A stretch of DNA of 64,000 nucleotides. It comes from Salegentibacter mishustinae. GTDB taxonomy: Bacteria > Bacteroidota > Bacteroidia > Flavobacteriales > Flavobacteriaceae. The DNA lies in assembly GCF_002900095.1 (NCBI RefSeq), contig NZ_LLKN01000002.1, positions 2,480,001 through 2,544,000 of the forward strand, given 5' to 3'. Within the stretch, counting starts at the first letter, position 1. Every line of letters starts with the position of its first letter. A model generated the notes under the pieces. That model worked only from the letters and a program-made list of their open reading frames with translations. It had not been told where the DNA came from and searched no databases. Shown in pieces: positions 1 to 64,000 of this stretch. The translations under genes were made by a program, and so were the position numbers.

Positions 1-189
1 ATTTTCGGCGTGTTCAAGTAGAATATAGGCATGCTCAATACCATCCTTATAATTGTATTTGGTTAAATATTCTGTAGTAATCTCGGTTAAATGCTCAAGA
101 CTATCTTTAGAAACAGGCTTATTATTTTGCGCAGAAAGCAAATTAAAACCTATTAAACAAAAAGTAAGCAGAAGGTAATTATGTTTCAA
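1..189 (-). CDS. N-terminal part of a secreted, probably TPR-containing signalling protein (cut by window edge)
   Basis: Reading leftward from 189, 63 codons stay open to the window edge, so only the N-terminus is visible. An in-frame TAA lies six codons upstream of the chosen start, which must be a TTG at 189-187 because no ATG is available. The first 20 residues form a signal peptide (Lys-His, then a hydrophobic stretch ending in LLSAQ). The mature start has repeated Leu/Ala/Tyr spacing (SLEHLTE, YLTKYNY, HAYILLEHAE) of the tetratricopeptide kind. In Bacteroidota such N-termini often belong to TPR histidine kinases or LuxR-type regulators; that is inference, as no effector domain is in view. 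Confidence 0.55.
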   Translation of the reverse strand, partial: MKHNYLLLTFCLIGFNLLSAQNNKPVSKDSLEHLTEITTEYLTKYNYKDGIEHAYILLEHAEN

Positions 190-234
190 TATTCCAGTAA
201 GTTAGGTTGTAGAAAAGGGTCTCGAAAATTACTT

Positions 235-242
235 TATTTTTG
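235..242 (+). promoter_or_regulatory. Candidate -7 element for the DoxX-like gene
   Basis: TATTTTTG matches the Bacteroidota -7 consensus TAnnTTTG exactly, about 87 bases before the ATG at 329. The nearest upstream TTG (207-209) is 25 bases away, slightly beyond the usual 17-23, so the -33 element is doubtful. Confidence 0.4.
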
Positions 243-328
243 CCAAATACACAAGATTTTCAGTATTTTACAGACAATTTTCTTAAAAAATATAATTGAT
301 GCTGAAAATATATTTTTATCTTTAAAAT

Positions 329-688
329 ATGCAATACCCCTGGCATCTTTATCTCATGGGCGCGATGTATATCGTAGCCGGAACAATACACTTTATAAAA
401 CCTAAAATGTATATGCGTATTATGCCTCGCTATTTGCCTGCGCATAAAACTCTGGTTTTACTCAGCGGCCTGGCCGAAATCTTTCTTGGATTTATGCTAT
501 TCTTTCCTGAAACAAAAGATCTTGCGATCTACGGAATTATTTTAATGTTACTGGTTTTTCTCCTGGTACATTTCTATATGCTTTCCTCAAAAAAAGCCGG
601 TGCCGGTATTCCAAAATGGGCTTTGTTGCTAAGGGTCCCACTGCAATTTTTTCTTATGTATTGGGCCTGGTTCTATTTACAATTTTAA
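329..688 (+). CDS. DoxX-like four-helix integral membrane protein
   Basis: The 119-residue product is almost entirely hydrophobic, with four likely membrane helices: roughly residues 7-24, 41-60, 65-84 and 98-117. A short basic loop (SSKKAGAG) follows helix 3. Length and the IVAGTIHFIKP opening (a loop with Phe-x-x-Pro after helix 1) fit small DoxX/DoxD-type membrane proteins common in flavobacteria; substrates are generally unknown. It ends three bases before the AlkB-like gene, so the two are probably cotranscribed. A later in-frame ATG at 359 could also serve as the start, but the first ATG keeps helix 1 whole. Confidence 0.65.
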   Translation: MQYPWHLYLMGAMYIVAGTIHFIKPKMYMRIMPRYLPAHKTLVLLSGLAEIFLGFMLFFPETKDLAIYGIILMLLVFLLVHFYMLSSKKAGAGIPKWALLLRVPLQFFLMYWAWFYLQF

Positions 689-691
689 AAG

Positions 692-1276
692 ATGAAATCA
701 GAAATTTTTAGTTTACCTGATGCAGAGCTGGAGTATTTCCCAAATTTTCTAAACAAAGAAAAAGCTGATCTTTTGCTCGAGAAGTTGTTAAAAGAAGTTC
801 ACTGGCAACAACAAAATATTAAGCTCTTTGGGAAAGAGATTCCGCAGCCACGCTTAACATCATTCTATGCCGAACAGGGAATTTCCTATACTTACTCCGG
901 ATTACAGCTTAAACCAAATAGTTTTTCAACTGAATTGTGGGAATTAAAACAAGCTACCGAAGAACTTTCAGGCTTTGATTTCAATACCTGCCTTGCCAAT
1001 CTTTATCGGCATGGAAATGACAGCATGGGCTGGCACGCCGATGATGAAAAGGTGCTAGGTAAGAATCCCGTGATCGCTTCAATTAGTTTAGGAGGCATCA
1101 GAAGGTTTCAATTTAAACATAAAACCAATAAAGATTTAAAGGAAAGTATTGAACTACAACACGGCAGCCTGCTAATTATGAAAGGCAGTATGCAGCATTT
1201 CTGGAAACACCAACTCCCAAAAACTAAAAAAGAAGTTGCTCCCAGGATCAATCTTACTTTTAGGAAAATAAATTAA
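692..1276 (+). CDS. AlkB-like 2-oxoglutarate/Fe(II) dioxygenase (alkylated nucleic acid repair)
   Basis: 194 residues with the double-stranded beta-helix signature of AlkB enzymes. Iron ligands are His115 and Asp117 (in GMGWHADDEK'-type context, here SMGWHADDEK) and His173 (HFWKHQLPK). Arg185 and Arg191 in APRINLTFR match the arginines that bind 2-oxoglutarate. These enzymes oxidatively demethylate N1-methyladenine and N3-methylcytosine. The compact form without a long N-terminal extension, with the RINLTFR ending, resembles the ALKBH2/3-like bacterial branch. It follows the DoxX-like gene by three bases; the downstream neighbour converges on it. Confidence 0.88.
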   Translation: MKSEIFSLPDAELEYFPNFLNKEKADLLLEKLLKEVHWQQQNIKLFGKEIPQPRLTSFYAEQGISYTYSGLQLKPNSFSTELWELKQATEELSGFDFNTCLANLYRHGNDSMGWHADDEKVLGKNPVIASISLGGIRRFQFKHKTNKDLKESIELQHGSLLIMKGSMQHFWKHQLPKTKKEVAPRINLTFRKIN

Positions 1277-1335
1277 AAAAGCCATTGCGAATGGTGCTCC
1301 ACAATGGCTTTTCTAAAATAATTTCAGGCTTAAAT

Positions 1336-2118
1336 TTATCCGTAAATCTCATTTAATATTTTCGCTAAGCGTATGCCGCCTTTTTGCAATTGCTTTAGCA
1401 CAGTTGGTAAATGCTTATACATATACTCGTAACCCAGCTTCTCTCCTACTTCAACCGAATCGTAAAGTTCATCTGCCATTTCGCGAGACTCATATACCCA
1501 GTCTATAACCTCACCTTTTTCAATAGCTTCTATTTGCGCTCGGCTTAGTGTGCGGCTATTTTCAGCAAGTTCGGTATAACTCATCTGGTAAGAATCTATC
1601 ATTTGGCTATCCCAAACCCTGTGAATATTAGAACCCTCATTGTACCAACGCACCTGTATATCGTTTCCACCTTTATCAGCTCCTCTTCCTACGTGAAAAG
1701 GCTGATGAAGGTCACCCACAAAATGCACCAACATTTTAAGGTAGAATTGTTTGTCTTCTTTAGAGGCATTTTCGTCCTTTAAAACCTCTTTACATTTTAA
1801 AATTGCCTGGTATAGATCTCCCTTAGGATTTGCGGTTTCTTCATTATATTTTTCCTCATCTGGAGCTAGATTCACGTAATGCCATGGCCCATATTTTCTA
1901 AAATCTGGATCACTTTTAATATCATCGGCATAATTTGCTACAAAAGCTAAGCCCTGTCCGTTTAAAATTTTATCAATTGCTTTTTTAGCTTTCTTGTTCA
2001 AATAGTTTTCAGCTATTTCTCCGGTAGCACGGTGTCCCGTTTTCCCCCAGTCATTATCATTGGCAAAACCAGCGTTTCCCATCAATAATACAAAAGCTAA
2101 CATCAGTAATTTTTTCAT
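1336..2118 (-). CDS. Secreted S1/P1-family zinc nuclease
   Basis: 260 residues. A signal peptide (KKLLMLAFVLLM, cleavage near residues 18-23) leaves Trp24 near the mature N-terminus, as this family needs for its trinuclear zinc site. The expected ligands can be traced: Trp24, His29, Asp65 or 66, His80, His132, Asp136, His142, His166 and Asp170 (VHFVGDLHQPFH and NIHRVWD motifs). Such enzymes cleave single-stranded DNA and RNA and remove 3' phosphates; a periplasmic or extracellular role in nucleic acid scavenging is likely. The gene stands alone, convergent with the AlkB-like gene and divergent from the SPFH gene. Confidence 0.93.
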   Translation of the reverse strand: MKKLLMLAFVLLMGNAGFANDNDWGKTGHRATGEIAENYLNKKAKKAIDKILNGQGLAFVANYADDIKSDPDFRKYGPWHYVNLAPDEEKYNEETANPKGDLYQAILKCKEVLKDENASKEDKQFYLKMLVHFVGDLHQPFHVGRGADKGGNDIQVRWYNEGSNIHRVWDSQMIDSYQMSYTELAENSRTLSRAQIEAIEKGEVIDWVYESREMADELYDSVEVGEKLGYEYMYKHLPTVLKQLQKGGIRLAKILNEIYG

Positions 2119-2175
2119 CTATAGATTTTTTTAAAGATTAACGAAGATAAAAGCCTATCTCCATCATATTTTTTG

Positions 2176-2183
2176 CAAATATA
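2176..2183 (-). promoter_or_regulatory. Candidate -7 element for the S1/P1 nuclease
   Basis: On the minus strand the bases read TATATTTG, an exact TAnnTTTG match, 58 bases before the nuclease ATG. No TTG sits 17-23 bases further upstream. Confidence 0.4.
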
Positions 2184-2281
2184 ATGAAGCCCATATTTTT
2201 TATATGTTAAATCTTTTCCAGGTTTAAACTAATATAATATATTTATGATATCAATTTAATATCAACCAATTTTAGAACATC

Positions 2282-3142
2282 ATGACTCAGGAAAAAGAAC
2301 TCAAGGCCTCAAACGGTTATATAATGCTGTTTGTTTTTTTAATTTTATTCTTTGGAAGCATTATAGGTTTCATTGTACTCAGCAATGCCTGGTTTATTCT
2401 TGGAATAATTATCGCACTATTTATCCTTCCCGGACTTATTCTGGTTAATCCAAACGGTTCCAGGGTACTTTTACTTTTTGGAGATTATAAAGGCACGGTT
2501 AAGCAAAACGGACTCTTTTGGGTAAACCCTTTTTACACCAAAAAGAAAATTTCTCTCCGCGCCAGAAACTTTGACAGTGAACGCCTAAAAGTGAACGATA
2601 AGTTGGGAAACCCAGTAATGATAAGCACTATCCTGGTTTGGAGGGTACGCGATACTTATAAAGCCTCTTTTGATGTTGATAATTTTGAAAATTTTGTAGT
2701 GGTACAAACAGATGCTGCGGTTAGAAAACTTGCCAGTCTATATCCTTATGATAATTTTGCCGACGAAGGTTTAGATGAAGATATCACCTTGCGTTCCAGC
2801 GTAAATGAAGTTAGTGATGCTCTGGAAAAAGAGCTGGAAGAACGCTTACATATAGCAGGAATTGAGGTTCTGGAAGCTAGAATTGGTTACCTGGCTTACG
2901 CCAACGAGATTGCCAGTGCGATGTTAAAACGCCAACAAGCAACAGCAATTGTTGCTGCCCGACACAAAATTGTTGAGGGTGCGGTGAGTATGGTAGAAAT
3001 GGCCTTACATCAGCTAAACGAAAAAGAATTAGTAGACCTTGATGCCGAAAGACGTGCAGCAATGGTTAGCAATTTAATGGTGGTTCTTTGTAGTGATAAA
3101 GACGCTACACCCGTAGTTAATGCCGGTACTTTAAATCATTAA
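2282..3142 (+). CDS. SPFH/Band 7 (stomatin/prohibitin-like) membrane protein
   Basis: 286 residues. Two hydrophobic segments near the N-terminus (about 14-35 and 37-57) are followed by [19 protein letters not shown], the usual entry into a Band 7 domain. The domain runs through [14 protein letters not shown] and a long Ala/Glu-rich helical region ([30 protein letters not shown]) typical of oligomerising SPFH proteins. These form ring-like membrane scaffolds; the cargo here is unknown. The stop is followed two bases later by the hydrolase ATG, so the genes are probably cotranscribed. Confidence 0.87.
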
Positions 3143-3144
3143 AA

Positions 3145-4089
3145 ATGCCTATGAGACATTTAAAGTTTAGTTTAATCTTAATTTTCCTAGGAAGTTTTAG
3201 CTCCTTCGCCCAGGAAACAACATTTTCTGAAGAAGAGATTGCTATAGATAAATTTACCGATGGAACTCTCACAATGCCTTCTGATGTTAAAAATCCTCCT
3301 TTGGTTATTTTTATTCAGGGCTCGGGCTTAACCAATCGCGATGGCAACCAAAGTGGTATGCAGAGTAATTTTTCAAAAAAAATTGCTCATCAATTAGCTG
3401 AAAATAAAATTGCAAGTTTCAGATTTGATAAACGAAGTATTAAAGCAAAGGAGTTAAACCTGGAGACAATTTCATTTGACGACTTTATAACCGATGTAGA
3501 AAATATTCTTAGCTACTTTAAAAAAGAAAACTTCAGCAAATATGTTATTGCAGGACATAGTCAGGGTTCGTTAATAGGTATGATTGCTGCAAAAGATAAT
3601 GCAGATGCTTTTATCTCGCTTGCGGGCCCAGGAGAAAGTATTGATTCTCTTTTAGCCAAACAACTTTCAGCACAATTACCTCAGCTAAAAGATGATATCA
3701 CGAAAAGTTTACAGGAAATTAAGATAACCGGAAGTACTTCAGATTACCCGAAGATCTTTCAAATGGTTTTACATCCTAAAAATCAAGCTTTTTTATCTTC
3801 CTGGATGAAATATGATCCTTCAGAAGAAATTGCCAAACTTAAAATTCCCGTTTTGGTGATAAACGGAACAAATGATGCCCAGGTAAAAGAAGAACAAGCC
3901 AAAATTCTGCATAAAGCTGCTCTTAATTCCGAATTAGTATTATTGGAGAATATGAACCACGTTTTTCGTGAAATAGTTTCTAATGATTTGACTAAAAACT
4001 ACCAGACATATAATAATCCTGAATTACCCTTGCATCCCGAATTAATTCCGGTTTTAACCGATTTTATTAAAAATCTGGAAATTAAATAA
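3145..4089 (+). CDS. Secreted alpha/beta hydrolase
   Basis: 314 residues. The signal peptide ends in FSSFAQ (residue 23). The nucleophile elbow GHSQG places Ser139, an oxyanion-type loop IQGSG lies at 57-61, and the late motifs GTNDAQV (Asp) and NMNHVF (His) complete the catalytic triad. The architecture resembles periplasmic dienelactone-hydrolase-like or acyl-esterase-like proteins; the substrate cannot be told. The gene lies between the SPFH gene (2-base gap) and a tiny ribbon-helix-helix gene (1-base gap). A second ATG two codons in is an alternative start. Confidence 0.83.
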   Translation: MPMRHLKFSLILIFLGSFSSFAQETTFSEEEIAIDKFTDGTLTMPSDVKNPPLVIFIQGSGLTNRDGNQSGMQSNFSKKIAHQLAENKIASFRFDKRSIKAKELNLETISFDDFITDVENILSYFKKENFSKYVIAGHSQGSLIGMIAAKDNADAFISLAGPGESIDSLLAKQLSAQLPQLKDDITKSLQEIKITGSTSDYPKIFQMVLHPKNQAFLSSWMKYDPSEEIAKLKIPVLVINGTNDAQVKEEQAKILHKAALNSELVLLENMNHVFREIVSNDLTKNYQTYNNPELPLHPELIPVLTDFIKNLEIK

Positions 4090-4090
4090 A

Positions 4091-4258
4091 ATGAGTAATA
4101 AAAAAGCATTCGCCCTTAGAGTTGACGAAAAGATGCTGAAAGCCATTGAAAAATGGGCTGCTGATGAATTCAGGAGTACCAATGGGCAGATCGAGTGGAT
4201 GCTAAATAAAGCACTTAAAGAAGCAAATCGCCACCCTAAGAATAAAAAAGAAGAATAA
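4091..4258 (+). CDS. Arc-like ribbon-helix-helix DNA-binding protein, 55 aa
   Basis: A 55-codon gene. Its N-terminus (KKAFALRVDEKMLKAIEKW) has the alternating strand followed by a helix typical of the Arc/MetJ ribbon-helix-helix fold. The second helix contains RSTNGQIEWMLNKAL, the Arc-family NGxIE signature. The C-terminal tail is lysine-rich. It starts one base after the hydrolase stop, and its own stop overlaps the next start (TAATG at 4256-4260), which ties hydrolase, regulator and HAD phosphatase into one translationally coupled unit. It could be an autoregulator of this operon; no toxin partner of a known family is adjacent. Confidence 0.82.
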   Translation: MSNKKAFALRVDEKMLKAIEKWAADEFRSTNGQIEWMLNKALKEANRHPKNKKEE

Positions 4259-5079
4259 TGGAATACAAAATAGTTTTCTCAGACATTGACGGGACTTTAT
4301 TAAACCATGACAGGGCATTATCTCCTGCTACAATTTCAACGATAAAAAATTTAAAAGATAAGCTGCCCTTCGTGCTCATTTCGGCAAGAATGCCGGCAGC
4401 GATGAGACACCTTCAGGCAGATCTGGATATAAACGAGCAACCCATAATTTGCTACAATGGTGGATTGATCTTAGTGAATGGAAAAGCGGTGAGTTCTACT
4501 GAAATTCCAATAAACACGCTTGAAAATCTTTGTGATTTTAATAAGAATATGAATTGCCATTTAAGCCTTTACCATAGTGACGAATGGTATGTTCCGCAGT
4601 ATGATCAATGGGCGGCGCGTGAAGAAAACAACACCAAAGTAAAACCGGAAATTAAGTCAAATAGAGATGTGCTTTCTTCCTGGAAAAAAGACAATAAAGG
4701 TGCGCACAAAATCATGGCCATGGGAGATGAAGCGCATATAGATGAAATTAAAGATTTTCTTTCCCAAAACTTCCCAGATCAATTGCATTTATACCGTTCT
4801 AAACCCACTTATCTGGAAATTGCTAACAAAGAAATTTCAAAACTTACTGCAATTAAATTTCTTCTTAAAAATCATTTTGATCTAAGTCCTGAACAAACTA
4901 TTGCATTTGGCGACAACTATAACGACGTAGAAATGATAAAAGGCGTAGGTATGGGCGTAGCAGTTGGAAATGCAAGAAAAGAAGTGCTGGAAGTTGCTAA
5001 TATTGTAACGCAAAGTGGTAAAGAGGATGGAGTTGCAAATAGTTTAAAAGAATTGTTTAAAATCAATGTACAGGATTAG
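4258..5079 (+). CDS. Cof-type HAD-superfamily phosphatase
   Basis: 273 residues with all four HAD motifs: Asp9 and Asp11 in FSDIDGTLL (nucleophile and acid/base), Ser in LISAR, Lys in NKEISKLTA, and GDNYNDVEM near residue 220 binding magnesium. The large alpha/beta cap between motifs II and III marks the Cof/IIB subclass, which hydrolyses sugar phosphates, FMN or similar small phosphoesters. The substrate is not determined. Its ATG shares a base with the stop of the ribbon-helix-helix gene. Confidence 0.9.
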   Translation: MEYKIVFSDIDGTLLNHDRALSPATISTIKNLKDKLPFVLISARMPAAMRHLQADLDINEQPIICYNGGLILVNGKAVSSTEIPINTLENLCDFNKNMNCHLSLYHSDEWYVPQYDQWAAREENNTKVKPEIKSNRDVLSSWKKDNKGAHKIMAMGDEAHIDEIKDFLSQNFPDQLHLYRSKPTYLEIANKEISKLTAIKFLLKNHFDLSPEQTIAFGDNYNDVEMIKGVGMGVAVGNARKEVLEVANIVTQSGKEDGVANSLKELFKINVQD

Positions 5080-5140
5080 TGACAATCCTTAAGAAGAGTT
5101 TAAGAAAAATTGTATTTTGGCGCCGCTTAAAACTTTTCTA

Positions 5141-6406
5141 ATGCAAGATACACCTGTTTTTACCAATGATGCGATAGTATTCGGACTTTTAATGCTCGCC
5201 CTGGGTTTTGTGTTTGTCACTTCTTCCCAAAAAGAGGGGTTCTGGAAAAAATTCTATGCAGTTGTTCCTGCACTTCTCATGTGCTATTTAATTCCGGCGA
5301 TTTTTAATTCGCTTGGATTAATAGATGACAGCACCTCTCAACTTTATTTCGTGGCCAGTCGCTACCTCTTACCTGCCTCCCTGGTTTTAATGACACTTAG
5401 TATAGATCTAAAAGCCATTTTTAACCTTGGGCCAAAAGCACTTATTATGTTTTTTGCAGGTACCGTTGGAATTATCGTTGGTGGTCCGCTTGCCATTTTA
5501 ATTGTTTCAGCAATTTCTCCTGAAACTGTTGGCGGCGTTGGCCCAGATGCCATTTGGCGTGGTCTTTCTACCATTGCGGGAAGCTGGATTGGCGGTGGAG
5601 CTAACCAGGCAGCAATGCTGGAAATATATGAGTATAACCCAGAACTGTACGGTGGGATGGTACTGGTAGATATCGTAGTAGCTAACTTGCTCATGGCAGG
5701 TTTACTTATGGGTATTGGAAAAAGCGAAAAAATTGATGAATGGCTAAAAGCAGACAACTCAGCTATAACCGAACTTAAAAATAAAGTTTCCAATTATGCT
5801 GCCAGCGTAACCCGAAATCCAAGCCTGCCAGATTATATGGTGATGTTAGGGCTTGCTTTTGTTGCGGTTGGGCTCGCACATTGGGGAGCCGATGAGATTT
5901 CAGCATATTTATTAGCAAATTTTGAAATTTTCAACGATAGCAAAAGTGCACTTTCTTCCTTCTCTTCTTCTTTTTTCTGGATGATCACTATCGCAACAGC
6001 TATTGGTATAGCTCTTTCTTTCACTAGATTTAAAAAGTACGAGGGCGCCGGTGCCAGTAAATTAGGAAGTATTTTTATTTATATTCTTGTAGCAACCATT
6101 GGTATGAAAATGGACCTGGGCATGGTTTTCGACAATCCGGGTCTCATCGGCATCGGACTTATATGGATGTCTATCCACGTGATTTTTCTATTTGGTACCG
6201 CCAAACTTATTAAAGCACCTTATTTTTTCCTTGCGGTAGGCAGCCAGGCTAATGTTGGAGGAGCAGCATCAGCACCTGTTGTTGCAGCGGCATTTCACCC
6301 ATCCCTTGCGACCGTAGGAGTATTACTTGCGGTTTTTGGATATGTAGTAGGTACCTATGGTGCAATTCTAACTACTATTTTAATGCAAATCGCAGCCGGG
6401 AGTTAG
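5141..6406 (+). CDS. DUF819 (YjcL-like) multi-pass membrane protein
   Basis: About 421 residues with some ten to twelve hydrophobic helices and Gly-rich motifs inside the membrane (GLSTIAGSWIGGGANQAAM and AVGSQANVGGAASAPVVAA). This repeated small-residue pattern in two halves is characteristic of DUF819 proteins, putative transporters with an inverted repeat. The ATG at 5141 is chosen over an in-frame TTG at 5117 because the latter overlaps a promoter-like TATTTTG at 5113-5119. The function is unknown; a carboxylate or amino-acid substrate is conceivable but not shown. Confidence 0.8.
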   Translation: MQDTPVFTNDAIVFGLLMLALGFVFVTSSQKEGFWKKFYAVVPALLMCYLIPAIFNSLGLIDDSTSQLYFVASRYLLPASLVLMTLSIDLKAIFNLGPKALIMFFAGTVGIIVGGPLAILIVSAISPETVGGVGPDAIWRGLSTIAGSWIGGGANQAAMLEIYEYNPELYGGMVLVDIVVANLLMAGLLMGIGKSEKIDEWLKADNSAITELKNKVSNYAASVTRNPSLPDYMVMLGLAFVAVGLAHWGADEISAYLLANFEIFNDSKSALSSFSSSFFWMITIATAIGIALSFTRFKKYEGAGASKLGSIFIYILVATIGMKMDLGMVFDNPGLIGIGLIWMSIHVIFLFGTAKLIKAPYFFLAVGSQANVGGAASAPVVAAAFHPSLATVGVLLAVFGYVVGTYGAILTTILMQIAAGS

Positions 6407-6550
6407 TTTAAAATAGAAAATTATAAGATATTTGCCGCCTGAATCAGAAACCTGAAACCAGCTTGATTCTGAACACAACAAATCAGGAAAACACAAAAGA
6501 AGATTGATCAACTTGTGAAAATTCCTACATCGAAAGAAAATTAGAAACAA

Positions 6551-7312
6551 ATGAAAAAAATTAGCATTCTTTTACTGGCAATTATTGCCCTAAGTTCTTG
6601 TAACAATAAAGAAAGCAACCTTACCGTAAACGCCAATATTGAAGGCCTTAAGAAAGGAACGGTTTATCTTCAAAAGATAGAAGATACGCTTATGGTAGAT
6701 GTAGATTCGGTAGAAGTTAACGGCAATGCTAATATAAGCCTGGAAGCTTTCATTGAAAGTCCGCAAGTGATGTACCTTTATCTTAAAAAGGTAGACAACT
6801 CTCAGTACGACGATCGCATAGATTTCTTTGCTGAAGAAGGAGAGGTGACCATTAATACCACTCTAGAAAAGTTTGTAACTGATGCAGAGATAATCGGTGC
6901 AAAAAACCAGGAAAAACTGGAAGAATATCGTAAAATGATGACGCGTTTTAATGACAAAAACCTGGAGTTAATTAAGGAAAATTTTGAAGCACAGAAGGAA
7001 GAAAATGAAGAAAAATTAATAGAAGTAAATAAGCAATATGAAAGCTTGCTTAAAAGAAAATATCTTTACACAGTAAACTTCGCTATTAACAACAAAGACC
7101 TGGAAGTGGCTCCTTATTTAGCCCTTTCTGAAGTTTTTGATGCTAATATTAAATACCTGGATACTATTTATAATTCTTTGGAACCAAAGGTGAAAAAATC
7201 TATGTACGGGAAAGAGTTAAAAGATTTCCTAAAGGAGCGAAAAGAAGAACAAAAAGAAATAGAAAATATTAAGACTGAAGAAACAGATACCACTGAAGAA
7301 AGTGTGAGTTAA
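6551..7312 (+). CDS. DUF4369-type lipoprotein
   Basis: 253 residues with a lipoprotein signal peptide ending in LSSC, so Cys17 would be acylated. Residues 25-125 form the beta-rich DUF4369 domain (VNANIEGLKKGTVYLQKIED) usually found at the N-terminus of Bacteroidota thiol-disulfide lipoproteins. Here the expected C-terminal thioredoxin domain is absent: the rest is a charged coiled coil (about 125-175) and a short helical tail rich in Glu and Lys. It is therefore a stand-alone DUF4369 protein. A strong terminator follows. Confidence 0.78.
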   Translation: MKKISILLLAIIALSSCNNKESNLTVNANIEGLKKGTVYLQKIEDTLMVDVDSVEVNGNANISLEAFIESPQVMYLYLKKVDNSQYDDRIDFFAEEGEVTINTTLEKFVTDAEIIGAKNQEKLEEYRKMMTRFNDKNLELIKENFEAQKEENEEKLIEVNKQYESLLKRKYLYTVNFAINNKDLEVAPYLALSEVFDANIKYLDTIYNSLEPKVKKSMYGKELKDFLKERKEEQKEIENIKTEETDTTEESVS

Positions 7313-7336
7313 TTCAGCATTTTATTTAAGAAACTA

Positions 7337-7369
7337 AAAGCCCGCAATTAAAAAATTGCGGGCTTTTTT
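7337..7369 (+). terminator. Intrinsic terminator after the DUF4369 lipoprotein gene
   Basis: A perfect stem (AAAAGCCCGCAATT pairing with AATTGCGGGCTTTT) around a short A-rich loop, followed by a T run. It lies 24 bases after the lipoprotein stop and ends that transcript before the MFS gene. Confidence 0.9.
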
Positions 7370-7482
7370 ATTATATCATTTCTAAGAACACAGTGATTTC
7401 ATATCTATTTTCACAATAAAAACTTATACTTGTTATCTTATTCAGCTTAATAGCATCATAATATTGAAAAATTCTTTGTAAA

Positions 7483-8757
7483 ATGGAAACCACCACGAAA
7501 AATCGTTGGCTAATTGCCGCTTCTGCAGTTTTTATTCATATATCTATTGGGGCGGCATACGCTTACAGCGTTTACACGCAACCTCTTGTTGAAACAAAAG
7601 GATGGTCTATGGCTTCGGTTACCACTGCATTCACGATAATGATGGTTCTTGGTGGAGGTTCCGCAGCATTATTCGGAAAATTTGTAGAGAGAAGTGGTCC
7701 ACGAAAATCGGCCATGTTAGCCGCGGTATTATTTGGATTGGGCCAGGCAGGGTCTGGTTTCGCAATTTCTATGGATTCCTTAACAGGTTTTCTGCTCTCT
7801 TACGGGCTTCTAAGCGGCCTTGGGCTTGGAATTGGCTATATAGCGCCGGTTTCAACATTAGTGAAGTGGTTTCCAGATAAACGGGGGCTGGCAACAGGAA
7901 TGGCAGTGCTTGGTTTTGGTACCGGCGCATTAATAACCGCACCGGTAGCGGCAAGCTTAATAGAATCTATAGGGATAAGTTATACTTTCTATATTTTAGG
8001 AATCTCCTATTTTGTTTTAATGACACTTGGTGCATCTTATATAGCTCCACCCCCAAGAAACTGGATGCCGGCAGGAATGAAAGCAGCCGTAAAAGCCGGA
8101 ACCAGGAAAATCAAAAAGGACTTATCGCAAGCAACATCTGGCGAAGCTGTAAGAACTAAGCATTTTTGGATGCTATGGACTATGATGCTCATTAATACCA
8201 GTGCAGAGATCATGATGATCTCGGTAGCATCTCCAATGGCCCAAAACATCGTTGGGTTATCAGCCGGGGCGGCTGCCACAATGGTAGGGATTATGGGAGT
8301 ATTTAATGGTGGCGGAAGATTAGGCTGGGCAGCAGCCTCAGATTATATTTCCCGCCCAAAGGTTTTTATTATTTTCTTTATCATTCAGCTAGCTGCCTTT
8401 ATTACACTGCCAATCATTACCAGTGCATTCATTTTTCAAATTTTCATCTTTCTTGTGGTAAGTTGCTACGGTGGCGGATTCTCTAATCTTCCGGCTTTTA
8501 TAGGCGATCTCTTCGGCACTAAAGAACTGGGAGCAATACATGGTTATCTTTTAACCACGTGGTCTTTGGGCGGACTTATAGGTCCTACCCTGGTCTCACA
8601 GATCTACACGAGAACTGGAAGTTATACCCCCGTATTTTATGTTTTTACCGGGTTAATCATCATTGCACTTATCATTAGCATATTATTAAACAGAAGTATT
8701 CAAAAAGTTAAAAGCAAGGAAGAAAAACTTCAATACGAGACTGCAACCCCGGAATAA
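7483..8757 (+). CDS. OFA-family MFS transporter (oxalate/formate antiporter-like)
   Basis: 424 residues with about twelve membrane helices. Family features are the opening NRWLIAASAVFIHISIGAAYAYSV, which matches the OFA helix 1 with its GAxYAxSV motif, an MFS motif A-like loop (GKFVERSGPRK, residues about 66-76), and WFPDKRGLATG at the end of helix 4. OFA members exchange small carboxylates such as oxalate/formate, lactate or pyruvate. The next gene is malate:quinone oxidoreductase, so a link to organic-acid metabolism is plausible but unproven. A monocistronic unit is likely, as terminator and promoter signals flank it. Confidence 0.85.
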   Translation: METTTKNRWLIAASAVFIHISIGAAYAYSVYTQPLVETKGWSMASVTTAFTIMMVLGGGSAALFGKFVERSGPRKSAMLAAVLFGLGQAGSGFAISMDSLTGFLLSYGLLSGLGLGIGYIAPVSTLVKWFPDKRGLATGMAVLGFGTGALITAPVAASLIESIGISYTFYILGISYFVLMTLGASYIAPPPRNWMPAGMKAAVKAGTRKIKKDLSQATSGEAVRTKHFWMLWTMMLINTSAEIMMISVASPMAQNIVGLSAGAAATMVGIMGVFNGGGRLGWAAASDYISRPKVFIIFFIIQLAAFITLPIITSAFIFQIFIFLVVSCYGGGFSNLPAFIGDLFGTKELGAIHGYLLTTWSLGGLIGPTLVSQIYTRTGSYTPVFYVFTGLIIIALIISILLNRSIQKVKSKEEKLQYETATPE

Positions 8758-8803
8758 TCAATCCTTTTGAAGTTTCTACTAAGTATCGACCTTTAATATT
8801 TTA

Positions 8804-8838
8804 TTGGCTAAGATTGGTTTCCTGTTTTTCTAAATTTG
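8804..8838 (+). promoter_or_regulatory. Promoter of mqo
   Basis: TTG at 8804-8806, a 24-base spacer, then TAAATTTG at 8831-8838, an exact -7 element. It ends 14 bases before the ATG at 8853. The spacer is one base longer than usual. The element overlaps the codons of a longer possible reading frame and so argues for the 8853 start. Confidence 0.6.
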
Positions 8839-8852
8839 AGAAAATCCAAACC

Positions 8853-10355
8853 ATGAATCAAAAAGTACTTGAAGAAAACAACTACGATCTTATTTGCGTG
8901 GGTGGCGGAATTATGAGTGCCACGCTCACATTAATGTTGAAATTAGTTGATCCAAAGCTTAAAATAATCATATTTGAAAAGCTAGGTGAGGTAGCTAAAG
9001 AAAGTTCTGGGGCGTGGAACAACGCCGGCACGGGCCATTCTGCCTTATGCGAACTTAATTACACGCCAGAAAAACCCGATGGTAGCATAGATATTAGCAA
9101 AGCCATTGAAATATTCAGCCAGTTTGAAACCAGTAAACAATTTTGGGCCTACCTGGTAGAACAAAATCTGGTAAAAGATCCTAAAAATTTTATCCATTCG
9201 GTACCACATCATAGCTGGGTGACGGGAAATGATAATATTGAATTTCTTAAAAAGCGTTTTAAAGCTTTAACTCAAACAGCAATGTTTGAAGAAATGAAGT
9301 TTTCTGAAAACTCGGAGAAACTAAAAGAATGGTTCCCATTAATTGTTGAAGGACGAGAGAATGAGAAAATGGCCGGCACAAGGATGGAAATTGGAACCGA
9401 GGTTAATTTTGAAGCGATCACGCAACAGTATATCAAGATTTTAGAAGAACAATTTAATGTACCGGTTTTAAGAAATACAGATGTTTTAGACGTAGACCCA
9501 GATGAAAACCTGGAGTGGACGGTAGAAGCTCAAAATTTAGATACTGGAGAAGTAACTTATTATGATGCAGAACACGTGTTTATTGGTGCCGGTGGTGGCG
9601 CTCTACCCTTACTTCAAAAGGTAGAGATCGAAGAAAAAGATGGTTATGGCGGCTTTCCGGTAGATGGACAGTGGTTAGTATGTAAAAACCGAGAGGTAAT
9701 TGAAAAACATTTAGGGAAAGTTTATAGTAAAGCGGGGCCAGACGCTCCACCAATGTCTACACCGCACTTAGACACACGATATATAAACGGAAAACAAGAG
9801 TTGCTTTTTGGACCATTTGCAGGATTTACCACTAAATTTTTAAAAGAAGGTTCTATCATGGATCTTCCCTTAAGTATCAATAAAGACAATATCCCCTCTA
9901 TGTGGGGAGTTTTTTGGCACAATCTACCACTTACCAAATACCTTATGAAACAGGTCACCATGGATCATTCAGACAGGATGGATGATCTTAGAAAATTTAT
10001 AAAAGATGCAAGGGCCGAAGATTGGGAGTTAAAAGTAGCCGGAAAAAGGGTGCAAATTATCAAGAAAGATGAAGAGCAAGGCGGCGTACTAGAATTCGGT
10101 ACCGATGTAGTACATAGCAAAGATGGTTCTATAACTGCTTTACTTGGTGCTTCTCCGGGAGCTTCAGTAGCAGTTTCTATTATGCTGGAAGTTATTAATA
10201 CTGCTTTTCCGGAAAAAGTAAAATCTAAAGAATGGCAACAGAAACTTTCAGAAATGATTCCTTTCTGGAATAAGAATATTGAGGGAAATGAAGCTGAATT
10301 CAAAAAAGTACAGGCCAATTCTTCCAAAAAACTGGAGCTCGATGTTCTGCATTAA
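8853..10355 (+). CDS. mqo: Malate:quinone oxidoreductase
   Basis: 500 residues from the ATG at 8853; a longer frame from 8814 would run through the promoter. The FAD-binding opening YDLICVGGGIMSATLTLML is typical, followed by ESSGAWNNAGTGHSALCELNYTP and the C-terminal GASPGASVAVSIML that marks Mqo. The enzyme is a membrane-associated flavoprotein that oxidises malate to oxaloacetate and passes electrons to quinone, replacing or backing up NAD-malate dehydrogenase in the TCA cycle. Length agrees with the family. It is followed by a bidirectional terminator shared with a convergent tRNA gene. Confidence 0.96.
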   Translation: MNQKVLEENNYDLICVGGGIMSATLTLMLKLVDPKLKIIIFEKLGEVAKESSGAWNNAGTGHSALCELNYTPEKPDGSIDISKAIEIFSQFETSKQFWAYLVEQNLVKDPKNFIHSVPHHSWVTGNDNIEFLKKRFKALTQTAMFEEMKFSENSEKLKEWFPLIVEGRENEKMAGTRMEIGTEVNFEAITQQYIKILEEQFNVPVLRNTDVLDVDPDENLEWTVEAQNLDTGEVTYYDAEHVFIGAGGGALPLLQKVEIEEKDGYGGFPVDGQWLVCKNREVIEKHLGKVYSKAGPDAPPMSTPHLDTRYINGKQELLFGPFAGFTTKFLKEGSIMDLPLSINKDNIPSMWGVFWHNLPLTKYLMKQVTMDHSDRMDDLRKFIKDARAEDWELKVAGKRVQIIKKDEEQGGVLEFGTDVVHSKDGSITALLGASPGASVAVSIMLEVINTAFPEKVKSKEWQQKLSEMIPFWNKNIEGNEAEFKKVQANSSKKLELDVLH

Positions 10356-10392
10356 CTTTCAATAGCAGCTTTAATACAGAAGTATACAAAAT

Positions 10393-10427
10393 AAAAAATC
10401 CCCTTCAATTCTGAAGGGGATTTTTTT
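10393..10427. terminator. Bidirectional terminator between mqo and tRNA-Thr
   Basis: AAAAAATCCCCTT and AAGGGGATTTTTT form a perfect stem with runs of A before and T after, so it works in both directions. It separates mqo (+) from the convergent tRNA-Thr gene (-). Confidence 0.88.
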
Positions 10428-10428
10428 G

Positions 10429-10502
10429 AGCCGATGGAGGGACTCGAACCCACGACCTGCTGATTACAAATCAGCTGCTCTAGCCAGCTGAGCTACATCG
10501 GC
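10429..10502 (-). tRNA. tRNA-Thr (anticodon UGU)
   Basis: A full cloverleaf on the minus strand: acceptor GCCGATG/CATCGGC, D-arm GCTCAGCTGGCTAGAGC, anticodon stem GCTGA/TCAGC with loop TTTGTAA (anticodon TGT), and T-arm GTGGG TTCGAGT CCCTC. The 3' CCA is not encoded. The sequence is identical to the tRNA at 32766-32839. Confidence 0.97.
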
Positions 10503-10511
10503 CAGTAATTT

Positions 10512-10775
10512 TTATAGCGCGTTGATCTTCGCTATAAGAGCTTCAGCTTTTGCTTCCAACTCTTTTTCTATTGCTTTAAAATGTTGTTTTTTATTCTCAA
10601 CATCTTTTTGGTTGATCTTAGTGATCAATTCGTCAAAATCTGCAATGGCTTCGTCTACAATCGCTTCAGTTTTAGATGCGTCTTCAGGGTTAGCCATTTG
10701 ATGTATGTATGCGGCATCAATAATGTCTCCCATTACATAATTCACATCTCTTTTTAATAATCTTTTACTTGCCAT
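10512..10775 (-). CDS. Small conserved helical protein of unknown function
   Basis: 87 residues, soluble, with no signal peptide. It opens MASKRLLKRDVNYVMGDIID and then is almost wholly alpha-helical and charged (KTEAIVDEAIADFDELI, KAIEKELEAKAEALIAKI), suggesting a helical bundle or coiled coil. I do not recognise a named family. It lies 63 bases downstream of the peroxiredoxin gene on the same strand and may be the last gene of the idi-queD-peroxiredoxin unit; the tRNA-Thr gene follows nine bases later on the same strand. Confidence 0.6.
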   Translation of the reverse strand: MASKRLLKRDVNYVMGDIIDAAYIHQMANPEDASKTEAIVDEAIADFDELITKINQKDVENKKQHFKAIEKELEAKAEALIAKINAL

Positions 10776-10838
10776 ATCACTTAAATTTCGGCTGCGAATT
10801 TAGTATATTTTTCAATACAAATAACCTTAGCCCTAAAA

Positions 10839-11297
10839 TTATTTTTCCTGAATTTTCTTTAAGGAATTAAGTGCTTCGGGAATGTGCTGGGAAGCCCCCA
10901 TGCTATTGAATCTATGTATTAACCTTTTATCTTTATCAAATACAAAAGTTTCTCGTCCTGGTAATAGCCCCATTAAACCTGCTTTTACACCAAAAGCTTT
11001 TCGGGCTCGTTTTTCTTTGTCAGAAAGTAGCACGTATGGTAGCTTATGTTTAGAAGCGAACTTTTTATGCGAGTTTTCATTATCGGTACTTATTCCAATA
11101 ACCTCAGCTCCCAAATCCTGAAATTCTTCATAATGATCACGAAAACTACAAGCTTCTTTAGTGCAGCCCGGTGTAAAATCTTTTGGATAGAAAAATATAA
11201 CCAGAGCCTTGTCTTCCAGCCTCGAAAAATGAAAGTTCTCCCCTTCCTGGTCTTTTAAGGTTAATCTCGGTAATTTATCGCCAATTTTAAGTGCCAT
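10839..11297 (-). CDS. bcp: Thioredoxin-dependent peroxiredoxin, Bcp/PrxQ type
   Basis: 152 residues. The peroxidatic Cys45 in DFTPGCTKEAC and resolving Cys50 five residues later are the atypical 2-Cys arrangement of PrxQ/Bcp. The conserved Pro-x-x-x-Thr-x-x-Cys and FYPKDFTPG motifs are present. It reduces hydrogen peroxide and organic hydroperoxides in the cytoplasm. Its ATG directly abuts the queD stop, so it is cotranscribed with idi and queD. Confidence 0.93.
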   Translation of the reverse strand: MALKIGDKLPRLTLKDQEGENFHFSRLEDKALVIFFYPKDFTPGCTKEACSFRDHYEEFQDLGAEVIGISTDNENSHKKFASKHKLPYVLLSDKEKRARKAFGVKAGLMGLLPGRETFVFDKDKRLIHRFNSMGASQHIPEALNSLKKIQEK

Positions 11298-11708
11298 CTA
11301 TTCTCCTTTATAGGTTACATAATTTCTTGGAGTCTCATAGAGGGTAATCTCCAAATCCAATTCGGGTTTTAACTTTGCCCTGATTTTATTCCAAATCACC
11401 ACCGTAATATTTTCAGCAGTTGGATTAAGTTCATCAAAAGGAGCCACCTCTTCGTTTAAGTTCTTATGATCAAAAGGCACTTCCACTTCTTCGTAAATTA
11501 GGTCCTTGAGTCTTTTTAGATCCATCACAAAACCCGTTTCAGGGTCTATTTCACCGGTCACTTTTACTATTAAATCGTAATTATGCCCGTGGTAATGCGG
11601 ATTGCTGCATTTCCCAAAAACCTTCAGGTTTTTTTCATCGCTCCAATCTTTACGGTAGAGCCTGTGCGCCGCATTAAAATGAGCTTTTCTGTGTACACTT
11701 AACCTCAT
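11298..11708 (-). CDS. queD: 6-carboxytetrahydropterin synthase / PTPS family (QueD)
   Basis: 136 residues. Zinc ligands are His15, His40 and His42 and the catalytic cysteine is Cys34 (GKCSNPHYHGHNY). The six-residue distance from Cys to the HGH pair is the spacing of 6-pyruvoyltetrahydropterin synthases; in bacteria such proteins generally act in preQ0/queuosine synthesis. The gene overlaps idi by four bases (ATGA) and abuts the peroxiredoxin gene. No other queuosine gene is visible nearby, so the QueD rather than PTPS assignment rests on taxonomy. Confidence 0.85.
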   Translation of the reverse strand: MRLSVHRKAHFNAAHRLYRKDWSDEKNLKVFGKCSNPHYHGHNYDLIVKVTGEIDPETGFVMDLKRLKDLIYEEVEVPFDHKNLNEEVAPFDELNPTAENITVVIWNKIRAKLKPELDLEITLYETPRNYVTYKGE

Positions 11709-12223
11709 TTTTGAATGCTTGTATAGTATTTATCGAAAATAATCTTGAACCATTCGGTATAAACTCCGGGATTCACTTCCATATCAGATTTAATTTCACC
11801 GAGGCTCATCCATTTCCAGTTAGCCACTTCATCGGGATTAGGGTCTGGATCATCTTCGTAGTTTCCAATAAGAATATAATCGAACTCATGTTCTGTAAGC
11901 CCGTTATCAAAAGGAGCTTTATAAATAAAATTCATCACTTCCTTTAGTTCGGTACTAAAGCCCATTTCTTCCTGAAGTCTTCTTTTTCCGGCAGTAATAT
12001 TGCTTTCTCCTTCCCTTTGGTGACTACAGCAAGTGTTGGTCCATAAACCAGGAGAATGATATTTGGAATGTGCACGCTGCTGGATCATCAATTCGTCTTT
12101 TTCATTAAAAACAAAGACTGAAAATGCCAGGTGCAACAAAGCTTTTTCGTGAGCTTCTATCTTTTCCATCAAGCCAATCTGCTCGCCTTTCTCGTTAACT
12201 AATACTACGTTATCTGTTCCCAT
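11705..12223 (-). CDS. idi: Isopentenyl-diphosphate delta-isomerase, type I
   Basis: 172 residues, a Nudix-fold protein. NTCCSHQREGE carries the active-site cysteine and metal-binding histidine, and AGKRRLQEEMGFS is the modified Nudix helix with glutamates. The enzyme interconverts IPP and DMAPP for isoprenoid synthesis (quinones, undecaprenol, carotenoids). It is the first gene of an operon with queD and a peroxiredoxin, with a good TTG-N21-TACATTTG promoter just upstream. Confidence 0.95.
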   Translation of the reverse strand: MGTDNVVLVNEKGEQIGLMEKIEAHEKALLHLAFSVFVFNEKDELMIQQRAHSKYHSPGLWTNTCCSHQREGESNITAGKRRLQEEMGFSTELKEVMNFIYKAPFDNGLTEHEFDYILIGNYEDDPDPNPDEVANWKWMSLGEIKSDMEVNPGVYTEWFKIIFDKYYTSIQK

Positions 12224-12239
12224 TTTTTTCTTTGAATGC

Positions 12240-12271
12240 CAAATGTACGAAATGAAGCGCGGCTTTTACAA
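12240..12271 (-). promoter_or_regulatory. Promoter of the idi-queD-bcp operon
   Basis: On the minus strand: TTG at 12271-12269, a 21-base spacer and TACATTTG at 12247-12240. This is a full match to the Bacteroidota consensus and ends 16 bases before the idi ATG. Confidence 0.75.
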
Positions 12272-12325
12272 GTCCACATTTCCTAAAATTATGTTGCAAT
12301 TATTATTCCCAATAAGGCTTTAAAA

Positions 12326-13927
12326 CTAATTTAAACCCTTCTCCGAATATAAATCACAATCTATACTGAGGATAAATTCTGAACGTCGGTTTTTTCTCTG
12401 CTCTTCTTCGGGACAGTTATTATTATTTCCGCAATAATTAACCAATTCAGTTTCCCCATAACCTCTTCCTGTAATTCGTGAACCAGAAATCCCTTTTTCA
12501 ATTAAATATTGAATTGTAGCTTCAACTCTTCTTTGAGAAAGCTGCATATTATATTCATCATTAGCCCTGCTATCGGTATGTGATCTTATGTCCAGCAAGA
12601 GAGCGGGATGAGTGTTCATGAATTTTACTATACTGTCTAAAGCAGGTTTATCTTTAGTTCTTATTTCAGCCTTATCCAGGTCAAAATGAATGGGATCTAA
12701 GCTCAAGGCTCCCGTAAGATCGTCGCCAACTTTAGCATCAACTACCGGCAAGCCTTTCCTATTCCCAAATTCCAATGAATTTTTTCTTCGTTTTACTTCT
12801 GCGGCATAAAAACTCCAGTTAAAAAAAGCGCGCATCGCTGCAACATGATGAGGATCTCTTCCATAAATACTATGTCCCGCCTGGTACATTACCAATCCAT
12901 TTTCTGTATTCCCATAAGCGTGGCCGTAGGCAGTAATCACTGCAGTATCTTCGGCAATTTCAGGAATATCGGGCGCATTAGAATCTATTACAATTTTCTT
13001 TGTTTCCTTTCGCCACCTGTTTATTTTCTTCGGAAGAAAAATTCTTTCCGAGCCGTTTAGATGAGCCTCATCCGGGCTTCCAATATATTGCGCTACCGGA
13101 TCTGCCGGCAATAAATTTTGATAAGGCGGTGTGCCGTGTCTATGTTTTTTATAGGGAATTAAACCTGCACTTTGAGCTCCCGGAAACCCGGAACTTAAAA
13201 AATTTAACTGAATAAATTCTGTGCTATCACTATTTTCCAGTTTAATATTTCCGGTAAGATTTTCTAATTTACTTACTGCGTGGCAACCCGCCCAAATGGC
13301 TCCTTTATATTTCTTATTCCATTTATATAGATTCTTATGAGAATTAAAGCCGGGATCGGCGTGGGGCATTACAAAAATATCATCGCAAATTCCAAGATCT
13401 TCAGGGCTTTTCCAATTTTTCCTATTGCTTCCACCGTAAGCATCTACAGGGATTGCTGCAGCTTTAAAAAAAGGCACAGCAATATGCCCATTTTCCCTAT
13501 CCAGTGTCCATCTGGGCGTTACGGATAAGCTTGTAAAAACCGGAACTTTAACCGATTCCTCCAAATACATTCCCGCAACTCCTTTTTCTTCCCACGCGCT
13601 AATTAATTCCCTAATATCATCAGTTAAATAGGAAACGGGGATAATAAATGCCCCACCCCTAAAGGTTGTGTCGCGATAGGTAAAATCGGCAGCATCTTTT
13701 GTTTTCTTTGGGTTAATGCACCATTTAATTTCAATCTCTTCATTCTTCAACAAACTATAGATCAATCCATAAGGCTGTATAGAGTTTTCTACAGTTTGTG
13801 GATTTGAACCCATATTTATCACATAAGCTCCCTTTGCTATTTGTTGTTCGCCAGGTTGTGCGTAAAAAATTAGACCCTTCAATAAAACAGCCCCAACAAC
13901 CATTATTATTCTAAAAAATTGCCCCAT
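12326..13927 (-). CDS. OmpA-family outer-membrane protein with a large glutaminase-like N-terminal domain
   Basis: 533 residues. After a signal peptide (about 1-24) a domain of roughly 350 residues begins KGAYVINMGSNPQTVENS and contains GGAFIIPVSY, DIFVMPHADPGF, a nucleophile-elbow-like WAGCHAVS with Cys215-His216, and late VMYQAGHSIYG. The AxCHx elbow plus a later Gly-His suggests a class I amidotransferase/DJ-1/ThuA-like fold (inference). Residues about 410-525 are a standard OmpA domain (HFDLDKAEI, HTDSRANDEYN, LSQRR, GYGE) that binds peptidoglycan. I recall similar N-terminal blocks in large flavobacterial surface proteins. The gene stands alone, divergent from prfC. Confidence 0.75.
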   Translation of the reverse strand: MGQFFRIIMVVGAVLLKGLIFYAQPGEQQIAKGAYVINMGSNPQTVENSIQPYGLIYSLLKNEEIEIKWCINPKKTKDAADFTYRDTTFRGGAFIIPVSYLTDDIRELISAWEEKGVAGMYLEESVKVPVFTSLSVTPRWTLDRENGHIAVPFFKAAAIPVDAYGGSNRKNWKSPEDLGICDDIFVMPHADPGFNSHKNLYKWNKKYKGAIWAGCHAVSKLENLTGNIKLENSDSTEFIQLNFLSSGFPGAQSAGLIPYKKHRHGTPPYQNLLPADPVAQYIGSPDEAHLNGSERIFLPKKINRWRKETKKIVIDSNAPDIPEIAEDTAVITAYGHAYGNTENGLVMYQAGHSIYGRDPHHVAAMRAFFNWSFYAAEVKRRKNSLEFGNRKGLPVVDAKVGDDLTGALSLDPIHFDLDKAEIRTKDKPALDSIVKFMNTHPALLLDIRSHTDSRANDEYNMQLSQRRVEATIQYLIEKGISGSRITGRGYGETELVNYCGNNNNCPEEEQRKNRRSEFILSIDCDLYSEKGLN

Positions 13928-14046
13928 AATGTAAAATTACTGAATGTTTTCAAAGCCTAAAGTTTTTGACAGATTTTTGAGAAAAGCTTCAGGTATGTTA
14001 TCATCAGGAGCTTTTAAATAATCCTTAATTTTCCTTAAAATAATAG

Positions 14047-14054
14047 TACTTTTG
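14047..14054 (+). promoter_or_regulatory. Candidate -7 element of prfC
   Basis: TACTTTTG matches TAnnTTTG exactly and predicts a leader of about 100 bases before the ATG at 14160. The leader holds a small hairpin candidate (GGGGTTAACTCCGGG, near 14071). No -33 TTG is in place. Confidence 0.45.
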
Positions 14055-14159
14055 CAGCTCTAAATTATCTGGGGTTAACTCCGGGAATTAGCGTTTTACC
14101 AAAGAGGTTTTCTTAGCTTTACTATACAACAGGCAGGAAACCCATTAATATTTTTATAG

Positions 14160-15749
14160 ATGAAGAGTTTTCAAAAAGAACTAAAGCGAAGAAGAACTTT
14201 TGGGATCATTTCCCACCCCGATGCGGGTAAAACCACACTTACTGAAAAGTTACTGCTTTTTGGTGGTGCTATTCAGGAAGCCGGGGCTGTAAAATCTAAT
14301 AAGATCAAAAAAGGCGCGACCAGTGACTTTATGGAAATTGAACGTCAAAGAGGAATCTCGGTAGCGACTTCGGTTTTAGCTTTTGAATATAGAGATATAA
14401 AGATTAATATACTGGATACTCCGGGTCACAAGGATTTTGCTGAAGACACTTTTAGAACCTTAACTGCGGTAGATAGTGTGATCGTGGTGATAGATGTTGC
14501 CAAAGGTGTCGAGGAACAAACTGAAAAACTGGTAGAGGTTTGTAGGATGCGAAACATCCCGATGATCGTTTTCATTAATAAAATGGACCGGGAAGGGAAA
14601 GATGCCTTTGAATTACTTGATGAGATTGAACAAAAATTAAACCTTACCGTAACTCCTTTAAGTTACCCAATTGGAATGGGTTACGACTTTAAAGGAATCT
14701 ATAATATTTGGGAAAAGAATGTAAACCTATTTACCGGCGATCCTAAAAAAGATATTGAAGATACTATTAAAATTTCTGATTTAACTTCTAATGAATTAGA
14801 TGAATTAATTGGTAGTACTGCCGCAGATAATTTAAGAGAAGAACTGGAACTCGCCCAGGGTGTTTATCCTGAATTTGACAAAGAAGCTTACCTGGAAGGC
14901 CGATTACAACCGGTGTTTTTTGGTTCGGCTTTAAATAACTTTGGAGTTCGGGAATTATTAGATTGCTTTATTAATATCGCTCCCACTCCAAGACCTAAAG
15001 AAAGTGAAGAACGTGTAGTTAAACCAGACGAAGATAAATTTACCGGCTTTGTGTTTAAGATCCACGCGAATATGGATCCTAAGCATCGTGATAGGCTTGC
15101 TTTTATAAAGATTGTTTCCGGAAAATTTGAGCGAAATAAAGCTTACTTGCACGTGAGGCATAATAAAAATCTTAAGTTTTCCAGCCCAAATGCCTTTTTT
15201 GCTGAAAAGAAAGAAATTGTAGATGTTTCATATCCCGGTGATATTGTTGGTTTACACGATACCGGCAATTTCAAAATTGGCGATACGCTTACCGAAGGTG
15301 AAAATTTAAATTACCGCGGAATTCCAAGTTTCTCTCCAGAGCATTTTAGATATATCAACAACGCCGATCCTATGAAATCAAAGCAGCTTGCCAAAGGAGT
15401 TGACCAGTTGATGGATGAAGGTGTAGCCCAACTTTTTACCCTGGAATTAAACGGAAGAAAAATTATAGGAACCGTGGGAGCACTTCAGTTTGAAGTTATT
15501 CAATACAGGTTAGAACACGAATACGGTGCTAAATGTACCTACGAAAACCTAAACGTTTACAAAGCCACCTGGGTAGAAGCCGAAGATGAAAAAAGTGAGG
15601 AATTTAAAGACTTTAAAAGGCTAAAATCCAAGTTCCTTGCGAAAGACAAAAAGGGACAATTGGTGTTTTTAGCAGATTCTCAATTCTCTTTACAAATGAC
15701 CAGGGATAAATATCCGAATATTAAATTTCATTTTACTTCAGAATTTTAA
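14160..15749 (+). CDS. prfC: Peptide chain release factor 3
   Basis: 529 residues, the usual RF3 size. GTPase motifs are G1 [13 protein letters not shown] near residue 20, DTPGHKDF (G3) and NKMDRE (G4). The remaining beta-barrel and C-terminal domains carry RF3-type motifs ([28 protein letters not shown]). It recycles RF1/RF2 from terminating ribosomes. It lies 103 bases before an AGCS symporter gene on the same strand and 232 bases from the divergent OmpA-type gene. Confidence 0.97.
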
Positions 15750-15852
15750 GCTTCTGATTCTAAACTATTAAGGAATAAGAAAAAAGAAACCTACTAACAC
15801 GCTGTATTAAATAGGAGTTAATTTCATATATTTTCAGCGTAATTGAGGTTTT

Positions 15853-17223
15853 ATGAATGCAATAGATGAACTCGTTTCCCAGTTCGCTTCGGCGGTTTGG
15901 GGACTTCCTTTGGTAATTTTATTAATTGGCGGCGGATTTTACCTGCTTATTTTATCTAATTTCCTTCCATTTAGGTACCTGGGACATTCATTAGATCTTC
16001 TGCGCGGGAAATATAATAATCCCAATGATCCCGGGGAAATCAATCATTTTCAATCGCTTTCTACTGCCCTCTCCTCTACTGTAGGAATGGGAAATATTGC
16101 CGGCGTAGCCGTGGCTATAGCTTTGGGTGGTCCGGGAGCTATTTTCTGGCTTTGGGTTAGCGCTGTGGTTGGTATGGCTACGAAGTTCTTTACCAATACC
16201 CTGGCAGTAATGTACAGAGGCAGGGATACACAAGGAAATATTCAGGGTGGAGTAATGTACTTTATTGAAGAAGGTCTAGGAAAGAAATGGAAGTTTCTGG
16301 CCATCTTTTTCAGTGTGGCAGGCCTTATTGGTGCTTTACCCGTTTTCAATGTAAATCAACTTACGCAAGCTATAAATTACATTCTTTTAGAACCAAATGA
16401 TATTCCTACCGGTTTTGGCACGAATCTAATTATCGGTATTATTTTGGTGATTCTTACGTCAGTGGTGATTCTTGGTGGATTGCAAAGAATAAGCAAGACC
16501 GTTTCTAAACTGGTGCCGGCAATGGTGGCGCTTTATTTTATTTCGGTAATTATTATTTTAATTGTAAACTTTGACGTTGTTCCTTATTATTTCTCCTCAA
16601 TTTTTACTGATGCTTTTGCGGCAGAAAATTATAAAGGCGAACCAATGCTTGGCGGCGTGCTGGGTGGTTTAATTATTTTAGGAGTAAGAAGAGGTGCTTT
16701 TTCTAACGAAGCCGGGATAGGAACCGCTACAATGGCTCATGGAGCCAGTAAAACTTCAGAGCCGGTCAGAGAAGGTCTGGTAGCAATGTTAGGGCCGGCG
16801 ATAGACACTTTAATAGTGTGTACACTTACCGCACTCGCTATTTTAGTGACCGGAATTTGGCAAACTACAGATGTAAATGGGGTAAGCCTTACTGCAGCTG
16901 CTTTTGAAGATTCAATTCCGTATGTTGGAGATTATCTTTTATTGCTCTGCATCTCCGCTTTTAGTATTTCGTCCTTATTTTCTTTTTCTTACTACGGAAC
17001 AAAATGTCTCTCTTATTTGGCCGGTGCAGAAAACAAACATTATTACAATTATTTCTATATTATAAGTATTCTTTTGGGAGCCACAACTTCTTTGAGTATG
17101 ATGATTAATCTTATTGATGGATTCTTTGCCCTTATGGCAATTCCAACCATGATTTCCACCTTAATTCTGGCTCCAAGAGTGATGAAAGCTGCAAGAATTT
17201 ATTTTAAGAAACTTAAAGAATAA
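15853..17223 (+). CDS. Sodium:alanine/glycine symporter (AGCS family), standard form
   Basis: 456 residues of LeuT-fold type. It shows the AGCS opening with VWGLPLVILLIGGGFYL, then the signature GNIAGVAVAIALGGPGAIFW near residue 80, GGVMYFIEEGLG, and the late RRGAFSNEAGIGTATMAHGA motif. It imports small neutral amino acids with sodium. Unlike the two AGCS paralogues at 36.7 and 42.6 kb it has no signal peptide or periplasmic domains, so it serves as an internal reference for their extra parts. Its stop lies three bases from the convergent Ppx/GppA gene. Confidence 0.93.
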   Translation: MNAIDELVSQFASAVWGLPLVILLIGGGFYLLILSNFLPFRYLGHSLDLLRGKYNNPNDPGEINHFQSLSTALSSTVGMGNIAGVAVAIALGGPGAIFWLWVSAVVGMATKFFTNTLAVMYRGRDTQGNIQGGVMYFIEEGLGKKWKFLAIFFSVAGLIGALPVFNVNQLTQAINYILLEPNDIPTGFGTNLIIGIILVILTSVVILGGLQRISKTVSKLVPAMVALYFISVIIILIVNFDVVPYYFSSIFTDAFAAENYKGEPMLGGVLGGLIILGVRRGAFSNEAGIGTATMAHGASKTSEPVREGLVAMLGPAIDTLIVCTLTALAILVTGIWQTTDVNGVSLTAAAFEDSIPYVGDYLLLLCISAFSISSLFSFSYYGTKCLSYLAGAENKHYYNYFYIISILLGATTSLSMMINLIDGFFALMAIPTMISTLILAPRVMKAARIYFKKLKE

Positions 17224-17226
17224 TTT

Positions 17227-18807
17227 TTATTTCTTATCCAGAACCTGAAAAACCTTTAGCTTTTTACCGGTTAATTTTTCTAGCAGATCGCCTTTTCGCA
17301 AAGTGCCCCAAATCTCAAGTTCGGGATCACTATGGGTGGTAATTAATAATTCTATAGTTTCTTCTTTATTATTTATTTCCAGCTTTTGTACGTTTTGATA
17401 GTGACTGCGATCTAAACCATCGGCAACTCTTAAGATAGCCGAAAGCTTTTTCACTCTTTTCCGTAACTTTTCATTCAACTGTTTGTACGGTTTATGGCGC
17501 TTACGCGGTTTAGATTTTCTATGATACCTACTTACATTAGCCATAATATTGATCTCATCTTCTTTAAAACCGAGTAGGTCTGAATATTTAATAAGATATA
17601 AAGCATGTTTATGGTGTTTTCGGTAGGAAATATAATAACCTATATCGTGCATTAAACTGGCATATTCCAACAGCTCCCTATCTGACTCTTTTAAATTTAA
17701 TTCTTCTTTAAATTCATCAAAAAACTGTAACGAAAAATTAGTCACGTGCCGGGAATGTGCTTCAGCCCAATTGGTCTTTCGCAGTAATTCGTAGATACTT
17801 CTTCGGCGTGGATCTTTAAAATTAGCTACAAGGTCCAGGTTAAGCTGCTCCTTCTTATTTTCGATATAATTAAGGATCATACCCTCCCGAAGTGCTCCTT
17901 CCGAAATTTTAATATTTTCAAGGTCTAATTTCTCTATAAGAAATTTCACTAAAACCATCCCGGGGTTGATAATATCTATTCTTTTTTCATCGAGATCTTT
18001 TTCCTTCTTTCTTTGCTTGCGATCCAGTTTTATAAAATCCGAATACAAATCATTAAAATCGTTCGTAGAAAACTCAAGTTCATTTAGGCTTCTCTCTGCA
18101 GTTAAAGATTTTCTACTGGCCACCATCTCGGCAATGTTTTCCATAGTGCCCGAAGAACCTATAATGGTTTTTACCTTATGCTTTTTGGCCAATTTGATTA
18201 TTTCAGAAAGTTCCTTTTTAAAGTGATCTTGAAGCTTTTTAATATCCTTTTCTGTAATAGGATCTGATTCTACAAATGCGGCAGCCATCCTGGCAACTCC
18301 CAATTTTAAGCTATTGTAATAAATAAATTCCTTGTCGTTGCCAATAATAAATTCCACACTACCTCCACCAATATCTGCCATAAGCACCATTTCTTCATTT
18401 AAAACGATACTGTGCATTATAGCAAGGCCAATCATTTCGGCTTCCATTTTCCCTGAAATGGCGCGCACTCTTATTCCAATATCTTCGCCAACCTCTTTAA
18501 TAAAATCACCTCCATTTTCTGCTTCCCGAATAGCACTGGTAGCAAAAGCAAGAATATTCTCTACGTTATGGCTATCACACAAGAATTTAATGCGTTTAAG
18601 CGCTTCTAATCCCCTGTCCATAGCTTCGCGACTCAATCTGTCTTCCAGGCCTTTTTCCGCCAGGCTAACCATTTCTTTCAGTTTATTAACTGTTCGAAAA
18701 CTGCCATCAGGATAAATATCGACCAAAACGGCATGAAAGGAATTGGTTCCAAGATCTATTGCCGCTATTCTTTTGGTTGGTTCAGAGTTATTTTGCTTAT
18801 CGGTCAT
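17227..18807 (-). CDS. Ppx/GppA exopolyphosphatase-type phosphatase with C-terminal HD domain
   Basis: 526 residues. The N-terminal ASKHA ATPase-like half has AAIDLGTNSFHAVLVDI (phosphate 1 motif), MADIGGGSVEFIIG (phosphate 2) and IGSSGTMENIA near residues 205-215. The C-terminal part (about 330-526) has an HD-type motif LMHDIGYYISYRKHHKHA and a basic KPRKRHKPY segment. Such proteins hydrolyse polyphosphate or pppGpp. The length with the HD extension is closer to the E. coli Ppx/GppA pattern than to short Ppx. No ppk is visible in the window. Confidence 0.88.
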   Translation of the reverse strand: MTDKQNNSEPTKRIAAIDLGTNSFHAVLVDIYPDGSFRTVNKLKEMVSLAEKGLEDRLSREAMDRGLEALKRIKFLCDSHNVENILAFATSAIREAENGGDFIKEVGEDIGIRVRAISGKMEAEMIGLAIMHSIVLNEEMVLMADIGGGSVEFIIGNDKEFIYYNSLKLGVARMAAAFVESDPITEKDIKKLQDHFKKELSEIIKLAKKHKVKTIIGSSGTMENIAEMVASRKSLTAERSLNELEFSTNDFNDLYSDFIKLDRKQRKKEKDLDEKRIDIINPGMVLVKFLIEKLDLENIKISEGALREGMILNYIENKKEQLNLDLVANFKDPRRRSIYELLRKTNWAEAHSRHVTNFSLQFFDEFKEELNLKESDRELLEYASLMHDIGYYISYRKHHKHALYLIKYSDLLGFKEDEINIMANVSRYHRKSKPRKRHKPYKQLNEKLRKRVKKLSAILRVADGLDRSHYQNVQKLEINNKEETIELLITTHSDPELEIWGTLRKGDLLEKLTGKKLKVFQVLDKK

Positions 18808-18903
18808 TATTCAGAAGGTTTAAGCTGAAGAAAAAAATGATTTACAATACTTCTAAGTTAGGCAATATTTATAAAATCTATTTTCTTAGGAAAAAACCAA
18901 TAA

Positions 18904-18937
18904 AAAACCCCGCAGATTAAAATATCTGCGGGGTTTT
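18904..18937 (-). terminator. Terminator of the DUF3467 gene
   Basis: AAAACCCCGCAGAT pairs with ATCTGCGGGGTTTT around a six-base loop; on the minus strand a T run (TTTTTT) follows. It lies 21 bases past the DUF3467 stop. Confidence 0.88.
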
Positions 18938-18957
18938 AAAGTATATTTTTTGCCTAA

Positions 18958-19275
18958 TTAAGCCTGGCCGGTTGGTCCAAAATTTAACGGCATTGGCGCC
19001 TTTTCGTAATCTCTAATTTCGCCATGGGCTTTTTCAAAACGTTGAATATTGTCGTTTAAAGCTTTTAATAATCTTTTGGCGTGTTGCGGAGTTAATATAA
19101 TTCTCGATTTCACCTTGCTTTTAGGCCTTCCAGGCATGATGTTCACAAAATCTACCACAAATTCTGAAACCGAATGATTGATTATAGCTAAATTAGAATA
19201 AGTTCCTTCTGCTACTGCTTCATCCAGCTCTATATTTATTTGACCTTTCTTAGGTTTCTTCTTTTCTTCACTCAT
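18958..19275 (-). CDS. DUF3467 protein
   Basis: 105 residues: a lysine-rich N-terminal tail (EEKKKPKKGQ) followed by INIELDEAVAEGTYSNLAIINHS, DFVNIMPGRPKSKVKSRIILTPQHAKRLL and a Pro-rich end. This matches the DUF3467 family, which in Bacteroidota sits directly downstream of rpoC. The molecular role is not known; conservation of position suggests a link to transcription. Terminator hairpins lie between rpoC and this gene, so it may be transcribed separately. Confidence 0.88.
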   Translation of the reverse strand: MSEEKKKPKKGQINIELDEAVAEGTYSNLAIINHSVSEFVVDFVNIMPGRPKSKVKSRIILTPQHAKRLLKALNDNIQRFEKAHGEIRDYEKAPMPLNFGPTGQA

Positions 19276-19363
19276 AATATTATATCGAATTTTATTAAAT
19301 ACTTCTAATTTGTATCGGAAAGCCCCGATGCCTTTATTTAAGGTGAAATATAAAAGTACAAAA

Positions 19364-19386
19364 AATCCCGACTATAGGTCGGGATT
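19364..19386. terminator. Hairpin between rpoC and the DUF3467 gene
   Basis: AATCCCGAC and GTCGGGATT form a perfect 9-bp stem with a 5-base loop. On the minus strand it follows the rpoC terminator as a second stem with a T run; it may act as a back-up terminator. Confidence 0.6.
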
Positions 19387-19397
19387 CCTTATTTTAT

Positions 19398-19430
19398 AAA
19401 AAGAAAAGAGCCGCTTTTGCGGCTCTTTTC
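19398..19430 (-). terminator. Terminator of the rpoBC operon
   Basis: GAAAAGAGCCGC and GCGGCTCTTTTC make a perfect 12-bp stem with a TTTT (minus AAAA) loop; a T run follows on the minus strand. It starts 8 bases beyond the rpoC stop. Confidence 0.92.
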
Positions 19431-19437
19431 ATAGGCA

Positions 19438-22400
19438 TTAGTTATAATTAACTTCTTGCTTGTGTTCCATCATTTCGTCAAATTCTTCTTTAGAACCAAC
19501 GATAATGCTATCGTACTTGCGCATACCTGTTCCTGCAGGAATTCTATGTCCTACAATTACATTTTCTTTCAATCCTTCAAGCTTATCGATCTTACCGCTT
19601 ACGGCAGCCTCGTTCAATACTTTGGTAGTTTCCTGGAAGGAAGCCGCAGAAATAAACGATTTTGTTTGTAGCGATGCACGAGTAATACCCTGAAGAACCG
19701 GTGTAGCGGTTGCAGCAGTTACGTCTCTTGCAGTTGCAAGGTTTTTATCTTCACGTCTCAACAATGAGTTTTCATCTCTAAGCTCTCTAGGTGAAACGAT
19801 TTGTCCTGGTCTTAAATTCTCTGAATCTCCAGCGTCTTCAACCACTTTCATTCCGAAGACTTTATCGTTCTCTTCAATGAAATCTGATTTATGAACAAGT
19901 TGGTTTTCTAAGAAAATAGTATCTCCCGGATCCTGAATTCTAACCTTACGCATCATTTGTCTTACTACAACCTCAAAGTGCTTATCATTAATCTTCACAC
20001 CCTGCAGTCGGTAAACTTCCTGAACTTCGTTTACAAGATATTGTTGTACCGCGTTTGGCCCTTTGATATTAAGAATATCTTCAGGAGTTACAGAACCATC
20101 AGAAAGTGGCATACCTGCACGAACATAATCGTTTTCCTGAACAAGGATCTGGTTAGATAACTTCACTAAGTATTTCTTAACCTCTCCTAATTTAGATTCA
20201 ACGATAATCTCGCGGTTACCTCTTTTGATTTTTCCGAAGGAAACAACACCATCGATCTCACTCACAACAGCTGGGTTAGATGGGTTACGTGCTTCGAAAA
20301 GCTCGGTTACCCTTGGAAGACCACCGGTAATATCACCTGCTTTAGATGATTTACGAGGAATCTTAACCAAAATCTTACCAACTCCAATTTTCTCTTCGTT
20401 ATCTACCATAAGGTGAGCCCCTACCGGAAGGTTATAAGAACGAATTACTTCGTCTTTTTTACCTAAAATATGTAGGGTTGGAATAAGCTTTTTGTTACGA
20501 GATTCAGAAATTACTTTTTCCTGGAATCCTGTTTGCTCATCTATCTCTACCTGGTAAGTAACACCTTGCTCAACATTTTCATATTTAATCTTACCGGCAA
20601 ATTCTGAAATAATTACCCCGTTATATGGATCCCATTGGCAAACAAGGTCGCCTTTGGAAACTTCAGTTCCGTTATCGATAAAGATTTGAGAACCGTAAGG
20701 AATGTTATTGTTACTCAATACCACCCCGGTTTTCTTATCTTTTATTTTAAGCTCGGCAGTTCGTGAAATTACAATTTCAGCCTGGCTACCATCAGGAGCT
20801 TCTCCTTTTACTACTTTAAGGTCTTCAATTTCGGCAATACCGTCAAATTTAGCCTCAAGTTTATTATCTTCTGAAATGTTACCTGCAATACCTCCCACGT
20901 GGAACGTACGTAGTGTTAACTGTGTACCAGGCTCTCCAATAGATTGCGCGGCAACAACACCTACAGCTTCACCTCTTTGTACCAGTTTATTGGTAGAAAG
21001 GTTTCTTCCGTAACATTTTACACAAATTCCTTTTTTAGCTTCACAGGTTAATGGAGATCTTACTTCTACGCTTTCAATTGGAGCGTTTTCAATTTTCGTT
21101 ACAATTTCTGAAGTAATTTCTTCGCCTGAAGCTACTAAAAGTTCATTATTAGAAGGATTAAGAACATCGTGCAGAGAAATACGTCCTAAAATACGTTCTC
21201 CAAGAGATTCTACAATTTCTTCGTTCTTTTTAAGTGGTCTAACTTCTACTCCTCTTAAAGTTCCGCAGTCTTCTTCATTTACAATAACATCTTGCGAAAC
21301 ATCTACCAATCTACGGGTTAAGTAACCAGCATCGGCTGTTTTAAGTGCGGTATCGGCAAGTCCTTTACGTGCACCGTGAGTAGAGATAAAGTATTCAAGA
21401 ATTGAAAGACCTTCTTTAAAGTTAGAAAGAATTGGGTTTTCAATAATTTCCCCTCCACCAGAGTTAGATTTCTTAGGCTTGGCCATAAGACCACGCATAC
21501 CGGTTAACTGACGAATCTGTTCTTTAGATCCACGAGCACCAGAGTCAAGCATCATAAACACAGAGTTGAATCCTTGCTTATCTTCACGAATACGTTTCAT
21601 AGCCAATTCGGTTAGACCGGCATTGGTAGATGTCCAGATATCAATTACCTGGTTATAACGTTCGTTGTTAGTAATAAGACCCATATTATAGTTTCCTACA
21701 ATACCTTCAACCTGCTCATTAGCCTCATCAATCATAGATTGTTTCTCTTCAGGGATAATAATATCACCTAAACTGAAGGAAAGTCCACCACGGAAAGCAT
21801 ATCCATAACCCATTTCCTTAATAGCATCAAGGAATTCTCCGGTTTCAGGAACACTGGTTTTAGCCAATACATCACCAATAATATCCCGAAGGTTTTTCTT
21901 GGTTAATACTGTATTCACATATCCTACTTTTTCTGGTACAGCTTGATTAAACAATACTCTACCAACCGTAGTTTCTATAATCTGGTAAGTTAACTCACCT
22001 ACTTCATTAAAATCTTTAGCGCGAATCTTGATTTCGGCGTTAAGGTCTACTCTCTTCTGGTTATAAGCGATTACCACTTCTTCATCAGAATAGAAAGTAA
22101 GTCCTTCTCCCTTAACCTTAACCTCGTCTGTAGATTTTCTAGACTTGGTCATATAATAAAGACCAAGAATCATATCCTGAGACGGTACTGTAATAGGAGA
22201 ACCGTTTGCTGGGTTAAGAATATTATGAGAAGCCAGCATTAATAGCTGAGCTTCTAAAATAGCCTCTGGCCCAAGCGGTAAGTGAACCGCCATCTGGTCA
22301 CCATCAAAATCGGCATTAAATGCCGTACAGGCTAATGGGTGTAATTGTATCGCTTTACCTTCAATAAGTTTTGGCTGGAATGCCTGGATACCTAAACGGT

Positions 22401-23739
22401 GAAGCGTAGGAGCACGGTTAAGTAATACAGGGTGTCCTTTAAGAACGTTCTCAAGGATATCCCAAACTACCGGCTCTTTTTTATCTATTATTTTCTTGGC
22501 AGATTTTACTGTTTTTACAATTCCTCTTTCAATTAGTTTTCTAATTACAAAAGGCTTGTAAAGTTCAGCAGCCATATTCTTTGGAAGACCACATTCGTGC
22601 ATTTTCAATTCTGGCCCAACAACAATTACCGAACGTGCTGAATAATCTACACGTTTACCAAGTAGGTTTTGACGGAAACGTCCCTGCTTACCTTTAAGAG
22701 AATCTGAAAGCGATTTTAACGGACGGTTAGAGTCTGTTTTTACCGCTGAAGATTTTCTTGTGTTGTCAAACAATGAATCTACTGATTCCTGAAGCATACG
22801 TTTTTCGTTACGTAAAATAACTTCAGGAGCTTTGATCTCCATTAATCTTTTTAGACGGTTGTTACGAATAATTACCCTTCTATAAAGATCATTTAAATCT
22901 GAAGTCGCGAAACGTCCACCATCAAGAGGTACAAGAGGTCGTAATTCTGGTGGAATTACAGGAACCACTTTCATAATCATCCATTCCGGAAGATTTTCGC
23001 GATTGTTATTGGCATCACGGAAAGCTTCTACAACCTGAAGACGCTTAAGTGCTTCAGTTTTACGTTGTTTTGAAGTTTCGTTATTTGCCTTGTGTCTTAA
23101 CTCGTAAGAAAGTTCGTTAAGATCTATTCTTCTTAGTATTTCAATAAGACATTCTGCTCCCATTTTAGCGATAAACTTATTTGGGTCGCTGTCTTCTAAA
23201 TACATATTTTCCTGCGGAAGGCTATCTAAAACGTTTAGATACTCTTCTTCAGTAAGGAAATCCATTTTCTTTAATGGTTCACCTTCTTCGTTTTTAGCAA
23301 TACCGGCTTGAATTACTACGTAACGCTCGTAGTAAATGATCATATCTAATTTCTTAGATGGAAGACCAAGCAAGTATCCAATTTTATTAGGTAAAGAACG
23401 GAAATACCAGATATGTGCTACAGGAACTACCAAATTAATGTGCCCAACACGGTCTCTACGTACTTGTTTTTCGGTTACTTCTACCCCACAACGGTCACAA
23501 ACAATTCCTTTGTAACGTATTCTTTTATATTTACCGCAGGCACATTCGTAATCCTTTACAGGACCAAAAATACGCTCACAAAACAAACCGTCACGTTCGG
23601 GTTTGTGCGTACGATAATTGATAGTTTCCGGTTTTAGAACTTCACCACGAGATTCTGCGAGGATAGATTCCGGGGAAGCCAAACCGATAGAGATTTTATC
23701 AAATCTCTTTACTGTATTCTTATCATTATTTCTAGCCAT
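19438..23739 (-). CDS. rpoC: DNA-directed RNA polymerase subunit beta'
   Basis: 1433 residues, complete. The N-terminal zinc site ([10 protein letters not shown] and IVCDRCGVE), the catalytic [15 protein letters not shown] with three Mg-binding aspartates, RLGIQAFQP of the active-site region, and the second zinc site [16 protein letters not shown] are all present. Trigger loop and bridge-helix segments ([19 protein letters not shown] and [20 protein letters not shown]) are intact. The gene lies 73 bases after rpoB; the spacer holds a strong hairpin (23773-23808). No unusual insert was noticed beyond the normal Bacteroidota layout. Confidence 0.99.
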
Positions 23740-23772
23740 AATAACTCTGCTGCTATAATTATTGTGAAAAAT

Positions 23773-23808
23773 CTGTTTTTGGGGCGTCGAAACGCCCCTT
23801 TAAAACAG
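23773..23808 (-). promoter_or_regulatory. Hairpin between rpoB and rpoC
   Basis: CTGTTTT and AAAACAG close an outer stem around GGGGCGT-CGAA-ACGCCCC (7 bp with a tetraloop), leaving a small internal loop. No T run follows on the coding strand, so a processing or stability role fits better than termination. Confidence 0.6.
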
Positions 23809-23812
23809 TATT

Positions 23813-26800
23813 TTATTCTTCTAATTTAATATCCAAACCAAGACCTTTCAATTCGTGCATAAGTACGTTGAAAGATTCCGGCAGGCCGGGTTCTGGCATA
23901 GGCTCTCCTTTTACGATAGACTCGTAAGTTTTAGCCCTTCCTATCACGTCATCTGACTTTACTGTTAAGATTTCACGCAGGGTGCTTGATGCTCCATAAG
24001 CTTCAAGTGCCCAAACCTCCATCTCACCAAAACGCTGTCCACCAAATTGTGCTTTACCACCAAGTGGTTGCTGTGTAATAAGCGAGTATGGTCCAATAGA
24101 TCTGGCGTGCATCTTATCTTCAATCATATGTCCTAGTTTCAACATATAGATTACCCCTACAGTTGCAGGTTGGTCAAAACGATCTCCTGTTCCACCATCG
24201 TAAAGATAGGTATGTCCATATCTTGGAATTCCGGCTTCGTCTGTAAGCTCGTTAATCTGGTCTATGGTAGCTCCATCAAAAATTGGAGTTGCATATTTCT
24301 TTCCAAGCTTTTGTCCTGCCCATCCAAGTACAGTTTCGTAGATCTGACCAATGTTCATACGTGAAGGTACCCCAAGTGGGTTCAACACAATATCAACCGG
24401 TGTACCATCATCAAGGAATGGCATATCCTCCTGGCGAACTATTCTAGCAACAATACCTTTGTTACCGTGACGTCCCGCCATTTTATCACCTACTTTTAGT
24501 TTACGTTTCTTAGCGATGTAAACCTTAGCAAGCTTGAGGATACCGGAAGGAAGCTCATCTCCCACAGAGATTGTAAACTTCTCTCTTCTTAGGTTACCCT
24601 GAAGATCGTTTTCCTTGATCTTATAGTTGTGAATAAGATCTGCTACTAAAGTGTTCAAATGATCATCTGTAGTCCAGGTACCGTGAGTTAAGTGAGTATA
24701 ATCGTCTACAGAGTTAAGCATTTTCAACGTATACTTCTTACCTTTTGGCATTACCTCTTCTCCAAGATCATTCTGAACTCCCTGAGCAGTTTTTCCGCCG
24801 ATAATAGCGAATAACTTATCTACAAGTTCAGCCTTTAAATTGGCGAATTTAGCATCGTACTTTTTCTCAAGCGCTGCAACATCTTCCTTATCCTGAGCTC
24901 TTTTACGCTTATCTTTAATGGCACGAGCAAAGAGTTTCTTCTCTATTACCACACCATTTAAAGATGGAGAAGCTTTAAGCGATGCATCTTTAACATCACC
25001 GGCTTTATCTCCAAAGATAGCACGAAGTAATTTTTCTTCTGGTGTTGGGTCACTTTCACCTTTTGGAGTAATCTTACCAATAAGAATATCTCCAGGTTTA
25101 ACCTCTGCACCAATTCTAATCATCCCGTGCTCATCAAGATCTTTAGTAGCCTCTTCTGAAACGTTAGGAATATCATTAGTTAATTCTTCGTTACCTAATT
25201 TAGTATCACGAACTTCAAGAGAATACTCATCTACGTGAATAGAAGTAAAGATATCTTCTCTAACCACTTTTTCTGAGATTACAATCGCATCCTCAAAGTT
25301 GTAACCTTTCCAGGGCATAAAGGCAACTTTCATATTTCTACCTAGTGCAAGTTCCCCAGCTTCGGTAGCGTAACCCTGACATAAAACCTGACCTTTAGTT
25401 ACTCTATCTCCAACCCTAACAATAGGCTTAAGGTTAATAGAAGAACCCTGGTTAGTTTTACGGAATTTTATAAGATCATAGCTCTTTGAATCACTATCAA
25501 AGCTTACCATTCTATCTTCTTCAGTTCTATCATACTTAATGATGATCTTTCTGGCATCTACATATTCTACTTCTCCTTCTCCTTCAGCATTAATCAATAC
25601 TCGAGAATCTGTAGCTACCTGGCGCTCAAGACCGGTTCCTACAATTGGAGAATCTGCCTGAAGCAATGGTAGTGCCTGGCGCATCATGTTAGATCCCATC
25701 AACGCACGGTTCGCATCATCGTGCTCCAGGAACGGAATTAACGAAGCCGAAATAGATGAAATCTGGTTTGGTGCAACATCGGTATAATGAATCTCTTTAG
25801 GATCTACTACCGGGAAGTCACCTTCCATTCGAGCAATTACCCTATCTGAATCTATAGTACCATCGTCTGTAAGTGGAATGTTAGCCTGAGCAATTTTCTT
25901 ATCCTCTTCCTCTTCAGCACTTAAATAAATAGCTTCTTCTGAAAGATTTAATTTTCCATTCTCAACCTTACGGTATGGCGTTTCAATGAAGCCCATTCCG
26001 TTCACTTTAGCATAAACTGAAAGTGAAGAAATAAGTCCAATGTTTGGACCTTCAGGAGTTTCAATAGGACAAAGTCTTCCGTAGTGAGTATAGTGAACAT
26101 CACGTACCTCAAACCCTGCTCTTTCTCTTGATAAACCACCTGGCCCTAATGCCGAAAGTCTACGCTTATGTGTAATTTCTGCAAGCGGGTTAGTTTGGTC
26201 CATAAACTGAGACAACTGGTTGGTACCAAAGAAAGAGTTGATTACAGAAGAAAGTGTCTTCGCATTAATCAAATCTATCGGGGTAAACACCTCGTTATCA
26301 CGAACGTTCATTCTTTCACGAATGGTTCTCGCCATACGAGCAAGACCAACTCCAAACTGTTGAGATAATTGCTCACCTACAGTTCTAACACGACGGTTAG
26401 ATAAGTGGTCAATATCATCAATCTCAGCTTTAGAATTAATAAGCTCGATTAAATATTTAATTATGGTAATAATGTCTTCTTTGGTAAGCACTTGCTTATC
26501 CATAGCCACATCAAGACCTAATTTTTTATTCATTCTATATCGACCTACTTCTCCAAGGCTGTAACGCTGATCTGAGAAGAATAATTTATCGATAATACCA
26601 CGTGCAGTTTCCTCATCTGGCGGTTCTGCATTACGAAGTTGACGATAAATATGTTCTACCGCTTCTTTTTCAGAGTTGGTAGGGTCTTTTTGTAATGTAT
26701 TATGAATAATGGCATAATCACCGGTTTGGTTATCCTCTTTATGAAGAAGAATAGTTTTACTTCCGGTTTCAAGAATTTCTTCTATATGCTCTTTTTCAAG

Positions 26801-27625
26801 TTCTGTATCACGATCTAAAACGATCTCATTACGTTCTATTGAAACTACCTCTCCTGTATCTTCATCAACAAAATCTTCATACCAGGTATTCAATACACGG
26901 GCCGCTAGCTTACGACCTAATACTTTTTTAAGTCCTGTTTTTGAAACTTTAACCTCTTCAGCAAGGTCAAAAATCTCTAAAATATCTTTATCACGCTCAA
27001 AACCAATAGCACGGAAAAGCGTAGTAACAGGTAATTTTTTCTTTCTATCGATATAAGCATACATTACGCTGTTAATATCGGTAGCAAATTCTATCCACGA
27101 ACCTTTAAAAGGAATTACACGGGCAGAATAAAGTTTTGTTCCATTTGCGTGGAATGATTGTCCAAAGAAAACTCCGGGAGAACGGTGAAGCTGAGAAACT
27201 ACTACACGCTCAGCTCCATTGATACAAAAAGTACCGCTGGGAGTCATGTAGGGAATAGTCCCCAAATATACGTCCTGTACGATGGTTTCAAAATCTTCGT
27301 GTTCAGGGTCAGTACAGTATAGTTTTAATCTAGCCTTTAGTGGCACACTATACGTTAGACCACGCTCTATACACTCCTGAATGGAATATCTTGGCGGGTC
27401 CACAAAATAATCTAAAAATTCTAGTACAAATTGATTACGGGTGTCCGTAATTGGGAAGTTTTCCAGGAAGGTATTATAGAGACCTTCATTTCCCCGCTCT
27501 TCTGATTTGGTTTCTAATTGAAAGAAGTCCTGAAAAGACTTGATCTGGATATCCAGGAAGTCCGGGTAATCAGGTCTGTTCTTTACAGAAGAGAAACTCA
27601 CTCTTTCAGTTTGCTTTGCTAACAT
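23813..27625 (-). CDS. rpoB: DNA-directed RNA polymerase subunit beta
   Basis: 1270 residues from the ATG at 27625; a TTG three bases upstream would add one residue. The rifampicin-binding region reads [21 protein letters not shown] followed by [13 protein letters not shown], the sensitive-type sequence. Other landmarks are [11 protein letters not shown], the catalytic-region [13 protein letters not shown] and the C-terminal [18 protein letters not shown]. It forms the core enzyme with rpoC. A long hairpin lies in the 128-base gap after rplL, probably adjusting its expression relative to the ribosomal proteins. Confidence 0.99.
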
Positions 27626-27691
27626 CAATGGACGGATTATAATTTATAAAAAAACGGGCGCGCTATAGGTTATCCTCTATATACGCAAAAG

Positions 27692-27729
27692 GGTTTAGAC
27701 CTTCAGGAGCGAATCCTGAGGTCTAAACC
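27692..27729 (-). promoter_or_regulatory. Long hairpin (attenuator or processing site) between rplL and rpoB
   Basis: The two arms GGTTTAGACC-TT-CAGGA and TCCTG-A-GGTCTAAACC pair over about 16 bp with a single-base bulge and a 5-base loop. It sits 24 bases after the rplL stop. Only a short CTTTTG follows on the coding strand, so termination would be partial, comparable in position to the rplL-rpoB attenuator known in Escherichia coli. Confidence 0.7.
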
Positions 27730-27753
27730 TAAATAATATTGCTTTCGTCAAGC

Positions 27754-28131
27754 TTATTTAAGCTCAACCTCGGCTCCTGCTTCTTCTAGCTGTGATTTAA
27801 GTGCTTCAGCTTCGTCTTTAGCAACTCCTTCTTTTACTGGAGCTGGAGCGCCATCTACTAATGCTTTAGCGTCTTTAAGACCAAGACCGGTAAGCTCTTT
27901 TACAAGCTTAACAACCGCTAGTTTAGATCCACCTGGAGCTTTAAGAATTACATCAAATTCTGTTTGCTCTTCAGCTTCTTCACCACCACCAGCAGCACCG
28001 CCACCAGCAACAGCTACTGCAGCAGCTGCAGGCTCAATACCGTATTCTTCTTTTAAAATATCAGCTAACTCGTTTACTTCTTTTACGGTTAGGTTAACTA
28101 ATTGTTCTGCGAAATCTTTTAAATCTGCCAT
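27754..28131 (-). CDS. rplL: Ribosomal protein bL12 (L7/L12)
   Basis: 125 residues: an N-terminal dimerisation helix pair ([23 protein letters not shown]), an Ala/Gly-rich hinge with acidic residues, and the compact C-terminal domain with [32 protein letters not shown]. It forms the ribosomal stalk that recruits translation GTPases. It follows rplJ by 58 bases. Confidence 0.98.
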
Positions 28132-28189
28132 TTTCTATCGTTTTTAAAAAGTTCTTTAAATTTATATTTGTTAAAAAGTGCGTACTAGG

Positions 28190-28711
28190 TTATCCTTCCT
28201 TTTCAGAAAGTGTTTTAAGAATTCCAGATAATTTACCACCACCAGACTTAAGTGCTGAAATAACATTCTTAGCAGGTGATTGTAACAATCCAACGATATC
28301 CCCAATAACTTCTTCTTTAGATTTGATGTTAACCAAGGTATCAAGGTAGTCATCACCTACATAAATTCCTTCATCAACAAACGCACCTTTAAGAAGTGGC
28401 TTCTCGTTTTTCTTTCTGAATTCTTTAATTACTTTAGCTGGTGCATTACCAACCTCAGAAAACATTATGGATGTATTGCCTTTTAAAACTGAAGGAAGTT
28501 CTCCAAATTCTTTATCTGAAGCTTCCATAGCTTTAGCAAGCAATGTATTTTTAACTACAGCCAGCTTTACGTTAGCTTTAAAACAAGCTCTACGTAAGTT
28601 TGAAGTTGTTCCGGCATCAAGGCCAGATATATCTGCTAAATAAACAACAGAATTATCTGTTAACTGGGCAGTTAAATCTTCAATTACTATTGATTTTTCT
28701 TCTCTTGTCAT
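28190..28711 (-). CDS. rplJ: Ribosomal protein uL10
   Basis: 173 residues, starting MTREEKSIVIEDLTAQL with the family's LADISGLDAGTTSNLRR and VVKNTLLAKA motifs. The C-terminal helix that binds L12 dimers (SALKSGGGKLSGILKTL) is present. In many bacteria uL10-L12 represses its own mRNA; no leader structure could be assigned here. It lies 11 bases after rplA. Confidence 0.97.
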   Translation of the reverse strand: MTREEKSIVIEDLTAQLTDNSVVYLADISGLDAGTTSNLRRACFKANVKLAVVKNTLLAKAMEASDKEFGELPSVLKGNTSIMFSEVGNAPAKVIKEFRKKNEKPLLKGAFVDEGIYVGDDYLDTLVNIKSKEEVIGDIVGLLQSPAKNVISALKSGGGKLSGILKTLSEKEG

Positions 28712-28722
28712 AATCTATACTA

Positions 28723-29421
28723 TTATTGCTCAGTGAACCTTTTAGTATCAACCTGAACGCTCGGGCTCATTGTAGAAGACATGTGAATACTTTTAATATA
28801 CACACCCTTAGCTGCCTGAGGTTTCAACTTCACTAAAGTAGTTAATAATTCTCTTGCGTTTCCAGCAAGCTTTTCGGCGTCAAATGATGCTTTTCCAATT
28901 CCAGCGTGAACAATACCAGTTTTATCAACTTTAAAGTCAATTTTACCAGCTTTAACATCAGATACTGCTTTTGCAACATCCATAGTTACTGTTCCTGTTT
29001 TTGGATTTGGCATAAGCCCTCTTGGTCCAAGTACTCGTCCCAAAGGTCCTAATTTACCCATTACACTGGGCATAGTGATAATTACATCAACATCTGTCCA
29101 TCCACCTTTTATCTTGTCAAGATATTCATCAAGACCAACATAATCAGCTCCGGCTTCTTTAGCCTCTTCTTCTTTATCTGGAGTAACTAACGCAAGTACT
29201 TTTACATCTTTACCAGTACCGTGTGGTAGGGTTACAACACCTCTTACCATTTGGTTGGCTTTTCTTGGATCTACGTTCAAACGAACCGCTAAATCCACAG
29301 ATGCATCAAAGTTTTCGTTAGCAACGTCTTTAATTAAAGCAGAAGCTTCTGCAACCGAGTACATCTTATTGCTCTCGATCTTAGATTGGGCTTCTTTTTG
29401 CTTTTTAGTCAATTTTGCCAT
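28723..29421 (-). CDS. rplA: Ribosomal protein uL1
   Basis: 232 residues, normal length. Motifs [36 protein letters not shown] and the end [12 protein letters not shown] are diagnostic. It binds 23S rRNA at the stalk base near the E site and often autoregulates the rplKA mRNA. It follows rplK by 18 bases. Confidence 0.98.
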
Positions 29422-29439
29422 TTTTAATTTCTTTTTGGA

Positions 29440-29877
29440 TTAAAACGGTGCATCACCTTTTACAGTTATTCCCATTGAACGAGCTGTTCCAGCAACCATT
29501 TTCATTGCAGATTCTACGGTGAAGGCATTTAAATCCTGCATCTTATCTTCTGCAATAGTTCTAACCTGATCCCAAGAAACACTTGCTATTTTCTTTCTGT
29601 TTGGTTCTCCTGAACCTTTTTTGTTCTTAGATGCTTCCAACAATTGTACTGCAGCTGGAGGAGTTTTAATCACAAAGTCAAAAGACTTATCTGAATAAAC
29701 CGTAATCGCAACCGGCAATACTTTACCTTGTTTATCCTGGGTTCTACCATTGAATTGCTTACAGAATTCCATGATATTTACCCCGGCAGCACCTAAAGCA
29801 GGTCCAACTGGTGGTGATGGGTTAGCAGCACCTCCGCGAACTTGTAGTTTTACAACTTTACTTACTTCTTTTGCCAT
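29440..29877 (-). CDS. rplK: Ribosomal protein uL11
   Basis: 145 residues with [21 protein letters not shown], the proline-rich N-terminal loop that contacts the GTPase centre and thiostrepton site, and a C-terminal rRNA-binding domain ending in [12 protein letters not shown]. It follows nusG by 76 bases. Confidence 0.98.
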
Positions 29878-29953
29878 TTTCTAAATTTTTAAGGTGATAG
29901 TTTATTAGAGTGGAAGCTTTAAAAAACCATCAAAAAATATGTAACTAAAATCT

Positions 29954-30505
29954 TTATACTTTTTCTACTTGCATATAGCTTAATTCCAACGGTGTTTTTC
30001 TTCCGAAGATTTTCACCATTACTTCAAGCTTACGCTTTTCTTCATTAATCTTTTCTACTGTACCATTAAAGCCGTTAAACGGACCGTCTATAACTTTTAT
30101 GGTTTCCCCAATAGTAAAAGGTATCGCAACATTATCGGTTTTTACTGAAAGCTCATCTACTTTTCCAAGCATTCTGTTCACTTCAGATTTTCTAAGCGGA
30201 ACAGGATCCCCTCCTTTTGTTTCCCCTAAAAAGCCAATAACGCCGTTAATATTTTTTATCACGTGTGGCATCTCTCCATCAAGACTAGCCTGAATCATTA
30301 CATAACCAGGAAAATAAACACGCTCTTTATTTACTTTCTTACCGTTTCTAATTTGAATTACTTTCTCGGTAGGAACTAAAACCTGATCTAGATAGTCTTC
30401 CATCCCAAGATGGTTAACTTCCTTCTCAATATAGTCTTTAACCTTATTTTCCTGACCGCTAACGGCACGAACTACATACCATTTTTTTTCCTTTCCCTCT
30501 GCCAT
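29954..30505 (-). CDS. nusG: Transcription elongation/antitermination factor NusG
   Basis: 183 residues: the N-terminal NGN domain (KKWYVVRAVSGQENKVKDYIE, VYFPGYVMIQ) and a C-terminal KOW domain (GETIKVIDGPFNGFNGTVEKI). It binds RNA polymerase across the clamp and couples transcription with translation or Rho. It follows secE by 11 bases in the classic secE-nusG pair. Confidence 0.98.
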   Translation of the reverse strand: MAEGKEKKWYVVRAVSGQENKVKDYIEKEVNHLGMEDYLDQVLVPTEKVIQIRNGKKVNKERVYFPGYVMIQASLDGEMPHVIKNINGVIGFLGETKGGDPVPLRKSEVNRMLGKVDELSVKTDNVAIPFTIGETIKVIDGPFNGFNGTVEKINEEKRKLEVMVKIFGRKTPLELSYMQVEKV

Positions 30506-30516
30506 TGTAATATTTT

Positions 30517-30714
30517 TTAAGATTTAATCCATTCGAAATATTGCTCAATAGCCGAGCTGAAAACGGTATCAATTCCCCAGATAGCCAGAGAAAAAATTAT
30601 AGAGAATACCGCCACCAATATGGTTAGCCTTTGTGCTTCGGGCCAGCTTGTCCAGGTAACGTGGTTTGTTAACTCGTTGTAAGATTCTGATATATAATTG
30701 CTAATTCCTGCCAT
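30517..30714 (-). CDS. secE: Preprotein translocase subunit SecE
   Basis: 65 residues, the short single-helix form. An amphipathic N-terminal segment (ESYNELTNHVTWTSWPEAQR) precedes one membrane helix (LTILVAVFSIIFSLAIWGID). The T-W-P motif is the SecE signature. It clamps SecY in the plasma membrane. The tRNA-Trp gene lies 19 bases upstream of its start on the same strand. Confidence 0.95.
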   Translation of the reverse strand: MAGISNYISESYNELTNHVTWTSWPEAQRLTILVAVFSIIFSLAIWGIDTVFSSAIEQYFEWIKS

Positions 30715-30733
30715 GTGATTCTTAAGGTATTTG

Positions 30734-30806
30734 CACGGGTTGAGAGGCTCGAACTCCCGACACCTGGTTTTGGAGACCAGTGCTCTACCAACTGAGCTAA
30801 ACCCGT
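30734..30806 (-). tRNA. tRNA-Trp (anticodon CCA)
   Basis: Minus-strand cloverleaf: acceptor ACGGGTT/AACCCGT with discriminator G, D-arm GCTCAGTTGGTAGAGC, anticodon stem CTGGT/ACCAG with loop CTCCAAA (CCA) and T-arm TCGGG TTCGAGC-type loop. It sits between tuf and secE, the common bacterial position. Confidence 0.96.
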
Positions 30807-30822
30807 AAATATAATATAAAGG

Positions 30823-30850
30823 AAGGTTTCCCGCCCTGGCGGGAAACCTT
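30823..30850 (-). promoter_or_regulatory. GC-rich hairpin between tuf and tRNA-Trp
   Basis: AAGGTTTCCCGCC and GGCGGGAAACCTT form a perfect 13-bp stem with a minimal loop. On the coding (minus) strand it is followed by a broken T-rich tract (CCTTTATATTATATTT), so it should end only part of the tuf transcripts; the plus-strand side has a cleaner T run. Confidence 0.65.
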
Positions 30851-30868
30851 TTTATATATAAACTGTAA

Positions 30869-32056
30869 TTAGTCTAAAATTTCAGTAACCTGTCCAGCAC
30901 CTACTGTTCTACCACCTTCACGGATAGCGAAACGTAGACCAACATTCATTGCAATTGTCTGGATAAGTTCAACAGTAATTGTAAGGTTATCACCAGGCAT
31001 TACCATTTCAACTCCATCAGGAAGACTAATTGTTCCTGTTACGTCAGTTGTACGTACGTAGAACTGAGGACGGTAGTTGTTGTGGAATGGAGTGTGACGT
31101 CCACCTTCTTCTTTTTTAAGGATATAAACCTCTGCTTTAAACTTAGCGTGAGGAGTTACAGATCCAGGCTTGGTAATTACCATACCTCTAGAGATCTGAG
31201 ACTTTTCAATACCTCTTAATAAGATACCTACGTTATCTCCAGCTTCACCTCTATCAAGGATCTTACGGAACATCTCAACACCAGTAATAGTAGAAGTAAG
31301 TTTTTCAGCTCCCATACCGATGATCTCTACAGGATCTCCAGTGTTAGCTACACCGGTCTCAATACGACCAGTTGCAACAGTACCACGTCCAGTAATAGAG
31401 AATACATCTTCGATAGGCATTAAGAAATCCTTATCAACATCACGCTGAGGAAGTTCAATCCAATCATCTACAGCCTCCATTAAATCAAGAACAGTCTTAG
31501 ACCATTTCTCATCTCCTTCTAAAGCTCCAAGTGCAGATCCAGAAATAACAGGACCATTATCACCATCATACTCATAGAAAGAAAGAAGATCTCTAACTTC
31601 CATTTCAACAAGCTCTAAAAGCTCCTCATCATCAACAAGGTCAACTTTGTTCAAGAATACAACGATTCTTGGAATACCAACCTGACGTCCAAGAAGGATG
31701 TGCTCACGAGTTTGTGGCATAGGCCCATCAGTTGCAGCAACTACAAGAATTGCACCATCCATTTGAGCAGCACCAGTAACCATGTTCTTCACATAATCGG
31801 CGTGACCAGGACAGTCAACGTGAGCGTAGTGACGGTTAGCAGTTTGATACTCTACGTGAGAAGAGTTAATTGTAATACCTCTTTCTTTTTCTTCAGGAGC
31901 ATTATCAATTTGATCAAAAGCACTAGCTTCTGAATATCCAGCATCAGCCATTACTTTAGTAATCGCTGCTGTTAAAGTCGTTTTTCCGTGATCTACGTGT
32001 CCAATTGTACCTATATTAAGGTGCGGTTTGGAACGATCATAAGTTTCCTTTGCCAT
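30869..32056 (-). CDS. tuf: Elongation factor Tu
   Basis: 395 residues, full length. G1 [15 protein letters not shown], switch [15 protein letters not shown]4 [10 protein letters not shown] and the C-terminal [13 protein letters not shown] are all present. EF-Tu delivers aminoacyl-tRNA to the ribosome. It follows four tRNA genes, the same order as thrU-tyrU-glyT-thrT-tufB in Escherichia coli, so one primary transcript with tRNA processing is likely. Confidence 0.99.
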
Positions 32057-32112
32057 AATTAATACTTATTTAATCTTAGTTATATATTAGTGTTCAATTT
32101 AATACAATCTAG

Positions 32113-32184
32113 AGCCAACGACGAGAATTGAACTCGTGACCTCTTCCTTACCAAGGAAACGCTCTACCCCTGAGCTACGTCGGC
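32113..32184 (-). tRNA. tRNA-Thr (anticodon GGU)
   Basis: Minus strand: acceptor GCCGACG/CGTTGGC (with a G-U pair), D-arm GCTCAGGGGTAGAGC, anticodon stem TTTCC/GGAAG with loop TTGGTAA (GGT) and T-arm ACGAG/CTCGT. It is the last tRNA before tuf. Confidence 0.96.
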
Positions 32185-32329
32185 AAGCCGAAAGTTCCAC
32201 TTTCAAGGTTCACCGGTTACAACAAGAAAAACCATAAACCAACACTGGTTTACGGATATTTAATTGTTACTCAAAACCGGAAAAATAAATCAAGAAAACA
32301 GAAATTAAATTTTCTGTTCCCCAATTAAG

Positions 32330-32402
32330 AGCGGGAGACCGGGTTCGAACCGGCGACATTCAGCTTGGAAGGCTGACGCTCTACCAACTGAGCTACTCCC
32401 GC
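32330..32402 (-). tRNA. tRNA-Gly (anticodon UCC)
   Basis: Minus strand: acceptor GCGGGAG/CTCCCGC, D-arm GCTCAGTTGGTAGAGC, anticodon stem TCAGC/GCTGA with loop CTTCCAA (TCC), and T-arm GCCGG TTCGAAC CCGGT. Confidence 0.97.
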
Positions 32403-32482
32403 ATTGTTTTAATTCAAATCCTATTATTTAAAGCCAAGAAACGAATTCTTAAACTTTTAAACGTAAAACCGAATCAATTAAG

Positions 32483-32565
32483 TGGGGAGAGCAGGATTCG
32501 AACCTGCGAAGTCGAAAGACAGCAGATTTACAGTCTGCCCTCGTTGGCCGCTTGAGTATCTCCCC
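32483..32565 (-). tRNA. tRNA-Tyr (anticodon GUA)
   Basis: An 83-base class II tRNA on the minus strand: acceptor GGGGAGA/TCTCCCC with discriminator A, anticodon stem GCAGA/TCTGC with loop CTGTAAA (GTA), a long variable arm (TGTCTTTCGACTT) and T-arm GCAGG TTCGAAT CCTGC. Confidence 0.97.
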
Positions 32566-32645
32566 AATTTATTTTTCCACTATTTCATAGAACCGTAGCC
32601 GGCGTGCCAGCTAAGCTTTATGACGGTTTGTTTTTTTAACGGCTG

Positions 32646-32676
32646 CAAATAAACGTAATTTTACAGCACCGTCCAA
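32646..32676 (-). promoter_or_regulatory. Possible second promoter for the tRNA-Tyr/Gly/Thr-tuf part of the operon
   Basis: In the 200-base spacer between tRNA-Thr(UGU) and tRNA-Tyr the minus strand reads TTG (32676-32674), 20 bases, then TTTATTTG (32653-32646), one mismatch from TAnnTTTG. A start there would give a leader of about 70 bases before tRNA-Tyr. Confidence 0.35.
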
Positions 32677-32765
32677 AGCATTTTTAAAAATTTTTCTATA
32701 AAATTTTTAGCAACTTAATTTTCAATAAATTAAGCTTAAAAAAATACTTACTTCAAAATTTCAAG

Positions 32766-32839
32766 AGCCGATGGAGGGACTCGAACCCACGACCTGCTGA
32801 TTACAAATCAGCTGCTCTAGCCAGCTGAGCTACATCGGC
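32766..32839 (-). tRNA. tRNA-Thr (anticodon UGU), second identical copy
   Basis: The same 74-base sequence as 10429-10502, with acceptor GCCGATG/CATCGGC and anticodon loop TTTGTAA. It is the first gene of the tRNA-tuf transcript, about 45 bases after a strong promoter. Confidence 0.97.
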
Positions 32840-32860
32840 CTTTACGCTACTTTTCAGCAT

Positions 32861-32887
32861 AAAAAAGTCCGCTATTTCTAACGGACT
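32861..32887 (-). terminator. Terminator of the xerC-hpf unit, overlapping the tRNA operon start
   Basis: Minus strand AGTCCGTTA-GAAA-TAGCGGACT is a 9-bp stem (one G-U) with a GNRA tetraloop, followed by six T (32866-32861). It lies 53 bases past the hpf stop. The -7 element of the tRNA promoter abuts its 5' arm. Confidence 0.88.
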
Positions 32888-32888
32888 G

Positions 32889-32917
32889 CAAATGTATATA
32901 AATTATTCCTTTCACAA
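32889..32917 (-). promoter_or_regulatory. Promoter of the tRNA-tuf operon
   Basis: Minus strand: TTG at 32917-32915, an 18-base spacer and TACATTTG at 32896-32889. Both elements match consensus. The predicted start falls around 32882-32885, inside the 5' arm of the terminator hairpin. Confidence 0.78.
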
Positions 32918-32939
32918 AACAATTTTTCAAAAAAAATAT

Positions 32940-33242
32940 CTAAACATGCGCACTTAATTTTTCCTTACGCTTAATTAACTGCCGTTGCAAGGATGAAGCA
33001 CATTCATCTACACATTCTTCAAATTTCTTACACGTTTTCTTAACCATAATGTCTCCACCAGGAATGCTCAATAAAATCTCGGTAATCTTGTTATCTTTTC
33101 CACTGGTATTTTGAACCTTTAGAAAGACGTCAGCATAGATAACTTTATCATAGTAATTCTCAAGCCTATCCAATTTTCGTTGGATGAAATCAATTAATTT
33201 TTGATCGGCGTTGAAGTTGACAGACTGCACATTTACTTTCAT
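32940..33242 (-). CDS. hpf: Short-form ribosome hibernation-promoting factor (HPF/RaiA family)
   Basis: 100 residues with the beta-alpha-beta-beta-beta-alpha pattern of the family: MKVNVQSVNFNADQKLIDFIQRKL, YYDKVIYADVFLKVQ, and a basic C-terminal helix ending RQLIKRKEKLSAHV. Short HPFs bind the decoding region of idle ribosomes. There is no long-form dimerisation domain. It follows the recombinase gene by 29 bases and ends in the terminator at 32861-32887. Confidence 0.9.
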   Translation of the reverse strand: MKVNVQSVNFNADQKLIDFIQRKLDRLENYYDKVIYADVFLKVQNTSGKDNKITEILLSIPGGDIMVKKTCKKFEECVDECASSLQRQLIKRKEKLSAHV

Positions 33243-33271
33243 ATTCTGTAGAATTTAATTAAACAATTATT

Positions 33272-34165
33272 TCAATTGACCTTTTTATTCCGTGGATGCG
33301 CCATTTGATGCACCCTACTAAGCTCTGAAATGCTATTATGAGTATACACCTGCGTAGCCGCAAGGCTTGAATGCCCAAGCAATTCTTTTACAGCGTTAAG
33401 GTTAGCGCCCTGGTTCAATAAATGTGTTGCAAACGAATGCCGCAGGATATGCGGACTTCTCTTTATTTTGCCAGATACCTTACTAAAATAATTATTTATA
33501 ATTCTATAAACAAGACTTTCATATAATTTAATACCTTTTTGGGAGACAAATAGATACGGCATCTCCTGCCCGGCTAAAATATTTTCACGTTCCTTTAAAT
33601 AAACCTTCAAGTTTGAAATCACACCCGGCAGGATTGGAATAATTCTTTCTTTTTGTCTTTTACCCAAAACCTTTAACTGCTTCCCGGCAATATTCACATC
33701 CTGGACTTTAATATCTATTAACTCTATACGCCGCATCCCAGTGGTGTAAAAAAGCTCCACGATTAGCCTATCTCGTAATCCTTCAAAATCTGAAGTATCA
33801 ATCTGTTCTAACACTTTTGTTATTTCAGCTTCAGAAAAAGGAACCTGGATCCTGGAAGCGGTTTTTAAAGCTTTGTGTTTTGCTAATGGCGAGAATTCTA
33901 TATCACCTGTTTTTTGCAAAAAGCGATAATACGCTTTTAAGGAAGAAATTTTGCGGTTTATGCTTCGGTTAGAAACTCCCTGATCTACCAGACTAATTAT
34001 CCAATTTCTAATCTGAGAATAATGTAATTTACTTAAATCTTTTTCTTCAAATTCATAAAAGATAAATTCTGAAAAAGATTCTAAATCGGCTTTATAAGCA
34101 GTGAGGGTGTTGGGAGAATATTTTTTCTCTAATTGAAGGTAATCTATAAACTGGGAAAAGGGCAT
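33272..34165 (-). CDS. xerC: XerC/XerD-type tyrosine recombinase
   Basis: 297 residues from the ATG at 34165. N-terminal SAM-like core-binding domain (FIDYLQLEKKYSPNTLTAY) and a catalytic domain with Arg145 (TGMRRIEL), Lys169, His239 and Arg242 (HILRHSFATHLL), His265 (LLGHSSL) and Tyr274 (YTH). It resolves chromosome dimers at dif with a partner recombinase. A longer frame from 34195 would begin inside the upstream hairpin and promoter, so 34165 is preferred. XerC versus XerD cannot be settled here. Its conserved housekeeping setting argues against a mobile integrase. Confidence 0.9.
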   Translation of the reverse strand: MPFSQFIDYLQLEKKYSPNTLTAYKADLESFSEFIFYEFEEKDLSKLHYSQIRNWIISLVDQGVSNRSINRKISSLKAYYRFLQKTGDIEFSPLAKHKALKTASRIQVPFSEAEITKVLEQIDTSDFEGLRDRLIVELFYTTGMRRIELIDIKVQDVNIAGKQLKVLGKRQKERIIPILPGVISNLKVYLKERENILAGQEMPYLFVSQKGIKLYESLVYRIINNYFSKVSGKIKRSPHILRHSFATHLLNQGANLNAVKELLGHSSLAATQVYTHNSISELSRVHQMAHPRNKKVN

Positions 34166-34215
34166 AAAAAAACTGTTGATAGACAAAGTTAGCAAACTTT
34201 AATCTATCAACAGTT
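34166..34215 (-). promoter_or_regulatory. Composite element: rpsU terminator hairpin containing the xerC promoter
   Basis: Minus strand: AACTGTTGATAGA (34215-34203) pairs perfectly with TCTATCAACAGTT (34183-34171), an inner AAAGTT/AACTTT extends the stem, and five more T (34170-34166) lead straight into the xerC ATG. The same bases hold TTG (34210-34208), 16 bases, and TAACTTTG (34191-34184), a good promoter. Confidence 0.82.
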
Positions 34216-34263
34216 ATATTGCTTTTCCGAATAACTTCGGAAAAATTCGATTATATCCTTTTA

Positions 34264-34458
34264 CTAGATATCTTCCTGATCTCTCAAATGCTGAATGTAC
34301 TCGGCTTTTTGAACCTGAGCTCTCTTCGCAACAGAAGGTTTCGTGAAATGCTGGCGGCTTCTCAGCTGGCGCATTGTTCCGGTTTTATCGAATTTTCTCT
34401 TAAAACGCTTCAGCGCTCTATCAATATTTTCTCCGTCTTTTACTGGTATTATTAACAT
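34264..34458 (-). CDS. rpsU: Ribosomal protein bS21
   Basis: 64 residues, highly basic, with the bS21 pattern MLIIPVKDGENIDRALKRFK, KRKFDKTGT and RQHFTKPSVAKR. In Bacteroidia bS21 sits with bS6 and bS18 so that the 3' end of 16S rRNA is held away from mRNA. The gene has its own promoter (34493-34522) and, unlike its neighbours, a very strong Shine-Dalgarno sequence just before the ATG. It ends 49 bases before the hairpin that also carries the xerC promoter. Confidence 0.97.
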   Translation of the reverse strand: MLIIPVKDGENIDRALKRFKRKFDKTGTMRQLRSRQHFTKPSVAKRAQVQKAEYIQHLRDQEDI

Positions 34459-34464
34459 AGTGTC

Positions 34465-34478
34465 ATCACCCCCTTTCT
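34465..34478 (-). promoter_or_regulatory. Exceptionally strong Shine-Dalgarno sequence of rpsU
   Basis: The minus strand reads AGAAAGGGGGTGAT, six bases before the ATG. The canonical complement of a 16S 3' end is AGAAAGGAGGTGAT, so 13 of 14 bases match and the one change (A to G) still pairs as G-U. Upstream regions of rplL, rplA, nusG, tuf, idi and prfC show nothing similar. Confidence 0.88.
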
Positions 34479-34492
34479 TTAGAAATAGGCTG

Positions 34493-34522
34493 CAAAGATA
34501 ATTTAAATCTAAGAACCTACAA
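34493..34522 (-). promoter_or_regulatory. Promoter of rpsU
   Basis: Minus strand: TTG at 34522-34520, a 19-base spacer and TATCTTTG at 34500-34493. The full consensus predicts a leader of roughly 28 bases that is taken up mostly by the Shine-Dalgarno sequence. Confidence 0.8.
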
Positions 34523-34548
34523 CCAATATTTTAATTAATTCTTTCAGT

Positions 34549-35718
34549 CTATTTTGCCGCTGGCTTATACTCTTTTTTATCGATCACCATCTTGGCTATG
34601 ATTTCCCTAAGTATCTCTGAAGTTCCTCCTCCAATAGGCCCTAAGCGGCTATCTCTAAACATTCTCGCTAAAGGATAATCTTCCATATACCCATAACCAC
34701 CTAATAATTGCAGGCAGTCGTAAATAACCTTATCGGCCATTTTAGTAGAAAGTAGCTTAGACATACTGGCTTCTTTCACCACATATTGCCCATCATTAAG
34801 TCGCTTAGCAATAGAATAATTAAATTCCTTATTCATTTCCACTTCGCTGGCCATATCGGCTACCGAATGTCTTAAAGCCTGGAATTTATCTATGGTGGTA
34901 CCAAAAGCTTCTCTTTCGGCCATATAACCTAAGGTATAATCCAGTGCGTATTCAGCACGAGCGTGAGCGTTGATTCCCATAATAAGGCGCTCTAAAGCAA
35001 AATGCTGCATAATATAAGAGAAGCCTTTCCCCTCTTCTCCCATAAGATTTTCAGCAGGAATTTCAACATCATCAAAAGCAAGTTCAGCCGTATCTGAAGC
35101 TCTCCAGCCCAATTTATCTAGTTTTGAAGCAGAAATTCCGGCAGTATCCCTGTCTACAATAAAAATACTCATTCCTTTATTTCCTTTGTCAGGATCAGTT
35201 TTGGCAGCAATTACCAAATAATCTGAATAAACCCCATTTGTAATAAAGGTCTTGGAACCGTTAAGAATATATTTATCTCCTTTTTTGATCGCGGTACTAC
35301 GCATTCCCGCAACATCAGAGCCACCAAAAGGTTCGGTAATACAAAGACAACCAATTTTTTCGCCTTCAATACTGGGCGTTAGGTACTTTTTCTTGATCGC
35401 ATCGTCTCCTTCTTTGTTTACGTGCGTCATTGCTAAATAGGCGTGAGCCCACATAGCAGCTGCGAAACCACCGCTGTTTATCTTTTGAAGTTCTTCCAAA
35501 AAGATTACGGTATAGAAAATATCAAGATCCATCCCGCCATATTCTTCCGGTTGATTAAGGCCAAAATAGCCCATCTCACCAAATTTTTTCCAAATAAAAC
35601 GCTCTATAGTTCCAGATTTCTCCCATTTATCAATATGCGGAACCACTTCTTTTTGCAAAAAGTCCTGAAAACTTTTTCTAAAAAGTTCGTGTTCCTCGGT
35701 AAAATACATTGTATTCAT
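34549..35718 (-). CDS. Acyl-CoA dehydrogenase
   Basis: 389 residues. Family motifs: LCITEPFGGSDVAGM and NGSKTFITNG (substrate/FAD-binding), LGWRASDTAELAFDDVEIP, the QALRHSVADM region, and the C-terminal LLGGYGYMEDYPLARMFRDSR. The flavoenzyme oxidises an acyl-CoA to the enoyl-CoA; chain-length preference is unclear. Either Met1 (35718) or Met4 (35709) may start it; both lie downstream of a full promoter. Monocistronic by spacing. Confidence 0.93.
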   Translation of the reverse strand: MNTMYFTEEHELFRKSFQDFLQKEVVPHIDKWEKSGTIERFIWKKFGEMGYFGLNQPEEYGGMDLDIFYTVIFLEELQKINSGGFAAAMWAHAYLAMTHVNKEGDDAIKKKYLTPSIEGEKIGCLCITEPFGGSDVAGMRSTAIKKGDKYILNGSKTFITNGVYSDYLVIAAKTDPDKGNKGMSIFIVDRDTAGISASKLDKLGWRASDTAELAFDDVEIPAENLMGEEGKGFSYIMQHFALERLIMGINAHARAEYALDYTLGYMAEREAFGTTIDKFQALRHSVADMASEVEMNKEFNYSIAKRLNDGQYVVKEASMSKLLSTKMADKVIYDCLQLLGGYGYMEDYPLARMFRDSRLGPIGGGTSEILREIIAKMVIDKKEYKPAAK

Positions 35719-35748
35719 GCTAATTTCTTTTTTCTTTTATTTTCAAAT

Positions 35749-35780
35749 CAAAGCTATTTTCAAAACCTTAATTAAATCAA
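35749..35780 (-). promoter_or_regulatory. Promoter of the acyl-CoA dehydrogenase gene
   Basis: Minus strand: TTG at 35780-35778, 21 bases, TAGCTTTG at 35756-35749. Full consensus match, 30 bases before the start codon. Confidence 0.75.
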
Positions 35781-35839
35781 TGTTTGATTCTATTAATTTT
35801 TGATAAGTTAATATCTCCATAGCCTAATATTCCGAATAT

Positions 35840-36706
35840 TCAATTTAAGCTCAAATATAATTGAATTCTATCGATTTTATCTGAAGGAAAACTTTCTATT
35901 TTTGATAATTCCTCAAAAGATTCAATTTTTTCGTATAGCTGTCGATAATCTATAATTTCACGAGCTAATTCGTACTTAATATAAGGCACCTCTAACAGTT
36001 CTAAAAGCCTGGCCTGGTTAATATTTATTAAGCCAAAATTTTCCTTCCCGATAACACGAAAATGTCTTTGAAGCTTTTCCCGGGTTTCATAGTTTAAACC
36101 ATAAATATCTTTTAATTGCAATTCACTTCTGAAACCACCAATTTTATTCCGATAATTTAATATTCTATTTGCCAACACCTCACCTATTCCATTTACTTTT
36201 TGTAGGTCTTCCGTTTCAGCTTTATTTAAATCTGAAACAGAAATTGGAGTTGTTGTTTTTACTTTGCTTTTTTTCTTCTCAGCCCCAATCACCCAATCCG
36301 GGAACTTAAAATAAGGAGCAATTGAAGCAAGTAAAGAATCTGAAACACCCGTAACTTTTTGAAAATCTTTTGCAGAATTAATCCAATTATCACTATCTCT
36401 AAACTTATGAAGCCTATCAATTTCTTCTACACTCATTCCTAAAGTATAAGCTTTAAAATCGGTTATATAATTTGGATTAAAAGGATAGATCTTTACAGAG
36501 TCTGCTTCAGCCCTGGCTAGTTTTATAGAATCTATCTGCGCCTGAAAAGACTCTAACTCTTCCGGGTTTAAACTTTCAGCTGAGTCTTCAGTAGAAAAAT
36601 CTAAAAAATAATAGATCGCCTGGAGTACGATTATAATTATCACCAAAAGAAAAATCCCATTTTGTTGGCTCCTGTTGAACACAAAATGGGATTTTATCGA
36701 TTTCAT
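35840..36706 (-). CDS. Membrane-anchored helix-hairpin-helix protein (ComEA-like)
   Basis: 288 residues. A single membrane helix near the N-terminus (IFLLVIIIIVLQAIYYFL) anchors an outside domain holding several helix-hairpin-helix units: NKAETEDLQKVNGIGEVLANRILNYR, then LNYETREKLQRHF and INQARLLELLEVPYIKYELA. These resemble the DNA-binding ComEA domain, repeated three or more times. DNA uptake or DNA-end binding at the membrane is possible but unproven. It lies 12 bases after the AGCS fusion gene's partner in reverse: the downstream neighbour on the plus-strand map is that symporter's stop. Confidence 0.8.
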   Translation of the reverse strand: MKSIKSHFVFNRSQQNGIFLLVIIIIVLQAIYYFLDFSTEDSAESLNPEELESFQAQIDSIKLARAEADSVKIYPFNPNYITDFKAYTLGMSVEEIDRLHKFRDSDNWINSAKDFQKVTGVSDSLLASIAPYFKFPDWVIGAEKKKSKVKTTTPISVSDLNKAETEDLQKVNGIGEVLANRILNYRNKIGGFRSELQLKDIYGLNYETREKLQRHFRVIGKENFGLININQARLLELLEVPYIKYELAREIIDYRQLYEKIESFEELSKIESFPSDKIDRIQLYLSLN

Positions 36707-36718
36707 AATTTCACAAGA

Positions 36719-38797
36719 TTAGCTGGCTTTTGCCTCTCGTTGTTTCTTGAATAATTCTCCTGCTTTTAGCTTTCTGGAATATTCATTAAGATCTCTTCTA
36801 ACTTCACTAGACATAATATAAAGTCCTATTATGTTCGGGAAGGACATTGCCAGGATCATCATATCAGAGAAGTCTAATACGGCTCCTAAACTAATGGAAG
36901 CTCCTACTACAACAAACACAAGGAATAATATTTTATATGCTAATTCTGTTTTTTTACTTTTTCCGAACAGGTAAGTCCAGGAACGCATCCCGTAATAAGA
37001 CCAGGAGATCATTGTTGAAAATGCAAATAAGAAAACCGCCATTGCCAACACATATGGGAACCAGGAAACTACACTCGCAAAAGCATCTGAGGTTAATTGA
37101 ACCCCACCTACTCCTTCAACTTCGTGCATCCCAGTAAAGATCAATACTAAAGCGGTTAAAGTACAAACCACTACGGTATCAATAAAAGGTTCTAATAAAG
37201 CTACAAAACCTTCAGATGGCGGATGATTTGTTTTTGCTGCCGAGTGGGCGATCGCTGCCGATCCCACACCTGCTTCGTTAGAGAAAGCTGCACGTTGAAA
37301 ACCAACAATTAGCACTCCTATAAATCCACCTTTCAATGCTGTGGCGTTAAATGCACCATCGTATATAGCTCCAAATGCCGGAACAACATTTTCTATGTTT
37401 ATAAATATCACCGTTAAAGCACCAAGAACGTAAACTGCAGCCATAAATGGCACCACTTTACCGGTAACTTTAGCGATACTTTGAATACCTCCAATAATAA
37501 CAATACCAACGAGCACTGCTACTCCAACTCCAAACCAGAAACCATTACCGATTAAGAAAGTAAACTGTCCGGAAAGGATTTCAAAAGACTGATTGGCCTG
37601 GAACATATTTCCACCACCAAAAGAGGCACCAATACCTAAAATCGCGAAAAAGGCAGCAAGGAATTTACCTAAACCACGCATATTTCTTTTTTCAAGTCCG
37701 TAGCGCAAATAATTCATTGGTCCTCCAAAGATTCTTCCTTCAGAGTTTATAAAACGATATTTTACACCAAGTGTACATTCTACAAATTTTGATGCCATAC
37801 CAAGTAAACCGGCAATAATCATCCAGAAAGTTGCTCCTGCACCACCAAGGGAAATTGCAACAGCTACACCGGCAATATTACCAAGACCTACGGTAGCAGA
37901 AACTGCGGTAGCCAGCGCCTGAAAGTGGGTAATACTACCTGGCGCGTTAGGCTCGTCATATTTCCCTCTAGCAAGTTCTATAGAATGTTTAAATCCTTTA
38001 AAGTTGATGAAACCCATCTTTACGGTAAAGAATGCTGCTCCAAAGATTAACCAAACTACAATAAAAGGAATATTATGTTTTTGTGGAGTTCCGTTAGGAT
38101 TTGTTAAAATCTGAGGTTCATCATATTGAATTTGAGCCAACATATGGGCATTGGTTTCAATAAGGTCGGCACTATTTTGATAATCCCAAATCGTTTCTCC
38201 TTCTCCTACCAGATAATCTACTGTTCCGGTAGCATTAGCCATAACTTGCAGATCACCACTATTTTGAGAGCCAACGATAGCAATAAGGTCACCTTCTTCT
38301 ACGTGAGCTCCTTCTTCTACTCTCCATTCTTTTAAAGTAAATTTATCTTCTGCATCGGCGCTCCAATCTGGAGTAGGAACTAACCTTTGTTCCGCATACA
38401 CCTTTGGATCGTAGATTCCTACAGCAGTAAATGGATCCCAGAAAAGAATAGCCGTCATTCCCTCTACAATTGGAACAAAAGTACCATTGAAATGTTCAGT
38501 AATGGCTTCAGCTTCTATTTCAAAACTTCTGGTAACAGAGTTGTTTTGGCTGTCGGTTACAGTAACTTCGTAAGGCACACCTTCAGTTAAACCTTCGGCC
38601 CGCGAAGACTCTAGCGAAGTTTCGGGGTCTGACCACTTGTATTGATAGGGAGGTTCACCTCCTGTTACTTCAAGGTCTATAAACCCGTTGTTAATAATAT
38701 TTGAAGGATTGCCAACTTTGGCCTTCACATCCAGTTCTTGTGCATTAATCGCCAAAATTGAAAACAAAAAGAACATTGAAAGTAGATACTTTCTCAT
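36719..38797 (-). CDS. AGCS-family sodium:amino acid symporter with periplasmic SprB-like and barrel-sandwich domains (paralogue 1)
   Basis: 692 residues against about 450 for normal AGCS. A signal peptide (to residue 19) precedes a SprB-like repeat (about 40-95, GGEPPYQYKWS and YEVTVTD). Then comes a short hydrophobic segment with LFWDPF at 118-123, equivalent to the VWGPP pre-TM1 motif of normal members, and a barrel-sandwich hybrid domain (about 152-205, LKEWRVEEGAHVEEGDLI). The symporter core starts near 242 (GNIAGVAVAISLGGAGATFW, RAAFSNEAGVGSAAIAHSA). No lysine sits at the lipoyl tip. Transport of alanine/glycine-like substrates with sodium is inferred. Confidence 0.88.
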   Translation of the reverse strand: MRKYLLSMFFLFSILAINAQELDVKAKVGNPSNIINNGFIDLEVTGGEPPYQYKWSDPETSLESSRAEGLTEGVPYEVTVTDSQNNSVTRSFEIEAEAITEHFNGTFVPIVEGMTAILFWDPFTAVGIYDPKVYAEQRLVPTPDWSADAEDKFTLKEWRVEEGAHVEEGDLIAIVGSQNSGDLQVMANATGTVDYLVGEGETIWDYQNSADLIETNAHMLAQIQYDEPQILTNPNGTPQKHNIPFIVVWLIFGAAFFTVKMGFINFKGFKHSIELARGKYDEPNAPGSITHFQALATAVSATVGLGNIAGVAVAISLGGAGATFWMIIAGLLGMASKFVECTLGVKYRFINSEGRIFGGPMNYLRYGLEKRNMRGLGKFLAAFFAILGIGASFGGGNMFQANQSFEILSGQFTFLIGNGFWFGVGVAVLVGIVIIGGIQSIAKVTGKVVPFMAAVYVLGALTVIFINIENVVPAFGAIYDGAFNATALKGGFIGVLIVGFQRAAFSNEAGVGSAAIAHSAAKTNHPPSEGFVALLEPFIDTVVVCTLTALVLIFTGMHEVEGVGGVQLTSDAFASVVSWFPYVLAMAVFLFAFSTMISWSYYGMRSWTYLFGKSKKTELAYKILFLVFVVVGASISLGAVLDFSDMMILAMSFPNIIGLYIMSSEVRRDLNEYSRKLKAGELFKKQREAKAS

Positions 38798-38967
38798 ACA
38801 GTATATGGGTTGTTTAATTTAGAATTAATATTTCCGCGAAGCAAGATGCTAAAAAATTAGGCTTTTTCAAATTTTTGGGAGTTAAATTGTAAAGATATTG
38901 TTAAATAATATTTGAGGAAATTCGCCCTATCTCTGTTTTAATTATAAAAAATGCAGTCAAATCTAGC

Positions 38968-39198
38968 TTATAAATCAAAAACTGAAGTTCTTTTAGTATA
39001 CACTAAGTCCTTAAGCTTTAACCAAAAGGCCAAAACTAAATAAACCACAAACCAGGAACCCAGCGTAAAAAATGAAGCATAAATAAAAAACAAACGTACG
39101 CTTTTAGCGCGCATCCCTAATTTATCGGCTACACGCGAAGACACATAAAAGCCGCGTCTTTCAAAATAATATCTAATATTATGCACCATTTTTGTCAT
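38968..39198 (-). CDS. PspC-domain membrane protein
   Basis: 76 residues from the ATG at 39198 (a GTG one codon earlier is possible). The sequence YYFERRGFYVSSRVADKLGMRAKSVRLFFIYASF matches PspC: a folded N-terminal helix with the Leu-Gly-x-Arg turn and a membrane helix (FFTLGSWFVVYLVLAFWL). PspC proteins sense or respond to membrane stress; this short stand-alone type is common in flavobacteria. It lies 18 bases after the DUF2851 gene. Confidence 0.8.
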   Translation of the reverse strand: MTKMVHNIRYYFERRGFYVSSRVADKLGMRAKSVRLFFIYASFFTLGSWFVVYLVLAFWLKLKDLVYTKRTSVFDL

Positions 39199-39216
39199 CA
39201 CTACAAATATAACATT

Positions 39217-40497
39217 TTAAGCTTTTCCTTGCAGCAATTTTACACCAATAGCACAATCCAGGCATTTATTAGCTTCACAATATATCTTTTTTAATTGCAC
39301 CATTGCCTGGGATTGCAGGGAAGTCTCCACACAGCCTTCTCGAAGCTTTTTAAAATTTTGAACGATCTTATTATTCTCAGCAGGAATTTGTTCTATTAAA
39401 GAAAGCAACTCCTCCACTTCATCATTTCCAATTGCTCGGGAATAACAAAAACGCAGCGGAATAATAGTATTGATAAGCACCAGGTCTTTAAAAGCATCAC
39501 TTAAAACCTTCTTTCTCTCTTTGTGTTTCTTCGGAAAGGTATAATGTGAATTCCAGAATGATGAAGTTCCTATATCCAAAATAGAATAAATCGCTTTTAA
39601 AGATTTTGAAGCCACTAATTCCGAAAATAAATTTTTATGCTTAAAATAAAGAGAAGCTAACTGAGACAACCTGATGTTGGGAAAATTATCTGGGCGAAGT
39701 CTAAAATATTTAGGCCGAATTACTCCGGAATTAGTTAGTTTATATTTGTGACTTAAATAAGCATACTCCTTTTTAAGCTGATTAAAATAAGGGATATTGA
39801 ACTGCCTGTCCAGCAAACCACACTGCCCAAAAAGCAAAGCTTCTATTTGAAGACTATGCTGAGCAGCTTTTTGTACAACCGAGAAATCTAAACTTTGAGC
39901 CATACTTAGAAATGCATCTCCATTAAGGTTGAGCCCAAAGTTTTTAGCTAACATCTGGAATAAAACCGCCTCCCAATTATTTTCAGATTTTAGCAGTAAA
40001 TCCTGAATAAGAATAGATTTCTCTTCCAAACGTTCCAGGTAAAGGCGTTCCTGCCAGTGCCGTAGGGTGAAATAGTCTATATATTTAAAACTTTTCTCAC
40101 AATTAATCCAGCTTTGTGAAAAAGCAAAAAGCTTTTGATAGCCAGTAATCAAGTCTCTATCTACAAGGTTTTTTAAACTTAAAGAAGGAATCGAAGTTTT
40201 ATTATGCCGCCTTACTTCTACATCATCTTCCCAAACTACATGTAGAATTACATTATCGTAATTCTTATCTTTTTCGTGCTGATGAAAATACCAATCTGAA
40301 GCTTTGGTGTGTAACTCCACATTTCCCGCCCACACCTGCTCTCCTATTTTTAATCGGGCATTAAAAAAATCGGGGCCAGAATTAAAATTATGAGTACCGC
40401 TGTCTATAAGAAGTACTTTTTCTCCCTGCGTTGTTTCAGCATTGGTGAAATCGAATTTCTTGTATTTCCAGAGATAATGTAAAAAGTCTTCCCGCAT
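39217..40497 (-). CDS. DUF2851 protein
   Basis: 426 residues, soluble. The opening MREDFLHYLWKYKKFD and GTHNFNSGPDFFNARLKIG, then WAGNVELHTKASDWYFHQH and NVILHVVWEDD are the hallmarks of DUF2851, a Bacteroidota family. The Glu/His/Asp cluster (NVELH and NVILHVV) suggests a nuclease-like core, but no activity is known to me. Cysteines gather near the C-terminus (CEANKCLDCAIG). It is followed by the PspC gene. Confidence 0.85.
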   Translation of the reverse strand: MREDFLHYLWKYKKFDFTNAETTQGEKVLLIDSGTHNFNSGPDFFNARLKIGEQVWAGNVELHTKASDWYFHQHEKDKNYDNVILHVVWEDDVEVRRHNKTSIPSLSLKNLVDRDLITGYQKLFAFSQSWINCEKSFKYIDYFTLRHWQERLYLERLEEKSILIQDLLLKSENNWEAVLFQMLAKNFGLNLNGDAFLSMAQSLDFSVVQKAAQHSLQIEALLFGQCGLLDRQFNIPYFNQLKKEYAYLSHKYKLTNSGVIRPKYFRLRPDNFPNIRLSQLASLYFKHKNLFSELVASKSLKAIYSILDIGTSSFWNSHYTFPKKHKERKKVLSDAFKDLVLINTIIPLRFCYSRAIGNDEVEELLSLIEQIPAENNKIVQNFKKLREGCVETSLQSQAMVQLKKIYCEANKCLDCAIGVKLLQGKA

Positions 40498-40540
40498 CTT
40501 TCAAAATTAAAAAAATGCGATTCAAAATGGAGCTTTTAGG

Positions 40541-41251
40541 TTACTGCGGTAGCATTTGGGGGATTTCATCTATAATTTCATCTACCCAATAACGGTACAT
40601 CAGGCCGCTAGGATGCAACCCATCTTCAGCAATAAGATCGGCATCGCGTTCGGCTTCACGAGAAATTGGAGTAATGTTATAAAAATCGACATTAAATTCT
40701 GCAGCCACTTTCTTAAAAACAGAATTAAATTCATCGATTTCAGCTCCAATAGTTTCGGCATTTTCCTGTCCAAAAGGCGTCACCCCATAGTCTGGAATAC
40801 TTAAAGCAAAAACCCCTTTTTCTCTTCTTTTAGAATGATTAAGCGCCAATTTAAAGATCTCACGCAATTCCTCTTCGTAATCTTCAATGCTCTTTCCCTG
40901 GTATTGATTATTCACACCAATTAAAATAGAAACCAAGTCAAACTTCCTGGTATAATTAAGTTCAGATCGCATGGCGTTTAAAAGATTTCCGGTAGTCCAG
41001 CCCGTTTTAGCTATAATCTTAGGCGGTGCAACTTTATAGCCATTTTCATTTAGACGTGCTACCAGCTGTACCGGCCAGCGTTTGCTTTCAGGAACACTTT
41101 CTCCAATAGTATAAGAATCTCCCAGCGCGAGATAACTGTAATTCATACCTGAAGGATTATCTGTACCAGATTCTGTGTTGGTATTTACTGAATTTGACGA
41201 ACTACAACCAATTAATAAAGCTGCGAAAAGTAGCAAGTATAAATTTTTCAT
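40541..41251 (-). CDS. SGNH/GDSL-type esterase lipoprotein
   Basis: 236 residues from the ATG at 41251; this start gives a lipoprotein signal peptide ending LLIGC (Cys16). The block I motif LALGDSYTIGE carries the nucleophilic Ser, GVNNQYQ is block III (Gly-x-Asn), and DGLHPSG holds the Asp and His of block V. It is a lipase/esterase/acyltransferase-type enzyme facing the periplasm or surface. It diverges from the secreted protein gene at 41321 across 69 bases. Confidence 0.87.
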   Translation of the reverse strand: MKNLYLLLFAALLIGCSSSNSVNTNTESGTDNPSGMNYSYLALGDSYTIGESVPESKRWPVQLVARLNENGYKVAPPKIIAKTGWTTGNLLNAMRSELNYTRKFDLVSILIGVNNQYQGKSIEDYEEELREIFKLALNHSKRREKGVFALSIPDYGVTPFGQENAETIGAEIDEFNSVFKKVAAEFNVDFYNITPISREAERDADLIAEDGLHPSGLMYRYWVDEIIDEIPQMLPQ

Positions 41252-41320
41252 AGGAAATATTTCTAAGGCAATAATTAATGTATTTTGCAGCAATTTATGA
41301 CTTTTACATCATTTTTAAAT

Positions 41321-41875
41321 ATGAAATTCTATTACTTTTTATTCTTTTTCAGTACGGTTTTAATGGCCCAAAATAGTCCGGTGGAAGAATTTTGGCACAA
41401 TTTGCAAGACCATTGCGGTAAATCTTATGAAGGCACTATAAGCCAGGGAATGGGCAACGATAATTTTGATGGGAAGACATTAATTATGCACGTAAGATCA
41501 TGTAAAGAAAATGAAATTAGAATTCCATTTTTCGTAGGAGAAAATAGATCCCGAACCTGGATTTTAAGACTTCAGGATGGCAAAATTCAGCTTAAACATG
41601 ATCACCGCAAACCCGATGGCAGCGAAGATAAAATAACTCAGTATGGCGGCACGGCTTCTAATACCGGGTTAGCAAACATCCAGGTATTTCCTGCTGATGA
41701 AGAAACGGCCGAATTAATTCCCGCTGCAGCAACTAATGTTTGGTGGATTACGTTAGATAAAGAAATTTTCAGATATAATCTAAAGAGAATAGGTTCTAAA
41801 AGTAATTTAACGGCAGAATTTAATCTCTCCAAACCTTTAAATACTCCAGAGGCACCGTGGGGATGGGAAGAGTAA
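41321..41875 (+). CDS. Secreted protein of unknown function
   Basis: 184 residues from the ATG at 41321, which gives a clean signal peptide (KFYYFLFFFSTVLMAQ). The mature part contains EEFWHNLQDHCGKSYEGTI, MHVRSCKENEIRIPF with two cysteines that could pair, HDHRKPDGSEDKITQYGG, and an aromatic end PEAPWGW. It looks like a small periplasmic beta-barrel or lipocalin-like fold; I cannot name a family with certainty. Confidence 0.75.
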   Translation: MKFYYFLFFFSTVLMAQNSPVEEFWHNLQDHCGKSYEGTISQGMGNDNFDGKTLIMHVRSCKENEIRIPFFVGENRSRTWILRLQDGKIQLKHDHRKPDGSEDKITQYGGTASNTGLANIQVFPADEETAELIPAAATNVWWITLDKEIFRYNLKRIGSKSNLTAEFNLSKPLNTPEAPWGWEE

Positions 41876-41989
41876 TAGAACTTAAAATATTTTAATAAGC
41901 TCCGTTTAAATTCAGGTTAAATTTTACAGTAAAACTCAATTTTAATGATTTGTTTACCTTATTTTTAAAAGAAAACCGGCAGGTAAACT

Positions 41990-42184
41990 ATGAAACCTAA
42001 TCAAAAGAAGGAGGTTGAAACCAGGGAAACTTCCAAAAAGGCACAGTCTAATTCTGAAGCGGACCAGGAGAAACCTAAAAATGCCTTTATTCGATTCTTT
42101 TCAAAAATGGGATATTCAATTTGGATAGCGGTAATGGTAGTAGGCGGTATAATTGCCTTCCTGATTTCCTTATTGGTACTATGA
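41990..42184 (+). CDS. Small single-helix membrane protein
   Basis: 64 residues: a highly charged cytoplasmic N-terminus (KPNQKKEVETRETSKKAQ) and one C-terminal membrane helix (IWIAVMVVGGIIAFLISLLVL). No family recognised. Its stop overlaps the next start in an ATGA junction, so it is translationally coupled to the following membrane protein. Confidence 0.65.
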   Translation: MKPNQKKEVETRETSKKAQSNSEADQEKPKNAFIRFFSKMGYSIWIAVMVVGGIIAFLISLLVL

Positions 42185-42528
42185 AAAGCTTAAAATGGTC
42201 CTTTTTTATATTTTGTATTCTTTTTACTCTTCTGCAAACTCTTTATTTTTTTGAAATCCCACTCCCCGATTTCATCAATTTCTACCTGGCAAATTTTCTT
42301 TGTATACCTATGGTATTAAGCATTTGTCTCTACGCGATACAGTTCTTTAAAAAAGACAAAACTTTACGTTTAAACCTTTTTACCGTGCTTTCAGTATTTG
42401 CGATGTATGCCATTTATTTTGAATTAATTCTGCCACCACTGCACTGGAGATACACGGCCGATATTATTGATGTGTTTCTATATTTAATTGGAAGTTTTCT
42501 CTTCTATTTTCTTCAGAAATTACCATAA
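42181..42528 (+). CDS. Small multi-pass membrane protein
   Basis: 115 residues with three or four hydrophobic helices. The motifs PDFINFYLANFLCIPMVLS and HWRYTADIIDVFLYLIG resemble short flavobacterial membrane proteins that databases label magnesium citrate secondary transporter; that label is poorly founded and I use it only as a pointer. The ATG at 42181 is preferred over an upstream in-frame start because of the four-base overlap with the preceding gene. Confidence 0.7.
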   Translation: MKSLKWSFFIFCILFTLLQTLYFFEIPLPDFINFYLANFLCIPMVLSICLYAIQFFKKDKTLRLNLFTVLSVFAMYAIYFELILPPLHWRYTADIIDVFLYLIGSFLFYFLQKLP

Positions 42529-42622
42529 GTAAACTACCTCGAAGCGAGCTCACGAAGTATTTAAAAAAGAATATTCAGGCAAACATCGTAGGATTAAAAT
42601 CTCTAATATGAGCTTAGCTTCC

Positions 42623-44719
42623 TTAAGCTGCCTTTCTGAATTTTTTACTAATATAAACTTCCCCGGCCTTAAGTCTATCCAGGTAAATTTTCATATCGTT
42701 TCTTACTTCAGAAGACATGATATACAAACCTATAATATTAGGAAAGGACATAGCTAAAATCATCATATCTGAAAAGCTCAAAACTGCCCCCAAACTTGTT
42801 GTTGCTCCAAGAACTACGAACAATAAGAACATCACTTTATAAACCATTTCTGATTTTAAACTCTTCCCAAATAAATAGGTCCAGGATCTCATTCCATAAT
42901 AAGACCAGGAAACCATAGTAGAAAAGGCGAATAAAAATACGGCGAAAGCGAGAACTGCCGGGAACCAGGAAATTACACTACCAAATGCATCTGAGGTAAG
43001 CTCTACCCCTCCAAGTCCGTTTACTTCGTGCATACCTGTAAAAATAAGAACCAAAGCAGTCATGGTACACACTACCATGGTATCAATAAAAGGTTCTACT
43101 AAAGATGTAAAACCATCGGCTATAGGATTATTAGTTTTAGAAGCACTGTGGGCAATAGCAGCAGAACCCACCCCGGCCTCACTGGAGAAAGCGGCACGTT
43201 GTAGTCCAATAATTAACACCCCAATAAATCCTCCTTTTAGAGCATCGGCAGAGAGTGCACCATTAAAAATTGCAGAAAATGCTCCACCTATATTCTCTAT
43301 ATGAGTACCAATTACAATAGCACACCCCACAATATAAACCATTGCCATAAAAGGAACTACTTTGCCTGTAACCTTAGCAATACTATTAATACCCCCAATA
43401 ATTACTACTCCCACAAGGATAGCAAAACCAACTCCGAACCAAAATCCGTAACCTTCTAGAAAAGGTAGTTGTTCAGAAACAATCTTAAAGGCCTGATTGG
43501 ATTGCAGCATATTACCACCACCAAAAGAAGCTCCTACTCCCAACACTGCGAAAAAAGAAGCCAGGAATTTCCCCAGCCCTCTCATATTTCTTTTTTCCAG
43601 GCCATAGCGCAAATAATTCATTGGGCCACCAAAAATTCTTCCCTCGTCATTTATAAAGCGGTATTTTACTCCAAGTGTACATTCCACAAACTTCAGGGAC
43701 ATAGCGAAGAAACCTGCTAAAAACATCCAAAAAGTTGCACCGGCTCCTCCAAGGGAAATAGCCACCGCAACACCGGCAATATTACCCAAACCTACTGTTG
43801 CAGAAACCGCCGTGGCCATAGCCTGGAAATGCGTAATGGTTCCCGGCGCATTTGGATCGTCATATTTTCCTCTGGCAAGATCTATTGAATGTTTGAATCC
43901 GCGAATATTTATAAAACCAAGTCTGAAGGTAAAAAAGATACTCCCAATAATTAGCCACATTACAATAAAAGGGATCGCATTCTTTTTTACATCTCCGTTA
44001 GGGTGTAATAATGGTTGTGGCTCATCATAAATTACTTCAGCAAAAACATGAGCATCCTGCTCTACCACATCACTGGTACTATTGGGATCAAAAATTACAT
44101 GGCCTTCCTTTATGAGGTAATTCAATTTTCCTTTTACCGGAGAGTAAACATCAATCTCTTCTCCTGTATTGGTTTCCAGGATAGCAATCTTGTCGCCTTC
44201 ATCAACCTCTGCCTTTTTATCGACTAGCCATTCTTTTAAAGTATAGGAATTATCACTGGTTGCATCCCATTCAGGGATAGGAATTTGTTTACTGGGTGTA
44301 TATACTACAGGATCAAATAATCCCACTGAAGCAAAGGGGTCCCAAAATAAAATTCCGCCTAGAAAATCTACGGCAGGCTGGACATTACTATTAAAAATTT
44401 CGGTAATAGATTCTGCTGGAATCGTAAAGGACTTAGAGATGGAATTATTATTAGCATCGGTAACTTTAACAGAGTGCTCCATTCCCTCTATCAACCCGGT
44501 AGACTTCCGGGCATCTAAAGCAGTAGATTGATTACTCCATTTGTATTGATAAGGCTTTTTACCTCCCTGCACTTTTACTTCGGCAACACCATCGTTAATT
44601 TCACGAGAAGGATTTGTAAGATCTACTTCTATTTGAAATTCTGTATTTTCATCTACCTGTGCATTTGTAATGGCTGTTAGCATTAGAAATATACTCGTAA
44701 AAAGCCATAAATTCCTCAT
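42623..44719 (-). CDS. AGCS-family symporter with periplasmic SprB-like and barrel-sandwich domains (paralogue 2)
   Basis: 698 residues from the ATG at 44719; an earlier TTG would add two residues. The layout equals paralogue 1: signal peptide ending AITNAQ, a SprB-like repeat (GGKKPYQYKWS, SVKVTD), pre-TM1 motif LFWDPF (124-129), a barrel-sandwich domain (about 159-209, LKEWLVDKKAEVDEGDKIAIL then VYSPVKGKLNYLIKEGHV), and the AGCS core from about 248. ETNTGEEIDVYSP resembles a lipoyl-domain tip in which the modifiable lysine is replaced. The transporter core is far more conserved with paralogue 1 than the extension. Confidence 0.88.
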   Translation of the reverse strand: MRNLWLFTSIFLMLTAITNAQVDENTEFQIEVDLTNPSREINDGVAEVKVQGGKKPYQYKWSNQSTALDARKSTGLIEGMEHSVKVTDANNNSISKSFTIPAESITEIFNSNVQPAVDFLGGILFWDPFASVGLFDPVVYTPSKQIPIPEWDATSDNSYTLKEWLVDKKAEVDEGDKIAILETNTGEEIDVYSPVKGKLNYLIKEGHVIFDPNSTSDVVEQDAHVFAEVIYDEPQPLLHPNGDVKKNAIPFIVMWLIIGSIFFTFRLGFINIRGFKHSIDLARGKYDDPNAPGTITHFQAMATAVSATVGLGNIAGVAVAISLGGAGATFWMFLAGFFAMSLKFVECTLGVKYRFINDEGRIFGGPMNYLRYGLEKRNMRGLGKFLASFFAVLGVGASFGGGNMLQSNQAFKIVSEQLPFLEGYGFWFGVGFAILVGVVIIGGINSIAKVTGKVVPFMAMVYIVGCAIVIGTHIENIGGAFSAIFNGALSADALKGGFIGVLIIGLQRAAFSSEAGVGSAAIAHSASKTNNPIADGFTSLVEPFIDTMVVCTMTALVLIFTGMHEVNGLGGVELTSDAFGSVISWFPAVLAFAVFLFAFSTMVSWSYYGMRSWTYLFGKSLKSEMVYKVMFLLFVVLGATTSLGAVLSFSDMMILAMSFPNIIGLYIMSSEVRNDMKIYLDRLKAGEVYISKKFRKAA

Positions 44720-44890
44720 AAACAAAATCTATTTTATTATTACCTAATTTAAAAAAATACTCTTTTAGATGGCGGTTAATAGTTTACTAAATTTTCAACC
44801 AATCAATTTTTTTAGTAAAGTCTACTTTTCTGGAACCAAAATCATCTTCTGAAAAAGAACGTACTAACTCGCTTTAAGCCGACAGTGGTA

Positions 44891-45871
44891 TTAATCAATA
44901 AAACCCTGTGCTTTCATCCATTCATCGTTGAAAATTTTTCCAACATACCTACTTCCATGGTCGTGAAATAAAACAACTACTACATCATCTTTGGTAAAAT
45001 GCTCTTTTAACTGAAGTAATCCTTTTGCCGCAGCTCCAGCCGAATTTCCTAAGAAAAAGCCTTCTTCTTCAGCAAGTTTTCGGGTATAAATTGCCGCATC
45101 TTTATCGGTCACTTTAGTGAAGCCGTCAATTACGCTAAAATCTACATTTTTTGGCAAAATATCTTCTCCAATTCCTTCAGTGATATAAGGATAGATCTCC
45201 TTTTCATCGAACTCACCGGTTTCATGGTATTTCTTAAAAACTGAACCGTAAGTATCAATTCCCCAAACTTTAATATTCGGATTTTTCTCTTTTAAATATT
45301 TACCAACTCCAGAAATAGTTCCGCCGGTACCAACACCTACAACAAAGTGAGTCACTTTTCCATCGGTTTGTTCCCAAATTTCCGGCCCGGTACTTTCGTA
45401 ATGTGCTTTAGTATTGGCCAAATTATCATACTGATTCACGTACCAGGAATTTGGCGTTTCCTCGGCCATTCTTTTAGAGGTTGAATAGTAAGAACGTGGA
45501 TCTTCGGGTGCAACTTCAGTAGGGCAAACAATTACTTCGCAACCTACAGCTTTTAGAATATCAATTTTCTCTTTACTCTGCTTATCAGAAAGTACACAAA
45601 CCATCTTGTATCCTTTCACAATTGCTGCAAGCGCCAGACCCATCCCGGTATTCCCGGAAGTTCCTTCAATAATAGTCCCGCCTGGTTTTAATTTCCCACT
45701 AGCTTCCGCTTCTTCTACCATTTTTACCGCCATACGATCTTTAACCGAATTTCCAGGGTTAAAAGTTTCATATTTAGCTAAAACAAGCGCATCAATATCT
45801 TTAGTGATCTTATTCATTTTAACCATTGGCGTATTACCAATAGTTCCCAATATATTTTCTACGTAATCCAT
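44891..45871 (-). CDS. PLP-dependent cysteine synthase / cystathionine beta-synthase-like enzyme
   Basis: 326 residues of fold-type II. Lys44 in NPGNSVKDRMA binds PLP, EGTSGNTGMGLA is the substrate loop, and GVGTGGTISGVGKYLK binds the phosphate. The long central insertion (CPTEVAPEDPRSYYSTSKR) and NSWYVNQYDN are typical of cystathionine beta-synthase-like members rather than CysK proper. No CBS regulatory domain is attached. It makes cysteine or cystathionine; which of the two cannot be decided. Confidence 0.9.
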   Translation of the reverse strand: MDYVENILGTIGNTPMVKMNKITKDIDALVLAKYETFNPGNSVKDRMAVKMVEEAEASGKLKPGGTIIEGTSGNTGMGLALAAIVKGYKMVCVLSDKQSKEKIDILKAVGCEVIVCPTEVAPEDPRSYYSTSKRMAEETPNSWYVNQYDNLANTKAHYESTGPEIWEQTDGKVTHFVVGVGTGGTISGVGKYLKEKNPNIKVWGIDTYGSVFKKYHETGEFDEKEIYPYITEGIGEDILPKNVDFSVIDGFTKVTDKDAAIYTRKLAEEEGFFLGNSAGAAAKGLLQLKEHFTKDDVVVVLFHDHGSRYVGKIFNDEWMKAQGFID

Positions 45872-45891
45872 TTTTTTTATTTTTGAAGCTG

Positions 45892-45919
45892 CAAAGGTAA
45901 AAAATTGAATTTACTTCAA
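45892..45919 (-). promoter_or_regulatory. Promoter of the cysteine synthase-like gene
   Basis: Minus strand: TTG at 45919-45917, 17 bases, TACCTTTG at 45899-45892. Full consensus match, 20 bases before the start codon. Confidence 0.78.
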
Positions 45920-45952
45920 TAGAAATACCTAAACCACTTTATTTTTTAAACT

Positions 45953-47185
45953 TTATTCAAACTTAATTGCTCTTGAAGGAGAAATCTTCGAAATTATTAT
46001 TGAAGGAATTATAAGCATTAGCATACATAAAACCAATGTTCCCAGGTTTACTGCCAGAATATAGTCCCAGTTTAAATAAACAGGAACTTCTGTCACGTAA
46101 TATGTACTGGGATCTAGTGGAACGAGCTTAAAATACTTCTGAAGCAATAAAAGCCCCAGCCCAATTAAGTTCCCCCAAAAAAGTCCCTTAATAATAAGGT
46201 AACCTGCGTTATAAAGAAAAATCTTTCTAATGCTCCAATCGTTTCCACCCAATGCTTTTAAAATACCTATCATTTGGGTGCGTTCCAGTATTAAAACCAG
46301 TAAAGCGGTAATCATATTTATTCCCGCTACCAGGATCATAATTCCGATAATCAGCGCGATATTAAAATCGAAAAGCGCCAGCCATTCAAAAATAGAATAG
46401 TATGTCTGGGTAATGGTTTGTGTGTCTAAAAAAGAGCCGGTGTTCTCATAAACTTCCTGGCCTTTTTTATCAATTTCATTAAAATCATTTAGAAAAACTT
46501 CAAAATTCCCTACTTGATTTTCTTCCCAGCGATTAAGACGCTGAATATGCCGAATATCGGCCAGCACATATAGTTTATCAAACTCCATAAACCCCGAATC
46601 GTAAATTCCGGTGATCACAAAACCACGGGTTAAAGGGCGTTCGCTGCCATCCCTTAAAAAGTAAGTAGGTATTTTATCACCAACATTTAATTGAAGCCTA
46701 TTGGCCAGGTATGAAGAAATTAAAACCTCATCATTAAGTTTATCAGCAACATTTGGCAGCTCACCTTCTACCAGAAAATCTTTAAAATAATTCCAGTTAT
46801 AATCGGTTCCCACCCCCTTTACAATCACTCCTTCAAAATCGGTTTCGGTTCTAATTATCCCAAACTTAGTAGCTACCGCCTGAACGTGAGCAATACCTTC
46901 AACCTTATTGAATTCAGGGTAAAATTCCTGGTTTTTATCTACAGGGGTAAGCGTAACCTGCGAACTATTATTGTCGTAATTTGAGATATTGATATGCCCA
47001 TTAAAGGCGGCGATCTTATCTCTTATTTTTTCCTGCAAACCAAGCCCGGTGGCAAAAGAAACGAGCATCATTACCACTCCAATTGCAATTGCCATAATTG
47101 CTATTTTTATAATAGGAGCAGAAATACTACTTTTATGGCTCTTACCGCCAATTAGGCGTTTAACAACAAAAAATTCAAAATTCAA
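45953..47185 (-). CDS. FtsX-like ABC transporter permease (LolC/LolE type)
   Basis: 410 residues. N-terminal helix IIKIAIMAIAIGVVMMLVSFATG, a large periplasmic MacB-like domain (about 50-265), then three more helices with the FtsX motif (IMILVAGINMITALLVLILERTQMIGILKALG). The start is a TTG, since NFEFFVVKRLIGG matches flavobacterial homologues and no ATG is available. Such permeases move lipoproteins to the outer membrane with LolD; no ATPase gene is adjacent. Its start is nine bases from the divergent muramidase gene. Confidence 0.87.
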   Translation of the reverse strand: MNFEFFVVKRLIGGKSHKSSISAPIIKIAIMAIAIGVVMMLVSFATGLGLQEKIRDKIAAFNGHINISNYDNNSSQVTLTPVDKNQEFYPEFNKVEGIAHVQAVATKFGIIRTETDFEGVIVKGVGTDYNWNYFKDFLVEGELPNVADKLNDEVLISSYLANRLQLNVGDKIPTYFLRDGSERPLTRGFVITGIYDSGFMEFDKLYVLADIRHIQRLNRWEENQVGNFEVFLNDFNEIDKKGQEVYENTGSFLDTQTITQTYYSIFEWLALFDFNIALIIGIMILVAGINMITALLVLILERTQMIGILKALGGNDWSIRKIFLYNAGYLIIKGLFWGNLIGLGLLLLQKYFKLVPLDPSTYYVTEVPVYLNWDYILAVNLGTLVLCMLMLIIPSIIISKISPSRAIKFE

Positions 47186-47194
47186 ACTATCACG

Positions 47195-48427
47195 ATGCTT
47201 AAAAGGTTATTCAAAAGTACATTTTTATTCGCTTTTATAGGTATTCTTTCCTGCGGAAACCAAAATAAGAAAGAGCAAACTTCAGAAGAAATTGCATTAA
47301 ATAATAAGAAGCAACAAACTGTTGCTGAAATTATCCTTGCAGCAAATCGCACAGAAGCTTATTTACCTCTGCTAGAAAACAAAAAAGTAGGGATTGTGGG
47401 CAACCAAACTTCAATTATGAAGAATAGAAATGGTGGTTATACGCACGTGGTAGATTCTTTACTTGCCTTAGATGTAAACCTGGTTAGAGGTTTTGCTCCC
47501 GAGCACGGCTTTCGCGGCACTGCTGATGCTGGAGAAGCAGTAGAAGACGGTAAAGATACACAAACCGGCTTACCGGTAATTTCTCTTTACGGGGATAATA
47601 AAAAGCCCAAAGCTGAACAACTTGAAGATCTTGATATTTTAATTTTTGACCTGCAGGATGTGGGCACCAGGTTTTATACATACATTTCTTCACTACATTA
47701 CGTAATGGAAGCCTGCGCTGAAAATGATGTAAAACTTATTGTATTTGATCGTCCAAATCCAAATGGGCATTATATAGACGGGCCTATCCTTGAAACAGAA
47801 TTTAAAAGTTTTGTAGGTATGCATCCAATTCCAACAGTTCACGGATTAACTATGGGAGAATATGCGAAAATGATCAATGGAGAAAAGTGGCTAAAAGACG
47901 GAATTCAATGTGAACTGGAGGTGATAAAAATGGAAAATTACGAGCACTCTAAATCTTATGATCTTCCGGTTAAACCCTCACCAAATTTACCTAATGCACA
48001 GGCTATAAACTTATATCCTAGTTTATGTTTTTTTGAAGGAACCAATGTAAATGCCGGCCGCGGAACCGACAAGCAATTCCAGGTATTTGGCTCCCCATTT
48101 TTAAATGAAGATTATTTTGATTTCACCTATACACCAGAATCTAAAGCCGGAGCAAAAAATCCGAAGCACCTGGGAAAAGAATGCTACGGAAGAGATCTTA
48201 GCCAAATAGCTCCTTTAAAGCAAATAAATTTAGAATGGCTCATAGAAGCTTATCAGAATACTGAGAATAAAGATAAATTCTTCAATGCTTTTTTCACAAA
48301 ACTGGCAGGAACAAAGAAGCTGCAAGCTCAAATAGAAGAAGGTTTATCTGGACAGGAAATAAGGGAAACCTGGCAGAAAGGATTGGCAAAATTTTCAGAA
48401 AAAAGAAAAGAATATTTGCTATATTAA
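47195..48427 (+). CDS. NamZ-like exo-beta-N-acetylmuramidase lipoprotein (DUF1343)
   Basis: 410 residues with a lipoprotein signal peptide ending GILSC. DUF1343 motifs follow: VGIVGNQTS, FAPEHGFRGTADAGE, LIFDLQDVGTRFYTYIS and VFDRPNPNGHYIDGP, then LNPYPSLCFFEGT-like NLYPSLCFFEGTNVNAGRGT. The family includes NamZ, which releases N-acetylmuramic acid from peptidoglycan fragments, so a role in wall turnover and recycling is likely. The next gene (PLDc_N-like) starts 16 bases later. Confidence 0.88.
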   Translation: MLKRLFKSTFLFAFIGILSCGNQNKKEQTSEEIALNNKKQQTVAEIILAANRTEAYLPLLENKKVGIVGNQTSIMKNRNGGYTHVVDSLLALDVNLVRGFAPEHGFRGTADAGEAVEDGKDTQTGLPVISLYGDNKKPKAEQLEDLDILIFDLQDVGTRFYTYISSLHYVMEACAENDVKLIVFDRPNPNGHYIDGPILETEFKSFVGMHPIPTVHGLTMGEYAKMINGEKWLKDGIQCELEVIKMENYEHSKSYDLPVKPSPNLPNAQAINLYPSLCFFEGTNVNAGRGTDKQFQVFGSPFLNEDYFDFTYTPESKAGAKNPKHLGKECYGRDLSQIAPLKQINLEWLIEAYQNTENKDKFFNAFFTKLAGTKKLQAQIEEGLSGQEIRETWQKGLAKFSEKRKEYLLY

Positions 48428-48443
48428 GGGAAAATAATTCCCT

Positions 48444-48689
48444 GTGATCAATTTAGAAACTTTCAGCTTTTGGCCTTCGGCTTTTATGTTGGCAATTCTA
48501 TTGCTAGCAGTATTAGCCATTGTTAGTTTACTGAGACAGAAGTTAAAGGCGAGACATCAATTGATCTGGTTACTTATAATTATCTTACTACCCTTTTTCG
48601 GGCCAATATTGTATTTTCTAATTATAAAAAGATACAAAGAAGCAAATCTCGTAAAAAGAAGGGTAGGTCAATTCAAACAAAAGATTTAA
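48444..48689 (+). CDS. Small membrane protein with PLDc_N-type domain
   Basis: 81 residues, two membrane helices (PSAFMLAILLLAVLAIVSLL and LIWLLIIILLPFFGPILYFLI). The HQLIWLLIIILLPFFGP motif matches the phospholipase D nuclease N-terminal (PLDc_N) membrane domain. The start appears to be GTG at 48444; an ATG at 48487 would remove the first part of helix 1. It overlaps the end of the convergent YkgJ gene by four bases. Confidence 0.7.
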   Translation: MINLETFSFWPSAFMLAILLLAVLAIVSLLRQKLKARHQLIWLLIIILLPFFGPILYFLIIKRYKEANLVKRRVGQFKQKI

Positions 48690-49180
48690 GCTTTAATTCT
48701 TCTCTTCATTTCTTCAACTATATTATAAGCCGCAGGACAAATGGCGGTGTTTTTTAGTGTGAGGTTAGAGATCTTATGAAAATCCTTCCGGTCGGTATGC
48801 GGGAATTCCCGGCAGGCTTTCGGTCGCACATCGTATATTAGGCAGTAATTATCTGATGCCAGAAAAGTACAGGGCACTTCCTGTAATACATAATCTTTGT
48901 CTTCATCAATTCGCAAATACTGCTCAATAAACTGTTGCGGCTTGAGTTTTAAATGCTTGCTAATGCGTTCTATATCTTTATTGGTAAAAAGCGGCCCTGT
49001 AGTTTTACAACAATTTGCGCAATCCAGGCAATTGGTTCGGGAAAATTCTTCATCGTGCATTTCCTGCATTTGCTTATCCAGATCTTTAGGCGGCTTTTTT
49101 CTAAGCTTTGCAAAAAACTTTTTATTTTCCTTATGCTTATCTTTGGCCTTCTCGGGGAGATTTTTCAGAATTTCTTCCAT
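48686..49180 (-). CDS. YkgJ-type cysteine cluster protein
   Basis: 164 residues from the ATG at 49180. The first 45 residues are lysine-rich (KAKDKHKENKKFFAKLRKK). The cluster motif NCLDCANCCKTTGP and later CTFLASDNYCLIYDVRPKACREFP provide eight cysteines in the CxxCxxCC...C...C...C pattern of YkgJ, thought to bind zinc or an Fe-S cluster. The role is unknown. A promoter-like TATCTTTG lies just upstream, back-to-back with the methyltransferase gene. Confidence 0.85.
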   Translation of the reverse strand: MEEILKNLPEKAKDKHKENKKFFAKLRKKPPKDLDKQMQEMHDEEFSRTNCLDCANCCKTTGPLFTNKDIERISKHLKLKPQQFIEQYLRIDEDKDYVLQEVPCTFLASDNYCLIYDVRPKACREFPHTDRKDFHKISNLTLKNTAICPAAYNIVEEMKRRIKA

Positions 49181-49184
49181 TGGG

Positions 49185-49192
49185 CAAAGATA
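49185..49192 (-). promoter_or_regulatory. Candidate -7 element of the YkgJ gene
   Basis: Minus strand TATCTTTG, an exact TAnnTTTG, four bases before the ATG. Such a short distance would give an almost leaderless mRNA. No -33 element is in place. Confidence 0.45.
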
Positions 49193-49215
49193 TAAAACGA
49201 ACCTACACCGCATCC

Positions 49216-49950
49216 ATGAATCAGCAAACTTCAGTAAAAGACATTTTTGGAAAAGCAATTTCCGCTTATTACCACGAAAAAGATAAAACCAATATTGAGG
49301 TACATTCGCCAGATTTTGATGATGATGTAATTCCTGTTCCCTATTTATTCCGAAATTATGCCGAAATGCCGCCTCTGGAACGAAAGGCTTTACAACTTGC
49401 TAAAGGCCGGGTTTTAGATGTTGGTTGTGGTGCAGGAAGCCATTCCCTTTATCTTCAGAATAATAAAAAACTTAAAGTAACCGCTATTGATACTTCTGCA
49501 GGCGCTATAGAGATTTCTCATTTACGCGGAATTAAAAATGCCCTTAACATCGATTTTTTCGACTTAAAAGATGAAAAATTCGATACGATTTTAATGCTTA
49601 TGAATGGCAGCGGAATTATTGGAAAGCTCAGAAATCTGGACAAATTCTTTAAGAAAGCTAAAGAACTACTCAATCCTGGCGGAAAAATACTCCTGGATTC
49701 TTCCGACTTAAGTTATTTATTTGATCGCGACGAAGATGGCGGAATTTGGATAGATTCTGAAGCTGCTTACTATGGAGAGTTAGAATTTAAAGTGACATAT
49801 AAAGGAGAAAGTTCAGAATATTTTGACTGGCTTTATATAGATTTTAATACCCTGAAATTTGCCGCAGAATCAAATAATTTCACTTGTAAACTTATTAAAG
49901 AAGGAGAGCATTTCGATTATTTAGCTGAATTACAGCCTTTAAAACAATAA
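49216..49950 (+). CDS. Class I SAM-dependent methyltransferase
   Basis: 244 residues from the ATG at 49216; a longer frame would run into the divergent gene. Motif I VLDVGCGAGSHSLYL binds SAM, AIDTSAGAIEIS is motif II, and ILMLMNGSGIIG with LLNPGGKILLDSSD the later motifs. The substrate is unknown. It starts 35 bases from the divergent YkgJ start. Confidence 0.88.
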   Translation: MNQQTSVKDIFGKAISAYYHEKDKTNIEVHSPDFDDDVIPVPYLFRNYAEMPPLERKALQLAKGRVLDVGCGAGSHSLYLQNNKKLKVTAIDTSAGAIEISHLRGIKNALNIDFFDLKDEKFDTILMLMNGSGIIGKLRNLDKFFKKAKELLNPGGKILLDSSDLSYLFDRDEDGGIWIDSEAAYYGELEFKVTYKGESSEYFDWLYIDFNTLKFAAESNNFTCKLIKEGEHFDYLAELQPLKQ

Positions 49951-49980
49951 ATTTCTATTTTTACAAAAAAATGCTTTTCC

Positions 49981-50763
49981 ATGTTTAAATTTAAGTACGC
50001 ACTTCTCATATTTTTTATTTCTCTGGTGAGTGTTTCGTGTTCTTCAGACAACGATGAAGATGATGGGAATACTCCCGGCATAGACAAAACAGCTAATTTA
50101 CAGGGACTTGGTGATTCTGCCTCACAACTTTTAAGCGATGCCGAATTCACTTCTATGAATATAGAAATTGTATATGTAAATGGTTTTGCACCTAGCGAAA
50201 CGGCCCTTGCAAATTTTAAAAGTTTTTTAGAAGAGCGAACTTTTAAACCCGATGGAATAAAGATCGGCCTGAGAGCCGTTTCATCGTCGGGTAAAGCGCC
50301 ATTTTCTATAGATGAGATCGTTGAAATTGAGCAAGAAACCCGTACTGCTTATAACGCCGGAGACGAAATTGCAGTCTATATTTATATAGCCGATGGAAAG
50401 AGTGATAAAGATGAAGAAAATAAACTCACCCTTGGCTCTGCATTTAGAAATACTTCTATGGTACTTTATGGAGAAACTATAGAAGATTTTGCTTCAAGGC
50501 CAAATGCACCAATTGAAAGTGATATTGAAGCTGCTGTTTTAAATCACGAATTCGGTCATTTATTCGGTTTAGTAGATATTGGTACCGAACCTCAATCTGA
50601 CCATAAGGATGATGATAGCGACGGGCATTGCAATGTCCCCAATTGCCTGATGCGTGCTTCTATTGAATTTGGAAGCGGAATAATAGATGAAATTGAAGGT
50701 GGCCGTATTCCTCAATTGGGAACGCACTGCATTAGAGACCTTCAAGCTGCCGGGGGTAAATAA
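49981..50763 (+). CDS. Zincin-type metalloprotease lipoprotein
   Basis: 260 residues. A lipoprotein signal peptide ends in VSVSC (Cys20), then an acidic linker. The zinc motif LNHEFGHLFGLVD (His189, Glu190, His193, Asp199) is metzincin-like with Asp as third ligand, and a Met-turn candidate NCLMRAS (Met224) follows 25 residues later. Two cysteines (217 and 222) flank the turn. It probably acts at the outer membrane surface on unknown proteins. It follows the methyltransferase by 30 bases. Confidence 0.8.
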   Translation: MFKFKYALLIFFISLVSVSCSSDNDEDDGNTPGIDKTANLQGLGDSASQLLSDAEFTSMNIEIVYVNGFAPSETALANFKSFLEERTFKPDGIKIGLRAVSSSGKAPFSIDEIVEIEQETRTAYNAGDEIAVYIYIADGKSDKDEENKLTLGSAFRNTSMVLYGETIEDFASRPNAPIESDIEAAVLNHEFGHLFGLVDIGTEPQSDHKDDDSDGHCNVPNCLMRASIEFGSGIIDEIEGGRIPQLGTHCIRDLQAAGGK

Positions 50764-50774
50764 TTTCACCTTCT

Positions 50775-50854
50775 CGTCAAGCTGAGCTTGTTTCAGCTTT
50801 TAACATATTTAGAACTACAAGTATCTTAGATCCTGAAACAAGTTCAGGATGACG
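50775..50854. repeat. BIME-like palindromic repeat, copy A
   Basis: Left arm CGTCAAGCTGAGCTTGTTTC and right arm GAAACAAGTTCAGGATGACG are imperfect inverted repeats 40 bases apart, and each holds its own small palindrome (CTGAA/TTCAG). It lies 12 bases after the metalloprotease stop, between convergent genes. A second copy sits at 56225-56309. Confidence 0.75.
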
Positions 50855-50893
50855 ATTCTAAAAGTTAATAAAACGCTTCTGTACCTTCACCCA

Positions 50894-53092
50894 CTAATTC
50901 GCTACTTCGCTAATAAATTTAATGCGATATAACCGAAGTTCTTCATCGTCATAATCGCCATCAAATTCTTTAATAGCTTCATCAATTTTATCGGTATCAG
51001 CTTCCAAAAAATATTCGTGAATTTCTTCCTGCTGGTCTTCGTCTAATATATCGTCTATCCAGTAATTTATGTTCAGCTTTGTTCCGCTATAAACAATGGC
51101 TTCCATTTCCTTTATAAATTCTTTCATCTCCATGCCCTTGGCAGAAGCGATATCATCTAAAGGTAGTTTTCTATCTACATTCTGGATAATATATAATTTT
51201 AAAGCCGAATTGGCGCCGGTAGATTTAACCACCAGATCATCTGGCCGTACAATCTCATTTTCATCAACATAGCGCTGAATTAGATCCAAAAATTCTTTAC
51301 CGAATTTTTTGGCTTTGTTCTCTCCTACCCCAAAAATATTAGTGAGTTCTTCAATATTCACCGGGTATTTAATCGCCATATCTTCGAGCGAAGGATCCTG
51401 AAATACCACAAACGGAGGAACCTCATTTTTTACAGCAACTTTCTTTCTAAGATCCTTTAACATTTTTACCAGCGTTTTATCTACCCCGCCACCACTAGAT
51501 TGGCTTGCAGTAGAAACAGCTTCTGTAGTACTGTCAAAAATATGATCGTCGGTCATCATAAAAGATGTCGGATTCTTTAAAAAATCTTCTCCTTTAGCGG
51601 TAAGTTTTATCACGCCATAGGTTTCAATATCTTTCTTTAAATACCCTGCAACCAGCACCTGCCTGATTAAAGCCATCCAATATTTTCCATCCCGGTCTTT
51701 CCCTTTTCCGAATAAAGGATGCGTATCGGTTTTATGTGATAAAATAACCGCGTTCGATTTTCCTATAAGCGTTTTCACTACTTCTTTAGACTTATAAAGC
51801 TGCTTGGTTTCCTTAACCGTCTTCAACAGCAATTCTACCTCGTCTCCGGCTTCGTGTTGCTTTTTAGGATTTCTAACATTATCGTCCATAGACGCGCCTT
51901 CGCCGGTTTCCCCGTCAAATTCTTCTCCAAAATAATGCAAAATAAATTTTCTACGGGAAATTGAAGTTTCTGCATAAGCCACTACTTCCTGCAAAAGGGC
52001 GTGACCTATTTCCTGTTCGGCAACAGGTTTTCCGCTCATAAATTTTTCGAGCTTTTCTATATCTTTATAGGAATAAAAGGCAAGACAATGCCCTTCCCCG
52101 CCGTCTCTACCTGCCCGGCCGGTTTCCTGGTAATAACTTTCTATACTTTTTGGAATATCGTGGTGAATTACAAACCTAACATCTGGTTTGTCTATTCCCA
52201 TCCCAAAGGCTATGGTAGCCACAACCACATCAATTTCTTCCATAAGAAATTGATCCTGATGTTTGCTGCGCTTCTTTGCGTCTAACCCTGCGTGATAAGG
52301 CACGGCGTTAATTCCGTTTACCTGTAAAGTCTGGGCAAGTTCTTCAACCTTTTTTCTACTTAAACAATAGATAATCCCAGATTTCCCACTATTCTGTTTA
52401 ATAAAACGAATAATATCGGCATCAACATTTTTAGTTTTGGGCCGCACCTCGTAGTATAAATTAGGTCGGTTAAAACTGGCTTTAAAGGTATTTGCATCGG
52501 GAATTCCCAAATTCTTTAAAATATCTTCCTGTACTTTAGGTGTTGCCGTTGCAGTAAGCGCAATAATTGGAATATTATCTCCTATTCGCTTTATAATGCT
52601 TCGCAAATTCCGGTATTCGGGTCTAAAATCGTGTCCCCACTCACTAATACAGTGCGCCTCGTCTATAGCTAGAAAAGATATCTTTTGTTGTTTTAAAAAC
52701 TCAACATGATCTTCTTTGGTAAGCGATTCGGGAGCTACATAAAGCAGTTTACAAACGCCACTTTCTATGTCTGCTTTAACTTGTCTAACCTCGGTTTTGT
52801 TAAGGGAAGAATTTAGCACATGGGCTACGCCATGCTCTTCAGAAATACTACGTATAGCATCTACCTGGTTCTTCATTAAAGCTATTAGGGGCGAAACCAC
52901 AATTGCCGTTCCTTCTTCAATCAACGCAGGGAGTTGGTAACATAGGGATTTCCCTCCTCCGGTAGGCATTACCACAAAAGAATTATTTCCTTTTACAATG
53001 CTGGTAATCACCTCTTCCTGAAGTCCTTTGAATTGGCTAAACCCAAAGTACTTCTTTAGCTGTTGGTGTAAATCAATTTCCGTCAAACTCAT
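50894..53092 (-). CDS. recQ: ATP-dependent DNA helicase RecQ
   Basis: 732 residues. Helicase motifs: Walker A MPTGGGKSLCYQLPA, motif II IDEAHCISEWGHDFRPEYR, motif III ALTATATPKV, motif VI QETGRAGRDG. The RQC zinc region has a reduced cysteine set, and an HRDC domain (FQDPSLEDMAIKYPVNIEEL, GVGENKAKKFG) follows at about 570-640. The last 100 residues are an acidic extension with repeated Asp/Glu. It unwinds recombination and stalled-fork intermediates. The start is 85 bases from the divergent kdsD gene. Confidence 0.95.
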   Translation of the reverse strand: MSLTEIDLHQQLKKYFGFSQFKGLQEEVITSIVKGNNSFVVMPTGGGKSLCYQLPALIEEGTAIVVSPLIALMKNQVDAIRSISEEHGVAHVLNSSLNKTEVRQVKADIESGVCKLLYVAPESLTKEDHVEFLKQQKISFLAIDEAHCISEWGHDFRPEYRNLRSIIKRIGDNIPIIALTATATPKVQEDILKNLGIPDANTFKASFNRPNLYYEVRPKTKNVDADIIRFIKQNSGKSGIIYCLSRKKVEELAQTLQVNGINAVPYHAGLDAKKRSKHQDQFLMEEIDVVVATIAFGMGIDKPDVRFVIHHDIPKSIESYYQETGRAGRDGGEGHCLAFYSYKDIEKLEKFMSGKPVAEQEIGHALLQEVVAYAETSISRRKFILHYFGEEFDGETGEGASMDDNVRNPKKQHEAGDEVELLLKTVKETKQLYKSKEVVKTLIGKSNAVILSHKTDTHPLFGKGKDRDGKYWMALIRQVLVAGYLKKDIETYGVIKLTAKGEDFLKNPTSFMMTDDHIFDSTTEAVSTASQSSGGGVDKTLVKMLKDLRKKVAVKNEVPPFVVFQDPSLEDMAIKYPVNIEELTNIFGVGENKAKKFGKEFLDLIQRYVDENEIVRPDDLVVKSTGANSALKLYIIQNVDRKLPLDDIASAKGMEMKEFIKEMEAIVYSGTKLNINYWIDDILDEDQQEEIHEYFLEADTDKIDEAIKEFDGDYDDEELRLYRIKFISEVAN

Positions 53093-53114
53093 TCAATTGT
53101 GTTACAATTTTACA

Positions 53115-53122
53115 TACATTTG
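53115..53122 (+). promoter_or_regulatory. Candidate -7 element of the kdsD operon
   Basis: TACATTTG is an exact TAnnTTTG; a TTG at 53097-53099 is 15 bases upstream, a little close. The TTG start codon of kdsD follows 54 bases later. Confidence 0.5.
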
Positions 53123-53176
53123 CATAACTAAAGATACATATTTCTTTAAACTCACAATCCTTAATTTTATCAAAAT

Positions 53177-54142
53177 TTGAAACTGAAGGAAAAAATTCTT
53201 ACCGCAGCTAAAGAAACCATTTCCATTGAAGCCAAAGCAATTGCAAACCTGGAAAATTTTATTGATAGTGAGTTCGCTGAAGCTGTAGAACACATTTACA
53301 AAGCTAAAGGAAGGGTAATTGTTACAGGCATCGGAAAAAGCGCCGTTATTGCCACTAAAATAGTTGCCACACTTAATTCTACAGGCACTCCCGCAATTTT
53401 TATGCATGCTGCAGATGCTATTCACGGCGATCTGGGAACCATACAAAAAGAGGATGTAGTAATTTGTATTTCTAAAAGTGGAAATAGTCCAGAAATTAAA
53501 GTGCTAGTACCTTATATTAAAGATTTCAAAAACCTACTTGTCGGCATTACTGCCGACAGAGACTCTTTCCTAGGAAAAGAATCTGATTTTGTTTTGAATT
53601 CTTATGTTGAAAAAGAAGCCTGCCCAAATAACCTTGCACCTACAACAAGTACAACTGCGCAAATGGTTATTGGTGATGCACTTGCTATCTGCCTTTTAAA
53701 GCTGAAAGGTTTTTCAAGGAAAGATTTTGCAAAATATCATCCCGGTGGCTCCCTGGGGAAAAAGCTATATTTACGCGTTAGCGACATTACCGCTCAAAAT
53801 ATGAAACCGCAGGTTGCCCCAGAAACTTCGGTTACCGATGCAATTATTGAGATTTCAGAAAAAATGCTTGGTGTAGCCGCAGTAATTGAAAACGATAAAA
53901 TTATAGGTATAATTACCGATGGTGACATAAGGCGTATGCTTAAAAACAACACCGAATTTAAAGATCTTACTGCAAGAGATATAATGAGCCCAGCGCCAAA
54001 AACTATAGACCAGGATGCCCTGGCGGTAGATGCTTTAGAAATGCTGGAAGAGAATAAGATCTCCCAATTACTGGCACTGGAAAACCAAACCTATTCGGGT
54101 GTCGTACATATCCATAACCTAATTCGAGAAGGAATTTTATAA
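53177..54142 (+). CDS. kdsD: Arabinose-5-phosphate isomerase (KpsF/GutQ family)
   Basis: 321 residues: an SIS domain (GRVIVTGIGKSAVIATKIVATL, ISKSGNSPEIK, CPNNLAPTTSTT) and two C-terminal CBS domains (about 205-321). It converts ribulose-5-phosphate to arabinose-5-phosphate for Kdo and lipopolysaccharide synthesis. The start is TTG: the next Met is far inside the protein and KLKEKILTAAKETI fits homologues. Its stop shares bases with the tatC ATG (TAATG). Confidence 0.93.
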   Translation: MKLKEKILTAAKETISIEAKAIANLENFIDSEFAEAVEHIYKAKGRVIVTGIGKSAVIATKIVATLNSTGTPAIFMHAADAIHGDLGTIQKEDVVICISKSGNSPEIKVLVPYIKDFKNLLVGITADRDSFLGKESDFVLNSYVEKEACPNNLAPTTSTTAQMVIGDALAICLLKLKGFSRKDFAKYHPGGSLGKKLYLRVSDITAQNMKPQVAPETSVTDAIIEISEKMLGVAAVIENDKIIGIITDGDIRRMLKNNTEFKDLTARDIMSPAPKTIDQDALAVDALEMLEENKISQLLALENQTYSGVVHIHNLIREGIL

Positions 54143-54969
54143 TGAAGCAAATTGGCACCCCTGAACCAGAGATGTCCTTTTTGGACCATTTAGAAGATTT
54201 AAGATGGCACTTAATACGTGCGGTTATCGCAATAGTTGTAGCCGGCTCTATAGCCTTTCTTTTAAAAGGATTCATCTTTGACGTATTACTTTTTGGCCCT
54301 AGTAGAGGCGATTTCTTTTCTTACGATATGCTTTGTAAGATATCTTCTTCACTTGGCCTTGATGCCGGATTTTGTTTTGACGAAATGCCTTTTAGAATTC
54401 AAAGTAGAACTATGGGCGGGCAATTCTCTGCCCACGTTTGGACTTCAATTACGGCCGGTTTTATAATTGCATTTCCTTATGTAATTTACCAGTTTTGGCA
54501 GTTTGTGGCGCCTGCAATGCATGATAACGAACGCAAGCACGCAAAAGGATTTATTTTCATAACCTCATTCCTGTTTTTTATTGGAGTAGTTTTCGGATAT
54601 TACGTAGTAACTCCTTTATCAATAAATTTCCTCGGAAAATACCAGGTTAGTGAAGCCGTTTTTAACGATTTTGACCTGAGTAGTTATATTGGCCTGGTTA
54701 GAGCCTCAGTGCTTGCCAGCGGACTTATTTTTGAATTACCCATAGTAATTTATTTCCTAACCAGAGTTGGCGTAGTAACTCCGCAATTCTTAAAAAAATA
54801 TCGAAAATATGCGTTGGTAATAGTACTGATTCTATCAGCTGTAATAACTCCTCCTGATATTGTTAGCCAAATAATTGTGGCCATTCCGGTATTGATACTT
54901 TACGAAGTAAGTATTCTTATTTCAAAAGTGATCTACAAACAAGAACTAAGAAAAATTAATAAAAAATAG
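54142..54969 (+). CDS. tatC: Sec-independent protein translocase subunit TatC
   Basis: 275 residues, six membrane helices. MSFLDHLEDLRWHLIRA at the N-terminus is the TatC signature that binds twin-arginine signal peptides, with PYVIYQFWQFVAPAM and a conserved Glu in LIFELPIVIYFL. No tatA gene is in the window. It overlaps kdsD by one base and is followed two bases later by an AhpD-like gene. Confidence 0.96.
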   Translation: MKQIGTPEPEMSFLDHLEDLRWHLIRAVIAIVVAGSIAFLLKGFIFDVLLFGPSRGDFFSYDMLCKISSSLGLDAGFCFDEMPFRIQSRTMGGQFSAHVWTSITAGFIIAFPYVIYQFWQFVAPAMHDNERKHAKGFIFITSFLFFIGVVFGYYVVTPLSINFLGKYQVSEAVFNDFDLSSYIGLVRASVLASGLIFELPIVIYFLTRVGVVTPQFLKKYRKYALVIVLILSAVITPPDIVSQIIVAIPVLILYEVSILISKVIYKQELRKINKK

Positions 54970-54971
54970 CT

Positions 54972-55325
54972 ATGATCAATAAAGTTGACGAATTCAATGC
55001 TTACCGTCAGCAGATGAATGATAAAATTCTGGGTGAGAACAATAAAGTTCTTAAAAGGATTTTCAATTTAGATACCAACGCCTTTTCGGAAGGTGCTGTA
55101 GATAAAAAAACAAAAGAATTACTAGGTCTTGTAGCCTCGCTTGTTTTACGTTGTGATGATTGCGTAAAATACCATTTAGAATCCAGTTTTAAAGAAGGTT
55201 TAAGCCGGGAACAGGTAATGGAAACCCTTAGTATTGGAACTTTGATTGGGGGAACGATTGTTATTCCTCACCTTAGAAGAGCTCATGAATACTGGGAAGC
55301 TTTGGAAACCGCACATCAGGAATAG
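54972..55325 (+). CDS. AhpD-like / carboxymuconolactone decarboxylase-family protein
   Basis: 117 residues with the AhpD-like fold. The CDDCVKYHLE motif (Cys-x-x-Cys-x-x-x-His) is the redox-active site of AhpD-type proteins, and the flanking helices (KELLGLVASLVLRC, LSREQVMETLSIGTLIGG) fit. It probably reduces peroxides or passes electrons between thiols. It lies between tatC and lptB in one operon. Confidence 0.88.
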   Translation: MINKVDEFNAYRQQMNDKILGENNKVLKRIFNLDTNAFSEGAVDKKTKELLGLVASLVLRCDDCVKYHLESSFKEGLSREQVMETLSIGTLIGGTIVIPHLRRAHEYWEALETAHQE

Positions 55326-55368
55326 GCTGGCATAAAAAATGTACTTTAGGTCTTAAATGTCTTTTTAA

Positions 55369-56109
55369 ATGAAATTACGCGCCGAGAATTTAGTTAAAGC
55401 CTACAAAGGAAAGAAAGTTGTAAAAGGGATCTCGCTGGAAGTAAACCAGGGAGAGATCGTTGGATTACTTGGGCCCAATGGTGCCGGGAAAACCACTTCT
55501 TTTTATATGATCGTGGGGCTTATTAAACCAAATTCCGGTAAGATAGTTTTAGACCAAGAGAATATTACCAAATTTCCAATGTATAAAAGGGCTCAATATG
55601 GAATTGGGTACCTTGCTCAGGAAGCTTCAGTTTTTAGGAAACTCAGTATTGAAGATAATATTATGAGTGTACTGGAACTCACCGATCTTTCTAAAGAAGA
55701 ACGCCACGAGAAAATGGAAACCCTTATCGAGGAATTTGGATTAGGCCATATTCGCAAAAACCGGGGTGATCTTTTAAGTGGTGGTGAAAGAAGACGTACA
55801 GAAATTGCCCGTGCACTGGCAACAGACCCTAGTTTTATTCTGCTGGATGAACCTTTTGCAGGTGTAGACCCTGTGGCGGTGGAAGATATTCAAAGAATTG
55901 TTGCGCAATTAAAAGACAAAAACATCGGTATTCTTATCACCGATCACAACGTGCAGGAAACCCTTGCTATTACCGACAGAACTTACCTGATGTTTGAAGG
56001 AAGTATCCTAAAACATGGTCAACCGGAAGAACTCGCAGAAGACGAAATGGTAAGAAAGGTTTACCTGGGACAGAACTTTGAGCTAAGGAAAAAGAAATTA
56101 TTTAAGTAA
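55369..56109 (+). CDS. lptB: LPS export ABC transporter ATP-binding protein LptB
   Basis: 246 residues: Walker [20 protein letters not shown], the LptB-specific [15 protein letters not shown], signature [16 protein letters not shown], Walker [20 protein letters not shown] and the [10 protein letters not shown] switch. It drives lipopolysaccharide transport through the LptFG membrane pair. It closes the operon with kdsD (Kdo synthesis) and tatC. Confidence 0.96.
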
Positions 56110-56224
56110 TAAAGTGGAGAAAAGAACACTGGGCTAAACTCGTTTCAGACTTTATTCCAAATTCATTTTCGGGAATCTAATACAAATTGAGGTATTCTCT
56201 GAAGCCAACCCGAACCGTCGAAAA

Positions 56225-56309
56225 CGTTATGCTGAACTTGTTTCAGCATCTAACAACCTAGACCCCCGAAAAAAATCGGGGCAGGCTCTGAAACAAGTTC
56301 AGGGTGACG
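56225..56309. repeat. BIME-like palindromic repeat, copy B
   Basis: It has the same arms as copy A: TGCTGAACTTGTTTCAGCA on the left and CTGAAACAAGTTCAGGGTGACG on the right. Between them is a nested hairpin CCCCGA/TCGGGG (56264-56281). It lies in the 307-base gap between lptB and the convergent pssA, which holds no gene. Confidence 0.75.
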
Positions 56310-56372
56310 ACACAAACTCATCAATAATATATTATAAAACTATACCTTCTTTAAGAATAAGATAATAATCTT

Positions 56373-56410
56373 AAACCTCACAGATTCGAAAAATTTGTGA
56401 GGTTTTTATT
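56373..56410 (+). terminator. Terminator between lptB and pssA
   Basis: AAACCTCACA and TGTGAGGTTT pair over 10 bp with an A-rich loop; a T run (TTTTT) follows on the plus strand. It probably ends the kdsD-lptB operon and may slow pssA transcripts from the other side. Confidence 0.75.
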
Positions 56411-56416
56411 TTTCTC

Positions 56417-57175
56417 TTACACCTCTTCTTTCTTCGGAAAAACTACCGACAATAGCACATAACTCAGTATAATAAGCGGCACAGCTACAAACTGGAACAC
56501 CAGGATAAGCGCCAGGCATAAAAGCAGGAAGAAGTATCTCAATTTATTATCGGCAAAACCCCAATTTTTAAATTTAAGTGCGAATAGTTTTATTTCTGCA
56601 TTTAAAAGATAACAACTTAAAAAAGTAAGACCAATCAAAAACCATTCGTTTAAAATTAAGCCGGTTAAAAAGCTATCGGGTTGGTAAGTGAGAATAAGCG
56701 GAAAACTTAAAATCAAAAGTGCATTGGCCGGCGTGGGAACGCCTATAAACGAATCGGTTTGGCGATCGTCCACATTAAATTTTGCCAATCTATAGGCTGA
56801 AGCTAAACTAATCAATAACCCAATTAAAGCAAGCGTATTAAAATTCCAATCCCACCAGCCCGGATCAACTTCCCAGCCGGTATTTTCTACACCCGAATTT
56901 CCCGGAAGTGCATTGTCCAGTAACTGATACATCACAATTCCCGGTACCACACCACTCGTAACCACATCGGCTAGCGAATCTAACTGCAGCCCAAGTTCTC
57001 CGGCTACATTTAGGCTTCGGGCAGCCAAACCATCAAAGAAATCGAAAAAGATCCCACCAGCAACAAATATTGCAGCCATAATTAGACTTCCCTGTACAGC
57101 AAAAATTACCGCGATGGTTCCGCAGAGAAGATTTAAAAGCGTAATAATATTCGGAATATGTCTTTTTATAGTCAT
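56417..57175 (-). CDS. pssA: CDP-diacylglycerol--serine O-phosphatidyltransferase
   Basis: 252 residues with about eight helices. The CDP-alcohol phosphotransferase motif is complete: FDFFDGLAARSLNVAGELG followed by LQLDSLADVVTSG (D-G-x-x-A-R ... G-x-x-x-D-S-x-x-D, slightly expanded). It makes phosphatidylserine, the precursor of phosphatidylethanolamine. The length and helices fit the PssA membrane type. Convergent with lptB. Confidence 0.92.
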   Translation of the reverse strand: MTIKRHIPNIITLLNLLCGTIAVIFAVQGSLIMAAIFVAGGIFFDFFDGLAARSLNVAGELGLQLDSLADVVTSGVVPGIVMYQLLDNALPGNSGVENTGWEVDPGWWDWNFNTLALIGLLISLASAYRLAKFNVDDRQTDSFIGVPTPANALLILSFPLILTYQPDSFLTGLILNEWFLIGLTFLSCYLLNAEIKLFALKFKNWGFADNKLRYFFLLLCLALILVFQFVAVPLIILSYVLLSVVFPKKEEV

Positions 57176-57310
57176 AGATCGGTTTTCTAAAATACTAAAC
57201 TAAGCAATTGCGATCTGTTTCTACAAGTTTTTTTAATTTCAGAAAGAACAATTACAAAAGCTTTAACTTCAAAGAAATTATCTAAACACCTATAAAAAGT
57301 AATAGTTTGC

Positions 57311-57318
57311 TATTTTTG
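57311..57318 (+). promoter_or_regulatory. Candidate -7 element of lnt
   Basis: TATTTTTG is an exact TAnnTTTG, 16 bases before the ATG at 57335. The -33 position holds no TTG. Confidence 0.45.
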
Positions 57319-57334
57319 AGCAGAATTTCCTTGT

Positions 57335-58930
57335 ATGAAAAATCTTATTTACGCGATATCAAGCGGACTTTTGTTAGCATTAGCCTGGCCAACTTATGGC
57401 TTTCCCCTACTTTTATTTTTTGCATTTGTTCCACTATTATATGCAGAATTTAAAGTTAGAAATTCTGAAAAAAAGTTTATAAAATGGAAGGTATTTGGAC
57501 TGGCGTATCTTAGCTTTTTCCTTTGGAATCTTATTACCACTTACTGGATTTATTTCTCTACAGCCTTTGGTGGTGCATTCGCTATTTTGGTGAACTCCCT
57601 GCTTATGGCTTTCGTATTTATGCTGTACCACATAGTAGCGAAAAGAACCGGATTTAGCGCAGCTTCAGCCTTTCTAATCAGTATATGGATGGTTTTTGAA
57701 AAACTCCATCTCGCCTGGGAATTTTCCTGGCCCTGGCTAAATCTAGGGAATGCTTTTTCTGAATTTCAAAACTGGGTCCAGTGGTATGAATATACCGGCA
57801 CTTTTGGCGGTACACTTTGGGTGTGGCTGGGCAATATCGCTGTTTTTAAAGCCGTACTTCTTTATAAAGAATTCAAAGATAAAAGTTTAATTTACCGCGG
57901 AATTTTCAAGTTGAGTTTACTCGTTTTAATTCCGATAGGGATTTCATACCTATTATTGAGCCAGGTGGAGGAAAAAGGAGAAACGATGGATGTGGTTATT
58001 CTACAACCCAATATTAATCCGTACACCGAAAAATATAATACCACTGACACCCGAATTGGAGAATTATTACTGAAATTAAGTGAAGAAAAAGTTAGTGACA
58101 GCACTCGACTAATTGTGGCTCCGGAAACCGTTTTTGCTGACGGCACGGTATTATCAAATTTTGAACAATCTGAAGCGGCGTTCTTCTCAAGACAACTTAT
58201 CAATAAATATCCGCAAGCCAATTTCCTTAGCGGAATTTCCTTTTACGAGAGATTCAATGACCCGGCGAAAGTTAGAGAGCAAAGTAATCAAATAGGCCCT
58301 ATGGATTGGTACGACGATTATAATTCGGCATTTTTAATGAATGCTGAAGATATTCCACAGTTATATCACAAATCCAAACTAGTGGTTGGCGTAGAAAACT
58401 TTCCATACCAAAATATATTAAAACCTATTTTGGGAGATGTAATGATTGATCTGGGAGGAACTGTAGCGATGAAAACAACCCAGGAAGACCGCGAAGCTTT
58501 TGTTCTAAATAACCAATCGTTTACAGGACCAATTATTTGCTACGAATCTGTATATGGCGAATATGTAACAGGCTACGTAGAAAATGGCGCCGATTTTCTT
58601 AGCATAATTACAAACGATGCATGGTGGGGAAATACGCAAGGCCACCAGCAACACCTTAGTTATGCAAAACTACGCGCCATTGAAACAAGACGGGATGTTG
58701 TGCGAAGCGCCAATACAGGTATTTCAGCATTTATAAATCAAAAAGGAGAAGTAACTAAAAGTCTTGGCTACGAAAAACAAGGAAGTATAAAGTCTGATAT
58801 TCACCTTAATTCAAATAAAACTTTTTATGTAAAGCACGGAGATTATTTAGCGAGAGTCGCGCAGTTCCTGGCCTTGTTTATTTTCTTATTTGCAGTGGTA
58901 AAATATAAGCGCAACCGACCAGGAATTTAA
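57335..58930 (+). CDS. lnt: Apolipoprotein N-acyltransferase
   Basis: 531 residues: about six N-terminal membrane helices (1-205), a nitrilase-like periplasmic domain (about 215-500) with LIVAPETVFADG (catalytic Glu) and TGPIICYESVYGEYV (catalytic Cys), and a final helix. A lysine between them (HKSKLVVGVENFP) completes the Glu-Lys-Cys triad. It adds the third acyl chain to outer-membrane lipoproteins, of which several are encoded in this window. Confidence 0.94.
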   Translation: MKNLIYAISSGLLLALAWPTYGFPLLLFFAFVPLLYAEFKVRNSEKKFIKWKVFGLAYLSFFLWNLITTYWIYFSTAFGGAFAILVNSLLMAFVFMLYHIVAKRTGFSAASAFLISIWMVFEKLHLAWEFSWPWLNLGNAFSEFQNWVQWYEYTGTFGGTLWVWLGNIAVFKAVLLYKEFKDKSLIYRGIFKLSLLVLIPIGISYLLLSQVEEKGETMDVVILQPNINPYTEKYNTTDTRIGELLLKLSEEKVSDSTRLIVAPETVFADGTVLSNFEQSEAAFFSRQLINKYPQANFLSGISFYERFNDPAKVREQSNQIGPMDWYDDYNSAFLMNAEDIPQLYHKSKLVVGVENFPYQNILKPILGDVMIDLGGTVAMKTTQEDREAFVLNNQSFTGPIICYESVYGEYVTGYVENGADFLSIITNDAWWGNTQGHQQHLSYAKLRAIETRRDVVRSANTGISAFINQKGEVTKSLGYEKQGSIKSDIHLNSNKTFYVKHGDYLARVAQFLALFIFLFAVVKYKRNRPGI

Positions 58931-58972
58931 TGTATATAGAGCATTATAAAATACTGCTTACTGACAACTGAA

Positions 58973-60367
58973 TTACTGTCCCCGAAAGAAAATTATGGTG
59001 CTCAGTGTTTTTAAAATGATGTTGAGATCTAAAAAAATGCCCCGGTGTTTTATATAATAAAGATCGTATTGCAGTTTTACAAGACTATCGGCCTGGCCAT
59101 TTCCATAATCCGCTTTTACCTGGGCCCAACCTGTTAGTCCGGGTTTTATCACATGGCGGGTTTCATAAAAAGGAATTACTTGAGATAATTCCTCAACAAA
59201 AACAGGTCTTTCGGGTCTAGGACCAATCAGGCTCATCTCTCCTTTTAAAACATTATAAAACTGCGGAATTTCATCAATTCTTGATCTTCTTAAGAACTTT
59301 CCGAAACGAGTAGTTCGTAGATCATTCTTTTCGGCATATTGCGGTCCGTTTAGCTCTGCATCCTTTACCATAGTTCTCAATTTCAAAATCCTGAAAACCT
59401 CACCGTATTTACCTATTCTTTCCTGCCGATAAAAAAGCGAACCGCGGTTTCCCATCAAGTTTGCCACTAATAAGACGGGAAGTATTAGAATAAAAAATAC
59501 TAACCCCACACACGCGATAATCACATCAAATATTCTAAAGAAAACCTGGTAGAATTTATTCTGGTTGCTTCGGCTAAAAGGAAAATATCTATAGAAATCT
59601 TTATCTACGTGCTGCACCGGAATTCTTTGTGTTACTTCCTCGTAAACCTGTGTATAGTCTTTAATTGGAAAGCCTGCTTTAAGCAAATAGCTCAGTTGAT
59701 TATACAATGACAGCATTAAACCTTTTTTATATCCGCTGGCAACCACAATTTCGTTGATATGATGCTCTTTTATCGCTTCCCTAATATCTTTGATCTCAAA
59801 TCTTATCAATTTATCTTCATCAATTTCTGACTGTATTCGGTCTTCTGTCTTTATATAACCGACAACCATATAATTGGGATCAGACTTTTGAAGATCGGAG
59901 CTTATAAGATTAATATCAAAAGAGTTTCCAACTACCAAAACACGCTTGTAAAAGCGCGGGGAAGAAATTAAAGTGATATAGACAAGGCGCCATAAAAGTA
60001 GCGGAATTAAAATAGCCAGGAAGAAAAAGAGAATCTGGAGCCTATTTTCAGGCAGGCTGGGAGTTAAAATAGGCGTAAGCATATAGAATAGCACAGTCGC
60101 TCCGGCACTCAATATCGAATTTTGTAATACACTATCAAATTTTGAAGCCTTTTGCAGATCGTAAAGCTCAAAAATACTTGCAAAAAGATTGAAATATAGC
60201 AGTAAAACCAGCGTCCAATACCAGTTTTGAGAATCTACCCGAAAATAATCAAATTCAAAGATAATTCCTATGAGACTGAGGCTGGTTAGAATACACAGAG
60301 AGTCCAGCAAACGCAGTAGGACCTTACGCTCAGAGATTTCAAAATGTACAAGGGGTCGTTGAGACAT
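58973..60367 (-). CDS. Polyprenyl-phosphate sugar phosphotransferase (exopolysaccharide priming, WcaJ-like)
   Basis: 464 residues. Four N-terminal helices (about 12-125), a Rossmann-like CoA-binding domain (VLVVGNSFDINLIS), one more helix (IIACVGLVFFILILPVLLV) and the C-terminal catalytic bacterial-sugar-transferase domain with SLFYRQERIGKYGEVFRILKLRTM, SRIDEIPQFYNVLKGEMSLIG and PRPERPVFVEEL. It transfers a hexose-1-phosphate to undecaprenyl phosphate. It is the last gene of the polysaccharide locus on the minus strand. Confidence 0.92.
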   Translation of the reverse strand: MSQRPLVHFEISERKVLLRLLDSLCILTSLSLIGIIFEFDYFRVDSQNWYWTLVLLLYFNLFASIFELYDLQKASKFDSVLQNSILSAGATVLFYMLTPILTPSLPENRLQILFFFLAILIPLLLWRLVYITLISSPRFYKRVLVVGNSFDINLISSDLQKSDPNYMVVGYIKTEDRIQSEIDEDKLIRFEIKDIREAIKEHHINEIVVASGYKKGLMLSLYNQLSYLLKAGFPIKDYTQVYEEVTQRIPVQHVDKDFYRYFPFSRSNQNKFYQVFFRIFDVIIACVGLVFFILILPVLLVANLMGNRGSLFYRQERIGKYGEVFRILKLRTMVKDAELNGPQYAEKNDLRTTRFGKFLRRSRIDEIPQFYNVLKGEMSLIGPRPERPVFVEELSQVIPFYETRHVIKPGLTGWAQVKADYGNGQADSLVKLQYDLYYIKHRGIFLDLNIILKTLSTIIFFRGQ

Positions 60368-60514
60368 GAATTACCTGCTTACGGGATAAAGATAGAATTT
60401 TTTTGATTTCTACATCTTTCTATCGGGGGAAATGAAACAAGGTTTAAGAAATAAGAGGCGGGACTAAAAAAGAGGAGGAGCTTTTAGAGATGACCCTGAA
60501 AAAGATAATGCATT

Positions 60515-60610
60515 CGTCATTGCGAAAAAGGTACGACTGAAGCAATCTTTTCAATTGGAAACCTTCGCATTAAAAAGATTACCACGCACCTATGTCGCTA
60601 GAAATGAAGA
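60515..60610. repeat. Degenerate palindromic repeat of the CATTGCGA type
   Basis: Left arm CGTCATTGCGAAAAAGGTAC and right part CGCACCTATGTCGCTAGAAA with flanking CAATCTTTT / AAAAGATTACC form an imperfect inverted repeat about 95 bases long in the 263-base gene-free gap between two polysaccharide genes. It resembles dispersed repeats of flavobacterial genomes whose arms carry CATTGCGA and GCAATCTTTT; this copy has decayed. Confidence 0.6.
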
Positions 60611-60630
60611 GTAACAGTGAAAATCATCAA

Positions 60631-61644
60631 TTAATCGAGTAAAACTTCCTTCCACTCCTTTTTCACTATTTTCCAATCAAATTTTTTTGCCTGGTTACGA
60701 GCGTTTCGGCTTAGGTTTTCCGCTAAATTCGAATTTTCTAACAGGGATTTAATAGCATCTAAAATTGCCAATTTATTTTTAGGCGGAACTAGCAGGCCGG
60801 TTTCTTGATCCTTGACCAAGTAGGGAATTCCACCAACATTAGTGGAAATAATTGGAAAGCCTAAAGCCATCGCTTCAATTAAACTTACCGGGGTGTTATC
60901 CACATTCGTAGTATTTAGAAAAATATCATATTCCTTTGAAAGATCAGTCCATTCCTGCTTAGTTAGTTTCCCTGTAAACTTTACAGGCAACTTATTACTT
61001 TCAGCATAACTTACACATTCTTTATAAGATTCATCCTTTTGTGGCCCCACCATACAAAGTCTTGCATCGGGATATTCTTTTGATAAATCCTCTAACACGT
61101 TAATCGCCAACATCGGATTATAAATTTCGGCAAAAGCGCGCACCCAAAGCAATTTAGGTTTCAAGTTTTTTCTTGCTTTAAAAGTATAGTCTTTCAGAAA
61201 AATGGAATTTGGGATATATTCAATATTTTTAAATCCTGCTAGTTGAAATTCTTCAAATAGATAAAGTGAAGGCGCAATATTCAGTTTTGCTTTTTTAAAT
61301 AGAGAAGCTGATAATTTTGGAATATTTTTTAATCTTTCAGGGAGACCTCCTCCGTGAAGTAAAAGGATATAATCCAGATTCAATTTACTGCAAAGTTTTG
61401 CCGTCAGTACGGCGTACCAAAAGTTCCGGGTGCTATAGGTATCGATAAGCACCACATCTGCCCAGGATTTATTTCTAATTATAGAAGTCATCATCTCAGC
61501 TAACCTCAGCAACTGATTCTTTTTAGCAGATGAAGTTCTTACCGGGAAACCTTCTTTCCTAAATAATGGGGCTAAACGATCTATAGATGTGGGGGCACCT
61601 CCTCTAAGCTCCAGTACATTGCCGATATAAAGCAGATTTTTCAT
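60631..61644 (-). CDS. Glycosyltransferase (GT-B fold, family 4-like), paralogue 1
   Basis: 337 residues. N-terminal LLYIGNVLELRGGAPTSIDRLAP and the nucleotide-sugar half with LLWVRAFAEIYNP, ARLCMVGPQKDES, KFTGKLTKQEW and the ExxxxG-like PVSLIEAMALGFPIISTNVGGIP, which is the GT4 donor-binding motif. It adds a sugar during exopolysaccharide assembly. It overlaps the upstream glycosyltransferase by four bases (ATGA) and is closely related to it. Confidence 0.9.
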   Translation of the reverse strand: MKNLLYIGNVLELRGGAPTSIDRLAPLFRKEGFPVRTSSAKKNQLLRLAEMMTSIIRNKSWADVVLIDTYSTRNFWYAVLTAKLCSKLNLDYILLLHGGGLPERLKNIPKLSASLFKKAKLNIAPSLYLFEEFQLAGFKNIEYIPNSIFLKDYTFKARKNLKPKLLWVRAFAEIYNPMLAINVLEDLSKEYPDARLCMVGPQKDESYKECVSYAESNKLPVKFTGKLTKQEWTDLSKEYDIFLNTTNVDNTPVSLIEAMALGFPIISTNVGGIPYLVKDQETGLLVPPKNKLAILDAIKSLLENSNLAENLSRNARNQAKKFDWKIVKKEWKEVLLD

Positions 61645-62657
61645 GAGTTTAAGACCTCATCCCAAGCGGCTTTCACTTTTTTCCAGGCAAAGGCCTCTAC
61701 TTTATCACGGGCATTTTTAGCAATCACTCTTGCTTCTTCAGGCTGTTTGATGAGTTTATCAATTTCTGAGGCCATGGCTTTAGCGTTATTAACCGGCACC
61801 AATGTACCATCTGTATTATTATCAATAAGCATTGGCATACCGCCTACATTGGTAGAAACTACCGCTAAGCCAAGGCTCATGGCTTCAATAACACTAATGG
61901 GAGTATTATCAATATTGGTGGTATTGATAAAGAAATCGTAGTTTTTGGAAAGTTTAGCCCAGTCTTTTTTCTTCAATTTCCCCGTGAATTTCAGGTTGAG
62001 TTGATGTTTGGCCGCGAATTTTTTACAGGTTCTCATAGTCCCGTCTTTATCGGGCCCAACCATACATAATTCAGCATTGGGATAATCCTTCTTCAGCAAC
62101 AATAAAACCTCCAAAGCCATCACCGGATTGTATCTTTTTTGAAACCTTCTTACCCATAATAATTTAGGAGCAAAATTTTCTCGCTTTTTAAACGGATAAT
62201 TCTCCATTTGAATTGCATTGGGAATAATCCTGGTATTATTAAAACCTTCAGCCTTAAAAATATCGTACAAAAATTTAGAAGGCGCTATATTGATTTTCGC
62301 TTTTCCAAAGAGACTCTTACTGTATTTTTTGGAAGCGTGTAAGCGTTCCGGAAGGTTCCCACCGTGTAGAATTGGTATATAGTCCAAATCGTAAGCCTGG
62401 CAGGTTTTAGCCACTAGATAGGCGTAGTAAAAGTTCATCGCCCCATAAGTATCGATAAGCACAACATCGGTAGTTTTATGATAGCGCACAATGAGTCCAA
62501 GCATTTCGATTAGACGCAGGCCTTTGTTGCTTCGGGTAGAAGCCGTTTTCACCTTATAACCTTCCTTCCGCAACATTTTGCTAAAAAAAGATATATAGGT
62601 TGCCGTAAAGCTGTTAATCTGTAAGTCGTTTCCTATGTACAGGATGCTTTTTGTCAT
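61641..62657 (-). CDS. Glycosyltransferase (GT-B fold, family 4-like), paralogue 2
   Basis: 338 residues, same plan as the neighbour: SILYIGNDLQINSFTATYIS, LLWVRRFQKRYNPVMAL, AELCMVGPDKDG, KFTGKLKKKDW and PISVIEAMSLGLAVVSTNVGGMP. The start ATG at 62657 lies 44 bases inside the upstream polymerase gene, but it is needed for the first beta strand of the fold, so the overlap looks real. The pair probably arose by tandem duplication. Confidence 0.9.
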   Translation of the reverse strand: MTKSILYIGNDLQINSFTATYISFFSKMLRKEGYKVKTASTRSNKGLRLIEMLGLIVRYHKTTDVVLIDTYGAMNFYYAYLVAKTCQAYDLDYIPILHGGNLPERLHASKKYSKSLFGKAKINIAPSKFLYDIFKAEGFNNTRIIPNAIQMENYPFKKRENFAPKLLWVRRFQKRYNPVMALEVLLLLKKDYPNAELCMVGPDKDGTMRTCKKFAAKHQLNLKFTGKLKKKDWAKLSKNYDFFINTTNIDNTPISVIEAMSLGLAVVSTNVGGMPMLIDNNTDGTLVPVNNAKAMASEIDKLIKQPEEARVIAKNARDKVEAFAWKKVKAAWDEVLNS

Positions 62658-63975
62658 CTACTATATATAATAAGGCCAATCCATAAACAAAGCCCGGTAG
62701 GGCAATTCTCATTGCCGAATGATTAATGGTTAAAAACCAAAATGCTAAGAACGCCAAAAAATAATAATTGTTCTTAAACTTTGTCCAGAAAATTATAGGG
62801 ACTAAGATAAGAATAAGAATAGCAACAAGCCCCAGAAGGCCATGTTCTGATAACATTCTGCTAATCTCATTATGAGTGGCAATCGATATATCCTGATTTT
62901 CCAGTCGGTACTCATATCCCTTTCCAACACCTATACCAGTAACCGGATGGTTTAAAAAAGCTTGTAGTTCTGTTTCTACCAGTTCAGCCCTGCCTGTGGT
63001 TATATCTTTTTTCAATTGTCCTGCTGCATTCCGGTTAGTATAGCGATTACCTAATAAACCTCCAGTTTGGGCCAAAGAAAATAACCATATTATCAAGCTT
63101 GCAACTCCAAGGAGGAGGATCTTAAAGTTTAAACGGTATTTTTCCCGAGAGCCTTTCTTATAATATAGAAAAACAAGGAATGCGACAATACAAACAATAG
63201 CTGTAAATACGCCTCCGCGGGAAAAAGTGATTAAGGCTCGATACCCCATCATACCCAGTAAAACAATATCTATAAGATTTATAAGCTTATGTTTGATAAT
63301 AAATAATCGCATAGCCAATAAAACAGCGCCAAGACCAAAAACCGTAGAAATCTGATTGGGGCCGTACCCCCCCGTAGCAACATAATTCGCTTGAAGGTTG
63401 ATTCCCACATCCACCATATTGGGAGTATAGAGATATAAATAAAACATATGTGCAATTAGAGGCATCAATAAAAAAGAGATCACTGCTTGAAAATCCTTTT
63501 CCCTAATCTTTTTGTAATAACAATAAATTGCTGTGATCCCCAAAGCAACAGGACCGCTTAGATTAAATGCAACCAATTTTCTAATTTCAGCTTCATAGCT
63601 CATAGTTATAGATGCAACAACTACTCCCGGGATAAGGATTAAAAGGTAAGTCCAATAAGGCGAGGTACGGGATGAGGTGCCTTTAAAGAACATGCCTATC
63701 AAAAGGAAAATAATTACCATATATTTCCCGGTTTCATAAAAAAACATTGCATCAGTTTGCCGGAAAAAGACTTCACCTCCCGCGATATAAGCAGCCCCCA
63801 TAAGAGCTTCATTGTTATTGTTTTCCTTTACTATAGTTAAGAACAGGAAGTAAACAATAACTCCTAGCAGAATAAATGAAGATGAAGGACGAAAGAAATA
63901 TACAGACAGCGCCATCCCTAAATGGATAAGAACTAACTCTATATAATTAAATTGATATCTACTTATGCCAGCCAT
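62614..63975 (-). CDS. O-antigen ligase / Wzy-type polysaccharide polymerase
   Basis: 453 residues, about twelve membrane helices and one large outside loop (about 295-375) holding NRYTNRNAAGQLKKDITTGR, ELVETELQAFLNHPVTGIGVG and ATHNEISRMLSEHGLLGL. The HPVTGIGxG and the THNE motif are typical of the Wzy_C/O-antigen ligase family. It polymerises or attaches polysaccharide at the outer face of the membrane. It begins 25 bases from the window edge and overlaps the next gene by 44 bases. Confidence 0.88.
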   Translation of the reverse strand: MAGISRYQFNYIELVLIHLGMALSVYFFRPSSSFILLGVIVYFLFLTIVKENNNNEALMGAAYIAGGEVFFRQTDAMFFYETGKYMVIIFLLIGMFFKGTSSRTSPYWTYLLILIPGVVVASITMSYEAEIRKLVAFNLSGPVALGITAIYCYYKKIREKDFQAVISFLLMPLIAHMFYLYLYTPNMVDVGINLQANYVATGGYGPNQISTVFGLGAVLLAMRLFIIKHKLINLIDIVLLGMMGYRALITFSRGGVFTAIVCIVAFLVFLYYKKGSREKYRLNFKILLLGVASLIIWLFSLAQTGGLLGNRYTNRNAAGQLKKDITTGRAELVETELQAFLNHPVTGIGVGKGYEYRLENQDISIATHNEISRMLSEHGLLGLVAILILILVPIIFWTKFKNNYYFLAFLAFWFLTINHSAMRIALPGFVYGLALLYIVDDKKHPVHRKRLTD

Positions 63976-64000
63976 TTTCTGCTTCTCAAGTTATTATAAA

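Follow-up and report, generated by a model that had tools for sequence, protein, structure and literature searches.

A strong Shine-Dalgarno sequence before rpsU in Salegentibacter mishustinae, very probably the element of Flavobacteriales through which bS21 controls its own translation

Why does the gene of ribosomal protein bS21 carry a strong Shine-Dalgarno (SD) sequence in a genome that mostly does without them? In this study we focus on the rpsU locus of Salegentibacter mishustinae, within a window of 64 kb (the whole stretch of DNA analysed), for which a sequence-only reading had proposed a near-perfect SD working as a feedback switch for bS21 supply. Such a mechanism has been published for Flavobacterium johnsoniae, in which ribosomes without bS21 favour rpsU (McNutt et al. 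2023, PMC9976891). According to that report, bS21, bS18 and bS6 hold the 16S tail; upon bS21 loss or mutation (Y54A) an rpsU'-gfp reporter rises 3- to more than 4-fold, whereas reporters without an SD hardly change, and purified bS21-lacking ribosomes initiate faster on rpsU mRNA (PMC9976891). A survey of 200 Flavobacteriales usually found a single gene with an outlying SD per genome, rpsU, whose strong SD was found in about 80% and is thus not universal (PMC9976891).

The rpsU product is identified as bS21 by NCBIfam TIGR00030 (S21p, score of 62 bits vs a cut-off of 28.95), and is the sole match to PF01165 in the genome at E <= 0.001. Its residue 54 is the tyrosine that redirects the 16S tail in Bacteroidia, and its best PDB match is the F. 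johnsoniae protein (7jil chain z), residues 1-61 aligning gap-free. The best PDB matches of bS18 and bS6 are also from F. johnsoniae (7jil_w, 2.3e-54, and 7jil_k, 4.3e-51, respectively), and by these matches both pocket proteins appear to be of the Bacteroidia type.

Table 1. Positions of the features discussed; plain numbers refer to the window.
Feature	Position or locus	Strand	Basis or detail
rpsU, bS21, 64 aa, Tyr at position 54	34264..34458	(-)	ORF
Extended SD AGAAAGGGGGTGAT	34465..34478 (read 34478 -> 34465)	(-)	pairing with host 16S tail
-7 promoter-like box TATCTTTG	34493..34500	(-)	fits TAnnTTTG
Strong hairpin followed by U run, 3' of rpsU	34171..34215	(-)	fold -24.7 kcal/mol, z -6.7
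sumT/cobA start, 9-bp SD ACAAAGGAGGTACAAA-ATG	G000:C1:497350 (497348-497363; L008, L236), outside window	(-)	-13.5 kcal/mol
prfB +1 programmed frameshift site AGGAGGTATCTTTGAC	L153 position 1001-1017 (G000:C2:1638659)		16S tail pairing
Order genomes with intact CCTCC and no strong rpsU SD	leaders L196, L194, L200, L185		16S L207, L208, L211, L223

On the minus strand, AGAAAGGGGGTGAT is followed by 6 bases and then by the ATG at 34458-34456 (..TATCTTTGCAGCCTATTTCTAAAGAAAGGGGGTGATGACACT-ATG), just as the sequence-only reading had described. The -7 promoter consensus of Bacteroidota is TAnnTTTG, and the box that fits it ends 34 nt before the ATG; in 75/80 relatives the TAnnTTTG nearest to the rpsU ATG is 29-38 nt upstream of it, and in the other 5/80 this distance is 49-51 nt. 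From the position of this box we infer a leader of about 28 nt. A sigma-70 promoter scan at rpsU found none, which would agree with a promoter of the Bacteroidota type. Downstream of the gene, the hairpin with its U run is a probable intrinsic terminator, which the consensus terminator scan did not report, probably because of a bulge in the stem. Since this terminator-like hairpin follows the gene, rpsU is probably transcribed alone, as in F. johnsoniae; the next genes beyond it encode a recombinase of the XerC/XerD type, with a score under the curated cut-off, and then Hpf. An Rfam scan of 34000-35000 gave nothing at gathering scores. Other candidate elements were set aside, namely a leader mini-hairpin and a start-codon fold, both weak (-4.5 and -5.5 kcal/mol), and a four-codon frame starting inside the SD (ATGACACTATGTTAA), which is missing in relatives without the extra GAT in the leader and is an unlikely start because it is very near the SD core.

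The host genome contains two 16S copies, both ending GGAACACCTCCTTTCT / GGAACACCUCCUUUCU, with the canonical anti-SD CCUCC; the E. coli-type end GGATCACCTCC is absent from the fetched 16S loci. This tail complements the leader, the 14 bases making 12 Watson-Crick pairs, one G-U pair and one mismatch, at the 13th base. The sequence-only reading had given 13 of 14 complementary bases with the odd one as G-U; the G-U holds, and the count had to be corrected because the host tail is not of the E. coli type which that reading assumed. The uninterrupted helix comprises 12 pairs (11 Watson-Crick and one G-U) before the mismatch, from 34478 to 34467 with CACCUCCUUUCU of the 16S tail, and its G-U is the central core base. 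In the numbering of PMC9976891, AGAAAGGGGGTG pairs with 16S 1532-1544, and the G-U faces the central U of CCUCC. The leader:tail duplex has an RNAduplex energy of -19.4 kcal/mol, below the limit of -13 kcal/mol that we used, compared to -20.3 kcal/mol for the GGAGG form and -21.0 kcal/mol for the full complement of the 13-base tail.

These features closely parallel those of the F. johnsoniae system as described in PMC9976891, with the same gene and the same 16S tail positions involved. The helix is of 12 bp here vs 9-13 bp there, the energy above compares to a mode of -20 kcal/mol (obtained with free_scan, so that the scales are not strictly equal), and the leader is predicted at about 28 nt vs 25 nt (PMC9976891). 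Tyr54 is common to both systems, and rpsU is transcribed alone in F. johnsoniae and probably here (PMC9976891). In contrast to that system, the core here is GGGGG, with one G-U pair, and the element is predicted from the sequence.

Strong pairing of this kind is rare in the genome. In the window, both strands included, the rpsU site is the only 12-pair match with the tail, two others reaching 10, and the genome (3.82 Mb) has a single place where AGAAAGGRGGTGAT stands 1-9 bases before an ATG. Of 364 starts sampled (ORFs of at least 100 aa, first ATG, from the window and 20 stretches of 20 kb, 400 kb in all), not one reaches -13 kcal/mol, the strongest being at -12.7, and 2/364 mock regions further upstream do; rpsU itself is too short to count among these starts. 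A scan of 53 window ORFs without gene labels, through which idi, prfC and rpoB were covered, gave -9.3 as the strongest start. The starts of rplL, rplJ, rplA, rplK, nusG, secE, tuf and hpf range from -2.3 to +1.6 kcal/mol, which bears out the earlier statement that rplL, rplA, nusG and tuf have no SD.

Genome-wide, there are 71 places with AAGGRGG 3-14 nt before an ATG vs 120 for the reversed control pattern, and among the 68 distinct places rpsU is the strongest (ATG starts and AAGGRGG only). Twenty-three of these 68 places reach -13.0 kcal/mol, nine of which open at least 60 codons, and of the nine, rpsU and sumT (L008) look like true starts, the places read in detail being L008, L154, L145, L140 and L141. 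As SD-led starts, L142 and L154 were rejected for being out of frame within long open frames, and L141, L145, L031 and L015 for having 85-248 open codons upstream, which makes the ATG internal; L151, also among the nine, has 44 codons upstream. rpsU is an energetic outlier among the starts scanned, within which many equally strong SDs were not found. The claim that the genome otherwise lacks SDs is nearly right, with sumT as one clear exception.

The leader is conserved among near relatives. In 80/80 fetched loci it forms 10-13 contiguous pairs (G-U counted), scored against the tail of the window genome rather than their own; per row, for the window plus the 80, there are 10 pairs in 2, 11 in 44, 12 in 34 and 13 in 1. 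These loci are the best 80 of 560 bS21 matches in titled species genomes, which include many metagenome assemblies, and are near relatives for that reason; the closest bS21 among them, from Salegentibacter agarivorans, is 100% identical, with the same 14 bases before its gene. The distance from the 13-nt match to the ATG varies from 3 to 7 nt in relatives, and so do the surroundings of the SD.

We also compared leaders with their own tails across the order, in a sample of 59 genomes of which 58 have bS21. Leaders were taken from the nearest in-frame ATG in 29 genomes besides our own (one, G023, poorly located). Of 30 genomes searched for 16S, 19 yielded it, giving 16 genomes with both leader and tail; here the 13-base tail was set one base further 3' than for the value of -19.4. 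Nine of the 16 pair strongly (-12.8 to -20.9 kcal/mol), and they include 5/5 genomes of a genus, g7, in which the tail reads ACATCTCATTTT and the leader AAAATGAGATGT, with an energy of -12.8 kcal/mol with its own tail vs -4.5 with that of the window genome. By comparison of these sequences, the g7 leader is changed to match an altered anti-SD, a covariation. An alternative anti-SD, UCUCA, with a matching rpsU leader has been described in Chryseobacterium and related genera (Jha et al. 2021, via PMC9976891 and PMC8710568), to which g7 presumably belongs; it is the same element with compensating changes, as in g7, unlike the window genome with its canonical CCUCC.

That the purines before rpsU arose by chance, or that the leader is kept for other reasons, is hence hardly credible: the leader is indeed short and purine-rich, and nothing else was found in favour of this explanation, whereas the run occurs once in the genome, is conserved in all of the best 80 of 560 bS21 matches and tracks the altered 16S tail in g7.

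The remaining 7/16 order genomes show no strong pairing (+1.4 to -8.3 kcal/mol), and hence not every member of the order has the element. Four of the seven (G033, G068, G042 and G027) have an intact CCTCC, and the switch seems to have been lost, or never to have arisen, in parts of the order.

The G-U core of the window genome has a narrower distribution. Among the window and the best 80 of 560 bS21 matches, GGGGG is found only in the window and S. agarivorans; within the genus, 13/15 genomes match the leader pattern, 7/15 with GGGGG (34467-34478 region) and 6 with GGAGG, and the two that miss it, G003 and G013, read TGAAAGGAGGTGACACT, a GGAGG form one base outside the pattern. The two G-form genomes in which the 16S tail was read (our own and G008; the other five yielded no 16S) both keep CCTCC, so that the change is not compensated there. 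This, together with the presence of the G form in 7/15 genomes and of GGAGG in the others, could suggest that in part of the genus the switch has been adaptively tuned to a weaker form. We consider this unlikely compared to neutral drift, as the G-U core is only about 0.9 kcal/mol weaker than the A-U form and common ancestry could account for the count.

Thus we regard the rpsU SD as very probably the element by which bS21 regulates its own translation in Flavobacteriales. When a ribosome is complete, the pocket of bS21, bS18 and bS6 would hold the 3' tail of its 16S rRNA, and ordinary mRNAs would therefore start without SD pairing. In 30S subunits without bS21 the freed tail would form the 12-bp helix with the rpsU leader and bS21 synthesis would start, until refilling of the subunits with bS21 stops the extra rpsU initiation. 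The feedback switch of the sequence-only reading is in fact the mechanism published for F. johnsoniae (PMC9976891), a precedent which that reading had not mentioned; its parts are present here, and by analogy we infer that it operates in S. mishustinae. Our own basis is the SD, the host tail, the rarity, the conservation, the covariation in a related genus and the pocket proteins; the regulation itself is that of F. johnsoniae.

Several observations weigh against autoregulation: the seven order genomes without a strong rpsU SD, four of them with intact CCTCC, the G-U in place of A-U in the core, and two results from F. johnsoniae in PMC9976891. Truncated-bS21 ribosomes had no rate advantage at 37 °C in a dipeptide assay, one of several (PMC9976891), and wild-type ribosomes too form stable 70S complexes on rpsU mRNA (PMC9976891). 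The latter, and the great stability of the helix, would also fit an ordinary strong SD that gives constitutively high rpsU output independent of bS21. We judge this explanation very improbable, since rplL, rplJ, rplA, rplK and tuf, expected to be highly expressed, have no SD here, and since rpsU output in F. johnsoniae depends on bS21 (PMC9976891).

The exception noted above, sumT, encodes a 261-aa uroporphyrinogen-III C-methyltransferase (TIGR01469, 270 bits) of siroheme synthesis. The gene before it, nitrite/sulfite reductase-like, overlaps the sumT start with its final codons, and the end of this upstream gene also contains the SD, as Lys-Glu codons. AAGGAGGTR precedes sumT in 14/14 close orthologs (-13.5 to -16.8 kcal/mol, the better-pairing ATG having been chosen among candidates), 12 of them from the genus, our own included (84-100% identity), and the other two from one further genus each (87% and 83%). 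Within the genus, 3/15 genomes gave no sumT match, and several have a second copy of 56-60% identity. Among more distant homologs (60-68% identity; 27 fetched, 25 located) 1/25 reaches -11, and as second copies exist in the genus, these 27 may include paralogs.

The codons forming this SD are not the usual ones: in the longer ORFs of the window, AAG makes up 28% of Lys codons and GAG 23% of Glu codons. Over the final 300 codons of the upstream gene, Lys or Glu is unchanged across the 14 sequences at 28 columns (counted from the gene end, assuming no gaps), and only 2 of these end in G in all 14, which are both SD codons; in our own genome 7/28 do. The sequences were located for this count by a pattern containing AAGGAGG, a motif that all 14 had earlier proved to carry without that condition. 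Two rare synonymous codons kept in 14/14 therefore suggest selection for the sumT SD, an apparently selected AAGGAGGT. Against this, common ancestry within a small clade may explain their retention, and the clade was delimited after the results had been seen, at a site found by looking for strong SDs.

In F. johnsoniae, AGGAGGU placed before tuf made the reporter sensitive to bS21 loss (PMC9976891), which makes a similar sensitivity of sumT plausible. We nevertheless raise only tentatively, and with more doubt than belief, that sumT/cobA could be a second target of the freed anti-SD, both in the genus studied here and in two more of the family. Such a conserved second SD in the clade of the window genome is a further difference from the F. 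johnsoniae system as presented in PMC9976891. In the literature on SD and bS21 in Bacteroidetes, uroporphyrinogen was not found among the matches listed.

In this genome mostly without SDs, pairing with the 16S tail is also put to use at prfB, where AAGGAGGTATCTTTGAC stands before the prfB reading frame (480.7 bits). In F. johnsoniae, prfB has a +1 frameshift site with an internal SD-like sequence (PMC8710568). As at rpsU, the mRNA pairs with the 16S tail, but the prfB site acts on elongating ribosomes and not on initiation (PMC8710568).

The rpsU element found here is already known, a further instance of the published system, since the pocket proteins and Tyr54 are present and the mechanism is described in PMC9976891. 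In the published picture, rpsU is the one gene of Flavobacteriales under SD-dependent control, to which sumT could add a second selected SD. Were sumT a second target of the freed anti-SD, ribosomes lacking bS21, or ribosomes ending the upstream gene, would also raise siroheme synthesis, and the reach of the bS21 switch would extend beyond bS21. With a single gene regulated by specialised ribosomes, the rpsU element is a clear example from nature, and the S. mishustinae genome provides one more clean instance of it, with its own 16S tail checked.
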